Assembly (NCBI GenBank): GCA_040752815.1
Contig: JBFMGC010000019.1
Location: 1 to 46,923 of the forward strand
Reading direction: 5' to 3'
Source: Candidatus Zixiibacteriota bacterium
GTDB taxonomy: Bacteria; Zixibacteria; MSB-5A5; GN15; FEB-12
Length of the DNA: 46,923 nucleotides
Below the pieces are notes generated by a model that was not told where the DNA came from, searched no databases, and worked only from the letters and a program-made list of their open reading frames with translations. Below are positions 1-46,923 of this stretch, piece by piece. How positions within the stretch are numbered: position 1 is the first letter of the stretch; every line of letters starts with the position of its first letter. The translations under genes were made by a program, and so were the position numbers.

Positions 1-2
1 AG

Positions 3-383
3 GTCGGCAAGAAGCCCGCGAAGCGGAAGGTCGCCAAGAAGAAGACTACCAAGAAAAGAACGGCTAAAAAAAAGCCCGCTAAGAAGAAAGTAGCCAAGAG
101 AAAGCCGGCAGCCAAGAAGGCCAAAGCCAAGCGGAAACCAAATCCCGCGTTCATGCGCCCGATGACTCTGTCGGCTGATCTCGGCGCCGTTGTCGGTGGC
201 GATCCCAAGCCGCGCACCGAAGTCACCAAGAAGCTCTGGGCCTACATCAAGCGGAACGGACTTCAGGACAAGGTGAACCGGCGGATGATCAACGCCGACG
301 ACAAGCTGACCAGGATCTTCGGCGGCAAGAGGAAGGTTTCGATGTTTGAGATGACTAAGCTGGTCTCCAAGCATATGAAGTAG
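3..383 (+). CDS. SWIB/MDM2-domain protein with lysine-rich histone-like tail (5' partial)
   Basis: The reading frame is open from the left edge, so the true start lies outside the window. The first ~48 visible codons are almost entirely Lys, Arg, Ala and Pro in KKPAKKK/AKKK-type repeats, like histone H1 tails. They are followed by a SWIB fold of ~75 residues, recognisable from ADLGAVVG, PRTEVTKKLWAYIK, RRMINADDKL and the terminal VSMFEMTKLVSKHMK. Bacterial SWIB proteins with basic tails are presumed nucleoid or DNA-binding proteins; no enzymatic role is known. The gene ends just before a strong terminator and is therefore the last gene of its unit. The ATG at 153 falls inside the domain and is not the real start. 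Confidence 0.9.
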   Translation, partial: VGKKPAKRKVAKKKTTKKRTAKKKPAKKKVAKRKPAAKKAKAKRKPNPAFMRPMTLSADLGAVVGGDPKPRTEVTKKLWAYIKRNGLQDKVNRRMINADDKLTRIFGGKRKVSMFEMTKLVSKHMK

Positions 384-408
384 TTCCTCTCCAAGGTGGA
401 TTTCCCCG

Positions 409-440
409 GAGGGCCGGCCGCGCGCCGGCCCTCTTTTTTT
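409..440 (+). terminator. Rho-independent terminator after the SWIB gene
   Basis: A perfect 10-bp stem (GAGGGCCGGC at 409-418 with GCCGGCCCTC at 424-433), a 5-nt loop, then seven T (434-440). It lies 25 bp after the SWIB stop codon. Confidence 0.95.
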
Positions 441-519
441 GTCACAGTCACACAAACTGCCTCCCATCGCCCGCGTCTCGTGATATTGGACCACGAGACT
501 GAACCCGGCGCGAATTCGG

Positions 520-547
520 TTGAAATTTCCCGGCGATACGTTATAAT
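520..547 (+). promoter_or_regulatory. Sigma70-type promoter of the serine operon
   Basis: TTGAAA at 520-525 (5/6 to the -35 consensus), a 16-bp spacer, and a perfect TATAAT at 542-547. Transcription should start near 554, about 45 bp before the DUF1015 start codon. Confidence 0.8.
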
Positions 548-599
548 GGCCGAGCTATGCAATGATTGCGGCCCGAGTTTCGTGAACTGAGGTATTGCG

Positions 600-1844
600 A
601 TGGCAACAGTCCGCCCCTTTCGGGGCCTCCGCCCGAAACCTGAGCTGGCCAAACAGGTGGCCTGCCCGCCCTATGACGTGCTCAGCACGAGGGAGGCCCG
701 CGCCATGGCCGAGGGGAATCCGTATTCATTCCTTCATGTCAACAAGTCTGAAATCGATTTCGATGACAGTGTCAACCAGTACAGCCGCGAGGTATATCTT
801 CGGGGACGCGAGAACCTGCAGAAGCTGATCGACCAGGGCGTTTTCGTGCGCGATACTAAACCCTGTTTCTATCTCTACCGCTTGACCTGGCGCGGCCGCA
901 GCCAGGCCGGTTTGGTAGCATTGACATCGGTAGCAGAGTATGACGACGGCATCATCAAGAAACACGAACACACCCGGCCGGACAAGGTGCGCGATCGCGC
1001 CGATCATATCGGCATTCTCGAAGCCCAGGTCGGCCCGGTTTTCACCGCGTTCCGCTATCAGCCGGGTATCGAGCAGATATTCGCCCGGGTGAGATCGTCC
1101 TCGCCGAGCTTCGGCTTCGAGGCCGATGACGGCGTTACACATGAGTTATGGGTGATCGACGACTCGGGCACTGTCGGCGCGCTTATTGATGCCTTCGCCC
1201 GGTTGGACTGCATGTATATCGCTGACGGCCACCACCGCAGCCAGTCGGCATCGGAAGTCTGTCGCAGGTTAAAAGAGAAAAACGCGCATCACACCGGCAG
1301 GGAGCCGTACAATTTCTTTCTGAATGTGCTCTTCCCGGACCGGGAGCTCCGCATCCTGCCGTACAACCGAGTAGTAAAAGACCTGGGCGGCCGGACGGTC
1401 TCGCAGGTGCTGGGCGAAGCCGCCCCGTATTTCAACGTGACCGGGGCAAATGGCGCGGTGGAACCGGACCGCGCACACGTGTTCGGCGCGTACGGCGAGG
1501 GCAACTGGTATCGCCTGGAGGCGAAACCCGGAAGCTTTGACACGAGTCACCCGATCGAATCGATTGATGCCTCGATTCTGGCCAACAGCCTGCTTGCCCC
1601 GCAATTCGGCATAACCGATCCCAAGACCGATAAGCGTATTGACTTCGTAGGCGGTATCAGAGGTACCTCGGAACTGATGAAACTTGTCGATTCCGGTGAG
1701 TACAAGATCGCCTTCTCGCTTTACCCGACCTCGATTGAACAACTGCTCAAGGTTGCCGACGCCGGCGAGGTCATGCCGCCCAAGTCGACCTGGTTCGAGC
1801 CGAAGCTACGCGACGGCATTGTCGTGAACTTGCTCACAGAATAA
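600..1844 (+). CDS. DUF1015 family protein (COG4198)
   Basis: A 414-residue protein matching DUF1015 over its whole length: N-terminal VRPFRGLRPKPELAKQVACPPYDV, internal IADGHHRSQSA (about residues 203-213, a candidate nucleotide- or phosphate-handling motif) and FLNVLFPDRELRILPYNRVV. The exact reaction is not established for the family. It is the first gene of a three-gene operon with a SerA-like dehydrogenase (20 bp gap) and SerC, so a role in serine or phosphoserine metabolism is the natural inference. GAGGT before the ATG at 600 supports the start. No truncation is seen. Confidence 0.88.
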   Translation: MATVRPFRGLRPKPELAKQVACPPYDVLSTREARAMAEGNPYSFLHVNKSEIDFDDSVNQYSREVYLRGRENLQKLIDQGVFVRDTKPCFYLYRLTWRGRSQAGLVALTSVAEYDDGIIKKHEHTRPDKVRDRADHIGILEAQVGPVFTAFRYQPGIEQIFARVRSSSPSFGFEADDGVTHELWVIDDSGTVGALIDAFARLDCMYIADGHHRSQSASEVCRRLKEKNAHHTGREPYNFFLNVLFPDRELRILPYNRVVKDLGGRTVSQVLGEAAPYFNVTGANGAVEPDRAHVFGAYGEGNWYRLEAKPGSFDTSHPIESIDASILANSLLAPQFGITDPKTDKRIDFVGGIRGTSELMKLVDSGEYKIAFSLYPTSIEQLLKVADAGEVMPPKSTWFEPKLRDGIVVNLLTE

Positions 1845-1864
1845 CCCCATATAGGATACGAACT

Positions 1865-2752
1865 ATGTTGATACTGATTTCAGACGCCTTCGACACCGCC
1901 CTCCCCGGCCGCCTCAAGAAGTACGGCGACGTGACCGATGACCAGGCCCGGCTGCCGGAGGCCGAGGTAGTTTTGATTCGAAGCAAGACGAAAGTCACTA
2001 AGGAGTACATCGACTCCGCCCCCAAGATGAGGCTGGTCATTCGGGGTGGGGTGGGACTCGACAACGTCGACATCCCGTACGCGAAGGGCAAAGGGATACA
2101 GGTCTTCAACACTGCCGATGCTTCCACAGTCGCGGTAGCTGAACTTGCCTTGGCCATGATGCTGGCGCTGCCCAATCAACTGACCAAAGCCGACAGCACC
2201 ATGCGCCAGCAGAACTGGGCCAAGAAGGAACTCAAGCGCTCGGAGCTGTACGCCAAGACTCTCGGCATACTGGGAATCGGCAAAATCGGCAGCGCTGTGG
2301 CCACCCGGGCCAGGGCTTTCGGGATGAAGGTCATCGCGTATGACCCGTTTGTCTTCTTCTCCGACGCGGCGCAGATTCTCCCCGGCCTGGACGAGGTGCT
2401 GGGGCAGGCCGATTATTTGTCGCTGCACATGCCGCTGACCGACCATACCAAAGGCATGATCAATAAGTCATCAATCGGCAAAATGAAAGACGGCGTGCGC
2501 ATTATCAATACCGGTCGCGGCAAATGCATCAACGAGGTTGATCTGGCCGACGCGCTCAAAAGCGGCAAGGTGGCCGGGTACGCCACCGATGTCTGGTATT
2601 CTGATCCGCCCGACTGGAGCTCACCTCTGCTGAGCGCTCCCAACTGTGTTTTCGCGCCCCATATCGGGGCCGAAACCAAAGAAAATATGGGACGTATCGG
2701 AGTCATAGTCGATGCACTCATCGACCAATACGCTGCCGCCAAAGCTAAGTGA
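1865..2752 (+). CDS. serA: D-3-phosphoglycerate dehydrogenase-like D-2-hydroxyacid dehydrogenase (short form)
   Basis: A 295-residue NAD-dependent D-2-hydroxyacid dehydrogenase without the ACT regulatory domain of E. coli SerA. The nucleotide-binding motif GILGIGKIG lies near residues 134-142. By alignment with E. coli SerA (R240, E269, H292) the catalytic residues are R218 (NTGRG), D247 (YSDPP) and H266 (APHIG), so the usual catalytic Glu is Asp here. It lies between DUF1015 and serC, which makes oxidation of 3-phosphoglycerate to 3-phosphohydroxypyruvate the most likely job. Lack of ACT suggests no serine feedback of the classical kind. The Asp could instead signal a shifted substrate range. 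Confidence 0.88.
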   Translation: MLILISDAFDTALPGRLKKYGDVTDDQARLPEAEVVLIRSKTKVTKEYIDSAPKMRLVIRGGVGLDNVDIPYAKGKGIQVFNTADASTVAVAELALAMMLALPNQLTKADSTMRQQNWAKKELKRSELYAKTLGILGIGKIGSAVATRARAFGMKVIAYDPFVFFSDAAQILPGLDEVLGQADYLSLHMPLTDHTKGMINKSSIGKMKDGVRIINTGRGKCINEVDLADALKSGKVAGYATDVWYSDPPDWSSPLLSAPNCVFAPHIGAETKENMGRIGVIVDALIDQYAAAKAK

Positions 2753-2787
2753 ACGTCTAACGAAACTGAGTTAATCGAGGCAATAAC

Positions 2788-3876
2788 ATGTCACACCGAG
2801 TTTACAACTTCAATCCGGGCCCGTCGACTCTTCCCCTGGACGTACTGAAAAAGGTCCAGGAAGAGCTGCTCGATTACAAAGGAACCGGCATGTCGGTAAT
2901 GGAAATATCCCACCGCTCGGCGGAATACGAGGAGATCAACGACGCCACCATCCGCCTGACGCGGGAAATCATGGGGCTCGACGACAAATTCCACGTCCTG
3001 TTCATGACCGGCGGCGCGTCGACCCAGTTCGCCCTGGTGCCGATGAATTTCGCGTATGGCGGCAAGAAGGGAGCCTATGTCGATACCGGCTCCTGGTCGA
3101 GCAAGGCGATCAAAGAGGCCAACATCCTCGGTGGCTCGCATGTAGTCGCCAGTTCCAAGGCCGATCAGTACCGCTACATCCCTAAAGAGTCCGACATCAA
3201 GATACCGCCCGACGCCGCCTATCTGCACATCACGACCAATAACACCATCTACGGCACCCAGTGGCATTCGACGCCGAATGTCACCGGGGTACCGCTGATC
3301 GCCGATATGTCATCGGATATTCTCTCGCGGCGGTGGGACTTCTCCAAGTACGCGCTCATCTACGGCGGCGCGCAGAAGAACCTCGGACCGTCCGGGCTGA
3401 CGCTCGTGGTGATACACGACAGCCTGCTCCAGAAGTGCAAGGACGGCAACCCGACCATGTTCGACTATCGCACTCACGCCAAGGAAAAGTCTCTGTACAA
3501 CACGCCGCCCTCGTTCACGGTTTATGTCATGAAGCTCGTCCTCGAATGGATCAAGGGCCAGGGCGGACTGGCGGCTGTGGAGAGAGTCAACCGGGCCAAG
3601 CAGGAGAAGATCTACGCCTTGATTGATAAATATCCTGACTTCTTCAAAGGCACGGTCAGCAAGGACAGCCGGAGCTGGATGAACATAAACCTTCGCCTGC
3701 CCAGCGAAGAACTCGAAAAGAAGTTTATCGGAGACGCGAAGAAGGCCGGCTTTATCGGCCTCAAGGGCCATCGCTCGGTCGGAGGAATCAGGGTGTCGCT
3801 GTACAATGCCATGACCATTGAGGGCACCGAGAAGCTGGCCGGTTTCATGGAGGAATTCCGCAAGGCGAATAGCTGA
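2788..3876 (+). CDS. serC: Phosphoserine aminotransferase
   Basis: A 362-residue class V PLP aminotransferase of full family length. The N-terminus YNFNPGPSTLP and GMSVMEISHRS are diagnostic for SerC. The PLP lysine is K197 in GGAQKNLGPSG, and the C-terminal GHRSVGGIRVSLYNA is the substrate-binding segment. It converts 3-phosphohydroxypyruvate and glutamate to O-phosphoserine and 2-oxoglutarate in the cytoplasm. It follows the SerA-like gene by 35 bp and closes the operon; no phosphoserine phosphatase is present in the window. The ATG at 2788 has CGAGG upstream. Confidence 0.97.
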   Translation: MSHRVYNFNPGPSTLPLDVLKKVQEELLDYKGTGMSVMEISHRSAEYEEINDATIRLTREIMGLDDKFHVLFMTGGASTQFALVPMNFAYGGKKGAYVDTGSWSSKAIKEANILGGSHVVASSKADQYRYIPKESDIKIPPDAAYLHITTNNTIYGTQWHSTPNVTGVPLIADMSSDILSRRWDFSKYALIYGGAQKNLGPSGLTLVVIHDSLLQKCKDGNPTMFDYRTHAKEKSLYNTPPSFTVYVMKLVLEWIKGQGGLAAVERVNRAKQEKIYALIDKYPDFFKGTVSKDSRSWMNINLRLPSEELEKKFIGDAKKAGFIGLKGHRSVGGIRVSLYNAMTIEGTEKLAGFMEEFRKANS

Positions 3877-3882
3877 CGCTGA

Positions 3883-3987
3883 TTGTGTGGGCGGCACGCG
3901 CCCTCGCGTGCCCGATTATTGTGTGGGTGGCCCGCCGCGGAGGGCCCCTATCTTGAGTGGGCGGCAGACGTCCTCGTTTGCCCCTCA
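3883..3987 (+). repeat. Three tandem hairpin repeat units (REP-like)
   Basis: Three units begin with TTGTGTGGGCGGC, TTGTGTGGGTGGC and TTGAGTGGGCGGC at 3883, 3919 and 3953 (period 34-36 bp). Each runs into a hairpin: GGCACGCG-CCCT-CGCGTGCC at 3893-3912, an imperfect GGCCC/GGGCC stem at 3929-3946, and GGCAGACG-TCCT-CGTTTGCC at 3963-3982. Stem bases differ between units while pairing is kept. The lead sequence TTGAGTGGGCGG recurs at 11824. Confidence 0.75.
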
Positions 3988-4019
3988 TGAACACTATACG
4001 GCCGGCAGCTGGGCAGTCC

Positions 4020-4071
4020 GGTAGGTCGGGACCCTTGTGGTCCCGAAGCGGCACCTGGTTTCGACCTACCC
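4020..4071. repeat. Nested intergenic palindrome
   Basis: The outer arms GGTAGGTCG and CGACCTACC enclose an inner stem GGGACC/GGTCCC, which would fold as a branched hairpin. The GTCGGGACC...TCCCGACCTAC theme recurs at 14415-14448, so this belongs to a dispersed family. Confidence 0.65.
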
Positions 4072-4103
4072 AATGCGGGCCGCCCGCTAATGACGACAAA
4101 GCC

Positions 4104-4733
4104 ATGACCCACGTCAACGAACCATTCTCTCAGGCGCTATTCGACGGCATCTCTGCCGAAGCAACAGTCGGCTATCTCGGAATCGTGACACCCGACGGCT
4201 ACCCTCGCGTCGTGCCGGTGAACTTTGCCACGATCGGCACGCAGGTCTACTTCCATGGAGCGGCCCACGGAGAAAAGCACGGCGTGCTCGCCGGAGGTCC
4301 CAGGGTCACCGTTGCCATCGTGGTGCCTTATGCGATGATTCCGTCGTACTGGCGCTCTCCCGACTATGCCTGCCCGGCCACGCAGTATTACAAGTCGATC
4401 CTCATTCGGGGCCGCGGCGCGATCGTGCACGAGCCCGATGAAAAAGCCACCGCCCTCCAGGCACTCATGGAGAAGCATCAGCCCGAGGGCGGTTTTGGGC
4501 GTCTTGACTCCGCCGACCCGCTGTACCGGAAGGGGATCGATGACGTCGCGATATTTCGGATTGATCCCGACCGGATCGATATCCGCACCAAATTCGGCGA
4601 GAACCTGACACGCGAGACCCGGTTGCGTATCATCGAGAAGCTCAGGGAGTGCAATCAAGGACGCGATGCGGACACCACCCTGGAGATGGAAAAACGTCTG
4701 GACGCCACAAGGGAGAGCAAGGAACCAAAATGA
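4104..4733 (+). CDS. Pyridoxamine 5'-phosphate oxidase-fold flavin-binding protein
   Basis: A 209-residue protein of the PNPOx-like split-barrel superfamily, in the branch that includes NimA-type nitroreductases: GYLGIVTPDGYPRVVPVNF (residues ~17-35), YFHGAAHGEKH and a C-terminal IFRIDPDRIDIRTKFGEN. Such proteins bind FMN or a related cofactor; the substrate cannot be read from sequence. The frame is open from 3957, but those codons lie in the palindrome region, so I place the start at the ATG at 4104, where homology begins. The stop overlaps the next start (ATGA), indicating translational coupling to the RidA-like gene. Confidence 0.82.
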   Translation: MTHVNEPFSQALFDGISAEATVGYLGIVTPDGYPRVVPVNFATIGTQVYFHGAAHGEKHGVLAGGPRVTVAIVVPYAMIPSYWRSPDYACPATQYYKSILIRGRGAIVHEPDEKATALQALMEKHQPEGGFGRLDSADPLYRKGIDDVAIFRIDPDRIDIRTKFGENLTRETRLRIIEKLRECNQGRDADTTLEMEKRLDATRESKEPK

Positions 4734-5131
4734 ACCGCATTCGGATATCATCCGGCTCACCCTATGAAAAGCCGATTGGCTTTTCCCGGGCGGTGCGGGT
4801 GGGAGATTTTATCAGCGTATCGGGTACCGGGCCGATTGCTCCGGACGGCTCCACAGTCGGCGTTGGCGATGCCTACGCCCAGGCCAAGCGGTGTCTGGAG
4901 ATAATCAAGAAGGCGATCGAAGACGCGGGCGGCCGTCTTGAGCATACCACCCGCACGCGTATGCTGCTGACCGATATCTCCCGGTGGGAGGAAGTTTCCC
5001 GCGCTCACGGCGAGTTTTTCGGCGACATTCGCCCGGCGTCCACTCTCGTGGCGGTCAGCGCCCTGGTGAGACCGGAATGGCTGGTCGAAATCGAGGCCGA
5101 CTGTGTGATCGACGACAAAAAGGGGCCGTAA
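4730..5131 (+). CDS. RidA/YjgF/UK114 family protein, probably not Rid1-type
   Basis: A 133-residue Rid-fold protein: SGSPYEKPIGFSRAVRVGD at the N-terminus and PEWLVEIEADCV at the C-terminus. RidA deaminases hydrolyse reactive enamine/imine intermediates using an Arg (R105 in the classical type) seven residues before VEIEA. Here that position is Leu (SALVRPEWLVEIEA) with an Arg two residues later, so it may belong to a Rid subfamily without proven imine deaminase activity. The ATG at 4730 overlaps the previous stop and has GGGAGAG upstream; the longer frame from 4649 lies within the preceding gene. Confidence 0.85.
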   Translation: MNRIRISSGSPYEKPIGFSRAVRVGDFISVSGTGPIAPDGSTVGVGDAYAQAKRCLEIIKKAIEDAGGRLEHTTRTRMLLTDISRWEEVSRAHGEFFGDIRPASTLVAVSALVRPEWLVEIEADCVIDDKKGP

Positions 5132-5260
5132 TCCCGCTGTGCGCATTGTATAACAAGCAGTTATACGTCTCGGGCAGCCTACCTAATCGCTTGACTTTTG
5201 CCTTCCAAATTCGTTCTTTCTCGCCGACCGTCTGTCACCTTAGAGTTTGAAGGAGCCCCG

Positions 5261-6487
5261 TTGCAAGCGCCAGACAAGGTTCAGGTCGCAGTAGGCGATC
5301 TTTTTGAGAAGTGTTATTCCTTTACCGCCGCCAATGAAGTCCGGGCGGCGGGCATATATCCGTTCTTCCATCCCATCCAATCCGGTGCCGGCGACGAGGT
5401 TGTGATCTACGGCCGGAAGTGCATCATGATCGGCTCCAATAACTACATGGGTCTGGTCAATCACCCGAAAGTCAAGGAAGCCGCCGCCAACGCGGTAAAA
5501 AAGTACGGCGCCGGCTGCACCGGTTCGCCGTTTCTAAACGGCACCCTCGATCTGCACCTCGAGCTACAGGAACGCCTGGCCAAATTCGTCAACGCCGACG
5601 AAGCGCTGGTCTTCTCCACCGGCTTCCAGACCAACCTGGGGACGATTTCCTGCCTGGCGGGAAAAAACGATGCGCTGGTGATCGACCGGCAGGTGCACGC
5701 CTGTATTGTCGACGCCTGCCGTCTCTCCTACGGCCGAACCTACAAGTTCGCGCATAACGACATGGACGATCTCGACCGTGTCCTGGCTAACGTGCGCAAC
5801 AACCACACTCGTGGCGGAATCATGATCGTGGTCGACGGCGTCTTCTCCATGGAAGGCGACATAATCGACCTTCCCAGCCTCGTGAATATCGCAGAAAAGT
5901 ACGGAGCGCGGGTGATGGTCGATGATGCCCACTCGATTGGCGTGCTCGGGCGCACCGGCGCCGGCACCGCCGAGCATTTCGGGCTTCAAAACCGGGTCGA
6001 CCTGTCGATGGGGACGTTCTCGAAGTCGTTCGCGTCGCAGGGCGGATTTGTCGCGGGTAAACACGAAGTCATAGACTACATCAAGCATTTCGGGCGGGCG
6101 CTCATCTTCTCGGCCTCCATCACGCCGGCGTCGGCGGCCGCCGTGCTCGCCGCGCTGGAGATTATCCAGAGTGAGCCGGAGCGGCGGGAGCGGCTCTGGA
6201 AAAACGCCCTCAGGATGCAGCGCGAGTTGAAGGCGCTCGGCTACGATACCGGCCACACGGCCACGCCGATCATCCCGCTGAAAATCGGCGAGGATTTCGC
6301 CTGCTTCTCCTTCTGGAAAGCACTGTTCGACAACGGCGTCTTCACCAATCCGGTGGTCTCGCCGGCCGTGGCTCCGGGAGGGGCCCTGATTCGAACTTCC
6401 TATACCGCCACTCATACCGACGAGCAACTTGATCGCGTTCTTGACGTGATGGCCCGGGTCGGCCGTGAGAAGGGTCTGATACCGTAA
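5261..6487 (+). CDS. spt: Serine palmitoyltransferase-like alpha-oxoamine synthase
   Basis: A PLP-dependent alpha-oxoamine synthase of 408 residues, related to SPT, KBL and AONS. Visible are the GTLDLH glycine/serine-site segment, H147 in the cofactor-stacking VHACIVD, DDAHSIGVLG (D221/D222, H224) and the PLP lysine K255 in TFSKSFAS. The motif GCTGSPFLNGTLDLH and the absence of biotin genes favour condensation of serine with an acyl thioester to 3-ketosphinganine. I prefer TTG 5261 as start: GAAGGAG lies 5 bp upstream, while ATG 5198 has no Shine-Dalgarno and adds 21 unlike residues. The next gene begins 4 bp after its stop. KBL- or AONS-like activity remains possible. Confidence 0.82.
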   Translation: MQAPDKVQVAVGDLFEKCYSFTAANEVRAAGIYPFFHPIQSGAGDEVVIYGRKCIMIGSNNYMGLVNHPKVKEAAANAVKKYGAGCTGSPFLNGTLDLHLELQERLAKFVNADEALVFSTGFQTNLGTISCLAGKNDALVIDRQVHACIVDACRLSYGRTYKFAHNDMDDLDRVLANVRNNHTRGGIMIVVDGVFSMEGDIIDLPSLVNIAEKYGARVMVDDAHSIGVLGRTGAGTAEHFGLQNRVDLSMGTFSKSFASQGGFVAGKHEVIDYIKHFGRALIFSASITPASAAAVLAALEIIQSEPERRERLWKNALRMQRELKALGYDTGHTATPIIPLKIGEDFACFSFWKALFDNGVFTNPVVSPAVAPGGALIRTSYTATHTDEQLDRVLDVMARVGREKGLIP

Positions 6488-6491
6488 GCTT

Positions 6492-7619
6492 ATGGCCGAA
6501 GTTAGGGTTGTCGAGGTTGAAACCTCGGCGCAATTGAAGCAGTTCATTCTCTATCCGAACAAGCTCTACGCCGGGGACCCCAACTATGTCGCCCCGCTAT
6601 ATGTCGAGCGGAAGGAATTCTTCGACAGGAATAACAATCCATTTTATCGCACCGCACGCACGCAGCTTTTCCTCGCCATGCGGGGTGAAGAAGTGGTCGG
6701 GAGAATCGCCACCTGCATCAGCTATAAGCATAATGAGTATCACGGCGAGCGCACCGGCTTCTTCGGTTTCTTCGACACTCCCGACGATGAAGAGGTATCG
6801 CGCAATCTTCTGAAAGTGGCGATGATCGAGCTCAAGAAGGCGGGTATGGACCGGATGCGCGGCCCGATGAACTTCTCCACCAATCACGAATGCGGCTTTC
6901 TGGTCGAGGGATTCGACAGCCCGCCCATGATCATGATGACGTATAACCAGCCTCACCAGGTGAAGCTGGCCGAGAAGTTCGGCCTTCGCAAAGTGATGGA
7001 TCTGCTGGCTTATAAGCTCCCCACCGGATGGGATCCTACGGACCGGGTCCGCCGCGTGGTCGAGGCCCGTTCCGCGAAAACCCGGGTCCGGTTTCGCACT
7101 CTCGACATGAGCAATTTCCAGCACGAGGTAAGTCTCATCAAGGAAGTCTACAACCAGTCCTGGGCGAGGAACTGGGGTTTTGTGCCGATGGACGACGCCG
7201 AGTTCGAACACATGGCCAAAAACCTCAAGCAAATTGTCGATCCCGACATAGTGGTGATTGCTGAACACGATAACCGCGCGGCCGGCTTCTGTCTGATTCT
7301 GCCCGATATTAACCAGGTGTTGATCCGCCTCAACGGCCGCCTCTTCCCCACTGGTCTCCTAAAACTGCTCTGGCACACGAAGGTAAACAACAAGGTCGAC
7401 CGTTGCCGTGTGCTCACCTTTGGTGTGCTGCCTGAATACCGCCACCAGGGGATCGACATGATGCTGTTCATGGAAGCTTACCGTCGCGGTACCGCCAAAG
7501 GGTACAAGTGGGGCGAACTGAGTTGGGTGCTCGAGAACAATGAGCTCATGCGCCGGGGTGTGGAGCAGATGCAGGCGGTGGTCTACAAACGGTACCGGAT
7601 CGTGGACATGCCGCTGTGA
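6492..7619 (+). CDS. GNAT-fold acyltransferase, candidate bacterial ceramide synthase
   Basis: A 375-residue protein with GNAT features: EEVVGRIATCISYKHNEY (acyl-CoA fold strand) and, near residues 300-320, LTFGVLPEYRHQGIDMMLF, which matches the acyl-CoA loop of N-acyltransferases. MRGPMNFSTNHECGFLVEGF is a strongly conserved block of this large GNAT branch. It starts 4 bp after the SPT-like gene, so the two are co-translated. In Caulobacter the ceramide synthase acting with Spt is a GNAT-related protein; on that basis N-acylation of a sphingoid base is a reasonable inference, not proven. Amino-acid N-acylation is an alternative. Confidence 0.75.
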   Translation: MAEVRVVEVETSAQLKQFILYPNKLYAGDPNYVAPLYVERKEFFDRNNNPFYRTARTQLFLAMRGEEVVGRIATCISYKHNEYHGERTGFFGFFDTPDDEEVSRNLLKVAMIELKKAGMDRMRGPMNFSTNHECGFLVEGFDSPPMIMMTYNQPHQVKLAEKFGLRKVMDLLAYKLPTGWDPTDRVRRVVEARSAKTRVRFRTLDMSNFQHEVSLIKEVYNQSWARNWGFVPMDDAEFEHMAKNLKQIVDPDIVVIAEHDNRAAGFCLILPDINQVLIRLNGRLFPTGLLKLLWHTKVNNKVDRCRVLTFGVLPEYRHQGIDMMLFMEAYRRGTAKGYKWGELSWVLENNELMRRGVEQMQAVVYKRYRIVDMPL

Positions 7620-7642
7620 GAGGGTGCTTTCGTTAAACGAAT

Positions 7643-8215
7643 ATGTCGCCTAATCGTCAACATACCATGATTGTCCCAGGGGCCTATCACTGTGCACTGC
7701 AGTGTCTGATCCTGCTGCTCATTCTTTCGAGCTGCACCAGCCGGTACCGGCTGGAGTTGTTTTTGGTCGAGGGCGATTCCCGCTCCAAAGTCAAGGTGGA
7801 GAAAAGCGAATATTTCGTCGGGGCGGTGCTGGGTGACCCGCTGAGCGAGGACAAGGTCGCACCGGGCGACGGCAACTGTCTCGTGATTGTCACCGGATCG
7901 CGCGGCGAGAGCCTGGGATCCAGACCGGAGGACGTGGTCAGTTTCGACCGATACGACCGGTATCGAGTCTTCTTCGAGCTGCCCTCCGAAATCAAGCCCG
8001 CAGCCATTCCACTTAAGGACCGCTCCTTCGTTCAGCAGTTGGGCCGATATGACCTAAGTGCTGATGACAAGATGTTCTTCCCGGCCGATGGACGGCTCAT
8101 AGTCGATTCGGTTTCAGGCGGGCGCCTGTTCGGGTCGATTGAAGGCCGTTACGAGAACCACCAAAAAGCCTCGATCGCCTTCGAGGGTAAGTTCAAAGCC
8201 AAAATCGCCGATTGA
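7643..8215 (+). CDS. Putative secreted lipoprotein, unknown function
   Basis: A 190-residue protein I do not recognise. The N-terminus has a hydrophobic stretch ending in the lipobox-like LILSSC, so it is probably lipidated and exported. The rest is rich in beta-type segments (YRVFFELPSEIKPAAIPL, RLIVDSVSGGRLFGSIEGRYE) typical of periplasmic proteins. Start could be ATG 7643 or ATG 7667, which leaves a more usual signal-peptide length. It follows the acyltransferase by 23 bp, and may be its operon partner. It converges with the macro-domain gene at 8231. Confidence 0.72.
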   Translation: MSPNRQHTMIVPGAYHCALQCLILLLILSSCTSRYRLELFLVEGDSRSKVKVEKSEYFVGAVLGDPLSEDKVAPGDGNCLVIVTGSRGESLGSRPEDVVSFDRYDRYRVFFELPSEIKPAAIPLKDRSFVQQLGRYDLSADDKMFFPADGRLIVDSVSGGRLFGSIEGRYENHQKASIAFEGKFKAKIAD

Positions 8216-8230
8216 TCTGTATCCCTCGCC

Positions 8231-8749
8231 TCATTTCGCGCCTCGCCGCTTGTCCACCGCCGCCTTGAACATGCCGAAGCCGACCTCGTCGAAAATGCAG
8301 AACTGCACCCGGCGAACATGCTTCGCCAGGTCTCCCCAGGTTCGGACCGCGTCGGCCATGATGTTCGCGCAGGCAGTCACCGGAAAACCTCCGACCCCTG
8401 TCCCGAAAGCAGGAAACGCCACCGATTCCACCCCCAGCTTGTCGGCGATATTGAGACAGGCAATTGTGGTCTGGCGGATCAGCCGGTCGGTAGTGCGCAG
8501 GTCCTGGCCCATCACCGCGCCGTGAATGACATACTTGAATGGCAACCGGCCCGCGCCGGTGAAGACGGCCTCACCCGGTATGACCGGGCCCTTGGCCATC
8601 GCTTCCTGCTCGATTACCTCGCCCCCGTTTTTCTTTATCGCCCCGGCCACTCCTGAACCCATCCACAGGTGATTGTTGGCGGCGTTGACAATTGCCTCGG
8701 TATTAGTCGCGGTGATGTCGCCCAGCACAACTTCGATCCGAACTGCCAT
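8231..8749 (-). CDS. Macro-domain protein (ADP-ribose binding/hydrolase)
   Basis: A stand-alone 172-residue macro domain. The signature motifs are complete: LGDITATNTEAIVNAANNHL near the start, GSGVAGAIKKNGG (the glycine-rich loop) and VAFPAFGTGVGGFP. Macro domains bind ADP-ribose and many remove O-acetyl- or protein-linked ADP-ribose. It is the last gene of a tightly packed five-gene minus-strand operon (dprA-like, yigZ, pfkB-like, PAP2, macro), 12 bp after the PAP2 gene. No partner ADP-ribosyltransferase or toxin is visible nearby, so a housekeeping role is more likely than toxin-antitoxin. Confidence 0.93.
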   Translation of the reverse strand: MAVRIEVVLGDITATNTEAIVNAANNHLWMGSGVAGAIKKNGGEVIEQEAMAKGPVIPGEAVFTGAGRLPFKYVIHGAVMGQDLRTTDRLIRQTTIACLNIADKLGVESVAFPAFGTGVGGFPVTACANIMADAVRTWGDLAKHVRRVQFCIFDEVGFGMFKAAVDKRRGAK

Positions 8750-8761
8750 GGCTGCGGTCCC

Positions 8762-9316
8762 TCAAACCATTCCTGGCTTCTTGCCAAGGTAACGGCGGGC
8801 TGCGAGTGCCACGACAAATCCCACCCCCAAACCGAGTACAGCCCCCACTAAAATGTCGAACGGGTAGTGTACACCCACAAAGACCCTGCTTAGCGCTATC
8901 AGCGCTGCGAACATCAGCAACGCCCACTTGAGGCGCGGGTACACCAAGCCGAAAAGCGCAGCCTGTCCGAATGAGTTGGCCGCGTGCGATGACGGCATCG
9001 ATTTGCCGCCCCCACAGGCAACCAGCAGGTTGATGTTGTCCAGCACCTGACAGGGGCGGAGACGACCAATCGCCGGCTTGAGCAGCCCGGCCGAGAGCTG
9101 ATCGGTCAGGGCGACCGCTACGATGGAGAAGAGCACGAGCCATCGCATGCGAGTGTTGCCGAAGATCAGGAGCAGTACTACAGCGACTGCATATAGAATT
9201 CGGAGCAGCCAGTCAGACGTAATAATCGGCATGACAAAGTCAGTCACCGGGTTGGCAAGAGTGATGTTGAAAAACAGGAAGAGGCGGGTATCGAGTTGTG
9301 CCAGTGTTTCAAGCAT
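8762..9316 (-). CDS. PAP2-family membrane phosphatase
   Basis: A 184-residue integral membrane protein with all three PAP2 phosphatase motifs: KPAIGRLRP, SMPSSHAAN and SRVFVGVHYPFD, giving the two catalytic His. About five transmembrane helices separate them. Members dephosphorylate lipid phosphates such as undecaprenyl pyrophosphate, phosphatidic acid or phosphatidylglycerol phosphate; the substrate cannot be chosen here. The ATG at 9316 (MLETLAQLD) is taken as start because the upstream open frame lies inside the PfkB-type gene; it overlaps that gene's end by 8 bp, indicating coupling. Confidence 0.9.
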   Translation of the reverse strand: MLETLAQLDTRLFLFFNITLANPVTDFVMPIITSDWLLRILYAVAVVLLLIFGNTRMRWLVLFSIVAVALTDQLSAGLLKPAIGRLRPCQVLDNINLLVACGGGKSMPSSHAANSFGQAALFGLVYPRLKWALLMFAALIALSRVFVGVHYPFDILVGAVLGLGVGFVVALAARRYLGKKPGMV

Positions 9317-10247
9317 AGATCCTCGGCTTCTTACGCAGAAACGCCTGGATTTCGCGCCAGGTCGGCGCGCCCGCGCGCGCTCCCGGCCTGGTGCACTTAA
9401 GCGCGGCGATAACCGCTCCAATGTGCATTCGCGCAGCCAGATCGTACCCGTGCAACAGGCCATAGAGATACCCGGTGTGGTAGGCGTCGCCGGCGCCGGT
9501 CGTATCGACATTGCGAACTCGATAAGCGGGTTGGGTCACTACGACACCATCTTCACAGCCAATTGACCCCCTGGTGCCCTCGGTGACAACTATCGTGCCG
9601 GAACAGCGCTTCCTCAGGCGCTCGATCGCCTGACGAGCGGTGCTTGCGCGAGTGAACGGCAAAGCGAACGAATCCGCCACCACCAGGTGGTCCACCAGCG
9701 GCAGGATTGGTGAGACATCGTTCCGCATTGAGCCGATATCAAAGCAGATCGGCACGTCCTTCTGCCTACCCCAGCGCGCTAGTTTTATGCACGCCTCCAG
9801 ATCACGCCCGTCAAGATGGATCAGACGCGGCACGGGCAGACGCGATGTTACTACGTCGCGAGGCGTCACCCTCAGTGTGCGGTGCAGTACGATAGTCCGT
9901 CGGCCGGTCCCCTTCTCGACAAATCCCCCCGCCATCAGAGACGATCCCTGTTTCCAGACGACAAAACGGTTGTCGACTCCTTCGCGCGTGATTTCGTCAA
10001 CCCCCAGCCATCCCGGCACGTCGTCGGCGACCGCCGTGATGAGCGCGGTCGTGTGCCCCAGCCGCTGGAGTCCCACCAGGGCGTTGGGGACCGGTCCGCC
10101 TCCCTGGATAGTCAGCGCCGAGGCGTCGCGCTTACCTCCGGGCGGAGGGTAGTCCGGTATCTCGAACAGGAAATCGAGCGGCATGATCCCCAGGCCGAGA
10201 CAATCGATCGGTCGCGCCCGGCGATGTCTATGCGTCGATTTCTTCAA
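9309..10247 (-). CDS. PfkB/ribokinase-family sugar or nucleoside kinase
   Basis: A 312-residue PfkB kinase. The N-terminal strand CLGLGIMPLDFLFE, the substrate motif GGGPVPNALVGLQRLG and the catalytic motif DTTGAGDAYHTGYLYG are clear; the Asp of GAGD is the catalytic base. It should phosphorylate a sugar, sugar phosphate or nucleoside with ATP. No ATG precedes the first strand, so the TTG at 10247, inside the yigZ 3' end (20 bp overlap), is the likely start. The macro-domain gene in the same operon makes a ribose or ADP-ribose link conceivable, but that is speculation. Confidence 0.88.
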   Translation of the reverse strand: MKKSTHRHRRARPIDCLGLGIMPLDFLFEIPDYPPPGGKRDASALTIQGGGPVPNALVGLQRLGHTTALITAVADDVPGWLGVDEITREGVDNRFVVWKQGSSLMAGGFVEKGTGRRTIVLHRTLRVTPRDVVTSRLPVPRLIHLDGRDLEACIKLARWGRQKDVPICFDIGSMRNDVSPILPLVDHLVVADSFALPFTRASTARQAIERLRKRCSGTIVVTEGTRGSIGCEDGVVVTQPAYRVRNVDTTGAGDAYHTGYLYGLLHGYDLAARMHIGAVIAALKCTRPGARAGAPTWREIQAFLRKKPRIYA

Positions 10248-10854
10248 GCAGGCCCTTTCCCGATGTCAACTCCGCCAGGCTTTCGGCCAATTCTGCGGCG
10301 CCACTCCTGCGAACATCGATGACCAAAGTTACGCGATCCGAGAACCTGGCGTCAACCGTATATGCTCCCAGGCGACGGAGTTCGCGTTGCCATGAATCAT
10401 AAAACGAGAATTCGATTTCACAGCGAAATCTACAGGTCATGTAGTTAATTCGCGTCCCCGACCTGTCCAGAACCGCCCGGGCGGCATCCGAATAGGCGCG
10501 TGCCAGTCCGCCGGTGCCTAATCTCGTGCCTCCGAAATACCGCGTTACGACAACGAGCACGTTGGTCAGACTGCGCCCGATTATCAGATCGTAAATCGGT
10601 TTGCCGGCGGTGCCGCTCGGTTCGCCGTCGTCGGAATACTTGAACTGAGATGCGACCGGCGCACCGAGCACGTACGCATAGCAGTGATGAGTCGCCTGGA
10701 ATTCGCGCTTGCGAACCGACTCGAGTCTTGTCAGAGTCTCTTCCTCTGACACGACCTGAAATGCCTCCGCGATGAATCGCGAGCCTTTTACCTTGATCTC
10801 AGCGCGATCGGCATGATCAATGGTTGTATATTCGTCGACCACCAACATCCCCAT
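10228..10854 (-). CDS. yigZ: YigZ/IMPACT family protein
   Basis: A 208-residue protein with the UPF0029/IMPACT N-terminal domain: GSRFIAEAF, THHCYAYVLG, the very conserved SDDGEPSGTAGKPI, and VTRYFGGTRLGTGGLARAY. The C-terminal ~65 residues form the DUF1949-type domain. YigZ proteins are thought to bind ribosomes or nucleic acid; no reaction is firmly assigned. Start ATG 10854 shares its base with the last base of the dprA-like gene, and its 3' end overlaps the kinase gene by 20 bp, so the group is translated together. Confidence 0.95.
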   Translation of the reverse strand: MGMLVVDEYTTIDHADRAEIKVKGSRFIAEAFQVVSEEETLTRLESVRKREFQATHHCYAYVLGAPVASQFKYSDDGEPSGTAGKPIYDLIIGRSLTNVLVVVTRYFGGTRLGTGGLARAYSDAARAVLDRSGTRINYMTCRFRCEIEFSFYDSWQRELRRLGAYTVDARFSDRVTLVIDVRRSGAAELAESLAELTSGKGLLEEIDA

Positions 10855-11759
10855 CAGACGAGTGATTTCACGACATCATCGATTTTGTCGAAACCAGTGA
10901 TCGGGATAACCCCGAACTCGTGAGCCTGCCTAAGCCCGGGCGCATCGGAAAGGGCGCCGTAACGAGGATCGATCAACAGGAAGACCAGTTTGCCGATATC
11001 GCGGCAGGCGCGAAGCAGATCGAGCGTTCGTGTTGAATCGCCATAGAACTCGGTAACCACCACCGCCTGAACCAGGCCGACAATCAGGCGGTTGGATTCG
11101 GTCATAGTTTTTGTCCCGGCCGTGACGTTGGGGGCATACTCGGATATTACTCCACCCGTCTGCAAGATGTCGATGGCTACCGGAATGCCCTCGCCCTGGC
11201 CGATCTGATCGAGCCCGCAGTCGATAACAGCAAACGACCGCCCACCGGCGCTGCGCGCCGCCAGATGAACCGCCGTATCGACCCCACCCAGCAGCGAACT
11301 TACTATCTGGATTTCATACCTGACCAGTTCCTTGACCAATCGGGAAGTCAACTCCAAGCCCTCGGAACTGGCCTGCCGAGTTCCAGCCACCGCGATTGTA
11401 CGCTTATCCGGGTCGATTGAATGGCCCCGCAGGTACAACAGCGACGGCGGATCGTGCAGCTCGAATAAAAGGCGTCCATAGGCCTCGTCGAACCGGGTCA
11501 CCAGACGGATATCCCGGTCCCGGAGCGAGCGCACCATCGCCTCGGCGTGAGACAGTTGCTCCGATGCATGTTCGAGCTGCTCGGCCTGTCGCCGGCCAAG
11601 CCCTTCGATTTCGAGCAGCTGGCCCAGATCGGCGCTGAATACCGCGTCGAGAGTCCGAAACCGCCGCAGGAGGGCCTCGAACAGCCTCGGGGTCACTCCA
11701 CAGAAATGCGCCAGCGCCAGTACCCGCGTAGTGGTGGAATAGGCCGACAAATCGATCAT
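10854..11759 (-). CDS. dprA: DprA/Smf-like DNA-processing protein, diverged
   Basis: A 301-residue protein with the DprA order: an N-terminal helix-hairpin region (EIEGLGRRQAEQL) and then a Rossmann-like domain. Canonical DprA motifs are altered: the usual GSR/P-S-Y-G is AGTRQASSEG, SGGARGID-AH is SSLLGGVDTAVHLAA, and the RNR-I-aGLS block is TESNRLIVGLVQAVVVTEF. DprA loads RecA on incoming single-stranded DNA during transformation. The changes in the phosphate-binding loop suggest a variant function or a paralogue. No C-terminal winged-helix (DML1-like) domain is present. It heads the five-gene operon. Confidence 0.78.
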   Translation of the reverse strand: MIDLSAYSTTTRVLALAHFCGVTPRLFEALLRRFRTLDAVFSADLGQLLEIEGLGRRQAEQLEHASEQLSHAEAMVRSLRDRDIRLVTRFDEAYGRLLFELHDPPSLLYLRGHSIDPDKRTIAVAGTRQASSEGLELTSRLVKELVRYEIQIVSSLLGGVDTAVHLAARSAGGRSFAVIDCGLDQIGQGEGIPVAIDILQTGGVISEYAPNVTAGTKTMTESNRLIVGLVQAVVVTEFYGDSTRTLDLLRACRDIGKLVFLLIDPRYGALSDAPGLRQAHEFGVIPITGFDKIDDVVKSLV

Positions 11760-11839
11760 GGTTCAATTTACTCGGTCGCCGGGGCCTGTCAACACGAACC
11801 GAACCCCGGGCGGAAACCGCAACTTGAGTGGGCGGTATA

Positions 11840-11868
11840 TTGAACAGAGCTGACTATTTTGCTATTAT
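11840..11868 (+). promoter_or_regulatory. Sigma70-type promoter of the TPR lipoprotein
   Basis: TTGAAC (11840-11845), a 17-bp spacer, and TATTAT (11863-11868; 5/6). The expected start near 11875 lies upstream of ATG 11885 but downstream of ATG 11828, which argues against the longer reading frame. Confidence 0.7.
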
Positions 11869-11884
11869 TCACACCGCGTGGTGT

Positions 11885-12736
11885 ATGCGTATGACAAAAC
11901 GGTTCCTGGCAGCATTTTTTCTAGCGACGGCGCTCGGGTTGACCGGTTGCGGCGAGTCTGAGTCTCTCGAGAACCTCCGTGCCGCCGGCAAGCGGGCGCT
12001 GGAAAAGAGAGAGTACTTCAAAGCGAGGGAGTACTTTCTCCGCGCTTTGAAGATTGACGGCAGGGACAAAGAATCGCTGATCGGCGTGGCCCGCGCCTAC
12101 CGCTCCGATTACCGCCTCGATTCGGCAATCTACTATTTCAAGCGGGCCGATTTGACTTACCCTGATGACCGCGCCCTCAACGAGCAGATTCGCGAGGTGG
12201 CGGTTGCGCTCGGTGATTGGCAGAACGCTATTAACGCCATCGAGACCATGATCCGCCTGGGTGACAAACAGGAGGACTGGAACGAGCAACTTGCCGACCT
12301 GTGGATGAAGAACAATCAACCGGGGCGGGCCTTTTTCCACGCTCGTCGAGCAATCCAGTACGGCACCGAGAATCAGGCGATTTACCTTCAGGCGGCTACC
12401 TGGGCCGCCCGGTACGACTCGCTCAGGGCGGCGTTCGAGATTCTCGATTCCGCCATCTCAAAATTCGGCCCGCTCGACCCGTTCGTGGTCAACAAGGCCC
12501 TGCTATTGTCTTACTCAGGCCAGCACCGACCGGCCGAGGCGCTCATGCGGCCGATAGCCGAGCGCGCCGACCCGCCCAACCCAGCCATGCGACTGAATCT
12601 GGCCAATATCCTGGCGGCCCAGCCCGAGCGCACCAAGAAACAGGAAGCCCTGGATATTTACCACGAGATCCGTGACGCCCTCTACCGCCAGTATCCGGTG
12701 GATTCACTAATTCAGACCGTCAGCAATCAGCTATAA
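11885..12736 (+). CDS. TPR-repeat lipoprotein
   Basis: A 283-residue exported protein: MRMTKRFLAAFFLATALGL followed by the lipobox LTGC, then tetratricopeptide-like helices (AGKRALEKREYFKAREYFLRAL, SAIYYFKRADLTYPDD, GDWQNAINAIETMIRLGD, GRAFFHARRAIQYG). TPR lipoproteins usually act as scaffolds for cell-envelope protein complexes; the partner is unknown. ATG 11885 or 11891 is the start, since a promoter lies at 11840-11868 and the longer frame from 11828 would put extra residues ahead of the signal peptide. No overlap with neighbours; it is followed by hairpins. Confidence 0.85.
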   Translation: MRMTKRFLAAFFLATALGLTGCGESESLENLRAAGKRALEKREYFKAREYFLRALKIDGRDKESLIGVARAYRSDYRLDSAIYYFKRADLTYPDDRALNEQIREVAVALGDWQNAINAIETMIRLGDKQEDWNEQLADLWMKNNQPGRAFFHARRAIQYGTENQAIYLQAATWAARYDSLRAAFEILDSAISKFGPLDPFVVNKALLLSYSGQHRPAEALMRPIAERADPPNPAMRLNLANILAAQPERTKKQEALDIYHEIRDALYRQYPVDSLIQTVSNQL

Positions 12737-12745
12737 AAAAATGAT

Positions 12746-12775
12746 CCGGGAGGGGCTCCGCCAAGCCCCGCCCGG
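12746..12775. repeat. GC-rich hairpin after the TPR gene
   Basis: CCGGG and CCCGG form the outer arms and GGGGCT/AGCCCC the inner arms around CCGCCA. On the minus strand it is followed within 4 bases by seven T, so it could also stop minus-strand transcription; on the plus strand there is no T run. Confidence 0.6.
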
Positions 12776-12880
12776 TACGCGACTGTCCACAAGGACAGAG
12801 ACAGGAGGGATACGAACTGTTCCCACTTTTTCTAACACCGCTACCTGTAATAAGGTTTCCCATCCAGGCGCCAAGTTCCA

Positions 12881-12913
12881 AAAGAAAAAGCCGGTCCCGC
12901 AAACCGGACCGAC
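12881..12913 (-). terminator. Rho-independent terminator of the 12942-14108 gene
   Basis: Read on the minus strand: GTCGGTCC (12913-12906), an 8-nt loop, GGACCGGC (12897-12890) with one U-G pair, then TTTTTCTTT (12889-12881). It lies 28 bp after the stop codon of the lipoprotein gene. Confidence 0.82.
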
Positions 12914-12941
12914 TTTCTCTATAATGTGCAGGGACTTAAGT

Positions 12942-14108
12942 TTAGTCTCCTAACCCCGGCCGGGCACCGAAACCATCTTCCATCATGCCTCTGTCATCGT
13001 CCATCCCCATGATCCTGGGGCAATCCAGCTTCCAGCGACCCTGGAACCAGCCGCCCTGGTAATCCGGCGCGGAGCCGAAATGTCCGCCCAGGACACCGAT
13101 TGGGTTTGCGTTGGCGTCGAAAATCCTGCCCATAAACCAGCCGCCCGCACGGCGTTGCTCAATCTCCTCGGGAGTAGCCCAAAAGCCGTGGCCCCAGACC
13201 CCGCGAAGCAACCCCTCGAATCGGCCGTCGCGATCAATCCACTTGCCAAAGAAGACCTTCGCCCCCTGATCGTCCTGGCCGAAACGCCCCTCAAGATAGC
13301 CGGTCACCCGGCCCAGTGCGGACATCCACATTCCACGGAACACGCCGTTGCCGGCCTCGTCGTAGCCCCACCGCCCGGCCAGCATGCCGCGCGGGCATAC
13401 CTGGCGCAGCATCTGAATCGAATGAAACGCTACTTTGTTGCCGTCATCCAGGGAGACGATCTCCTGGAGCGCCGCAAGTTCGGGCAAAGTGAAGGTCCGC
13501 GTATACGGCCCGGTGGCGAAGGTCAAAGTCACCGGTTCAGCAAAGATCGTGTCTACCACAAGAGTGGAATCACCCATTCCATCGGGCACCCAGCTACTGT
13601 CAATCTCAGGTCGTACCGGCGGCACAAATATGTCGACCGCAATACCGTCGTTGTGGACAGTCGTAAACGAGACCCACTCAAGCAATTTGCGATCGGTTCG
13701 CGGCAGATAGGTATCCTGATTCAGCTCGAACCTGATTAGCCTTCTGAGGACAATCGCGCCGCGGGAAATAGTGAGCGAGCCGGTCCAATCGGTTGCAACA
13801 GTCACAGTGGAATCGTACGGTATCCTGCCCCATACTGCGCGGAAATGGAAAATGCCGGCGTCAACATCGTTGACAACTTCCTGCACTGACGGGACAGCCA
13901 GGATCGGATCATCGATCTCCTCTTCCTCGGCCTCAGCCGCGGTCAGCGACGCGTCACCGAACGCCGGGGATTCATCGGTCGCCGTGTAGCCGCCGAACTC
14001 GTCCGCAACCGCCTGGTTGTTGTCGTTCTGGACCGGGTTGTCGGAGCAGCCCGCAGCCCAGACCGCAAGCGCGGCTGCCATCAGCGATAAGACCAGTTTT
14101 TTGTACAT
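12942..14108 (-). CDS. Secreted lipoprotein with C-terminal glycine/tryptophan repeats
   Basis: A 388-residue protein with a signal peptide and lipobox (LAVWAAGC, Cys at residue 21). An acidic linker (EAEEEEIDDP) follows, then a beta-rich middle region, and from about residue 245 a set of repeats of the type GRWGYDEAGNGVFRGMW, GYLEGRFGQDDQG, GLLRGVWGHG, GGWFMGRIFDANANPIG. The G-x-W/F-G rhythm suggests a beta-hairpin repeat fold exposed on the outer membrane. I do not recognise a named family. GAAAGGAGAA lies upstream of the ATG. Single-gene unit with its own terminator. Confidence 0.82.
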   Translation of the reverse strand: MYKKLVLSLMAAALAVWAAGCSDNPVQNDNNQAVADEFGGYTATDESPAFGDASLTAAEAEEEEIDDPILAVPSVQEVVNDVDAGIFHFRAVWGRIPYDSTVTVATDWTGSLTISRGAIVLRRLIRFELNQDTYLPRTDRKLLEWVSFTTVHNDGIAVDIFVPPVRPEIDSSWVPDGMGDSTLVVDTIFAEPVTLTFATGPYTRTFTLPELAALQEIVSLDDGNKVAFHSIQMLRQVCPRGMLAGRWGYDEAGNGVFRGMWMSALGRVTGYLEGRFGQDDQGAKVFFGKWIDRDGRFEGLLRGVWGHGFWATPEEIEQRRAGGWFMGRIFDANANPIGVLGGHFGSAPDYQGGWFQGRWKLDCPRIMGMDDDRGMMEDGFGARPGLGD

Positions 14109-14444
14109 CGTATCTGTTCTCCTTTCGACAGGGTCTTGTACCTCGATTTCGCTGGCCGTGGTTCATCAAGGCGCGTGCCGCGACTCGTCCACCATCTTAA
14201 TTCATTGCAGGTTAATCAGTTAGAAAACGGAGCGTTGAGGATGGCCACGCGTGGAACCTGTACCATCCGGTACAGCGTGTTCCGATAATGTTCTGCTGAG
14301 TCCAGATGTAAGTTGAAAGGCAATCGCTAGAGTCTCGCTGGGGTAGTGCCGTGTAGTCGTCTACGCTGCGCACTGGATCACAGTGGACGAGAACGTCTAC
14401 CACGCACGAAGTGTCGGGACCACCCGCCACGGGCGGGTCCCGAC
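14109..14444. other. Intergenic region with two hairpins (no gene seen)
   Basis: This lies between murQ and the lipoprotein gene, both on the minus strand. It holds a branched hairpin at 14253-14283 (GGAAC/GTTCC outer arms, CTGTACC/GGTACAG inner stem, ATCC loop) and a palindrome at 14415-14443 built on GTCGGGA...TCCCGAC with an inner CCCGCC/GGCGGG stem. The second is related to the 4020-4071 element and may end murQ transcription. I could not place a convincing promoter. Confidence 0.55.
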
Positions 14445-15362
14445 CTACACTCTATCAAGTCTCGTCAAGAATCCCCCCACCTGCTGCAATCGGCGCTCCG
14501 CTTCGTCACGGTCGCAGCGAAGCCAGTGCATCGCAATCGCCAGCTTGACCGAGCCGCCGGATCGACGCAGCAGTTCTTCGGCGTCGGCCAGAGTAATCGA
14601 CGACAGTTCCATCAGTATCTTTCGTGAACGGGCAGCCAGCTTTTCGGAGCGGGCCTGAAGGTCGATCATCAGGTTGCCGTAGGTCTTGCCGAGCAAAACC
14701 ATCGCAGTGGTCGAGATGATATTCAGCGCCATCTTCTGCGCCGTGCCCGATTTCATGCGGGTTGATCCGGTGACAGCCTCCGGGCCGACCGGCAATTCAA
14801 TCAAAACGTCCGGTTTGACCTCGAGATCGGCGGCGCGATTACAGATGATAAACGCGGTCTTGCACCCGACTGAACGGGCATACTCGAGCGCCGCGAGTGT
14901 GTACGGTGTCCTCCGCGACGCCGCAATCCCGATCACAAAGTCGTGCTGAGTGAGCTTCTGCTTCTGGAGGTCTCCTGATGCCGCATCACGGTTATCCTCG
15001 ACTCCCTCTTTAGACAGCACCAGTGTCTCATACCCGCCGGATATGACCCCGATTATCTGATTCGGATCAGTGCCAAAAGTCGGCGGGCACTCGGCGGCAT
15101 CGAGCACGCCGAGCCGACCGGACGTACCGGCACCGACATAGAACACTCGGCCACCGCTGCGCAGCGTCTGCGCGTACATCTCCGCAGCTTTCGCCAGTGA
15201 ATCCAGCGCGCTCTCGACCACCGCGGCGACTTTCTTATCCTCGGCGTTGATCTTCCGGGCGATCTCGAACGGCGAGAGGCGATCAATATCAATCGTGTCC
15301 GGGTTGACCTTCTCCGTGTCGAGCTGTTTGAGCTGCCGAATGAGCGCATCCATATCGGTCAT
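14445..15362 (-). CDS. murQ: N-acetylmuramic acid 6-phosphate etherase
   Basis: A 305-residue SIS-domain etherase of normal MurQ length. GGRVFYVGAGTSGRLGVLDAAECPPTFG carries the catalytic Glu equivalent to E. coli E83 (E91 here), and EGVEDNRDAA holds the second Glu (about E122). VTGSTRMKSGTAQK is the sugar-phosphate signature. It cleaves the lactyl ether of MurNAc-6-P to GlcNAc-6-P and D-lactate in peptidoglycan recycling. The start at 15362 (MTDMDALIRQL) is where homology begins; the open frame continues upstream to 15929 without family resemblance. No MurNAc transporter or anhydro-MurNAc kinase is in the window. Confidence 0.95.
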   Translation of the reverse strand: MTDMDALIRQLKQLDTEKVNPDTIDIDRLSPFEIARKINAEDKKVAAVVESALDSLAKAAEMYAQTLRSGGRVFYVGAGTSGRLGVLDAAECPPTFGTDPNQIIGVISGGYETLVLSKEGVEDNRDAASGDLQKQKLTQHDFVIGIAASRRTPYTLAALEYARSVGCKTAFIICNRAADLEVKPDVLIELPVGPEAVTGSTRMKSGTAQKMALNIISTTAMVLLGKTYGNLMIDLQARSEKLAARSRKILMELSSITLADAEELLRRSGGSVKLAIAMHWLRCDRDEAERRLQQVGGFLTRLDRV

Positions 15363-15504
15363 GTCGCGAACGTAGGGCGGTGCGACTGATCGGGCAACAA
15401 AAATGCGGTGGTGGTGGTCCACTCCGCCTAAGGCGGACGGTGGGTGGAGTTTATGAGATGCACTCGTATCGTCGCATCCTGCACGCCCTGCGGGCGGTCC
15501 GCCA

Positions 15505-15564
15505 CAGACGGATACTCGTCTGCCCCTTGTTCCGCTTTTGTCCGGGCAGACCAGGAGGTCTGCC
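15505..15564. repeat. Two GGCAGAC-type hairpins between murQ and a lipoprotein gene
   Basis: CAGACG-GATACT-CGTCTG at 15505-15522 and a perfect GGCAGACC-AGGA-GGTCTGCC at 15545-15564. They belong to the same family as the hairpins at 3963, 24229 and 24284. The second lies 17 bp past the stop of the 15581-16390 gene. Confidence 0.7.
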
Positions 15565-15580
15565 GCGCACGTTAGTCGCT

Positions 15581-16390
15581 TCACGGCGCGGTTACGACTC
15601 GGATCGTGTCCTTGAGCGTAACCGCAATCGTCCCGAACCTGCCGGTGATGTCGGTGCGGTCGATGTTGTCGGCGAGCTGAATCGGCAGCGGTACCGGCAG
15701 GAACTCTCCGGCCAGAGTGCTGTCGGGTGAGCCGCGGAAGGCGTAGACGTAAATGTTGTACAGCCCCGTATCGGGCAGATCGGTAACCGTGTCGATGAAT
15801 GCCTCGGGCGGAATGGTGCCGGCCGTGCCGGTGGTGGCCGCCAGGGCGCTGTATCCCGTGCCAGTGTACGCCCGATTCGCCTTTACCGCCGCCAGGATGT
15901 AACCCTGGGCGAACGATGACGCCGTCCATTCGAGCGACACCTGTCCCGCGCCCTGGAGCTGGTGGTTGGCCGGATCGATGTTGTCGGTAATCGAAAAGGT
16001 ATCGACAATCTGCGTCAGGACGCTGTCCACAAACCTGGTGTTATCGGCCAAGCGAAAGTACGTCTCGGTACCCGCATTTGCTGACGCCGGACTGACCAGA
16101 GCCAGGTAGGCCGAATCCACCCCATGATTAAACGTATTCAGGTAGTACGGAAAAAAGACCATTGTCGAGCCGGCGAACCGCAACGATGCGTTGGTGACAA
16201 TCGTATCGTTGCGCCGGAATTGTGCTGCCGCGAAAGCGTAGTTGGCGTTCATCTCCTGTATGAGAGCACCCTCTACGCGATAGTCGGCGACATTGTCGCG
16301 TCCGGTCGGCGAGCTGTTGCAGCCGACCAAAAACGTACCGCCGATCGCAATCACAGCCGTCAAGGCCATGAATAGACGAGAGTTAGGCAT
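15581..16390 (-). CDS. Secreted lipoprotein, unknown function
   Basis: A 269-residue protein with signal sequence MPNSRLFMALTAVIAIGGTF and a lipobox ending FLVGC (Cys at residue 24). The mature part is beta-rich and includes GQVSLEWTASSFAQGYILAAV, which resembles a fibronectin-type or surface-domain strand pattern, and a repeated use of 'TGxxGxIxxTVxD'. I do not recognise a family. GAAAGG is well spaced for the ATG at 16390 but too close to the upstream in-frame ATG at 16399. Hairpins of the intergenic family follow the stop. Confidence 0.78.
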   Translation of the reverse strand: MPNSRLFMALTAVIAIGGTFLVGCNSSPTGRDNVADYRVEGALIQEMNANYAFAAAQFRRNDTIVTNASLRFAGSTMVFFPYYLNTFNHGVDSAYLALVSPASANAGTETYFRLADNTRFVDSVLTQIVDTFSITDNIDPANHQLQGAGQVSLEWTASSFAQGYILAAVKANRAYTGTGYSALAATTGTAGTIPPEAFIDTVTDLPDTGLYNIYVYAFRGSPDSTLAGEFLPVPLPIQLADNIDRTDITGRFGTIAVTLKDTIRVVTAP

Positions 16391-16497
16391 GGTATCCATA
16401 CCTTTCTTATCGGCATGGCAAAGCCCCGAATTTAGAAGGCTGAGTATAGGCCGGCCGCGGATACGAAACCGATTCCGCCCGGCCCACAGGGCTGCCG

Positions 16498-16713
16498 CTA
16501 TCGCGCCGAGGCGCCGCCGGTTCTTTCTCTGGCAGGCAGGACTTTCCGGAAGATCATTTCCGCAGGGCAAAAGCCGGTAAACGACGACTGGATCAGGTTA
16601 AACGACACAAAAGCCGCCAACAGCAGATACCAGGGGGAAACGAAGTAGTACAGCAGCAGCGAGACCGCTACAAACGTCCCGGCCAGAAGTCTGACAGCGC
16701 TTTCTACCGACAT
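16498..16713 (-). CDS. DUF2892 small membrane protein
   Basis: A 71-residue protein with two hydrophobic helices (LLAGTFVAVSLLLYYFVSPW, YLLLAAFVSFNLIQSSF) and the family-defining NLIQSSFTGFCPAEMIF. DUF2892 proteins are found alone or as the membrane part of rhodanese proteins such as YgaP and are often near sulfur-metabolism genes. GGAG precedes the ATG. Its only Cys, in GFCP, is the conserved one. It lies between a barrel-protein gene and a lipoprotein gene on the same strand, but is 4.7 kb from the sulfide module. Confidence 0.9.
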   Translation of the reverse strand: MSVESAVRLLAGTFVAVSLLLYYFVSPWYLLLAAFVSFNLIQSSFTGFCPAEMIFRKVLPARERTGGASAR

Positions 16714-16744
16714 ATTGGATCTCCTTTTTTCGCCTGAGTAACAG

Positions 16745-18022
16745 CTAATAGTTATAGGTAAGTTTCAAATACACGTTGTCGTTTTTTTGGAACTGGCCGA
16801 AATCGGTGTTCTCGTGTCGGCCGGCAAAGAGGTTCCCTCCAGCTGCGATCGTAATCTCGTCCGTGTATTTATAGGCGGCGGACAGGCGGACATAAATATC
16901 TTCGTCGGTGGGCGAATAGAAACCGAATGCGGACAGGGTCAGATTCTCGCTCATGGCCAGCTTGGTGATTCTGCTCGTCAACAGGTGGCGGACCTCGTCG
17001 CGTACGAACACTCCCTGGGGCTGCTGCGCGGAGAATTTGTCATAGTCGGTCATATAGTCGAGCTGCCACTGGATATTAGCGGTAAGGTTGGTGGCCACCT
17101 GGCGTTCGAATCCGAGCAGGCCGGTCACCGACGAGTTGGGCACGAGCGGACTTTTGCCATCGCGGTCATCGCGTGAGTCGAGATACCCACCCTCGGTCCA
17201 GAGCACGCCTCCAGCGAGAGTTCCGCGCGCCGACGCGCCGAACACGTTGAGTCTCGGATAGTATGGGACGAATTGCGGCGCGTTGTCGACCATGACGACA
17301 TAAGCGCCCATCGGGTTTTTGTAGAAGCCATGGTAAGCGTACAGCGACACGTTGAATCCGCCGATATCGCGGCTTAGCCGGGCTGCGATTTCAGCATTCT
17401 TGAATTCCGGCTCCGGCTGGGGCGGATCGAAGTAATACAGGGGCGACAGCCCGGTGCCTACTATCCCTGGCACAAACGGGTTATAGTAGCTCAGGCGATC
17501 ACCGGTGGGCAGGCGGTTCGGCTCGAAACGGGGCGACCAGACCAGCGTTAGTTCGCCCAGCGGACTGTAGTATTCCGATCGAAGGGCGTTCTGCGGCTCT
17601 TTGAGATACTGGTCATCGCGACCGACAAAAAACGAGCGGTAGTCCTTGGCGAAGACATCGTTGATGAAGATCAGGTCGCCGGTCCCCCAGGTCAGCACCT
17701 GGCGGCCGACCTTGAAATCGAACCGGCTGCCGAGGCGGAATTTCAGATACCCCTCGCGAAGCTCCCAATCGTACGACGCGGTATCGGCGCCGTCGAAAAC
17801 AAAGTCAAGCCGCCCGAAAAACTCGCCGCTCGCGCCGGTGTGCTGCACGCGCAACTGAAGGCGGGTTTCCGACGCCGTCTGTTCGGTGGCAGTCGGGTTG
17901 TTCTTATCCAGACGGCCGCCATAGAGCCCCTGGAGGAAGCCGTCGAACGTGACTTGAGCGGGGGCCGGGGCTGCCGAGATCATCAGCAGCCCAGCAAGAA
18001 ATAAGGCGAGTTGTCGCATCAT
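16745..18022 (-). CDS. Outer-membrane beta-barrel protein (DUF1302-like)
   Basis: A 425-residue protein with a cleavable signal peptide (MMRQLALFLAGLLMISAAPAPA-Q) and alternating beta strands throughout, ending in an aromatic residue (KLTYNY), as in outer-membrane barrels. GREVLTWG-like text (KVGRQVLTWGTGDLIFINDVF) and the order of strands match DUF1302-type porins. It is the last gene of a three-gene unit with the LolA-like protein and the MMPL transporter, 10 bp after the former. A role in moving or exposing a lipid substrate at the outer membrane is the likely context; the substrate is unknown. Confidence 0.8.
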   Translation of the reverse strand: MMRQLALFLAGLLMISAAPAPAQVTFDGFLQGLYGGRLDKNNPTATEQTASETRLQLRVQHTGASGEFFGRLDFVFDGADTASYDWELREGYLKFRLGSRFDFKVGRQVLTWGTGDLIFINDVFAKDYRSFFVGRDDQYLKEPQNALRSEYYSPLGELTLVWSPRFEPNRLPTGDRLSYYNPFVPGIVGTGLSPLYYFDPPQPEPEFKNAEIAARLSRDIGGFNVSLYAYHGFYKNPMGAYVVMVDNAPQFVPYYPRLNVFGASARGTLAGGVLWTEGGYLDSRDDRDGKSPLVPNSSVTGLLGFERQVATNLTANIQWQLDYMTDYDKFSAQQPQGVFVRDEVRHLLTSRITKLAMSENLTLSAFGFYSPTDEDIYVRLSAAYKYTDEITIAAGGNLFAGRHENTDFGQFQKNDNVYLKLTYNY

Positions 18023-18032
18023 CAGCCCCGCT

Positions 18033-18830
18033 TTACTTTACAAACTGGCGCGGCGGGTTTTTCAGATAACGCTCGGTGAAGATGTCGTCGGTCAGGCCCA
18101 GGTTGTAATCGATACTGGCGAACTCGACTGTCGTTTTGCTTCCCTTCTTGACATCCTCCATGGTGCGAAGCGTGACCGTGAGAATCCCCTCGATCGTATC
18201 AACCCGGTCGGCATGGAACAGCCGTACCAGCGTTCCCTTCTTGTCGAAGTATTCCTCTTTGAGCGGGAGCAGGCCGGCCTTGTCGATATATGACACCTTG
18301 CGGGCAAACCCCTTGTACTCCTGCTTTGGTACGGATTCGATCACATACACCGGCTTGCCGTCGAGCTCCTGCTCGCCGATCAGCTTGTGCTCGTCCTCGG
18401 TCCAGTGACGGCCGGAGACGTCCTCGTAGGTGAAATCGGAGCCGACAAAGCTCGAGTTCTTGTCATCGGCTGAGATCGGCTTGATGAGATCGACCGCGGG
18501 TACGTAGATCCACCGCTTGTCGTTGCCGTCGGCGGACTTGTGCACCATGAAGCTGAGACGGGAGACATCAGACGGTTTCCGAAAATAAGTATAGTACTTC
18601 TGATTGCCGCCTTCTTCAATGTCGAGCCGCAACATGCTGAATTCGCGATCGCGCACTTTGCCGTTTTTGTCGATCAACTTCATGTTGACCTCGGCCAGAC
18701 CGTCATCGCCGGCATAGTAGTAGGCCAGATGCGAATTCTTCATGATCTCGGTGGCGTCTTGCGCCTGGGTGGTTGCGCCGGTTAACACGCTGATCAGGGC
18801 GATTACAAGGGCCTGTCGTAGTCCTTTCAT
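18033..18830 (-). CDS. Outer membrane lipoprotein-sorting (LolA-like) protein
   Basis: A 265-residue periplasmic protein: signal peptide MKGLRQALVIALISVLTGATTQA, then a LolA/LolB-like fold (NQKYYTYFRKPSDVSRLSFMV, WIYVPAVDLIKPISADDKNSSFVGSDFTYEDVSGR). This branch nearly always sits beside an MMPL transporter, as here: the two open frames touch. GGAG 8 bp before the ATG at 18830 decides the start; upstream in-frame ATGs at 18836 and 18854 are badly spaced. It probably carries a lipid or lipoprotein between the transporter and the outer-membrane barrel. Confidence 0.86.
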   Translation of the reverse strand: MKGLRQALVIALISVLTGATTQAQDATEIMKNSHLAYYYAGDDGLAEVNMKLIDKNGKVRDREFSMLRLDIEEGGNQKYYTYFRKPSDVSRLSFMVHKSADGNDKRWIYVPAVDLIKPISADDKNSSFVGSDFTYEDVSGRHWTEDEHKLIGEQELDGKPVYVIESVPKQEYKGFARKVSYIDKAGLLPLKEEYFDKKGTLVRLFHADRVDTIEGILTVTLRTMEDVKKGSKTTVEFASIDYNLGLTDDIFTERYLKNPPRQFVK

Positions 18831-18922
18831 TACCATTACTCCTTGTGTTCTCATATCATCAATATTAGCCACTCCGTGTCCGGCAGATGTCCACAACAGC
18901 CGACCTGCAAGGTGTGTTGCAT

Positions 18923-21268
18923 TCAATTCCCACTCGGCTGCGGTTCGGCGACAGCAGCAGATTTCGACCTGGCCTGTAGCCGCAGCAGCGCACCGTGAAA
19001 TTGCCGTGTTATAGCCGGCAAGAGCAGCATCGTAACCAGTCCGGAAACGATCATTATGGCCAGGAAGAACGACCCAACCGTGATGTACGGCACCAGCGAT
19101 GAGAACAGCATCGGCACAAAGCCGATCGCTATCACCAGCACGTTGCGGCCGATCGCCCGGCCGGTACCCTCAAAAATCTCATGAAATGACTGTTGAAAGT
19201 CGTGCGTCCGGCGATGGATCATACGCAACCGTTCGATATAATGAATCGCGAAGTCAATCGAAAGGCCGAGCGTGAGCGACGAAAGCACCGCCACCGGCAT
19301 GTCGTACGGCTTGCCCACGTAGCCGAGAAAAGCATAGATGGCCATTATCGTCAAGGTCAGCGGTAACATCGAAATCAATCCCCAACGCAGTGACCGGAAG
19401 AGGAAAACCATCATGATCAAAACGGTCACATAGGAACCCAGCAGTGACGAGCGCATGCCGGTAACCATTTGGCGCTGCCATTCGATATTTATGTACGGCA
19501 GGCCGGCCCATTCGGCCTCCACCCCGCTCGGAAGCTGGTGATTCGCCATGTACTGCTCGGCGCGCTCCACCACTCGGCTGACCGACATGTTGTCGCCGTT
19601 TTTCATCACTACCCAGAGATTCGCTTTGTTGTAGCTCGAGGTTACGAACTTGAACAGGTCATCGGGGTCGCCACCCGACATCTCGAACAGAAACAGCATC
19701 TGGGCGATTTCGTCCTGCGATTCCGGCAGACTGGCTTTGGTCGAATCCCCGCCATAAAGCTCGTAGCGCACTTTCTTCACTATGTCCGGCAGGCCGGTTG
19801 TCGAGCCTACATTCTCGTCGACGGCCAGTTCCCGCTGCATTGATTCGATATAACGCACCATCGCGGGGTTCTTCATGGCGTCATCATCAGGGCTTTCGAA
19901 TACCAGATAGTTCAAGTATGTCCCGGCCAGGTGCCTGTTCATGGCGGCATCGGCAATACGGATCGGATGCGATTGCTTGAACCACTTGACCGGGTTGTCG
20001 TTCACCACGATCAGCGACAAACCCACCGCCGCCACCACCGCCAGCGCCGCGGAACCATAGATAATCGTCTTGCTCCAATTGAATGAAAAGCTCCGGAAAC
20101 CGTGCATGATCCTGGCCAGCAAACCGTGCTCGTCATCCGACGCGCCAAAGTCTCTGAGAGTCTTGTCCGGAATCAGCATCCCGATCGCCGGGTTGAGTGT
20201 CAGCGACAAAAACCACGCCACCAGCACGCCGAACGCCACGAATATGCCGAATACCTGTACCGGTGGAATGGGGGTCAGCGCGAGCGAGAGAAAGCCGGCG
20301 ATTGTAGTCAACGACGTGAACAGCATCGGCATGAACAGCTCGCCGATAGAGTGACGGATGGTCGCGTCCTTGTGCTTGTAACGTTTGTAATGATCGTGGA
20401 ACTCCGATATGATGTGGATCGAATTCAATACCGCGATGGGGATGAGGAAGATCGGAATCATCGACGACATGATATGCACCGTGTTGCCGGTGAGGATCAG
20501 AAGCCCCATCGCCCAGATCGTTGACATCATCGCCACCACCATCGGCGCGAGGACAATCCGCAGGTTGCGGAAGAACATAAGCAGCAGCAGGAAGATGATC
20601 AGCATGGCGGCCGGCGCGCTGTAAGCCATCTGGACAAACATCTCTGCGCCGAACGAATCCTCGGCCAGCGGTAGTCCGGCGATATGATACTCCTCGTCGC
20701 CCTTGTATTTGTCGATGATTTGACGAATCTCCCCCGCTATCCGGTGCGACATGTCTTTGGATTCGATCGGCACCATGATCGCAACCGCTTTGCCGTCCTC
20801 ACCGGCCAACTTGCCGCGGAATATCGGGTTGGCGTTGATCCGGCTCCGGATATAGTCGGCCTCCTCCTGAGTTGTGATTTCACTTTCCATGAGCGGCGCC
20901 ACCACGAGCGTGCCACCCTCGCCCTGCTTGATATCGTCGACTGTCGACGGCGCCATGATGTCGTCAACCACTACCCCCTCGATATCCTGAATCTCAGCGG
21001 TGATATTATAGAGGCGATTGAGGGTCTCAGGAGTGAACGCCCCGGCCTCGTGCACGACCCCAACCGCAATAAAATCGGCCAGGCCGAACTCGTCCTTGGT
21101 CTGGTGCTCGAACAGACGCACCGGCTCGTCCTCGGCGAGCATGTTCTCGGGATCGGTGTCGATCTTCATGTTAAGGAACTGAACCGCGAAGAAGACGGTG
21201 ATTACCGACGCGATACCGATTACCCACCAGGGGTGCCGGATCGAAAAGTTAGTCAGAGCTTTTGCCAT
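18923..21268 (-). CDS. MMPL/HpnN-type RND transporter
   Basis: A 781-residue RND-superfamily protein with two repeats, each one transmembrane helix, a periplasmic loop and five helices. First half begins WWVIGIASVITVFFAVQFL and includes the 'sterol-sensing-like' stretch MSSMIPIFLIPIAVLNSIHII; the second repeat ends SLTLGLSIDFAIHYIERLR, with the Asp expected for proton relay. HpnN/MMPL relatives move hopanoids, lipids or lipoprotein-like cargo to the outer membrane. GAGGA precedes the ATG. It heads the operon with the LolA-like and barrel genes. Substrate unknown. Confidence 0.9.
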   Translation of the reverse strand: MAKALTNFSIRHPWWVIGIASVITVFFAVQFLNMKIDTDPENMLAEDEPVRLFEHQTKDEFGLADFIAVGVVHEAGAFTPETLNRLYNITAEIQDIEGVVVDDIMAPSTVDDIKQGEGGTLVVAPLMESEITTQEEADYIRSRINANPIFRGKLAGEDGKAVAIMVPIESKDMSHRIAGEIRQIIDKYKGDEEYHIAGLPLAEDSFGAEMFVQMAYSAPAAMLIIFLLLLMFFRNLRIVLAPMVVAMMSTIWAMGLLILTGNTVHIMSSMIPIFLIPIAVLNSIHIISEFHDHYKRYKHKDATIRHSIGELFMPMLFTSLTTIAGFLSLALTPIPPVQVFGIFVAFGVLVAWFLSLTLNPAIGMLIPDKTLRDFGASDDEHGLLARIMHGFRSFSFNWSKTIIYGSAALAVVAAVGLSLIVVNDNPVKWFKQSHPIRIADAAMNRHLAGTYLNYLVFESPDDDAMKNPAMVRYIESMQRELAVDENVGSTTGLPDIVKKVRYELYGGDSTKASLPESQDEIAQMLFLFEMSGGDPDDLFKFVTSSYNKANLWVVMKNGDNMSVSRVVERAEQYMANHQLPSGVEAEWAGLPYINIEWQRQMVTGMRSSLLGSYVTVLIMMVFLFRSLRWGLISMLPLTLTIMAIYAFLGYVGKPYDMPVAVLSSLTLGLSIDFAIHYIERLRMIHRRTHDFQQSFHEIFEGTGRAIGRNVLVIAIGFVPMLFSSLVPYITVGSFFLAIMIVSGLVTMLLLPAITRQFHGALLRLQARSKSAAVAEPQPSGN

Positions 21269-21499
21269 GTACTATCCTCGTGCCGTTTAGCCACGTTTGC
21301 CAGATTAGATGACAATGTGCTTCGAATGATTCAAAAATTATGTCGTGATTGCAGTCAATCTAGCTAAGTCTTTGTCGAATAACAAACAAGAGGCCATCGC
21401 GTTCCCCTGCACCTTCCGGGTAAACGAAACTCACTTGGTAGAACCCGACGTTATTTCCCAAGGCGAATACGTCGCTCCGCAATCGCACGCTCGGGCCTG
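21269..21499. other. Intergenic, nothing recognised
   Basis: The 231 bp between the MMPL gene start and the oxidoreductase stop are moderately AT-rich. I see no gene, no convincing terminator and no clear promoter, though the minus strand must carry the promoter of the MMPL operon. Confidence 0.5.
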
Positions 21500-22744
21500 T
21501 CAGATCATCGATCGGGCGCCCATGATCTTTCCACCCAGAAGAAGGCCATACCTGTACGCTGTTCTACGAATCCCATGCGGGGCCAGCCACCATTTCTCAA
21601 ACAGTATTTTGCCGACGTGCCAGGCCTTTCCAATTTTCTTTAGTTTTACTTCCGGAGAAGGTTCTGCAAAAAAGTTGCCATATGCGAACCCGGCAAGGTC
21701 TGCACCGGCTTCAAGCATGCAGTAACCGTCACCACAGAAACTCACATTCGACTCACGTCCTGTGATGCTTCCCGCGACTCGACGTGCGACTACTAACGCC
21801 TGGGCATGTGCGAATACTCCTGCCTTGGGAAGCATAAGAGGAACCTCCGGTTTCCATCGGCCCGGTATCGGAATCGACGTCACGTCGCCAATAGTGTAGA
21901 CGTTGTCTACCTTGGTTACCATGGAAAACCTGTCGACCGGTATCCATCCAGTCTCATTAGCCAGCACAGATTTCCGAATAACGTCCGGGCTTCGATGCGG
22001 CGGGATCGCCACAAGAAGATCATAGGGAATGGCGCCCTTGTCTGCGAACAGCATCTGCTTATTTACGCCGTCTACGGATTGAAGCTGATGAAGTGAGTGA
22101 TACCTGATCTTTCTCGCAGCGAGCATTGCGGACGCCGCATTGGCCAGGAGCGGCCCGGCTACCGGCATCGGCTGAGACTCCGGAGTAAACAGATCGATTT
22201 CCACGGCAGCCCGGCGCCCGCATCGACTGAAAAAATCGGCTATCAGCATAGCTCCTTCAAGGGGCGCGCCGGGGCACTTGTATGGCAACGCAGCGACTAC
22301 AACCGCAATTCTGCCCGAGCAAAATTCTCTGAGTGCGTTGTGCAGCCTGCCGGCGCCGTCCAGTGTATAAAACGTGTGTGCCACCCCAGCTAATCCCGGG
22401 ACTTCACCCGGGGCCAGCTCGGCGCCAAGCGCGACAATCAGGTAGTCATAGGCCAGCACGCCTTGGTCGGTTTCGACCTGCGCCCGCGTGCTGTCGATGG
22501 CGAGAACATTGGCCCGGAGAAAGTCGACACCAGATCGAAGCAGAACTTTCACGGGTTGAGTAATCCTACCGGGGCGACGGTGGCCTGTCATCACCCACAG
22601 GAATGAGGGGGCAAAGGCATGATTCTCGTTGCGCTCCACGAGAATGATTCGGTGATGCCAAGGGAGTAGTTGCCTCAGTTCATTGGCGGCCACAAGTCCA
22701 CCGACACCGCCGCCCAATATCAATACTGTCTTGGAGTGAGTCAT
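21500..22744 (-). CDS. sqr: Sulfide:quinone oxidoreductase-like flavoprotein
   Basis: A 414-residue FAD-dependent oxidoreductase of the SQR/flavocytochrome-c sulfide dehydrogenase group: VLILGGGVGGLVAANELR (FAD site), YDYLIVALGAEL and NVYTIGDVTSIPIPG. Redox-type cysteines occur in LPYKCPGAPLE and GDGYCMLEAGA, the positions of the second and third SQR cysteines; the first of the usual three is not apparent. It should oxidise sulfide to sulfane sulfur and pass electrons to the quinone pool. Third gene of the ArsR-rhodanese/DsrE/SQR operon. Type II NADH dehydrogenase is less likely given the Cys motifs. Confidence 0.86.
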   Translation of the reverse strand: MTHSKTVLILGGGVGGLVAANELRQLLPWHHRIILVERNENHAFAPSFLWVMTGHRRPGRITQPVKVLLRSGVDFLRANVLAIDSTRAQVETDQGVLAYDYLIVALGAELAPGEVPGLAGVAHTFYTLDGAGRLHNALREFCSGRIAVVVAALPYKCPGAPLEGAMLIADFFSRCGRRAAVEIDLFTPESQPMPVAGPLLANAASAMLAARKIRYHSLHQLQSVDGVNKQMLFADKGAIPYDLLVAIPPHRSPDVIRKSVLANETGWIPVDRFSMVTKVDNVYTIGDVTSIPIPGRWKPEVPLMLPKAGVFAHAQALVVARRVAGSITGRESNVSFCGDGYCMLEAGADLAGFAYGNFFAEPSPEVKLKKIGKAWHVGKILFEKWWLAPHGIRRTAYRYGLLLGGKIMGARSMI

Positions 22745-22781
22745 CTTATTCTATCCGGCAGCCGGTATTTTCTGAACGAGT

Positions 22782-23132
22782 TCAGAATACAATGGTCTTG
22801 TCCGCCCAGATCGTCCAGTCGGTGAGTTCTTCCATGGAACTACGATGAACTCCGTCGAGCAAGTCCCTTTCCGCAATGCCCCGGGCATCTGCGCACGATC
22901 CACATACGCCGACCGGTATCTCGGTCGACACCAGGCTCCTGATCATCCGCTCAAGATTGTAGTAGCCTGACGGTGTCTTCTGGCCCTTCATAGCGCAGCC
23001 GATTGCATCCGCCATGAGGAATACATGCAACTCGATACCCTCCCTTTTGCTAAGCGAGACAGCCAGCCGCAACGCATTATACGAGCGCTCTGTGCCGTAG
23101 GGCGGGTCATTCAGCAGCAAGAGTATTTTCAT
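22782..23132 (-). CDS. DsrE/TusD-like sulfur-relay protein
   Basis: A 116-residue DsrE-fold protein: MKILLLLNDPPYGTERSYNALRLA at the start and VFLMADAIGCAMKGQKTP in the middle. Cysteines in AIGCAM and GVCGSCADARG are candidates for carrying persulfide; the latter is the position used by DsrE/TusD proteins. AGGAG precedes the ATG. It lies between the ArsR-rhodanese regulator (45 bp) and the SQR-like gene (37 bp), which fits transfer of sulfane sulfur produced by SQR. Confidence 0.88.
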   Translation of the reverse strand: MKILLLLNDPPYGTERSYNALRLAVSLSKREGIELHVFLMADAIGCAMKGQKTPSGYYNLERMIRSLVSTEIPVGVCGSCADARGIAERDLLDGVHRSSMEELTDWTIWADKTIVF

Positions 23133-23177
23133 GTTTCTCCTATCTCGGGTCTACAACTTCCTTTCTTGCCGAGTGAA

Positions 23178-23843
23178 CTACCCTGTTTCGACCGGCATGC
23201 CGGCCTCTTCCCATTCAGCGACTCCATCCTTCAGTCGGGTGGCTTCCAGTCCTTTTGACCGAAGATACGAAACGGCCTCTTGAGCAAGTACGCAGTACGG
23301 CCCACGGCAGTACGCGACAAACTTTTTGTCGGGAGGGAACTCTTTCAGACGCTTTTTAAGCGCTGACAGGGGCACCGATACCGCGTGCGGCAAGTGACCG
23401 GCCGCAAATTCATCGACAGGCCGAACGTCAAGAATGACAACCTCACCGGCTTTCGCCTGCTTCAGCAGCCTCCTGCGCTCAACCGGCAGAAGGGTCGGCG
23501 AGTCGTCAAAGTAATCAGCTATGATGCGATCGATTTCGGCGAGCCGCCTCTGGGCGATCTCGCGCAGGGTGCGAAAGAATCGGCACACTTCGCGATCAGC
23601 CAGACGGTAGTAGACAAATACGCCATCTTTTCGGCCGTCGACCAATCGAGCCACTCGAAGGACATGCAGGTGCCGCGAGGTATTTGCTATTGACATCGAT
23701 GATTGCTGGGCCAGTACCTCGACGGTCTTTTCGGACTGACACAACAGGTCCAGAAGCTCAAGGCGCTTGGGGCTGGATAGGGCGCGGCCCAGGAGGGCGA
23801 ACTGGGCGTAAAGTCTGTCCTTAGTCTCTCGTGCAACGGACAC
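23178..23843 (-). CDS. ArsR-family regulator fused to a rhodanese domain
   Basis: A 221-residue two-domain protein. Residues ~10-85 are an ArsR winged helix (SSPKRLELLDLL, MSIANTSRHLHVLRVARLVDGRKDG). Residues ~130-221 are a rhodanese domain with the complete active loop CRGPYC (C179, C184). C35 and C87 in the DNA-binding part could form a persulfide sensor like that of SqrR/BigR, though their spacing differs. Likely job: repress the operon and respond to sulfide-derived sulfane sulfur. Start is GTG 23843 with GAGG 8 bp upstream. An operator palindrome lies 16-37 bp upstream, over the -10. Confidence 0.9.
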   Translation of the reverse strand: MSVARETKDRLYAQFALLGRALSSPKRLELLDLLCQSEKTVEVLAQQSSMSIANTSRHLHVLRVARLVDGRKDGVFVYYRLADREVCRFFRTLREIAQRRLAEIDRIIADYFDDSPTLLPVERRRLLKQAKAGEVVILDVRPVDEFAAGHLPHAVSVPLSALKKRLKEFPPDKKFVAYCRGPYCVLAQEAVSYLRSKGLEATRLKDGVAEWEEAGMPVETG

Positions 23844-23858
23844 CGTATTATCCTCAAC

Positions 23859-23880
23859 TATTCAATCAATTAATTGAATA
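23859..23880. promoter_or_regulatory. Palindromic operator of the sulfide operon
   Basis: Perfect inverted repeat TATTCAAT-N6-ATTGAATA (23859-23866/23873-23880) with a nested perfect 12-bp palindrome TCAATTAATTGA at 23866-23877. Its size and AT-rich TTGAAT half-sites fit an ArsR-family binding site. It overlaps the -10 element of the promoter reading into the ArsR-rhodanese gene. Confidence 0.78.
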
Positions 23881-23905
23881 TATTACGTTTCTCCCCCTGC
23901 CGCAA
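23877..23905 (-). promoter_or_regulatory. Promoter of the sulfide operon
   Basis: On the minus strand: TTGCGG (23905-23900), a 17-bp spacer, and TATATT (23882-23877; 5/6). The -35 is weak (3/6). Binding to the adjoining palindrome would block RNA polymerase. Confidence 0.6.
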
Positions 23906-24173
23906 GCGATTTCTTGGGCCGCCATCCTCCAAAGTGCCCTTGCTTAGCCCGTCGCTTTCGTGGCGCTGCTCATGCGTCCCTTCCAGTCGCGGCCGCCTAG
24001 CCAAGCTATACTCCTGACCAGATAGATCCTGTCGTTGTAAGCTGTTGTCCGGCAAAGTATTTGGTGGAAGTTCGGCACTATGAACGCACGCTGATTGAAA
24101 CCACACTGCCGGGTCGGAAGGCAAGCGGGTAGTAACGTGGATCAGGAAAGTCAGACGTCCCGGTGCCAGGAGC

Positions 24174-24372
24174 CCCACCCGCTTGCGCGTGGGATCGAGA
24201 TGCCACTTGCGTGAGGTCCTGCCCTCCGCCGGCAGATGAGGACATCTGCCGGGCCCTGTTATAAAGCCGCCGGCAGATGAGGACCCCGCGCTCCTGCGCG
24301 GGGCCGGGCACGATGTTGACAGAAGTCTCGCGTAACAGCCCGACCTCGGTGGCCCACCCGCTTGCGGGTGGG
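24174..24372. repeat. Array of intergenic hairpin repeats
   Basis: The 607 bp between the sulfide operon and the dockerin gene carry no gene I can support. They hold: CCCACCCGCTTGCGCGTGGG at 24175-24194, an imperfect copy of the perfect hairpin CCCACCCGC-TT-GCGGGTGGG at 24353-24372; CCGGCAGATG-AGGA-CATCTGCCGG at 24229-24252; and a half copy of that (24270-24283) running directly into CCCCGCGC-TCCT-GCGCGGGG at 24284-24303. Confidence 0.75.
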
Positions 24373-24403
24373 ATTGCGAGTATTCTCACGTGAGAGACAC
24401 CGT

Positions 24404-24440
24404 CGGGTTCCGCGCATTCTCCAATTGAACGCGAAACCCG
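24404..24440 (-). terminator. Hairpin after the dockerin-like gene
   Basis: An 11-bp stem (CGGGTTCCGCG with CGCGAAACCCG, one G-T pair) and a 15-nt loop, starting 10 bp after the stop at 24451. It lacks a T run, so it may be a processing or stability hairpin and not an intrinsic terminator. Confidence 0.5.
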
Positions 24441-24450
24441 GCATCACTGA

Positions 24451-24951
24451 CTAAGAACAGTCCGGCAGCCCCAGCGACGGGCCGGTGATAAACAAGTAGT
24501 CGATCAGGTAGGTGATATCACCGATGGAAACGTCCTCGCAAGTCGGCTCGCCCGTGGCCGATTGATTGATATCCGCCTCAGGCAGACAGTTCAACACACC
24601 GTCACACGTGCCGGTGATAAACTTGGCGTCGATCATCACAGTCACGTCGCCGATAGTCGGCTCGTCCTCGCCGCTGCTGTTGGCATCGCCGACTCTCGCC
24701 ACACAACAGCCGCCGCCGGTAAGGCTGAACACCTGCTGAAAGCCGGAATGCAGCTTGTAGTTGGTCGACGTGCTCCAGCCGACGGCGGTCTGGCCGACCG
24801 TGGCGTTGAGCAGGTAGTTTGTCGAGGACAAACCGACTCCGCCACCCGATGAGATCGTCTGCCAGGGGATTTTCTCCCCGGTGGCGAACAGGCTGGACGC
24901 AGCCAGCACCAGCCCCAGCGTCAGAATGGATAGTGATCTTGAACGCATCAT
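24451..24951 (-). CDS. Secreted dockerin-like repeat protein
   Basis: A 166-residue exported protein. After a signal peptide (MMRSRSLSILTLGLVLAASSLFA) comes a short beta region (YLLNATVGQTAVGWSTSTNYK, seen in many secreted proteins of this lineage) and two dockerin/EF-hand-type repeats: VGDANSSGEDEPTIGDVTVMID and ADINQSATGEPTCEDVSIGD, each followed by a hydrophobic helix with FITG. These resemble type I dockerin duplicates that bind calcium. The CC and paired Cys in and between the repeats may form disulfides. It follows the S74 gene by 16 bp and may be co-expressed. Confidence 0.85.
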   Translation of the reverse strand: MMRSRSLSILTLGLVLAASSLFATGEKIPWQTISSGGGVGLSSTNYLLNATVGQTAVGWSTSTNYKLHSGFQQVFSLTGGGCCVARVGDANSSGEDEPTIGDVTVMIDAKFITGTCDGVLNCLPEADINQSATGEPTCEDVSIGDITYLIDYLFITGPSLGLPDCS

Positions 24952-24967
24952 GGCACGCTCCGTCTGC

Positions 24968-27223
24968 TTACTTCTTGGACGCGATTTCTTCGATTAGCTT
25001 CTTCAATTCGGCCACCTGGGCCTTGAGTTCCTGGTTTTCTTTCCGCAGTTCCTTGACCGCGGCCAGCGCGATACCGGACGGATCAATAGTCGAAATCGTC
25101 TTGTCATTGGCGCCTACGCCAAACACTTCCTTGAAATCCTGGGCGGTCGGGCCGATATGCGTGACCTCGTCCGACTCGTTCTTATAGTTCCACTGTGTGA
25201 TACGGAGCTGCTCGATCTTTTCGAGAATCTTTTCCCCGTCCACCGGCTGGAAGTTCTCTTTTATGTCAGCGTCCGAGACATTGACCCAATTCGTACCGTT
25301 GCAATAGGCCCCTCCGGCTACCTCAATGGCTGCCGATGGCGCGGCCACACCGATACCGACTTTTGATTGGAAATACGCCTCTCCGTTTGTGCCAATCTGT
25401 GCTGCTACCGTACCGACGCTGTTGCGAAGGATACTACCATCGCCATTCATAACATGGATCACTGTCCCATTCTGTTCGAGAGAGATGCTGGGCCCGGCCG
25501 CGCTATCCACTACGATTCGGGCTGATGACGGCTGGGTGGCGTAGATAAAGCCGGATTGAAGCTTGTACTCTGTTGAAGTGCTGCTGCTAGTGGTGGTCGC
25601 ACTGTAATCATCGGTGCCGTCATTATTGAGATCAACAGCACATACCGTGCTGGCCGTCGACGCATCCGTCGCGCTCGCAACCATCCTTTGGGCGCCGGTA
25701 CCCTTGGTCTTGATGGCCATGCGAGCACCAGCTTCATCGGCGGAATCGACAATTTGACTCTGCGTTGGCCTGTCGCCCCGCTCGAAGAACGTCTTCAGGA
25801 TTGACCTGGACTGTGTCGCATTTGACGATGATCCGACATCCGGCGTGCCGTCATCGTCGACATCGACCACCATCGCCATGGCAGTTTCTGAACTGTCGAC
25901 TTTTTGCCAAACGGTACCATTGAAAATGCCGTCCCCATCCAAATCAGCACCAACGACCTGCACTGCCGAATCCTGATATGTGGTGCTGCTGATCCGGTTC
26001 TTGTCGGCTCCGGTCCCTTTGGTGTTGATGGCCACATTCGAGGTCGTCGGAGTGATCACGACCGACGCGGACCCTTCAGGATCACCGTCATCATCAGTGT
26101 CGTGGGTACAGGCGATGGCTGCAGAATCCAGAGTTGTGGTGCCGGTAACTGCCACGCGGTTCTTGTCGGCGCCGGTCCCCTTGGTGTTGATCGCGACACT
26201 GGACGTGGTCGGCACGACGGCAGATGCAACTTCCTGGTCGGGTAAGCCGTCGCCGTCATCGTCTATCGCGCATGTGTGCACGGCGCTTCCTTCGCCGGTG
26301 GAGCCGGAAACGAACACCAGTCGTCCGCTCTGAGCGCCGGTGCCTTTGGTGTTGACCGCGTGTTTGGCGCTGGTAGCATCACACGATGAAGAGACAATGC
26401 GATCAGGTGACCCGTCGCGGTCCACGTCGGCCACTACTACCTTGCGCGCGCCAAGATCATCACATGTGGTAGTCACCGATGAGTTTTGCATCAAACCCAG
26501 GTGCAGGAGCTTGGATTCTAGTTCGTTAATCCTCGTCCGCATATTGATGCTTGAGCTGGAACTGCCATCGCCCACGTCGCAGGCCTGCACGACCGAATCC
26601 GGCGTGGCCGCCATTCTTATTGTACCGGTGGTGCTGCCGCTCATGCCGCCTTTCCATCTGGAAGTCGCACCGTTCTCAGTTACCGCATCCTCGATTTCTA
26701 CCTCGGGCGTACCATCGGCGTCGCTATCGACATCCAGCAATACGAAGGAATGTGGTGTAACCGAACCGGGCTTCGCTACAACCATGCCACGCCACCGAGC
26801 CAGCCCATTGGTGGCCTGGCCATTGACGCTGCTTGCGCTGAAGGCACTCGGGACGGCTCCAAGCCGCAGCCGGGGACGAAGAGTCTCCGGGCTTCCGCTC
26901 ACCAGTACTTGAACTTCCAGGTACAGGTCCTGTTGGGCGAAATCTGTGAACACATCAAAGAAGCCGTTCGTGAGACCCAGTTCTGCGGAAAAGAGTCCGT
27001 CTTTGGTCTCGATGTCCTGCGGCTCGCTCCAAAGCTGAGCCCCACCCACTGAGTCGGTCCACAGGCTGAAAGTAGCAGCGTATGCACCGTCGGCTAACGG
27101 CGTGTCGTCAGAATTCAGAAGGCGACCGTGATGGGAGATGACTGGCGTGGCGGCATGCGATGGCATCCACACGGCCATCACCACCAGCACGACTACCAGA
27201 CGAAGCAGCGATCTTGGAATCAT
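24968..27223 (-). CDS. Large secreted protein with calcium-loop repeats and a C-terminal S74 intramolecular chaperone domain
   Basis: A 751-residue protein with signal peptide MIPRSLLRLVVVLVVMAVWMPSHA. Residues ~30-135 match the N-terminal domain common in such surface proteins (HGRLLNSDDTPLADGAYAATFSLW). Between ~165 and ~560 there are about eight repeats pairing a D-x-D-x-DG calcium loop (DVDRDGSPD, DDDGDGLPD, DTDDDGDPE, DLDGDGIFN) with INTKGTGADKNR-type strands. From ~655 the S74 chaperone-of-endosialidase domain appears (SDADIKENFQPVDG, QDFKEVFGVG), with a terminal coiled coil. By family precedent the S74 part trimerises the fibre and may self-cleave. Probably a surface adhesin; phage tail-fibre ancestry is possible. 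Confidence 0.85.
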   Translation of the reverse strand: MIPRSLLRLVVVLVVMAVWMPSHAATPVISHHGRLLNSDDTPLADGAYAATFSLWTDSVGGAQLWSEPQDIETKDGLFSAELGLTNGFFDVFTDFAQQDLYLEVQVLVSGSPETLRPRLRLGAVPSAFSASSVNGQATNGLARWRGMVVAKPGSVTPHSFVLLDVDSDADGTPEVEIEDAVTENGATSRWKGGMSGSTTGTIRMAATPDSVVQACDVGDGSSSSSINMRTRINELESKLLHLGLMQNSSVTTTCDDLGARKVVVADVDRDGSPDRIVSSSCDATSAKHAVNTKGTGAQSGRLVFVSGSTGEGSAVHTCAIDDDGDGLPDQEVASAVVPTTSSVAINTKGTGADKNRVAVTGTTTLDSAAIACTHDTDDDGDPEGSASVVITPTTSNVAINTKGTGADKNRISSTTYQDSAVQVVGADLDGDGIFNGTVWQKVDSSETAMAMVVDVDDDGTPDVGSSSNATQSRSILKTFFERGDRPTQSQIVDSADEAGARMAIKTKGTGAQRMVASATDASTASTVCAVDLNNDGTDDYSATTTSSSTSTEYKLQSGFIYATQPSSARIVVDSAAGPSISLEQNGTVIHVMNGDGSILRNSVGTVAAQIGTNGEAYFQSKVGIGVAAPSAAIEVAGGAYCNGTNWVNVSDADIKENFQPVDGEKILEKIEQLRITQWNYKNESDEVTHIGPTAQDFKEVFGVGANDKTISTIDPSGIALAAVKELRKENQELKAQVAELKKLIEEIASKK

Positions 27224-27317
27224 GCGATTCTCCTTGAGACTGGGGGTTTTGAGCTCGTACCCGGCGCGCTGGGAATGGCAGATTGCAACTCGCGTCGAGT
27301 CTGTTCATTTGTATGCT

Positions 27318-27347
27318 AAAATAAACAACATGGACCTATAGTGTCAA
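27318..27347 (-). promoter_or_regulatory. Sigma70-type promoter of the S74/dockerin unit
   Basis: On the minus strand: a perfect TTGACA (27347-27342), an 18-bp spacer and TATTTT (27323-27318; 4/6). The predicted start is near 27311, giving a leader of ~88 bases; AAGGAG lies 6 bp before the ATG at 27223. Confidence 0.7.
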
Positions 27348-27649
27348 GAATAATCCGCAACAAAGACCCTTGAATCGTGTTTTGCCCGCACGACTGCGCC
27401 GAGCTGACTGTTGGCGACCATCACCCATGATCGAAGAATGAACGAAGCCGCGGTGTGAGTTTTGCGGAGGCCGGCCTCTCGACCATACTCCGGCGCGATT
27501 GGACAGAGTGACAAGCGCTTAGCACCGCACGCCAGTTGCCAAACTGCGGCTTAAGTGAATACGACTAACCGAGATTTGCGGGAAGAAATGTGAACTAATG
27601 CACAAGCATAGTTACGACGGCGCTTGTTGTCGAGGGAAATGAGCAGGAT
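27348..27649. other. Intergenic, nothing further recognised
   Basis: Between the S74 promoter and the ABC permease stop there are ~300 bp of mixed composition. I see no open frame with support, no strong hairpin and no T-tract terminator. Confidence 0.5.
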
Positions 27650-28927
27650 TTATCGCTCGAGGCGCCTCAAAATCGTCACGCCCACACTAAAACCGACTAC
27701 GCCGATGGTAACCAGCATTCCAAGTGGCAAAAGCATATCACTCCAGCCGAAACCGCGCCAGATCGCGCCTTCCAGAGCGAGGATGCTCCACTTGACTGGA
27801 CTGAAACTGCTCAGCGTACCCAGCCATGCGGGCATAAACATGAGCGGCATCATCCCGCCACCAGCCATCGACATCACGAGCAGAATAGCCCAGCCGGCCC
27901 CCGCAACCGAGTTTTCTGTCTTTCCGAGCACGCTGATAAACATCATGACACCCACGAAACAGATCCCGGCAGCGACGATTGACACGAGCAGGACCGAGTA
28001 GGACGCCACTCTGACCTGGAACACCAGCACGCCGAACAGCATCAGCGCGAGGCAGACCGTCACACCCGCCATGAAACAGGCGAGCCCCTTCCCTGCGAGA
28101 ATTTGCGTTCTCGAAATCGGCGCCAGCCTTAGGCGCATATAGGTGCCGCGGGTACGTTCCATGACCAGGCCGATAGCAAAGGCGGCCACCACACCAATCA
28201 GCGCCCACTGAAGCGATTGGGGAAACGTGATTTCCCAACTGGAGCGCGGCCCTCGCCGGTTCACGGCGATATCCTCGAATTCGAGATTCAACTGGCCGAA
28301 CGGCGACCCGGAACCGCTCCCGGCCGCGGTTTCGGACGAGGCCAGGTCCTGCAGGACGCTATCGAACAGAACCAGCGATTCCCTGTAGAGCGACTTCTTT
28401 TCGCCGGCCATTCCCGGTGCGCTGTCGATATGAGAGATACCTTGTTGAATCCATTTCCTGGTGCGATCACGATCCGTGAACATCTCCTGCACCTGGCTGA
28501 AATAGGCCTGGTTCAACAGCCCCTCAAGATAACCGGCTTCGGCTTTGCACGACGGATCGATACCTACCTTGAGGTTGCCCTCAGGCATTCCGAAAAAGCC
28601 GCCTTGTGTTCCGGCGCTGTCGAGATACTGCACATAAGCTACAAGTTTCCCCGACGCAACAAGATGACGGGCTGAATCGAGCGGAAGGTCCTGAATCGCC
28701 AGCGCCGATGACTTGCCGAGTACCTCGCGTAGAGCTTTTGCGGAGGGCGAGGCGCTTTCGCTTACCCAGGCGATTTTGAGCGAGCGTGCCCCACCCTCGC
28801 CACCGGAGAAGATCGACCCAAAGAACAGGGCCATCAGGAGCGGGAAGGCGATCACCCAGAACATGCCGAACCGGTCGCGCCAGAGCTGGCGAAGATCTTT
28901 GAGAGCTATGGCAATGATAACGGGCAT
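27650..28927 (-). CDS. ABC-2 type transporter permease
   Basis: A 425-residue ABC-2 permease: one N-terminal helix (FGMFWVIAFPLLMALFFGSIF), a long periplasmic domain of ~200 residues, and five C-terminal helices containing ERTRGTYMRLRLAPISRTQILAGKGLACF, the conserved cytoplasmic-loop motif. It forms the membrane part of an exporter with the upstream ATPase; the ATPase stop and this start share one base (TAATG), so they are co-translated. The cargo cannot be inferred; related systems export drugs, lipids or polysaccharides. Confidence 0.92.
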   Translation of the reverse strand: MPVIIAIALKDLRQLWRDRFGMFWVIAFPLLMALFFGSIFSGGEGGARSLKIAWVSESASPSAKALREVLGKSSALAIQDLPLDSARHLVASGKLVAYVQYLDSAGTQGGFFGMPEGNLKVGIDPSCKAEAGYLEGLLNQAYFSQVQEMFTDRDRTRKWIQQGISHIDSAPGMAGEKKSLYRESLVLFDSVLQDLASSETAAGSGSGSPFGQLNLEFEDIAVNRRGPRSSWEITFPQSLQWALIGVVAAFAIGLVMERTRGTYMRLRLAPISRTQILAGKGLACFMAGVTVCLALMLFGVLVFQVRVASYSVLLVSIVAAGICFVGVMMFISVLGKTENSVAGAGWAILLVMSMAGGGMMPLMFMPAWLGTLSSFSPVKWSILALEGAIWRGFGWSDMLLPLGMLVTIGVVGFSVGVTILRRLER

Positions 28928-29814
28928 TAGTCGCGAAGCCTCCGGCCGGTAAGGTTGAGAAACACTGATTCCAGGTCCGGACTGTCCACGGTCAGCGTCC
29001 GGAACTGAACCCCCTGCGCATGAAGGCGGGCGACATCTTCAAAGGGAGTACGGCATTCGAAGCGAAGCCGTGTGCCGTCAAGAACGCCTGGCAGCGACAC
29101 GTCGGCCGGGTTCAATTCTAATTCGGCCGTCACCACCGCCACGCCGCCGTGGCGGGCCAGCAAACTGGGCACGGTGTCGAGTACGAGTATCCTCCCATGG
29201 TCGATTATCGCCACCCTGTCGCACAGGCGCTGCGCTTCCTCCATGTAATGTGTGGTATAGACAATGGTACGCCCCTCCCGTCGAAGTTGTTCGATCAGGT
29301 CGAAAATCAGGTTGCGGGACTGGGGATCAATTCCGACAGTCGGCTCATCGAGCAGTATAAGCGGCGGATCATGCACGATGGCACAGGCCAGATTGAGCCG
29401 TCGCTTCATGCCACCTGAGTAGGTGCTCACCCGATCGGCTCTGCGATCGACCAGGCCGGAAAAGGTCAGACAGAACTGCACACGCTCTCTCAGCTGTTTC
29501 CCCGAAAGCCCATAGAGCCGCCCGAAAAACGTCAGGTTTTCCTCGCCGGTTAGGTCCTCGTAGATCGCCAGCGCCTGCGGGGCGTTGCCGATACCCCGGC
29601 GCACCGACGGTTCGAGCGGATTTCCGCCACCATTGATATTGACGCTGCCGCTGTCCGGGGCCAGCGCCCCGACCATCATATTAATGGTAGTGCTCTTTCC
29701 CGCGCCGTTCGGACCAAGCAGTCCGAACAGCGAACCGGGGGCGATATCGAACGAGACGTTATCAACCGCCACAATCGAACCGAATCGCTTGATGAGGTTG
29801 TTTACGGAAATCAT
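28927..29814 (-). CDS. ABC transporter ATP-binding protein
   Basis: A 295-residue ATPase with Walker [12 protein letters not shown]-loop region [15 protein letters not shown], signature YSGGMKRRL, Walker [11 protein letters not shown] and the switch His in [10 protein letters not shown]. The C-terminal ~70 residues are the DrrA/CcmA-like extension. It powers the ABC-2 permease encoded downstream. The gene is divergent from the OPT transporter with 133 bp between the starts. Confidence 0.95.
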
Positions 29815-29947
29815 TACGGATTATACGTACGTTGAAAGCCTCGCACAAGTTTCTTGCAAGAGACAGGAGCACTCAACCTTGACTTGCGGCGGTCGGCCCC
29901 CGTACCATTGACCTTGATAGAACACGCTACAACAACGCGAGGTACCG

Positions 29948-31762
29948 ATGTCCCACCGTCCGGAAATCACCTGGCAGTCAGTAACAGGCGCCATAGTTGT
30001 CTCCGCCATCATCTCCATGGCCTACCCGTACATTGTCCTCAAACTCGGCATGGGCCCGAACATGAGCGTGCTGGCCGCTTTCCTGGGGGCGATCTTTCTG
30101 TCGGTCACGGCCATGGCCACCCGCGGCCGCAACGCGGTTCAGAACAATATCATTCAGTCAGCGGCAACATCGGCGGTTTCGACCGCTTTCATGTGCGTGG
30201 TGGCGGCAGCGTTCGGTTATCTCGCCATGAACGAATCGGTCGACGTAAAAGTCAGCATCACACCGTTCGAGATGTTCACCTGGCTGGCCTGTTCGGGCGC
30301 GATCGGCGTGTTCTTCTCGGCTATGTTCCGAAGATATTTTGTGGACGATCCGGAGATGATTTTCGCCGACGGTGTCGCCGCGGCGGAGACGATAAACGTG
30401 CTCGACCAGGGCGGGGCGGCCGGGCCTCGGCTGAAGATTCTCGGGGTCGCGGCGCTGGCCGGGGCGATAGTTTCGTTTCTTCGCGATGCCATCGGTCTGC
30501 TGGCCAATCTCGGCCTGGCCATGCGGTACCGGATCGGCATCGAATGGAGCCTCCTCAATGTCGGGACCGGCCTGTTGATCGGGATGAATGTGGGCATGTC
30601 CATGCTGTTGGGCACGGCCGTAGTCTGGTTTTTCGGGCCGATGGTCATGGAAAAGGCCGGGATGTTTATCGTGCAGAACTCGGTCGCCCCCCAATACTGG
30701 GAGCAGGTGCAGGCGTTGGCCGGTTCGGGCACGCTGGATGCCGCGCAGACAGAGTTTCTTCAGCAGCACGGTGGCATGATGGCCGGTTACCTCTCCGGCA
30801 ATCACTTCTCGATTGTCATGCTTTGGTTCATGTGGCCGGCGACCGCGCTGATGATATTCGCCGCCCTCACCGCGGTGCTGCTCAAATGGCGCTCGATAGC
30901 CACCATGTTCCGTGAGCTCCGGTCCGCCAAAGCGCCGGGGCAGGAGCGGACCGATGTGTCCCTTCGCACCATCATCATCATGAGCACGCTGTTCACGATC
31001 TTGTTAGCCGTAATACAAAACCTCCACTTCGCCATGCCCTACTGGCAGACCATCGCCGCTGTGGTTTGCGGCCTTCCCCTGATCCTGGTCGGCGTGCGGG
31101 TGCTGGGCGAGACCAATAACGGCCCGGTGTCACTGATGGCCAACACGCTGCAGGCGATTTTCCGCGCCTTCTCGCCGCATATCGGGCATAACCTGGTGGC
31201 GGCCGGAATGTCCGGCAACATCAACTCGCAGGGTGAGGGACTCATGCAGGTTTTCAAGACCGGCAAACTGGTGGGGTCGACTCCGCGCGTTCTCACCTGG
31301 GTGCAGTTCTGGGCGGTGCCGATAGGCGCGGCGGCAGTGGCGATAATGTACCCGGTACTAATCGGTCACTACGGATTAGGCGGCGATGGTCTCGCGGCGC
31401 CGACCGGCCTCAAGCTCGCCAACATGGCGGTGCTCATGTCCAAGGGGATAAGCGCCTTCCCGCCGGGCGCGCTGCTGTGGACGGTAATCGCCTCAAGTGC
31501 CGGCGTGCTCATAGCGCTATGTCGCGATCGGATGGGCTGGCGCTGGCTCCCCAGCGCGGCCGGGTTCGGCTTCGCGCTGATATTGCCCGGCACACTGAAC
31601 ATCCCGATCGGGCTGGGCGCACTTATCGGCTGGATCTGGCAGAAGTATTCCCCCGGGACCTACGAACGCAACTACGTGACCGTGGCCTCCGGGTTTATTG
31701 GCGGCGAGGCCCTGATCGCCGGTTTGATATTGCCGATCCTGTTTTACTTTGGCGTGTTCTAA
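29948..31762 (+). CDS. OPT-family transporter
   Basis: A 604-residue integral membrane protein with about 14 hydrophobic helices. It matches the prokaryotic oligopeptide transporter (OPT) family: VLKLGMGPNMSVLAAFLGAIFLS near the start, FADGVAAAETINVLDQGG in the first half (the E-type loop of OPT proteins), and LMQVFKTGKLVGSTPRVLTWVQFWA near residue 440. Family members carry peptides or metal chelates inward by proton symport. GAGG precedes the ATG. Its converging neighbour is the metal efflux operon 21 bp away, so a metal-chelate substrate is possible but unproven. Confidence 0.9.
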   Translation: MSHRPEITWQSVTGAIVVSAIISMAYPYIVLKLGMGPNMSVLAAFLGAIFLSVTAMATRGRNAVQNNIIQSAATSAVSTAFMCVVAAAFGYLAMNESVDVKVSITPFEMFTWLACSGAIGVFFSAMFRRYFVDDPEMIFADGVAAAETINVLDQGGAAGPRLKILGVAALAGAIVSFLRDAIGLLANLGLAMRYRIGIEWSLLNVGTGLLIGMNVGMSMLLGTAVVWFFGPMVMEKAGMFIVQNSVAPQYWEQVQALAGSGTLDAAQTEFLQQHGGMMAGYLSGNHFSIVMLWFMWPATALMIFAALTAVLLKWRSIATMFRELRSAKAPGQERTDVSLRTIIIMSTLFTILLAVIQNLHFAMPYWQTIAAVVCGLPLILVGVRVLGETNNGPVSLMANTLQAIFRAFSPHIGHNLVAAGMSGNINSQGEGLMQVFKTGKLVGSTPRVLTWVQFWAVPIGAAAVAIMYPVLIGHYGLGGDGLAAPTGLKLANMAVLMSKGISAFPPGALLWTVIASSAGVLIALCRDRMGWRWLPSAAGFGFALILPGTLNIPIGLGALIGWIWQKYSPGTYERNYVTVASGFIGGEALIAGLILPILFYFGVF

Positions 31763-31783
31763 ACCGAAGTATGGGTACAACGC

Positions 31784-34700
31784 TCACGCTATGTGACCCG
31801 TTTTCTTCTTCTCCTGCTTGATCTGCCAGAGGCGCCAGTAAGTATAAACAACCGGAATGATTTCGAGTGTCAGGAAGGTCGAGCTGATCAGTCCGCCGAC
31901 CATCGGTGCGGCGATTCGCTTCATGACATCGGCGCCCGTGCCGGTGGCCCAGAGCAGCGGTACCAGGCCGATCATGGTCGTGCTGACCGTCATCAGTTTG
32001 GGCCTCACCCGCATAACAGTCCCCTCCATGTGAGCCCAAATGATATCGTTGACGTCCCGAATTCTGCCGGCCTTTTTTCGTCGCTCGTATGCGTGGTCGA
32101 GATACAAGATCATTACGATACCCGTCTCCGTGGCCAAGCCCGCCAGCGCGATGATCCCGACCAGCGTCGCCGTCGAGTAGTTGTAGCCGAGGAAATACAT
32201 CAGCCAGATGCTCCCCACCAGCGCGAACGGCACCGAAGCCAGCACAATGAGAGTCTCGGTGAAGTTGCGGAAATTCAGATACAACATGATGATAATCAGA
32301 ATGAACGTGATCGGGATGACCACTTTCATCCGCTTGGCCATCAGTTCCAGTAGCTCGTACTGGCCGGTCCATTTCAGATAGTACCCGGGCGGAATCGGCA
32401 CCTGCTCGGCAACGACCTGCTTGGCTTCGTTAACGTAGCCGCCGATATCCCGTTTGTTTTGGTCCATGTCGACGTAGACATATCCGACGAGCATGCCGTC
32501 TTCGTCCCGAATCATCGGCGGGCCGGTGGCTATTCGAATGTCAGCGACCTCACCCAGTGGTATGCTGGCGCGCCCCTCCGGCAGGCGCGTGGGCTTTCTG
32601 GCTGCCGATCTGTTCATGCCGCTCGCTGCCGGCATGCTCTGCACATTCATGCCGCCGGCGCCCCCCGGGAAAGACGTGCCGGAAGAGCCGCCGCCCATCT
32701 TTTCGTTTTCCATCTGAGCTACAGTCATCACACTTCGCAGCGCCTGATAGTCCACCCAGGGGTCGGCACCGGCGAGCAGCGGCGATGCCACACTTTGGGC
32801 AGGACGGTACCAACCCATGGTCATGCCATCAGATTGAGAGTCGGATCCTCCGGACGGCAACGGCACCAGCACTTCCTTCAGGCGGTCCACGTTCTGACGG
32901 AGATCGCGGGGATAGCGCACGTTGATCGAAAAGCGGTTGCGTCCCTCGATGGTCACCTCAACCGGCAATCCACCGATGGCGGCCTCGATCACATCCTGAA
33001 CATCGCGCATGGTCAGCCCGTAACGAGCTATCTTGCCACGATCGGGGATTATGTCGATGAAGAACCCGCCGGTGTTACGATCTGAGTACACGGAGCGGGT
33101 GCCGGAAATCGATGATAGCGATTGCTCCAGTTCCATGCCGATGCGCTCGATTTCGGCCAAATCGTTCCCGAAAATCTTCACACCGATAGGCGTGCGAATG
33201 CCGGTGGAGAGCATGTCAATTCGGGTCTTGATCGGCATGGTCCAGGCGTTGGTCCAGCCGGGCATCTGCATCGCCTTGTCAAACTCGGCGATAAGTTCTT
33301 TCCAGGTGATAGTCCGCTCCTCCGGCCAGACGGGGCGAAGGACCTTCTTGAGAAAGTCCGGCGCCCAGCCCGAATACCAGCGCTTCTCGGGCACCTTGCG
33401 CCACTCGTCTGTCGGTCTCAACTGGACTGTCGTCTCGAGCATACTCAACGGGGCAGGATCAGTCGGGGTTTCCGCCCGACCAGCCTTCCCGTACACGGAA
33501 ATCACTTCGGGGAACGACCGTATGACTCGGTCCTGAAATTGCATGTACTGCTTGGCCGCCTCGACGGAGATGTTCGGCAAAGTAGTAGGCATGTAGAGAA
33601 TGTCACCCTCGTTCAGGGGCGGCATGAACTCCGAGCCGATTTTCGGGATCATCGGGATCGCCGAAACGATAGCCATGAGACCTATGAGAACGGTCGTCCT
33701 CGGATTGCGCAGAGCCACGAACACAAACGGCTTGTAAACTGAGATCAGGACGCGGGATACGGGATGCTTCGATTCTGGATGAATTTTCCCCCTTAGAAAA
33801 GTAACCATGAGCGCCGGCGCGAGTGTAACAGCGACAATCGCCGCGAAAAACATGGCGAAAGTCTTCGTATACGCCAATGGCGTAAACAGTCTTCCGCCCT
33901 GGCCGGTGAGGGCAAAAATCGGAAGGAAGCCGATCGTGATGATCAAAAGAGCATAGAAGATCGACGGGCCGACCTCCTTGGCCGCCGCGATAATGACCTC
34001 TATCCGCGGCACCGTGGCCGGGGCGTTCTCCATGCGCTTGTGGGCGTTCTCGACCAGCACGATACTGGCGTCAACCATCGCACCGATGGCGATGGCTATC
34101 CCACCGAGACTCATTATGTTCGAGTTGATCCCAAGAAAGTACATTGGAATAAACGCCAGTCCGACCGCGATCGGCAGCGCGATGATCGGCACGAGGGAAC
34201 TGCCAAAATGCAGCAGAAAGATGATGATGATGGCGGCGACGACGACGCCTTCTTCTATCAAAGTGTCCTTCAGCGTGTCGATGGCCCTCGTGATCAGGTT
34301 GCTTCTATCGTAGACCGTTCTGACCTCGATACCTTCCGGGAACGATGGTTCCAGTTCTTCAAGCTTAGCCTTGACCCGCTCGATAACCGCCAGCGCGTTC
34401 TCGCCGTAGCGCATCACGACAATACCGCCCACCGCTTCACCCTCGCCGTCGAGCTCGCCGACACCGCGACGGATATCGGGGCCCAGGCTTACCCGAGCGA
34501 CATTGCCGAGCAGAATCGGCGTACCGGTAGCGCTCTTACCCAGGCCGATCTGGCGTATCGCATCGAGACTCTGAATGTACCCTTTGCCACGAATGAAGTA
34601 CTCCCGCTCGGTAAGCTCGAGCACCCGGCCGCCGACATCATTGTTGCTTGCGCGAATCGCCCGGCTGACATCGCCGATACTGAGACCATAGGCACGGAGT

Positions 34701-35284
34701 TTCTCCGGATCGACTTCCACCTGGTACTGCTTTTGGTAACCGCCGATACTGGCGACCTCGGCCACTCCGGGCAGCGATGCCAGTGCGTATCTCAGGTTGA
34801 AGTCCTGAAATGTGCGCATCTCTGAGAGGTCATGTCTGCCGGTGGTGTCAACGAGTGCATACTGGAAGACCCAGCCTACCGACGAGGCATCGGGGCCTAT
34901 GATTGGCGTGACACCTTTAGGCAGTTTCCCTTCGAACTGCTTCATGTATTCGAGCACCCGGCTTCGCGCCCAGTAGATGTCAGTTCCCTCATCGAAAATC
35001 ACATAGACAAACGACATCCCGAACATCGAATACCCCCGCACTGCCGTCACATGTGGGGCCGACAAGAGAGCTGTGACTATCGGGTAGGTGACCTGGTCCT
35101 CGACAAGGTCAGGGCTGCGTCCCATCCATTCGGTCCACAGGATCACCTGAACGTCGGACAGGTCCGGGATGGCATCGAGCGGGATATTCTCAATCGAATA
35201 CCAGGCGCCGAGACAGGCGAAAAGCGTCCCGATGATCACAACCGACCGGTTGCGAGCGCAGAAATCTATGATGGCCTTTATCAT
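31784..35284 (-). CDS. cusA: Heavy-metal efflux RND transporter, CusA/CzcA type, with inserted Met-rich loop
   Basis: A 1166-residue inner-membrane HME-RND pump, about 120 residues longer than E. coli CusA. Visible: the N-terminal helix and NIPLDAIPDLSDVQVI, proton-relay AMVDASIVLVENAHKRME, and NAWTMPIKTRIDMLSTGIRTPIGVK with the Met of the CusA metal site. An insertion at about residues 810-898, rich in Gly, Ser and Met (MGGGSSG, MNVQSMPAASGMN), interrupts the periplasmic region just before PLGEVADIRIATGPPM. It exports a soft metal (Cu/Ag most likely by motif) with the CusB- and TolC-type partners. Last gene of the operon; 21 bp after the adaptor gene. Confidence 0.95.
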   Translation of the reverse strand: MIKAIIDFCARNRSVVIIGTLFACLGAWYSIENIPLDAIPDLSDVQVILWTEWMGRSPDLVEDQVTYPIVTALLSAPHVTAVRGYSMFGMSFVYVIFDEGTDIYWARSRVLEYMKQFEGKLPKGVTPIIGPDASSVGWVFQYALVDTTGRHDLSEMRTFQDFNLRYALASLPGVAEVASIGGYQKQYQVEVDPEKLRAYGLSIGDVSRAIRASNNDVGGRVLELTEREYFIRGKGYIQSLDAIRQIGLGKSATGTPILLGNVARVSLGPDIRRGVGELDGEGEAVGGIVVMRYGENALAVIERVKAKLEELEPSFPEGIEVRTVYDRSNLITRAIDTLKDTLIEEGVVVAAIIIIFLLHFGSSLVPIIALPIAVGLAFIPMYFLGINSNIMSLGGIAIAIGAMVDASIVLVENAHKRMENAPATVPRIEVIIAAAKEVGPSIFYALLIITIGFLPIFALTGQGGRLFTPLAYTKTFAMFFAAIVAVTLAPALMVTFLRGKIHPESKHPVSRVLISVYKPFVFVALRNPRTTVLIGLMAIVSAIPMIPKIGSEFMPPLNEGDILYMPTTLPNISVEAAKQYMQFQDRVIRSFPEVISVYGKAGRAETPTDPAPLSMLETTVQLRPTDEWRKVPEKRWYSGWAPDFLKKVLRPVWPEERTITWKELIAEFDKAMQMPGWTNAWTMPIKTRIDMLSTGIRTPIGVKIFGNDLAEIERIGMELEQSLSSISGTRSVYSDRNTGGFFIDIIPDRGKIARYGLTMRDVQDVIEAAIGGLPVEVTIEGRNRFSINVRYPRDLRQNVDRLKEVLVPLPSGGSDSQSDGMTMGWYRPAQSVASPLLAGADPWVDYQALRSVMTVAQMENEKMGGGSSGTSFPGGAGGMNVQSMPAASGMNRSAARKPTRLPEGRASIPLGEVADIRIATGPPMIRDEDGMLVGYVYVDMDQNKRDIGGYVNEAKQVVAEQVPIPPGYYLKWTGQYELLELMAKRMKVVIPITFILIIIMLYLNFRNFTETLIVLASVPFALVGSIWLMYFLGYNYSTATLVGIIALAGLATETGIVMILYLDHAYERRKKAGRIRDVNDIIWAHMEGTVMRVRPKLMTVSTTMIGLVPLLWATGTGADVMKRIAAPMVGGLISSTFLTLEIIPVVYTYWRLWQIKQEKKKTGHIA

Positions 35285-35305
35285 TGGTGTCGCCTTTCCT
35301 CGCGG

Positions 35306-37075
35306 CTACTTGCCGTGTCCGGCGTGGGCATCGGTCTGCGTGGCGCCCATGCCGGCAATGGCCGCTTTGAGACGGCTTTCGGAGTCGATCAGGAAGTTGG
35401 CGCTGGTCACCACTTGTTCACCCTCAGACAGTCCCGCCAGCACTTCCATATAGTCATCCGACCTGCGGCCGGACTGGATCAGCCGGGGTTCGAAATGAGT
35501 GCCATTGTGAACGACGAAGGCGTACGTCTGGTCGCCGCCATCCATGACTGCGTCCGACGGCACCGCGAGAACGCGGTCACCCTTGCCTTCGAGCGCCACC
35601 TCGGCGTACATACCCGGCTTCAAGCGGAACGACTGATTAGAAAACTCCATTCGTATCTTGAGCGTTCTGGTTTCCTCCGAAACTGCCGGGTAGATGAAGC
35701 TGACAAGGCCCTCAAATTCCTCACCGGGATAGGCCGACGTGGTCATGCGAGCCTTTTGTCCGACTCTGATACTGGCCAGGTCGCGCTCGTATACGTCCAC
35801 AAGGACCCACACGCGGCTAAGGTCGGCCACCGCAAAGAGCTTTTGATCGGGGCCGATGAATTGTCCGGCGACTACGTTTTTCTCCAGCACGTATCCGGAA
35901 AACGGGCTTTTGACCCACAATTCCGCGCTGGGTGAGTTGGCCGTCTCAAGGCGCGCAAATTCCTCTGCGGGTATACCCAGCAATTGCAGACGCTGCCGCG
36001 CGACATCGAGCAGTTGTTTTCGCGTCTCTTTCAGCATTGGGTCTGCAACACGCGCCATCGCCTCGCGTGCGACGATATAATCTTGCTCGGCCTGATACAG
36101 ATCCTGGCTGTAAACCGACAGGAGCTTTTGATTCGCCGTCACCGGCTGGCCGGTCTGAGCCACCTCCAGCTCCTTTACCCAGCCGCTGAATCTGACATGA
36201 ATATCCGACAGGCGGGTTTCATCGGGTGTAACGAATCCGACGAGCCGAAGACTCCCATTCAGCGGACGACGCTCTACTCTGCCGGTACGAACGCCTATGA
36301 GCTGGAGCCGTTGCGGCTCGATTGTTACCGGCACAAGACCGGGGACAGGCGCCGAGCCGAGATTATCCGCCCCGCCCACTCCGTGGGCCGAGTGGTCCAC
36401 ACCCGTCTCCGCCTTAACCGACTCGAGCGGCATACCACACTTGGGGCAATCACCCGGCCTATCGGAGGTCACTTCGGGGTGCATGGGGCAGGCATACGTT
36501 GCTTTCGCCTCGGGCACCTGCTCCAGAAACATCCCACACTTGGGGCACCTGCCTAGCGTGTCTGAGATTACCTCGGGGTCCATAGGGCACGTGTACTGGC
36601 CGGGCTGGGCGGCCATAGGAACCTGTTCGAGAAACATCCCGCACTTGGGGCATCTGCCCGCGGTGTCGGAGACTACCTCCGGATCCATCGGGCAAGTGTA
36701 CTGGCCCGGCTTGGCCATGGAGGCTGATTGGGCTTCATGCCCGGACTCGCCCATGGTGTCACCTGATGCCGCAACCTCGTGTCCCTCACTATCTATAGCC
36801 ACCAGGCTCATACCGCAGATCGGGCAGTCGCCCGGCTGATTGCTGATATACGTGGGATGCATGGGGCAGTGGAACTGCTGCGCCCCTGCGGCATCGCCAC
36901 TCCAGGGGGTCAAACCGAAATAGCCGAGCACCATGATCAGCGCAAACAAGGTCATGGCTCCCAAGATAACCCACCGCACTATCGCCATCGTGTGCGTCAG
37001 CGGCGGCGCCGCCTCTTCTCCTTCGGGCAACGGCTCGTGTTCATGCGGATCGTATTTGCGAATGTCTTCAGCCAT
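35306..37075 (-). CDS. cusB: CusB-type efflux adaptor with four tandem heavy-metal-binding domains
   Basis: A 589-residue membrane-fusion protein. One helix at residues ~31-54 is followed by four HMBD zinc-ribbon-like units: 67-95 (CPMHPTYIS...CPICGM), 126-152 and 161-187 (CPMDPEV...CPKCGMFLE), and 193-220 (CPMHPEV...CPKCGM). From ~245 the CusB adaptor core begins, with LRLVGFVTPDETRLSDIHVRF and SPFSGYVLEKNVVAGQFI, ending in the His-rich AHAGHGK. It bridges the pump and the TolC-like channel and may hand metal over. Usual family members carry none or one HMBD. The two middle units contain Asp where His is normal. Confidence 0.94.
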   Translation of the reverse strand: MAEDIRKYDPHEHEPLPEGEEAAPPLTHTMAIVRWVILGAMTLFALIMVLGYFGLTPWSGDAAGAQQFHCPMHPTYISNQPGDCPICGMSLVAIDSEGHEVAASGDTMGESGHEAQSASMAKPGQYTCPMDPEVVSDTAGRCPKCGMFLEQVPMAAQPGQYTCPMDPEVISDTLGRCPKCGMFLEQVPEAKATYACPMHPEVTSDRPGDCPKCGMPLESVKAETGVDHSAHGVGGADNLGSAPVPGLVPVTIEPQRLQLIGVRTGRVERRPLNGSLRLVGFVTPDETRLSDIHVRFSGWVKELEVAQTGQPVTANQKLLSVYSQDLYQAEQDYIVAREAMARVADPMLKETRKQLLDVARQRLQLLGIPAEEFARLETANSPSAELWVKSPFSGYVLEKNVVAGQFIGPDQKLFAVADLSRVWVLVDVYERDLASIRVGQKARMTTSAYPGEEFEGLVSFIYPAVSEETRTLKIRMEFSNQSFRLKPGMYAEVALEGKGDRVLAVPSDAVMDGGDQTYAFVVHNGTHFEPRLIQSGRRSDDYMEVLAGLSEGEQVVTSANFLIDSESRLKAAIAGMGATQTDAHAGHGK

Positions 37076-37090
37076 TGTGATTTCCTCCGG

Positions 37091-38419
37091 TTATCTGCTT
37101 GCCCCGGCAGCACCCACCGAATAAGCGGCAGGGCCCACCGTGTAGCGGTCGATCTCGGCCATCGTCCGAGCGAGCTGGTTGTTCACCTCGTTTAACATCA
37201 GCCGATCCCGGTATACGTTGACAGCAAGCATCAACAGGTTTGTGTAGGGAACTCTATTCGACGCATAACCGGCAAGGGCGCTTTGAAAAGCATCCTGGGT
37301 GATCGGAATTATGCGATTGCCGTAGAGGTCCACGGTTTGGACTAAATGCACAGCGGTGGTATGGAGAAGCCTCAGACGGGACTCAATCTCCCTGCCCAAT
37401 TGGAGCGCTTCCTCATCGACACTTCGGCGCATCGCCTCCATCGATTCCGCCATTCGCCTCTGCTGGCGACCGGCGAATATTGGAAGCGTCAAGGTCGCCT
37501 GGAAACCAACCATGTTGTCGCGATCCTCCATCTCCGTGTCGGTGCGGAAGCCGTAATTCGCGGAGAGCCCCAGCATCGGCCAGCTCATCCGGCGCGCCGC
37601 TCTACTCGAGAAAGTGTATGCCTCGGCCTGGCGTGACAGTTTCCTCAGCGGCGGATAATTCTGCCGGGCCGCTGCCAACCAGTTATCGGGGCTCTGGGGG
37701 ACTTCGGGCTGGCTTGACACAGCGAGCGGCAGCGCATCTGAGACCGGATCGAGTCCCCTGAGAATGTTCAGGTTATAGCGGGACTCATCGACCATGTGCT
37801 CAGCTTCGAGCAGTTGCGCCTGGAGTCGCCACAACTCGGCCTGAGCGGCGAGAACTTCATCCTGGCTGGCCTGGTTTGTCGCGAGCTTGGACTTGGCCGA
37901 CGCCACCACCGCTTCGAGTAGATCGTGTTGTGCGGCCAAATCGCCCAGCGAGCGAGTACGATAATACAAGTCGGCAAATGCGTATCGCGCCGCCATCACC
38001 AGATCGACCTCCATGGCGCGACGGTCTTCAGATGCGGCGTCGGCCTCAGACTGTGCCGCCTTCGATTGAAGACCCTTCTGGCCGGCATACGGGATATTCT
38101 GGCTCAGGCCGACCATCTTCATGGTCATCGGGTCCATATCGAAGTCGAAAGACGTCGGCAGATTGGCGACACCAAGCATGAGCATCGGATCATCCCACGC
38201 TCCCGCCGGCCCCACTTTGGCCCGCGCTGCCTGCTCCATATAGCGGGCTGCAGCCGCTCTATTATTGTGCAGCACTACGTCTCTGATGACCTCGTCGATG
38301 TAAAGGCTGTCACCGGGTTGGCCAGCAACTTGCGATACCAGACAGAAAACGAGAACGAAGACTCCCGCCCGCCAGTGTGTGACTGGCGGCCTCAACTCGT
38401 CTTTTCTGCGATCCAGCAT
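37091..38419 (-). CDS. TolC/CusC-family outer membrane efflux protein
   Basis: A 442-residue protein with a signal peptide (VFVLVFCLVSQVAGQ) and two OEP-type repeats of long helices: GPAGAWDDPMLMLGVANLPTS, QEDLYYRTR-type helices (ARYAFADLYYRTRSLGDLAAQHDLL) and a second set ending LMLAVNVYRDRLMLNEVNNQLARTMAEIDRYTVG. This HME subgroup of TolC homologues pairs with CusBA. AGAGG precedes the ATG. It is the first gene of the operon, 15 bp before the adaptor gene. Sigma54-type promoter at 38448-38464. Confidence 0.93.
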   Translation of the reverse strand: MLDRRKDELRPPVTHWRAGVFVLVFCLVSQVAGQPGDSLYIDEVIRDVVLHNNRAAAARYMEQAARAKVGPAGAWDDPMLMLGVANLPTSFDFDMDPMTMKMVGLSQNIPYAGQKGLQSKAAQSEADAASEDRRAMEVDLVMAARYAFADLYYRTRSLGDLAAQHDLLEAVVASAKSKLATNQASQDEVLAAQAELWRLQAQLLEAEHMVDESRYNLNILRGLDPVSDALPLAVSSQPEVPQSPDNWLAAARQNYPPLRKLSRQAEAYTFSSRAARRMSWPMLGLSANYGFRTDTEMEDRDNMVGFQATLTLPIFAGRQQRRMAESMEAMRRSVDEEALQLGREIESRLRLLHTTAVHLVQTVDLYGNRIIPITQDAFQSALAGYASNRVPYTNLLMLAVNVYRDRLMLNEVNNQLARTMAEIDRYTVGPAAYSVGAAGASR

Positions 38420-38447
38420 CCTCTATCACTCCTTTGACAGGGTTTAA

Positions 38448-38464
38448 TGGCAACGGCTGTGCCA
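38448..38464 (-). promoter_or_regulatory. Sigma54-type promoter of the tolC-cusB-cusA operon
   Basis: The minus strand reads TGGCACAGCCGTTGCCA: GG at 38463-38462, exactly 10 bp, then GC at 38451-38450, against the consensus TGGCAC-N5-TTGCW. The start is expected near 38438, about 19 bp before the ATG. The genome region also encodes an NtrC-type activator just upstream. Confidence 0.85.
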
Positions 38465-38538
38465 AGTTGCACGCGCACCTCTAACATATTCTTATACATT
38501 ACCTTACGATACGGGGGCGAATGGCTTGAAAAACGTAA

Positions 38539-38574
38539 TGAATAATATTCTTCTGCGGTGGAGAATATTGTACA
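38539..38574 (-). promoter_or_regulatory. Two putative enhancer sites for the NtrC-type regulator
   Basis: TGAATAATATTCTTCT at 38539-38554 and TGGAGAATATTGTACA at 38559-38574, both partial palindromes around AATATT, centres 20 bp apart. They lie about 108 and 128 bp upstream of the predicted sigma54 start. Similar sites precede two other units. Confidence 0.7.
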
Positions 38575-38645
38575 AGGCGGACTAGCCCCGAATCGTATGC
38601 CGTTGTGCGACCCAGCCTGACGCGCCTCTCTTCCAGCGATCTCCC

Positions 38646-40007
38646 TCAGGCTTGCCTGTCAGGACGGATCTCGAATTTCTTCATGCGGTAGATAAGAATG
38701 TGCCGCGGGATCTTCAGATACGCCGCCGCCTTGGTCCGATTCCACCCGAACCTGTTGAGGGCATCGACAATCAGCCGCTTTTCGGCCTCGTAGAAAGTCA
38801 GGTGCGAACCAATGTCGGCACTAACAACCGATGCCTGCGCCGGCGAGCTCGCGGTCGCAAAGTCAGGCGGCAGGTCGTCGTGTGTCAGAATATCCGATGT
38901 CCGCAGTATGGCCATCCGCTCCATCAGGTTTTCGAGCTCCCGGATGTTTCCCGGCCAGGGGTGCTGACGAAGCTCGTTCATAAGATCTTCTGCGATGCTG
39001 ATCTTCTCTCCGGGGGCGAATTTGTCGAGAAAGGTTTTGGCCAATAGGGCGATGTCTTCGCGGCGCTCCCTCAAGGGCGGCACATGGACCGGGATGACAT
39101 TCAGCCGATAAAACAAATCCTCGCGGAAGCGGTTGTCGGCCACTCGTTCGCGCAGGTTGACATTGGTAGCGGCCAGCAGGCGCACGTCGATCTCCACCCG
39201 TTTCTCCGAACCGACCGGCTCGATTACCCGTTCCTGTATCGCCCGAAGCAACTTCGCCTGCAGCTCCATGCTGAGCTCGCTGATCTCGTCGAGTAGGAGC
39301 GTGCCACCATCGGCTTGTTCGAATTTCCCGACCTTATCTTTGACCGCACCGGTAAAAGCGCCCCGCACGTGGCCAAATAACTCGGACTCCAGCAACTCCC
39401 TGGGGATGGCCGCGCAGTTGACCGCCACAAACTCATTGCCGGCACGGTTGCTCTGGCGATGGATGTTCCGTGCGACCAGCTCCTTCCCGGTGCCGGACTC
39501 GCCGGTGATCAAAATTGTCGCGTCTGTCGGCGCTACCTTGTTGATCATCTCTACAAGGCGCTTGAAAGCCAGCGAAACTCCCACCATCGGACGCGGTCTA
39601 CCCGCGCCGGTCAACTGCTCTTTGAGCAGTTTGTTCTCCGCCTCCAGCTGGCGGTATTTGACCGCTTTTTCGATAGCCATGAAAAGCTGGTCATCATCGA
39701 ACGGCTTGGTCAGGTAATCGAATGCGCCCAGCTTTACCGCTTCCACCGCCTGAGAAACTGCTGCATAAGCAGTCATGAAGATGATTTCGAGATCGGGTTG
39801 GATCTTTCGGGCCTGCTTGAGCAGGTCCAGCCCGGTCAGCCGCGGCATTTTCATGTCGGAAAGCAGCAGATCGTAGCTGCTCTCTCTCAAAGCAATCAGC
39901 GCCTCTTCGCCGTCGGCGGCCGCCGTCACCTGGTACCCGCGCTGCTTGAGTTTGAACTGGATGACCTTCCGCAAGGCAGCGTCATCGTCGGCCAATAAAA
40001 CCTTCAC
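38646..40007 (-). CDS. NtrC-type sigma54-dependent response regulator
   Basis: A 453-residue three-domain regulator. Receiver domain residues 1-120 with the phospho-acceptor D51 (LLLSDMKMP). AAA+ domain about 145-375 with Walker A GESGTGKE, the sigma54-contacting GAFTGA, Walker B GGTLLLDEIS and the arginine finger region NRFREDLFYRLNV. Fis-type HTH at the C-terminus (WNRTKAAAYLKIPRHILIYRM). It is expected to activate the sigma54 promoters found here. Its start overlaps the sensor stop (ATGA). The nearest analogues by design are ZraR-like regulators of metal-stress genes. Confidence 0.95.
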   Translation of the reverse strand: MKVLLADDDAALRKVIQFKLKQRGYQVTAAADGEEALIALRESSYDLLLSDMKMPRLTGLDLLKQARKIQPDLEIIFMTAYAAVSQAVEAVKLGAFDYLTKPFDDDQLFMAIEKAVKYRQLEAENKLLKEQLTGAGRPRPMVGVSLAFKRLVEMINKVAPTDATILITGESGTGKELVARNIHRQSNRAGNEFVAVNCAAIPRELLESELFGHVRGAFTGAVKDKVGKFEQADGGTLLLDEISELSMELQAKLLRAIQERVIEPVGSEKRVEIDVRLLAATNVNLRERVADNRFREDLFYRLNVIPVHVPPLRERREDIALLAKTFLDKFAPGEKISIAEDLMNELRQHPWPGNIRELENLMERMAILRTSDILTHDDLPPDFATASSPAQASVVSADIGSHLTFYEAEKRLIVDALNRFGWNRTKAAAYLKIPRHILIYRMKKFEIRPDRQA

Positions 40008-41089
40008 CGCTGGGCTCCCCTTTCAATCGTTGGAAGTACGATATTCACCCTCGTGCCCTTACCCGGTTTGCTCACCAGTTTTATCTGACCGTCGTGACGG
40101 TCAACTATTGTCTTCACGATCGGCAAGCCCAAACCGGTTCCGGCCGCCTTAGTCGTATAGAACGGATCGAACGCCTGTGCGACCTCTTCCGGGCCCATGC
40201 CGGCGCCGGTATCTGAGATGGAAAGGACCGCCGCCCGGCGAGCATTGCGTCTGAGCTCGATTGTAATCGTATCGCCGGCCCGCGACGCCTCGATGGAATT
40301 CAACAGCAGATTGAGCAGTATTTGATGAACTTTTTCCGCGTCGCCCATTATCCAGATGCCCGGCTCAATATGGGAAACCATCGCCAGCGATGCCTTGCTC
40401 ACCTGGGGCAACAACTGCCTGACGCTCGATTCGACCGCGCCCGATAAATTGAGTCGCTCTTTTTGAGTCTCTTTCGGCCGGGCGAACTCAAGGAACTCGG
40501 TCACCGTCCCCTCGATGCGCTTGACTTCTTTGAACGCAATGTCACTGAACTCCTCGCGATCGGCACGAGGCACGCTCTGGTCGTGAATGATCTCCAGCGC
40601 CCCTTTTATCGACGCCAGCGGGTTCTTGATTTCATGCGCTACGCCGGCGGCCATTTGTCCAACCAAAGACAGATGATGGCTCCGCTCGAGTTGCAGCTTG
40701 GTTTCTTCGTGTTTCTTGCGAACGTTGATTTCACGATCGATTAATGCTCCGACCAGAATGCCAATCGCGAAATAGAAGAATATCTCCACCAGCTCCTGTG
40801 TGAGATCGAGCTCGGCCGGCATGGCGCCAAGAAGATACGGAACGATCAGGAGCGATATGACCAGAGCGCTGTAAATGCCGCCGCGGATGCCGAACCATGA
40901 CGCCGCGATGGCAATCGGTATGTAGCAAAAGCGACTGTGAAGCGCGTGAAGCCAATGCACGTGGCCGAACAGCCGCTCGGTCAACCAGCCGTAGTGAATC
41001 GCGATCGTCAGCGCCGTGATCGACGCTATTATCACCAGCTTCAAACGCCGATAGGTTACGGCATCGGAATGTCCCGGCAGCTCGGTCAT
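40004..41089 (-). CDS. Membrane sensor histidine kinase, partner of the NtrC-type regulator
   Basis: A 361-residue kinase. Residues ~15-130 hold four hydrophobic helices (LVIIASITALTIAIHYGW, FCYIPIAIAASWFGI, YSALVISLLIVPYLLGAM, IFFYFAIGILVGALI) with no large periplasmic domain. Dimerisation/phosphotransfer box VAHEIKNPLASIKGALEII follows, then N-box LLNLLLNSIEAS, G1 DTGAGM and G2 GTGLGL. Sensing probably occurs within or close to the membrane. Cotranscribed with the regulator. The ligand is not visible; the surrounding genes argue for a metal or its envelope damage. Confidence 0.94.
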   Translation of the reverse strand: MTELPGHSDAVTYRRLKLVIIASITALTIAIHYGWLTERLFGHVHWLHALHSRFCYIPIAIAASWFGIRGGIYSALVISLLIVPYLLGAMPAELDLTQELVEIFFYFAIGILVGALIDREINVRKKHEETKLQLERSHHLSLVGQMAAGVAHEIKNPLASIKGALEIIHDQSVPRADREEFSDIAFKEVKRIEGTVTEFLEFARPKETQKERLNLSGAVESSVRQLLPQVSKASLAMVSHIEPGIWIMGDAEKVHQILLNLLLNSIEASRAGDTITIELRRNARRAAVLSISDTGAGMGPEEVAQAFDPFYTTKAAGTGLGLPIVKTIVDRHDGQIKLVSKPGKGTRVNIVLPTIERGAQR

Positions 41090-41247
41090 ACATCAACCTA
41101 GAGAAAGATTCGTGCCAATTGCAATCGCTGCCACCTTTCAGTGACTCTTCACCAGGGTGGCCGATGTAGCGCAACTACTTAAGCGATGTTCCTGCGGCCA
41201 CACGGCACACACCAGTTGTCCACACGCTTAGCGTCGTTAACAAGTAT

Positions 41248-41263
41248 TGGTGAATATTCTCCA
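41248..41263 (+). promoter_or_regulatory. Putative enhancer site for the NtrC-type regulator
   Basis: TGGTGAATATTCTCCA, a palindrome with a single mismatched pair, centred about 128 bp upstream of the start predicted from the sigma54 element at 41358. It is the best copy of the motif in the window. Confidence 0.72.
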
Positions 41264-41357
41264 TAAAACAAACAACTTTATACGCGCCGGGTGCCGCTGA
41301 GTTTGGCGGCACTCCACAAGCCGCTGATACTCAACACCTTCCGGAAGTGCTACAGTG

Positions 41358-41372
41358 TGGCACGCCATTTGT
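41358..41372 (+). promoter_or_regulatory. Sigma54-type promoter of the Met-rich lipoprotein operon
   Basis: TGGCAC-GCCAT-TTGT: GG at 41359-41360, 10 bp, then GT at 41371-41372. The -24 is perfect and the -12 has T for C. Predicted start near 41384; ATG 41428 has GAGGAAAG upstream. Confidence 0.68.
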
Positions 41373-41427
41373 GTTCTATGCCGGCAAACGTTGGGCAGCG
41401 AACATCTTCTGGCTGAGGAAAGATAAC

Positions 41428-41970
41428 ATGACGAGCCTTAAGCCCCTCGCTTTACTCCCGATCATGGGTGCGGTCTGGCTCATTAGTGGCGGCTGCAACG
41501 ACTCGAACGACATGACTGGCAGCCGTGAGAGCACCGCACCCGCCATTTTACGTGTCCATCCTCCCGACGGTGCCGTTGACGTACCGAGCGACGCGAGCCT
41601 TGCTATCAGGTTTAATATGCCGATGGACACCGCATCAGTCCATGCAGGACTCCACTTCACAGGCGGAGCCGACATGCAGTCGTGGATGGACAGCCTCGAT
41701 CACATGGGCGGCATGAGACAAATCAGCCCGGGTCAGCAGGAGCAGATGATGCAGTGGCTGGACTCACTGCACATCGCCGGGCGTTTCTTGTGGAATGAGT
41801 CGTTCGACAGCTGCACCTATCGGCCCGACTCTGCCATGCCGGTCGGCACAGATCATATGATTTTCTTATTCGGGCCGATGAAGTCCCGCGAGGGTGTGAT
41901 GATGAACATGGGTGGCAGTATGATGATGTCGGACACCGGGTTCAGTTACCATTTCACAACAGCTCTATAG
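41428..41970 (+). CDS. Methionine-rich lipoprotein with Big_5/SbsA Ig-like domain
   Basis: A 180-residue exported lipoprotein: signal peptide, then the lipobox SGGC (Cys at residue 22). Residues ~38-75 match a bacterial Ig-like domain (ILRVHPPDGAVDVPSDASLAIRF then NMPMDTASV). The rest is remarkably rich in Met and His/Asp: WMDSLDHMGGMRQ, QQEQMMQWLDSLH, EGVMMNMGGSMMMSDTG. Met clusters of this sort bind Cu(I) or Ag(I) in the periplasm by precedent. GAGGAAAG lies upstream of the ATG at 41428. A frame open from 41347 overlaps the promoter and is not the start. It leads a short operon with the next gene. Confidence 0.85.
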   Translation: MTSLKPLALLPIMGAVWLISGGCNDSNDMTGSRESTAPAILRVHPPDGAVDVPSDASLAIRFNMPMDTASVHAGLHFTGGADMQSWMDSLDHMGGMRQISPGQQEQMMQWLDSLHIAGRFLWNESFDSCTYRPDSAMPVGTDHMIFLFGPMKSREGVMMNMGGSMMMSDTGFSYHFTTAL

Positions 41971-41986
41971 ATGAAGGAGTGATGAA

Positions 41987-42559
41987 ATGACGCGAATCTT
42001 TACCACGGCACGCACGGGCATTGCCACTCTTGTCCTGACCTGTGTGTCGCTGTCAGTCCCGGCGTCCGCCGGGTGCGGAGGGTCGTCTGGCGGATGCGGC
42101 AGTTCGCACGATCATGCCAAAAGCTCAACCACGGCGAAGGCACAGGACAGCAGTCAGTATACCTGCCCGATGCATCCGGAGATCATTCGATCCAAACCGG
42201 GTGACTGTCCCAGGTGCGGGATGAAGCTGGTTCCAGCTGAGGAGACTGCTTCTACCGTAGCGGCGACCCCTGACCATGCTTTGCCGGAGCAATTCGGGCA
42301 GCTCCTGGAGGAATACGCTGCCCTGCGGGACCATTTCGAAACGATGATGTCCCTCACGGCCATAGAAAAGCTCGGCCCTGAGATGCGCATCCATCGCAAC
42401 CTTATGGTGCTGTTCGGCGAAAACCTGGCAAAATGTGAGGAAGCCTGTGGACGCCTGGCCGGTGCTGTTGACGACGAAAGCGGTACGACTGGAACCACCC
42501 CCACTCGGCCGGATCGCACGGACACTCCGGATCGAGCACAATCAGGACATCATCACTGA
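41987..42559 (+). CDS. Secreted heavy-metal-binding-domain (HMBD) protein
   Basis: A 190-residue exported protein: signal peptide to about residue 28 (LVLTCVSLSVPASAG), then a Cys/Gly-rich region (CGGSSGGCGSSHDHA) and one HMBD at ~58-82 (YTCPMHPEIIRSKPGDC, CPRCGMKLVP; C60, H63, C74, C77). A helical region follows (QLLEEYAALRDHFETMMSLT) and a His-rich tail SGHHH. AAGGAG precedes the ATG, 16 bp after the previous stop. It likely captures metal in the periplasm. SAGC is a weak lipobox, so it could be lipidated. Confidence 0.87.
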   Translation: MTRIFTTARTGIATLVLTCVSLSVPASAGCGGSSGGCGSSHDHAKSSTTAKAQDSSQYTCPMHPEIIRSKPGDCPRCGMKLVPAEETASTVAATPDHALPEQFGQLLEEYAALRDHFETMMSLTAIEKLGPEMRIHRNLMVLFGENLAKCEEACGRLAGAVDDESGTTGTTPTRPDRTDTPDRAQSGHHH

Positions 42560-42631
42560 GTAAACCAGCGACAAGGGCACTGACAATGGTCTTGGCGAAC
42601 GTGGAATCAACCGTGGAAGGCAATTGCTGTT

Positions 42632-43042
42632 ATGGAGATGATTCGGACTTTCCAGCTGTGTCTTCGACTCGACAGAGCGGCAAAACTGCTTCGCCTGGAA
42701 CTCGATCGGTTCGGCTTCGCCGTCTCAGAAACTCCTGACCCCGGCTGGGAGCTCCCACCGCTCGTGGAACGCAGGCACGACCGAGTAAGAAGATTGTATG
42801 TCCGTGACAAGAGGTCACTACCCTCGCCGGACGGCGTTCTGGCGCCGACCCGCCAAGTGGTTCTTTCTCAGGTGTACGGGGGATTGACAACAGTTACCGT
42901 GTTAGCCGCCGCTCACAACGGTTGCGACACAGATACCACACCACGAGCCCAGGACATGCGTATCCTCAAGGCGATCCTGGCGACCGGGATGTCGGCATTC
43001 GCCCGCGAAGACACAAGATCCCGACACGCGGCGATCCACTAA
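42632..43042 (+). CDS. Hypothetical protein (uncertain)
   Basis: A 136-residue frame I do not recognise. It starts with two close in-frame ATGs (42632, 42638); GGAAGG lies 10 bp upstream. The first ~35 residues look helical (FQLCLRLDRAAKLLRLELDRFG), the rest is mixed, with Cys at 10 and 98. It lies between the HMBD gene and the twin-YHS promoter and could be the third gene of the 41428 operon. A long alternative frame exists on the other strand; coding status is unsettled. Confidence 0.4.
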   Translation: MEMIRTFQLCLRLDRAAKLLRLELDRFGFAVSETPDPGWELPPLVERRHDRVRRLYVRDKRSLPSPDGVLAPTRQVVLSQVYGGLTTVTVLAAAHNGCDTDTTPRAQDMRILKAILATGMSAFAREDTRSRHAAIH

Positions 43043-43071
43043 TGTGAGGCAGTGCAATCGGCCTATTTGCT

Positions 43072-43107
43072 TGAACACTACTATTCAATGATGAACTCTA
43101 TTCTCCA
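43072..43107 (+). promoter_or_regulatory. Two putative enhancer sites upstream of the twin-YHS gene
   Basis: TGAACACTACTATTCA at 43072-43087 and TGAACTCTATTCTCCA at 43092-43107, a direct repeat with exact 20-bp period whose second copy shares TATTCTCCA with the sites at 41248 and 38559. Centres are about 130 and 110 bp from the predicted sigma54 start. Confidence 0.65.
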
Positions 43108-43182
43108 GCGGACCAACTTGGCAAACAGCAGCGGCTTGTATAAGATCTTGTTACACACTGCATTAGTGCGCGTCGAGGGTGT

Positions 43183-43198
43183 TGGTACGATAATTGCT
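43183..43198 (+). promoter_or_regulatory. Sigma54-type promoter of the twin-YHS gene
   Basis: TGGTACGATAATTGCT: GG at 43184-43185, 10 bp, GC at 43196-43197, against TGGCACGNNNNTTGCW (one mismatch at the defined positions). Predicted start near 43209. Confidence 0.82.
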
Positions 43199-43254
43199 TT
43201 GAGCTGAGTATGTTTACAGAAAACCTTCAAAGCAAGGATTTAAGGAGACGACCT

Positions 43255-43755
43255 TTGATCTCAACTAGCACCTTGACAGGAGCGATTGTGGTTGCTGTTT
43301 CATTGATGAGTTCCGCTTTCCCCGAGCAATCGAAAACGCCATCCGCTTCAGCCGCGCCTAAAGAGCTTAAGCCCCAGACCGTCTGTCCAGTGATGGGGAA
43401 GCCGATCGATTCATCGGCCTACACCGATATTCAGGGCCAGCGTGTATACCACTGTTGCAAAGGGTGTACTGAGAAACTAACTGCTGACCCGGACAAGTTC
43501 TTCAAGAGAGCGGCTGCCGAGGGTGTATTGTTTCAAAACATACAGACCACCTGCCCCGTGTCAGGTGAAGCCCTTGAGGACAAAGATATCTATACGGACT
43601 ATGAGGGACGCCGCATCTATTTCTGCTGCAAGAAGTGCACCAGCATGTTTGCTGAGACCCCGCAGAAGTTTTTGAAGGCGATGGACGCGCCGGCCAATGT
43701 CGAACCGCCGGCGCACAAAGAAGATCACAGCGGTCATCATCATGGCGGCCACTGA
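43255..43755 (+). CDS. Secreted twin-YHS-domain metal-binding protein
   Basis: A 166-residue protein with a signal-like N-terminus and two YHS/TRASH-type domains: C44, C67, C68, C71 (VCPVMGKP...YHCCKGC) and C100, C124, C125, C128 (TCPVSGEA...YFCCKKC). The tail is His-rich (HKEDHSGHHHGGH). YHS domains bind Cu, Ag or similar ions. I take TTG 43255 as start: AAGGAG lies 7 bp upstream and the sigma54 start is predicted at ~43209, which leaves the ATG at 43210 leaderless. The next gene begins 17 bp later. Confidence 0.82.
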   Translation: MISTSTLTGAIVVAVSLMSSAFPEQSKTPSASAAPKELKPQTVCPVMGKPIDSSAYTDIQGQRVYHCCKGCTEKLTADPDKFFKRAAAEGVLFQNIQTTCPVSGEALEDKDIYTDYEGRRIYFCCKKCTSMFAETPQKFLKAMDAPANVEPPAHKEDHSGHHHGGH

Positions 43756-43772
43756 GCAGGATCATAAAAAGC

Positions 43773-44759
43773 GTGTATCCCTCGACACGGCGCTGGCACC
43801 GCCACATTGTCGCCACTATCGCTAGTTTCGGCAACCTTTCTACCCCCGTCTTCCGGTGCTTACGCCGCATGGCCGGAGCCCTGCTAATAACAGGCGCTCC
43901 GGCCCTTCTTTTGGCCATGCCGTCACTGGCCACCCCGATCAACCGCTACTGCCCGGTACTCACTGACGAACCCGTGGATTTGTCGGTCACAACGACCTAC
44001 GAGGGCCGTGAGATAGCTTTCTGCTGCAAGAAATGTCGACGCCAGTTTCTCGAGAATCCGGAGCGGTATCTGGAAGCTCTGACGGCAACCGCACAGGCAG
44101 AGTTTGAGAAAATTGCCAGCGAAAAACCAGTGCAAGATCCCGGCCAACATGATCACACACATCACGATCATGACGACACGGCGACAGCATCTGACACTGT
44201 CGACAGCATTGTCGCAAACTCTCATGCGCATTCGGACGATACAGCCACAACTGAAAGTTCTGGCGCAACCGCCGAACACGATCATGCCACTGATCACGGA
44301 GCTTCTGGAGGCAACGCCTCAGGCCGATTCATCACATTCATGGGGAAGTTCCACCCGGTGATCGTGCACTTCCCGATCGCTCTGATAATCGTGGCGCTCG
44401 CATTTTCGGTGCTGGCGATGTTAGCCCGAGCGAATCTCTATGATCTGATCGCTGTCAAAACAACCTATCTCGGCGGCTTATCCGCGGTGGTATCGGCGCT
44501 GCTGGGGCTGGCGGCCGCCTCGGGCGCACATTATCCCGACATGCTGGTCGGCTACTTCACGTGGCATCGCTTGCTGGGGATCACGTCGGCAGCGCTTACC
44601 TTGCTTTCCTGCTTCCTGGCGTATCGGTATGAGAAGACTCCATCACCGAGCCGGCAATGGCTGTTTCGCGGCACCCTGGCGCTGAACGCAGTACTGGTAG
44701 GTGTCACGGGTCACTTCGGCGCGACCTTGATCTACGGCCCCGATCACTTTGCGTTTTGA
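43773..44759 (+). CDS. YHS-domain membrane protein with DUF2231 (four-helix) domain
   Basis: A 328-residue protein if the GTG at 43773 is used; ATG 43869 is an alternative that leaves an ordinary signal peptide (MAGALLITGAPALLLAMPSLA). A YHS-like motif follows (CPVLTDEPVDL...FCCKKCRRQF), then a long His/Asp-rich linker (HDHTHHDHDD, HAHSDD, HDHATDHG) and a C-terminal membrane domain with GKFHPVIVHFPIALIIVALA, the DUF2231 signature, and four helices. HPVIVHFPIAL may bind haem or metal; DUF2231 function is not settled. It follows the twin-YHS gene by 17 bp. The linker is a likely metal-binding region. Confidence 0.82.
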   Translation: MYPSTRRWHRHIVATIASFGNLSTPVFRCLRRMAGALLITGAPALLLAMPSLATPINRYCPVLTDEPVDLSVTTTYEGREIAFCCKKCRRQFLENPERYLEALTATAQAEFEKIASEKPVQDPGQHDHTHHDHDDTATASDTVDSIVANSHAHSDDTATTESSGATAEHDHATDHGASGGNASGRFITFMGKFHPVIVHFPIALIIVALAFSVLAMLARANLYDLIAVKTTYLGGLSAVVSALLGLAAASGAHYPDMLVGYFTWHRLLGITSAALTLLSCFLAYRYEKTPSPSRQWLFRGTLALNAVLVGVTGHFGATLIYGPDHFAF

Positions 44760-44898
44760 CGCATGTACCGCCCGACCGGTTTGTAAGTGAGCAAACGCGC
44801 GGCGCCGTCATGCCCGATCCAGTCGGGCACCCATGGCCACTCCCGATGGCAAGATGTGAAACCACCTCAGGAGAGAAGGTCAACCGCTTTGAGGAGTG

Positions 44899-44996
44899 TA
44901 CCCGGTAGCCCACAGCTCTGCTGTGGGTCCTCAAAATCTCCGAAACGCCCGTCATACCCGGTACCCCACAGCTCTGCTGTGGGTCGTTCGAAGTCT
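44899..44996. repeat. Pair of direct repeats with perfect hairpins
   Basis: ACCCGGTAGCCCACAGCTCT and ACCCGGTACCCCACAGCTCT each run on into GCTGTGGGTC. Each contains the 8-bp stem CCCACAGC/GCTGTGGG with a TCT loop. They are 57 bp apart. Confidence 0.75.
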
Positions 44997-45012
44997 AAGT
45001 CTGGCCCCATTC

Positions 45013-45032
45013 TGGCGGAGAGGCAGGGATTC
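45013..45032. other. tRNA-Ser-like 3' fragment (possible attachment site)
   Basis: The minus strand reads GAATCCCTGCCTCTCCGCCA, which resembles the T-arm/acceptor 3' end of a bacterial tRNA-Ser including CCA. It is directly followed by a copy of the acceptor stem half, so it could alternatively be just a hairpin. The rest of a tRNA is absent. Confidence 0.4.
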
Positions 45033-45100
45033 TCCGCCAACGGAAATCGTTAAGTCGCTAAATGTCAACAAATTGGCTGTAATTAAGTGTGATTTCGAAG

Positions 45101-45160
45101 GTTAACTATCGTGAAGTATCGTGTAGTTAGGTGAAGTATCTTGAAGTTCAGCGTAGTTCG
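45101..45160. repeat. 10-bp periodic repeat array
   Basis: The units GTTAACTATC, GTGAAGTATC, GTGTAGTTAG, GTGAAGTATC, TTGAAGTTCA, GCGTAGTTCG follow each other without gaps; GTGAAGTATC recurs exactly after 20 bp. Confidence 0.65.
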
Positions 45161-45349
45161 CGGTTAGAAAATTGTTAGAAAACTTCGGGGGTGGGAAAGT
45201 GAGGTTTTTGATAAAATGGCAGAGGTAAGGTGGATTAACAGGGCGATTAATGCCCTGATCTCACAGGGAAGATCCTAGACCGTCCAAGATGTCTTCGATC
45301 TAGCGACTCCCACGGCACGTTTTTCCCATACATCCGTCTTCGTCGCGCC

Positions 45350-46477
45350 TCACTTAGTGCCCGGGAAAGCCCAGTGTATGTGCTTTACACTTGGGTCGGA
45401 AACTAAGAGCACTTTGTCAGTAAAATCATTGTTCCTTATGCGCGCCTGATAAAGCTGAATGCCAAGTCGATAAAACGCAGTTTCTTGATCTATCCAAAGG
45501 ACCTCGCAATCAGAGCCAAGATGCACCATGTACTGTAGTCCACTGACGGGGTCGAGAATGACAACATCCTCTGATTGAATAGGTGGCAATTCCTTATATT
45601 CAGCCGGACTACTTTCGGGATTGGGCTGTGAGATGACACCGACAAGATACCGGTTGATCAGTCTGGCACGAGTAGCGCCGCCTGGAAGTGTGTACAGTGT
45701 CCACGTTTGCTGCGCTTTATTATAGACGAGTATGTCTCGCTCGGTTACATTGATTGACAATAGTGGTATCACAGCAGCGAAATCAATCTCGTTTGCAATT
45801 AGATTCCAGCCCCTCACTGCTCTTATTGGAATCGCAGCTTCAGGAACGGGTCCAAGACCTAGTGACAGGCTGCTATCTCGGAAGCGGAACGACCCATTCT
45901 CAAAGATCAGAGGCAAGACTCCATTAGACGGCGCGCCTGTGTAGGGTGAAGACACCCCAGATACGCGTACTTCATAGCCCTTCGATAAGGCTTGGGCGCT
46001 TGACTGCCTCATTTCGCTTAAGTTGAAGTACATGCGTTCTGGAAGAACACCTGAGGTCTTGCCACTGTACATCTGTAAACTCAAAAACCTAATGCCCGAG
46101 GCTTCCACAATGAGTTGGTGATTCTCTACAGATGTGTCACCGTTGACACTCCGGATAACTCGCGGTTCATCCAACTTGGTGGAACCGAACAATATTACTT
46201 CCTTGGTAGAGGACAAGCCTCTAGAAATAACCAGCGTTGAGTCTCTTTGATAAGTATCAATATAGAAGACCGGCGCCTCGCTTTCGTTAGACCAAACTGA
46301 CGTGAGTTTATCTCCGTCCAATCTGAAAACATGAAACGGCCACGGTTTTCCGCTACGCTGGGTCCAAGTAGGCTCGCCACTAATGAGGTATAATTCCTTG
46401 GCCAAAGTGTTCCCGCTCAAAACACCTACAGCTACTGCCATGCTGGTGACTGTCATAACATATTTAAGTGTTCTCAT
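45350..46477 (-). CDS. Secreted protein of unknown function
   Basis: A 375-residue exported protein: signal peptide MRTLKYVMTVTSMAVAVGVL with cleavage near LAKE. The mature part is beta-rich with repeated strand-turn segments (WPFHVFRLDGDKLTSVW, DILVYNKAQQTWTLYTL, SEDVVILDPVSGLQYMVHLG), which suggests a beta-propeller, but no named family is apparent. AAAGGA precedes the ATG. Codon use and base composition are visibly AT-richer than in the genes left of 45 kb. It lies downstream of the truncated-looking 46509-46766 frame on the same strand; both could be cargo of acquired DNA. Confidence 0.75.
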   Translation of the reverse strand: MRTLKYVMTVTSMAVAVGVLSGNTLAKELYLISGEPTWTQRSGKPWPFHVFRLDGDKLTSVWSNESEAPVFYIDTYQRDSTLVISRGLSSTKEVILFGSTKLDEPRVIRSVNGDTSVENHQLIVEASGIRFLSLQMYSGKTSGVLPERMYFNLSEMRQSSAQALSKGYEVRVSGVSSPYTGAPSNGVLPLIFENGSFRFRDSSLSLGLGPVPEAAIPIRAVRGWNLIANEIDFAAVIPLLSINVTERDILVYNKAQQTWTLYTLPGGATRARLINRYLVGVISQPNPESSPAEYKELPPIQSEDVVILDPVSGLQYMVHLGSDCEVLWIDQETAFYRLGIQLYQARIRNNDFTDKVLLVSDPSVKHIHWAFPGTK

Positions 46478-46508
46478 AAGTAATTTCCTTTACAAGAAGT
46501 CACTTACC

Positions 46509-46766
46509 TCAAGGGACCATTGAACAGACTTGATTGACGTAGTTCACTCCATCCTCCAGCCGAGTCGGGTTAAACGCCCAAGCACCTACAGCATTGTCCC
46601 AGACGCAGTAGTTGCCCCCAGAGGTTCCGTTGTACATTTTTAGTGCAACCGCGTGTTCTATAATCTTCGTCGTTCCCTCACGGAAGATCACGGTTCCTTC
46701 TTGTCTGTCGGGCACGGGCACAGAATACCCAAATTGATTGTAGGCTTGTTGCCGTTGTCCTGACAT
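46509..46766 (-). pseudogene. C-terminal fragment of a secreted-type protein (probably truncated by an IS)
   Basis: An 85-residue frame from the ATG at 46766 with no Shine-Dalgarno sequence. The frame stays open upstream for 13 more codons and then meets a stop immediately next to DNA that resembles an IS end. It carries paired Cys (NYCVWDNAVGAW, VNQVCSMVP), as in secreted proteins. The likeliest explanation is the 3' remnant of a longer gene whose 5' part was separated by insertion. It may instead be a small intact protein. No family recognised. Confidence 0.45.
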
Positions 46767-46803
46767 CCACGAATTGGCGCCTATCTGCTTTTCTCCGAGC
46801 TCA

Positions 46804-46823
46804 TGTCAAGAGTTGTGTAAATT
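46804..46823. mobile_element. Possible terminal repeat of an insertion sequence
   Basis: On the minus strand AATTTACACAACTCTTGACA resembles the ends of IS256/Mutator-type elements (TTTACACA...TTGACA pattern, from memory). It lies 7 bp outside the stop of the transposase-like fragment. The other end is outside the window. Confidence 0.35.
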
Positions 46824-46829
46824 GGTTTC

Positions 46830-46922
46830 TCAAGCAGCGTGCTTTTCGGTCTGATTGTTTCTGCTTCTGACCTCGATTCCGTCTTTAAACTTCACACCAT
46901 CCAGGACCTTCGTTACCAGATG
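46830..46922 (-). CDS. Transposase-like C-terminal fragment (partial, runs off the window)
   Basis: The last 30 codons of a gene coming from the right: HLVTKVLDGVKFKDG followed by IEVRSRNNQTEKHAA and a TGA at 46830-46832. The LDGVKFKDGIEV text resembles the tail of DDE-type transposases or integrases I have seen in environmental genomes, but the family cannot be fixed from this much. Its orientation and position next to a possible IS end support a mobile-element reading. Confidence 0.4.
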   Translation of the reverse strand, partial: HLVTKVLDGVKFKDGIEVRSRNNQTEKHAA

Positions 46923-46923
46923 C

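Follow-up and report, generated by a model that had tools for sequence, protein, structure and literature searches.

Comparison with known ArsR-type sulfur sensors

The ArsR-type regulators SqrR, BigR and YgaV possess two conserved cysteines, one in alpha-2 and one in alpha-5 (PMC12423496 and PMC10509353). The ArsR sulfur sensors constitute SSN cluster 4 and use two cysteines of the DNA-binding domain (PMC10509353), and the site of SqrR is ATTC-N8-GAAT (PMC9774250). The DNA examined here, referred to as the window, is a stretch of 46,923 nucleotides from a Candidatus Zixiibacteriota bacterium, and it carries an operon headed by an ArsR-rhodanese regulator. As with SqrR, BigR and YgaV, an ArsR winged helix heads sulfur genes, and ATTC/GAAT half-sites lie over the promoter. 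In contrast to these three regulators, the alpha-2 sensor cysteine is replaced by Asp or Glu in all 93 ArsR-rhodanese regulators compared, the half-sites of the window's family are separated by N12 instead of N8, and a rhodanese domain with an invariant C-x4-C is fused to the DNA-binding part. The partner cysteine that SqrR and BigR carry near the end of alpha-5 is also missing, the window protein having only C87 at the start of this helix. The BigR equivalog NF040642 (38.1 bits, cut-off 155) and the TsoR equivalog NF045707 (48.4 bits, cut-off 115) were both rejected as identities for the regulator.

Both the top fold match and the best sequence match to the ArsR part are M. bovis Mb0332 (PDB 2kko, 3gw2), whose structures comprise the DNA-binding fragment 1–100 only. 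Mb0332 is presumably the counterpart of Rv0324, which we take to carry a rhodanese domain, and Rv0324 is a possible mycobacterial member of the ArsR-rhodanese family. In EMSA, the promoter of Rv0324 was shifted by the protein itself (PMC9953421), and deletion of Rv0324 is linked to bedaquiline hypersensitivity in a review (PMC9480834); the accessible parts of the Rv0324 literature deal with binding to the own promoter, hypoxia modules and tolerance of bedaquiline, and sulfur is not their subject. In the literature search, which mostly lay outside the subscription journals, the term "ArsR-rhodanese" was absent and no study was recognised as treating such a fusion, and the same accessible texts yielded no binding, transcription or chemistry data for the members with a rhodanese domain presented here.

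Gene content and order

The regulator gene (23178–23843, minus strand) starts with GTG and encodes 221 aa, in which an ArsR winged helix-turn-helix (HTH_5 PF01022, 33.1 bits, cut-off 22; NF033788, 70.2 bits, cut-off 55) is joined to a complete rhodanese domain (PF00581, 54.6 bits, cut-off 22.2). A gap of 45 bp separates it from the DsrE-family gene (22782–23132, minus strand, 116 aa), and a further 37 bp separates the latter from the SQR-like flavoprotein gene (21500–22744, minus strand, 414 aa). The proposal of the earlier note, that these three ORFs form one minus-strand operon whose regulator unites DNA-binding and rhodanese domains, agrees with both the positions of the ORFs and the domain scores.

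The same note had called the module self-contained, which does not fit the wider gene order. In the window, as in the related locus L025, the genes run on through an MMPL/RND-type exporter gene (18923–21268, 781 aa), a LolA-like outer-membrane lipoprotein-sorting protein gene (18033–18926) and a DUF1302 protein gene (16745–18022), all on the minus strand; furthermore, relatives pair the regulator with this cassette or with other genes, lacking SQR. Because L025 repeats the order and relatives join the regulator to the MMPL cassette, the regulated unit of the window probably extends past 21500–23905 into MMPL-LolA-DUF1302, the exporter gene forming its probable distal part, and the cassette is probably co-transcribed with the regulator operon. 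Simultaneously, the 232-bp gap 5' of the MMPL gene carries a conserved element of its own, so the distal genes may use a separate promoter. This 35-bp element (21298–21332, minus strand) is common to the window and L025 (genome G019), and a pattern matching L025 perfectly has one mismatch in the window; the element occurs once in each of the two genomes, is absent from G083, and might be a second promoter or a regulator site. A search for an operator copy 5' of the MMPL gene gave best matches with five mismatches in the window and three in L025, and none was accepted.

Putative promoter and operator of the window

By eye, the promoter of the regulator consists of the -35 hexamer TTGCGG (23900–23905, minus strand) and, 17 bp away, the -10 hexamer TATATT (23877–23882, minus strand). 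In the seven close relatives, likewise by eye, TTGCG or TTGAC/TTGCC stands at a comparable -35 place and the -10 is TATATT or TATAAT in all seven. With 8 of 12 matches where 9 are required, the promoter is missing from the output of the consensus promoter scan. The putative operator TATTCAAT-N6-ATTGAATA, with the core ATTC-N12-GAAT, occupies 23859–23880. It had been noted from the letters alone as a palindrome covering the -10; the palindrome is exact, real and situated at the regulator's promoter, and "covers" is slightly strong since it overlaps four of the six bases of TATATT.

The exact palindrome exists as a single copy in the 3.19-Mb genome, the remaining matches having three mismatches and the reversed-pattern control giving 1, and in the shuffled window matches with at most three mismatches are rare (mean 0.10). 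A palindrome of equal quality within 90 AT-rich bases is marginally unusual alone (p = 0.049 against 60 shuffles); hence, it is the conservation among relatives, and not the single-sequence palindrome score, that places the site beyond chance. A regulon beyond the operon was considered and rejected: with up to two mismatches, the own genome contains 26 sites, the reversed pattern gives 23, and the sole one-mismatch site falls within an ORF, so no wider regulon is claimed. As a separate observation by eye, two copies of TCCTCATCTGCCGGCGG are located upstream of the operon, at about 24227–24283 on the minus strand.

Operator conservation and spacing in relatives

Within the window's phylum, a full-length relative exists in 12 of 132 genomes at E 1e-30 (14 proteins); these and 79 of 80 named loci compose the set of 93 regulators. 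The named loci are the best 80 of 563 relatives and hence a biased sample, and one search pattern used for them contained L[CS]Q, which favours C35. To offset both biases, an independent draw was made from 299 Pseudomonadota genomes, of which 43 had a match, and all 45 regulators were fetched. Loci L037 and L026 are one and the same record; L037 was dropped from the cysteine, operator, neighbour and covariation counts of the 93-regulator set and kept in the early neighbour listings and in the generic palindrome-score test. L115 and L195 gave no regulator ORF when neighbours were listed. Direct computation covered which genes are present and in what order, how far the operator and its spacing are conserved, operator–regulator covariation and the invariance of the rhodanese cysteines.

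The operator lies just 5' of the start codon in all seven closest regulators, the window included, and in one of these (locus L024) both arms are altered symmetrically. Upstream of 33 of the 93 regulators, a set drawn largely from the best 80 of 563, ATTC-N12-GAAT is present, compared with 0.22 in shuffles and 0 in the in-gene control. The spacing is distinctive: in ATTC-Nk-GAAT, k = 12 occurs in 33 regulators and k = 4 in 10, while any other k from 0 to 20 occurs in at most 4. The Pseudomonadota sample repeats the preference, with k = 12 in 19 of 45, k = 17 in 5 and k = 4 in 3, and the SqrR spacing ATTC-N8-GAAT was found in 0/93 and 0/45, respectively. The longer pattern ATTCWAW-N6-WTWGAAT, with at most one mismatch, precedes 40 of the 93 regulators (shuffles 0.1). 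Part of the family fits poorly, with four or more mismatches in 14 of the 93 and in 14 of the 45 Pseudomonadota regulators. A generic palindrome score against shuffles proved weak (p ≤ 0.05 at 34 of 94 loci), and the fixed-spacing test was used instead. A rhodanese-carrying regulator heading a putative sulfide-oxidation operon and a site shared by distant bacteria point to a widespread, little-studied type of putative sulfur sensor.

Covariation between regulator and operator

The two arms of the operator vary together. At half-site position 5 they agree at 65 of 87 sites (37.6 expected), and at position 7 at 56 of 87 (25.8 expected). In mutual information with base 5, residue 53 ranks highest of the 210 residues tested, with residue 57 in second place and residue 60 in fourth. 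Residue 53, which is Ala in the window (codon 23685–23687, minus strand), is contained in the modelled recognition helix formed by residues 52–64. The correspondence is complete in the 64 sites whose arms agree: Ala53 accompanies A at base 5, and other residues accompany T. On a tree of 137 of the 138 rows, in which L153 and L154 apparently repeat L076 and L110 (zero distance), each trait changes four times and three supported independent pairs are all concordant (p = 0.25); three pairs are too few for significance, so the link between residue 53 and base 5 is suggestive, not proof. The covariation is thus suggestive of a regulator that may read the ATTC-N12-GAAT operator through residue 53.

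Cysteines of the regulator and the proposed site of sensing

The rhodanese loop CRGPYC, which had been read from the translation, is present at residues 179–184 (23292–23309, minus strand), and both of its cysteines, C179 and C184, are invariant as C-x4-C in 93 of 93 regulators and in 45 of 45 from Pseudomonadota. As a rule, classical rhodanese loops end in a residue other than a second cysteine; an invariant second loop cysteine at this place suits a dithiol switch.

By analogy with SqrR and BigR, the earlier note had proposed C35 and C87 as candidate sensor residues. In a rival reading built on these two, the ArsR part would sense and the rhodanese would only move sulfur. Both cysteines do occur together in the window protein and its six closest relatives, and in the model the end of alpha-2 holds C35 and the beginning of alpha-5 (residues 84–113) holds C87. 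The domain arrangement of this model is unsure (pTM 0.53), hence no distances between cysteines are given. Neither residue is conserved: C87 is cysteine in 32 of 93 regulators and in 0 of 45 from Pseudomonadota, and C35 in 69 of 93, a figure inflated by the L[CS]Q search pattern, and in 4 of 45 drawn without it. Furthermore, neither aligns with the alpha-2 cysteine of YgaV; the window residue at this place is D32, with C35 three residues further on. Sensing through C35 and C87 is therefore quite unlikely as the general mode, and could be a local addition in the window's clade.

In another reading, the rhodanese domain would only detoxify or relay sulfur, and DNA binding would be constitutive or metal-controlled. 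The completeness of the domain, at 54.6 bits, is compatible with an enzyme of this kind. Metal control finds little footing in the window regulator, for which no model specific to a single metal reached its cut-off, and in whose ArsR part C35 and C87 are the only cysteines and the alpha-5 stretch 84–113 lacks His; simultaneously, the invariant C184 suits a switch instead of a mere catalyst. This enzyme-only role is considered highly improbable.

A further pointer to the loop comes from neighbouring genes. In four related loci (L042, L044, L058 and L088), a TsoB-like rhodanese/DsbD gene downstream of the regulator contains two in-frame TGA codons, which would yield U-x4-U at the matching loop place; these genes are probable selenoproteins, and the coincidence suggests that the loop residue pair is redox active. 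The TsoB rhodanese/DsbD selenoprotein resembles the regulator in having two candidate reactive loop residues five positions apart, printed for TsoB as the motif UxxxxU, but as U-x4-U in a membrane enzyme and not as C-x4-C in a putative repressor. Since the ArsR cysteines are not conserved, C179 and C184 are invariant and the TsoB-like neighbours show U-x4-U, the best reading places the candidate sensor in the rhodanese dithiol C179/C184 and not in the ArsR domain.

DsrE and SQR-like proteins

The DsrE protein (PF02635, 87.1 bits, cut-off 22.7) has E. coli YchN (PDB 1jx7) as its closest solved relative, matching over the full length at E 1.4e-27. Both belong to the same family and have the CxxC in common, here C77-x2-C80, which is kept in 51 of 51 aligned relatives (3 of 54 DsrE loci were too short and left out). 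TusD was rejected as an identity, with 35.3 bits against a cut-off of 89.25.

The SQR-like flavoprotein scores above the cut-off for Pyr_redox_2 (91.3 bits), and its top sequence matches among solved chains are solved SQRs. Of its cysteines, C157 is conserved in all 23 aligned relatives and C342 in 22 of them (5 of 28 SQR loci were too short and left out). With the fold and two conserved redox cysteines, the protein qualifies by sequence as a putative SQR. The best NCBIfam model is NF049943, the type III selenoprotein subtype (E 1.3e-68); this subtype was rejected because the score of 231.7 bits falls short of the cut-off of 525, and the window protein has Cys and no Sec.

Gene neighbourhoods and the nature of the signal

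Neighbours were counted by hit position, which replaced a count by reading frame, and since the neighbour HMMs were built from the same loci that they score, the upstream and antisense counts serve as control. A DsrE gene lies in sense within 4 kb downstream of the regulator at 54 of 93 loci, with 0 in antisense and 1 upstream. SQR follows in sense at 28 of 93, and all 28 loci also have DsrE; in this set, whose named loci are the best 80 of 563, the SQR+DsrE form occurs in eight named phyla and in the window's own. Other in-sense downstream partners are an MFS transporter (28 of 93), a metallo-beta-lactamase (MBL) protein (21), MMPL (8) and NifS-like proteins (8), and more rarely SelD (4) and the TsoB-like pair (4). 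The upstream 4 kb, on either strand, contain DsrE 1, SQR 1, MFS 5, MBL 2, MMPL 0, NifS-like 2, SelD 1 and TsoB-like 1. Of the 38 Pseudomonadota loci with 1.5 kb downstream, 1 has DsrE in sense and 1 has SQR; as most of these regulators lack such partners, the SQR/DsrE context characterises one part of the family, and the inducer could differ between branches because the gene context is not constant. Many Pseudomonadota regulators (L155–L191) are divergent from two gene clusters, p1 and p2, that resemble membrane proteins.

The selenium-related neighbours raise the reading that the signal for the family is a selenium species, or thiol oxidation in general, sulfur genes being one output among several. 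Relatives adjoining SelD, NifS-like or TsoB-like selenoprotein genes (4, 8 and 4 of 93) speak in its favour, as does the selenoprotein subtype as best, below-cut-off model of the window SQR. Set against these, the commonest partners include DsrE (54), SQR (28) and MBL (21) in the 93 regulators, with their best-80-of-563 basis, and no SelD gene adjoins the window operon. This reading is judged unlikely.

The exporter genes suggest yet another signal, a substrate of the MMPL/RND pump, with SQR and DsrE as incidental neighbours. MMPL comes immediately after the regulator in L029, L030 and L032 (LolA was not detected in L032), and MFP and RND genes take its place in L031 and L033–L035, all these loci lacking DsrE and SQR; locus L070 has the order regulator, SelD, TauE, MMPL, LolA, DUF1302. 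The regulators of the exporter-only loci are more distant, at 47–51% identity, and both rhodanese cysteines are kept whatever the neighbouring genes, as would be expected for a signal of sulfur or redox nature. An exporter substrate as inducer is accordingly very unlikely.

Proposed mechanism

The reading preferred here, held with slightly better than even confidence, is that of an ArsR-rhodanese autorepressor whose rhodanese dithiol would sense sulfane sulfur made by SQR, with DsrE perhaps relaying it. A regulator dimer would bind ATTCAAT-N6-ATTGAAT over the -10 and the start region and silence the operon to which it belongs. At rising sulfide levels, basal SQR would produce sulfane sulfur, presumably the inducer, which the C-x2-C of DsrE may carry or buffer and hand to C179. 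The C179 persulfide would then react with C184 to form a disulfide or polysulfide bridge, shifting the domain arrangement so that the DNA is released; this would permit expression of SQR and DsrE, and probably of the export genes MMPL-LolA-DUF1302. Operator conservation, arm covariation, the invariance of C179 and C184, the DsrE/SQR linkage, U-x4-U in the TsoB-like neighbours and the Rv0324 EMSA count for the autorepressor; the inconstant gene context, the low number of changes on the tree (four), the poor operator fit in part of the family and the separate MMPL element count against it.

Judged from sequence, the window encodes a putative variant of sulfur sensing by ArsR-type regulators, and the predictions that follow from it are sharp: an exact DNA site, the cysteines and a base-contact residue. 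A broader and more doubtful proposal is that ArsR-rhodanese regulators might be a distinct class of sulfur sensor in at least 10 phyla, in which the C-x4-C sulfurtransferase site is the sensor and is loaded enzymatically via an SQR-to-DsrE relay, measures the flux of sulfide oxidation instead of free polysulfide, and reads ATTC-N12-GAAT with base 5 set by residue 53. If true, bacteria would have a second solution to sulfur sensing beside the two-cysteine ArsR sensors, in which a large adjacent group of regulators uses a fused enzyme domain, another dithiol and another spacing. Should Rv0324 belong here, the proposal would likewise suggest what kind of chemical signal acts on this mycobacterial regulator, which is associated with tolerance of bedaquiline.

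Other genes in the window

Elsewhere in the window, an RND pump of the AcrB/AcrD/AcrF family and a CusB/HlyD-type adaptor with heavy-metal-binding domains are encoded at 31784–37075 (minus strand), together with a sigma-54 response regulator at 38646–40007. At 24968–27223 (minus strand), a 751-aa protein contains repeated "INTKGTGA" stretches and FG-GAP-like repeats and, towards the C-terminus, a domain of the Peptidase_S74 (endosialidase chaperone) type.

Follow-up and report, generated by a model that had tools for sequence, protein, structure and literature searches.

Two adjacent genes in a Candidatus Zixiibacteriota genome encode three YHS domains, two in one product and the third fused to a DUF2231 membrane domain in the other, and the locus raises the question of what such a pair does and with which partners. 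The initial annotation of the window (the whole stretch of DNA that was analyzed, 46,923 nucleotides) proposed a soluble carrier with a membrane receiver. The answer considered probable here, with some reserve, is that the twin-YHS protein is a carrier replacing CusF in a sigma54-controlled, Cus-type Cu(I)/Ag(I) regulon, to which the YHS-DUF2231 protein is an optional partner.

Gene Organization and Domain Content

The pair and the cluster genes that surround it are as follows:

43255..43755, plus strand: gene A, twin-YHS protein, predicted exported, 166 aa (Pfam YHS, AF2 folds, SD and sigma54 transcription start)
43773..44759, plus strand: gene B, fusion of YHS, His/Asp-rich linker and DUF2231, four transmembrane (TM) helices, 328 aa (Pfam, AF2, hydropathy)
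41987..42559, plus strand: HMBD (CPMHP) protein, predicted exported (Pfam HMBD, 51.3 bits)
41428..41970, plus strand: Big_5 Ig-like protein, Met-rich (20 Met of 180), predicted exported (Pfam Big_5)
40004..41089, minus strand: sensor histidine kinase with a membrane-loop motif of the HYG...W.HA.H.R.CYIPI type (Pfam HisKA, HATPase_c, weak DUF4118)
38646..40007, minus strand: sigma54-dependent response regulator with receiver, AAA+ and Fis HTH domains (profile matches)
37091..38419, minus strand: TolC-type outer-membrane channel (profile matches)
35306..37075, minus strand: CusB-type adaptor with four heavy-metal-binding (HMBD) repeats (profile matches)
31784..35284, minus strand: CusA-type RND pump with a complete CusA Met triad (TIGR00914, CusA alignment)

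Between the HMBD and twin-YHS genes lies an ORF of 136 aa (42632-43042) that has no convincing family match and may be non-coding or a decayed gene. Far upstream, at 23178-23843, a 221-aa product resembles, by sequence only, a fusion of an ArsR-type regulator with a rhodanese.

The longest ORF of gene A spans 43210-43755 (+) and offers two alternative starts, ATG 43210 and TTG 43255. The sigma54 site at 43183-43197 places the expected transcription start at about 43209, and AAGGAG at 43242-43247 ends seven bases 5′ of the TTG; TTG 43255 is preferred because of this spacing and because ATG 43210 would be leaderless. Pfam recognizes YHS in two stretches of the product (45.7 bits, cut-off 30.3), with the Cys sets C59-C82/C83/C86 and C115-C139/C140/C143 (numbered from 43210), and the AF2 model contains two YHS folds, both confident. 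The third YHS belongs to gene B, where it scores 30.2 bits in the whole protein, just under the cut-off of 30.3, and 33.4 bits, over it, in the genome search; three Cys clusters over two genes separated by a 17-base gap, as first described, are thus borne out. Likewise present are the reported His-rich stretches, a C-terminal tail HSGHHHGGH in A and a His/Asp-rich linker with 10 His in 80 residues in B. The two genes are the sole matches to the YHS and DUF2231 profiles in the 3.19-Mb genome. Two copies of a hairpin-forming word, CCCACAGCTCTGCTGTGGGTC, lie about 55 bp apart just 3′ of gene B (44900-44985).

A PDB sequence search with the twin-YHS protein returned no significant match, and a fold search with its model gave weak matches to the YHS of toluene/phenol hydroxylase, ribosomal L24e and the TRASH of ZMYM5. 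The YHS domain is a copper-responsive module in the adenylyl cyclase of M. phlei (PMC4626032). With the YHS/TRASH domains of this cyclase, of P1B-ATPases and of L24e the present domains share a C...CCxxC-type module, a proposed copper binder; in contrast to those, they are tandem, predicted to be exported, and lie within an RND operon. Nearly all homologues of A carry a hydrophobic, signal-like N-terminus, and B begins with a hydrophobic stretch followed by YHS, so that the YHS parts of both proteins are predicted to be periplasmic. The description of A as soluble therefore stands, whereas a cytosolic location does not.

The DUF2231 Domain

Anchoring of B through DUF2231 is confirmed by a Pfam score of 43.2 bits (cut-off 26.4) and by four predicted membrane helices (194-218, 221-249, 256-288 and 292-321), all confident in the AF2 model; the same profile is matched by 19/19 relatives. 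H194 and H265 occur in each of 83 DUF2231 domains and H314 in most, while the conservation of H199 is partly built in, as this residue belongs to the search pattern. By predicted topology, the conserved His residues lie near the periplasmic side. Other DUF2231 (PF09990) proteins, including PSCyt1-DUF2231 forms, are likewise four-TM proteins with HPxxxHFPIAL, HR..G and GH.G motifs; there DUF2231 is joined to c-type cytochrome domains (PSCyt1), here to YHS. The open literature on DUF2231 describes no function for the family, and none was found on YHS together with DUF2231. Algoriphagus loci (L083, L090, L092, L093, L101, L115) encode DUF2231 proteins of about 820 aa, and the one that was scanned, from L083, reads DUF2231-PSCyt1-PSCyt2-PSD1.

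This family context makes a redox role a serious rival, given the PSCyt1 fusions and the weak hits to b561. YHS-DUF2231 would then be a membrane protein with b-type heme, or with another redox function, in which the DUF2231 His residues, invariant H194 and H265 among them, coordinate heme at the periplasmic face and exchange electrons with YHS-held copper, either reducing Cu(II) to Cu(I) for Cus export or repairing the carrier cysteines. Matches to a prokaryotic cytochrome b561 profile (Ni_hydr_CYTB) occur in 7 of the 19 members (best E 0.0029), and the folds of cytochrome oxidase III, cytochrome bd and b561 are weakly matched. However, the profile hits are sub-threshold and the fold E is about 1, all supporting matches thus lying below significance; four-helix bundles are unspecific fold matches, and a fold search with the gene B model found no significant solved structure for DUF2231, only such bundles, weakly. 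Moreover, His residues on one side of the membrane, as the predicted topology has it, suit a copper site equally. This rival reading is considered less likely than not.

Conservation of the Pair

The survey comprised 132 Candidatus Zixiibacteriota genomes and, outside the phylum, ten non-Zixibacteria genomes. The full twin-YHS protein is found in 46 of the 132 and the YHS-DUF2231 fusion in 19, all of which also have twin-YHS; the chance of this overlap is 1e-10 if genomes are assumed independent, which they are not. On uncut contigs both genes share one locus in 15 of 15 cases, and the reading as chance neighbors was dropped on account of this co-location. They are direct neighbors in nine of these loci (the window, L034, L044-L047, L049-L051), and in the other six the fusion lies 3′ of CusA, within its operon. 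Outside the phylum, multi- or single-YHS genes lie beside YHS-DUF2231 or within a few kb of it in Planctomycetota (L072, L077, L084, L086), Uabimicrobium (L074), Phycisphaera (L069), Hydrogenedentota (L067) and Verrucomicrobia (L068). The neighborhood survey that the initial annotation called for thus finds the two together well beyond this strain. Triple-YHS proteins occur near YHS-DUF2231 in L067, L072 and L077 (Hydrogenedentota and Planctomycetota).

The pairing of a carrier with a membrane receiver is therefore real and conserved as a pair, but not as a dependence: the fusion is absent from 27 of the 46 twin-YHS genomes, which rules out a carrier that depends on its membrane partner. On a tree of the twin-YHS proteins, weakly resolved at its deep forks, fusion presence and absence require at least seven changes, so repeated gain or loss is probable. 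In 18/18 loci with an intact fusion YHS, the CCxxC of the second YHS domain of A is preserved; in 7 of 23 fusion-less loci this domain is degenerate, and the fusion-less L174 and L176-L179 have CSxxC or CNxxC in place of CCxxC. In L051 this domain is degenerate and the YHS of the fusion also lacks its Cys. Such co-retention (Fisher p = 0.007, with relatedness ignored and few independent events) hints that domain 2 of the twin-YHS protein may make contact with the YHS of the fusion.

Position of Twin-YHS in Cus-Type Operons

Cus-type pumps expel copper and silver from the periplasm, with CusF as their known carrier, and in E. coli the gene order is cusC-cusF-cusB-cusA, with cusF between cusC and cusB. 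CusF passes Cu(I) to CusB (PMC6235853). The Zixibacteria loci have twin-YHS in exactly this slot: the order TolC - twin-YHS - CusB is found in 22 loci (20 genomes), with CusA next where the contig continues, and most of these loci are divergent from the histidine kinase and sigma54-dependent regulator genes (HK-RR54). One Verrucomicrobia locus also has twin-YHS between TolC and CusB, and Uabimicrobium has YHS-CusB-CusA. CusF itself (PF11604) was detected in 0 of the 132 phylum genomes, the E. coli control being positive in the same profile search. The accessible part of the literature on YHS together with CusF holds nothing evidently about such an arrangement.

The likeness to E. coli CusCFBA/CusRS extends to the order TolC, carrier, CusB, CusA, the Met triad of CusA, a small periplasmic metal protein and a two-component regulator divergent from the pump operon. 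The differences are a twin-YHS protein in place of the OB-fold CusF, a sigma54-dependent regulator (sigma54-interaction and Fis domains) in place of the OmpR-type CusR, and the addition of optional YHS-DUF2231 and Big_5 genes. The CusF slot, the absence of PF11604 and the Met triad of the pumps together make it most likely that twin-YHS does the job of CusF, an analogy of place and partners and not homology. As the fusion is missing from 27/46 genomes, in which twin-YHS mostly holds the CusF position where this was examined, the RND pump is most likely its primary partner and the fusion an accessory.

The E. coli-like CusA of the window and every long CusA2 pump of these operons retain equivalents of M573, M623 and M672, which makes Cu(I)/Ag(I) the most likely cargo. 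YHS/TRASH domains do bind further metals, such as Cd in L24e (as cited in PMC4626032), and another thiophilic or divalent metal might be the target; the Met triad in both pump lineages and the HMBD and Met-rich partner proteins make this improbable. CusA2 is a divergent lineage of 1,260 aa in which the Met triad is accompanied by the TM4 motif GTIVDMG (L035-L043, L164-L179); with long CusB proteins it dominates the operons of these loci, and both also occur in the Planctomycetota and Uabimicrobium loci. The Met-rich Big_5 protein is present in most fusion loci and adjoins the fusion gene in most relatives.

Some observations weigh against the CusF-like reading. In the window the pump is of a different CusA/CusB lineage and forms its own transcription unit, and the four HMBD repeats of its CusB could substitute for a carrier. 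In addition, the YHS pair has no pump gene in reach at seven loci, where it may act independently of efflux. The pair might then be a copper store or sponge, in which exported and membrane-held Cys and His residues buffer periplasmic copper without a pump. The His-rich tail of A and linker of B would suit such a sink. The CusF position and the linked pump genes of most genomes, as well as the single YHS site of the membrane protein, speak against it, and we regard it as a minor possibility. CydA/CydB-like cytochrome bd genes, as read from the sequence, lie a few kb from pump-less YHS loci L044-L047, L049 and L173 (genomes G077, G088, G084, G076, G089 and G083), which would suit the redox role discussed above.

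At the pump-less L044-L047 and L049 the pair stays beside HK-RR54. Since YHS is a copper sensor module in the M. phlei cyclase (PMC4626032), the YHS proteins may instead take part in sensing, as a periplasmic accessory that loads or shields the His/Cys loop of the kinase. However, the commonest layout places twin-YHS between TolC and CusB, away from the kinase, which bears conserved candidate ligands of its own; such a role is thus quite unlikely. A carrier for the Cus-type pump remains the preferred reading of twin-YHS.

Transcriptional Regulation

The regulatory sites of the cluster are as follows:

38450..38464, minus strand: sigma54 site of the TolC-CusB-CusA unit (consensus scan)
41103..41117, minus strand: sigma54 site of the HK-RR unit (consensus scan)
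41358..41372, plus strand: sigma54 site of the Big_5/HMBD unit (consensus scan)
43183..43197, plus strand: sigma54-type promoter of the YHS pair, TGGTACGATAATTGC, 1 mismatch, with counterparts upstream of orthologues
38558..38575, no strand: putative enhancer palindrome GTGGAGAATATTGTACAA, 2 mismatches, upstream of TolC, among the next best in the genome
41247..41264, no strand: putative enhancer palindrome TTGGTGAATATTCTCCAT, 1 mismatch, between the HK and Big_5 units, best in the 3.19-Mb genome
43099..43107, plus strand: half-site TATTCTCCA of the palindrome, some 75 bp 5′ of the sigma54 site

At up to one mismatch the window contains exactly four sigma54 sites, all at 38.4-43.2 kb and heading the TolC, kinase, Big_5 and twin-YHS units, where 0.23 would be expected by chance (shuffles of the last 10 kb). 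The genome has rpoN (sigma54), and a scan for sigma70-type promoters and terminators stays close to the shuffled expectation, for which reason the sigma54 reading is preferred. The sigma54 promoter first proposed for the pair is supported by comparative promoter and enhancer evidence.

Comparison of the four upstream regions reveals a common word, ATTCTCCA, which in related loci resolves to the palindrome TTGTAGAATATTCTACAA, located 5′ of the kinase gene and also of TolC or twin-YHS. Its consensus was built from 24 orthologous sites, and of the 34 sites that a search of 656 kb finds with two mismatches or fewer, 24 precede these operon heads. The YHS promoter bears only half of the palindrome; the window has just three exact copies of TATTCTCCA, and each precedes a promoter of this set. 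The palindrome is read as the probable enhancer to which the sigma54 regulator would bind. An inverted repeat, GTGCCGCTGAGTTTGGCGGCAC, lies at 41291-41312, between the enhancer palindrome and the Big_5 sigma54 site. With three mismatches allowed, a genome-wide search yields 76 hits, as against 48 for the reversed control, and is thus mostly noise; no further regulon member is therefore claimed. The divergent HK-RR54 pair, together with the sigma54 sites and TTGTAGAATATTCTACAA in front of the operons, apparently joins these genes in a single regulon.

The kinase motif, HYG ... H/D..W.HA.H.R.CYIPI-type, is strongly conserved in the membrane loops (39 rows, some duplicates) and is a plausible copper site. 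No HAMP hit is obtained for the kinase, whose N-terminus is multi-TM and DUF4118-like. Copper regulation of this style has a precedent in CorSR/curA of Myxococcus xanthus, a two-component system for copper whose regulator depends on sigma54 and whose cluster has four putative sigma54 promoters (PMC3707914). Both systems have a sigma54-dependent response regulator and sigma54 promoters at the target genes; the CorSR kinase differs in having one TM, a HAMP and a periplasmic sensor domain, in contrast to the multi-TM DUF4118-like sensor here, and the CorSR targets are a multicopper oxidase, CopA and others, among which the accessible part of that source names no YHS pair. Thus the regulatory style is already known, and it is the kinase type and the targets that differ.

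Proposed Mechanism and Implications

In the mechanism that we infer, the membrane kinase would sense copper by its conserved His/Cys loop and activate the sigma54 regulator, which would bind TTGTAGAATATTCTACAA and induce the genes of the Cus-type tripartite pump, of the Met-rich Big_5 protein and of the YHS pair. The exported twin-YHS protein would be the periplasmic copper carrier of the pump, with a fold unrelated to that of CusF; its two C...CCxxC sites would bind the metal, which would then pass to CusB/CusA. In YHS-DUF2231, the four-helix membrane domain would carry the third YHS site and the His-rich linker on its periplasmic side. The most likely role of this protein would be to exchange copper with domain 2 of the carrier, either as a membrane-bound store or through a redox or transfer site formed by H194, H199, H265 and usually H314. 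In a bolder version, tandem YHS would have replaced CusF throughout the phylum, and YHS-DUF2231 would be a membrane enzyme of a new kind that works with it in metal handling or redox chemistry, which would give DUF2231 its first functional setting; this is put forward tentatively, with the balance somewhat against it.

A phylum in which CusF seems to be missing, and which has a small exported metal-type protein of another fold in the same slot, would offer a second, independent solution to the carrier requirement, which poses the question of whether the pump needs a carrier, and of what form. The fusion places DUF2231, a widespread domain without an assigned function, in a concrete copper setting with named residues, and the palindrome TTGTAGAATATTCTACAA defines a regulon that can be searched for.
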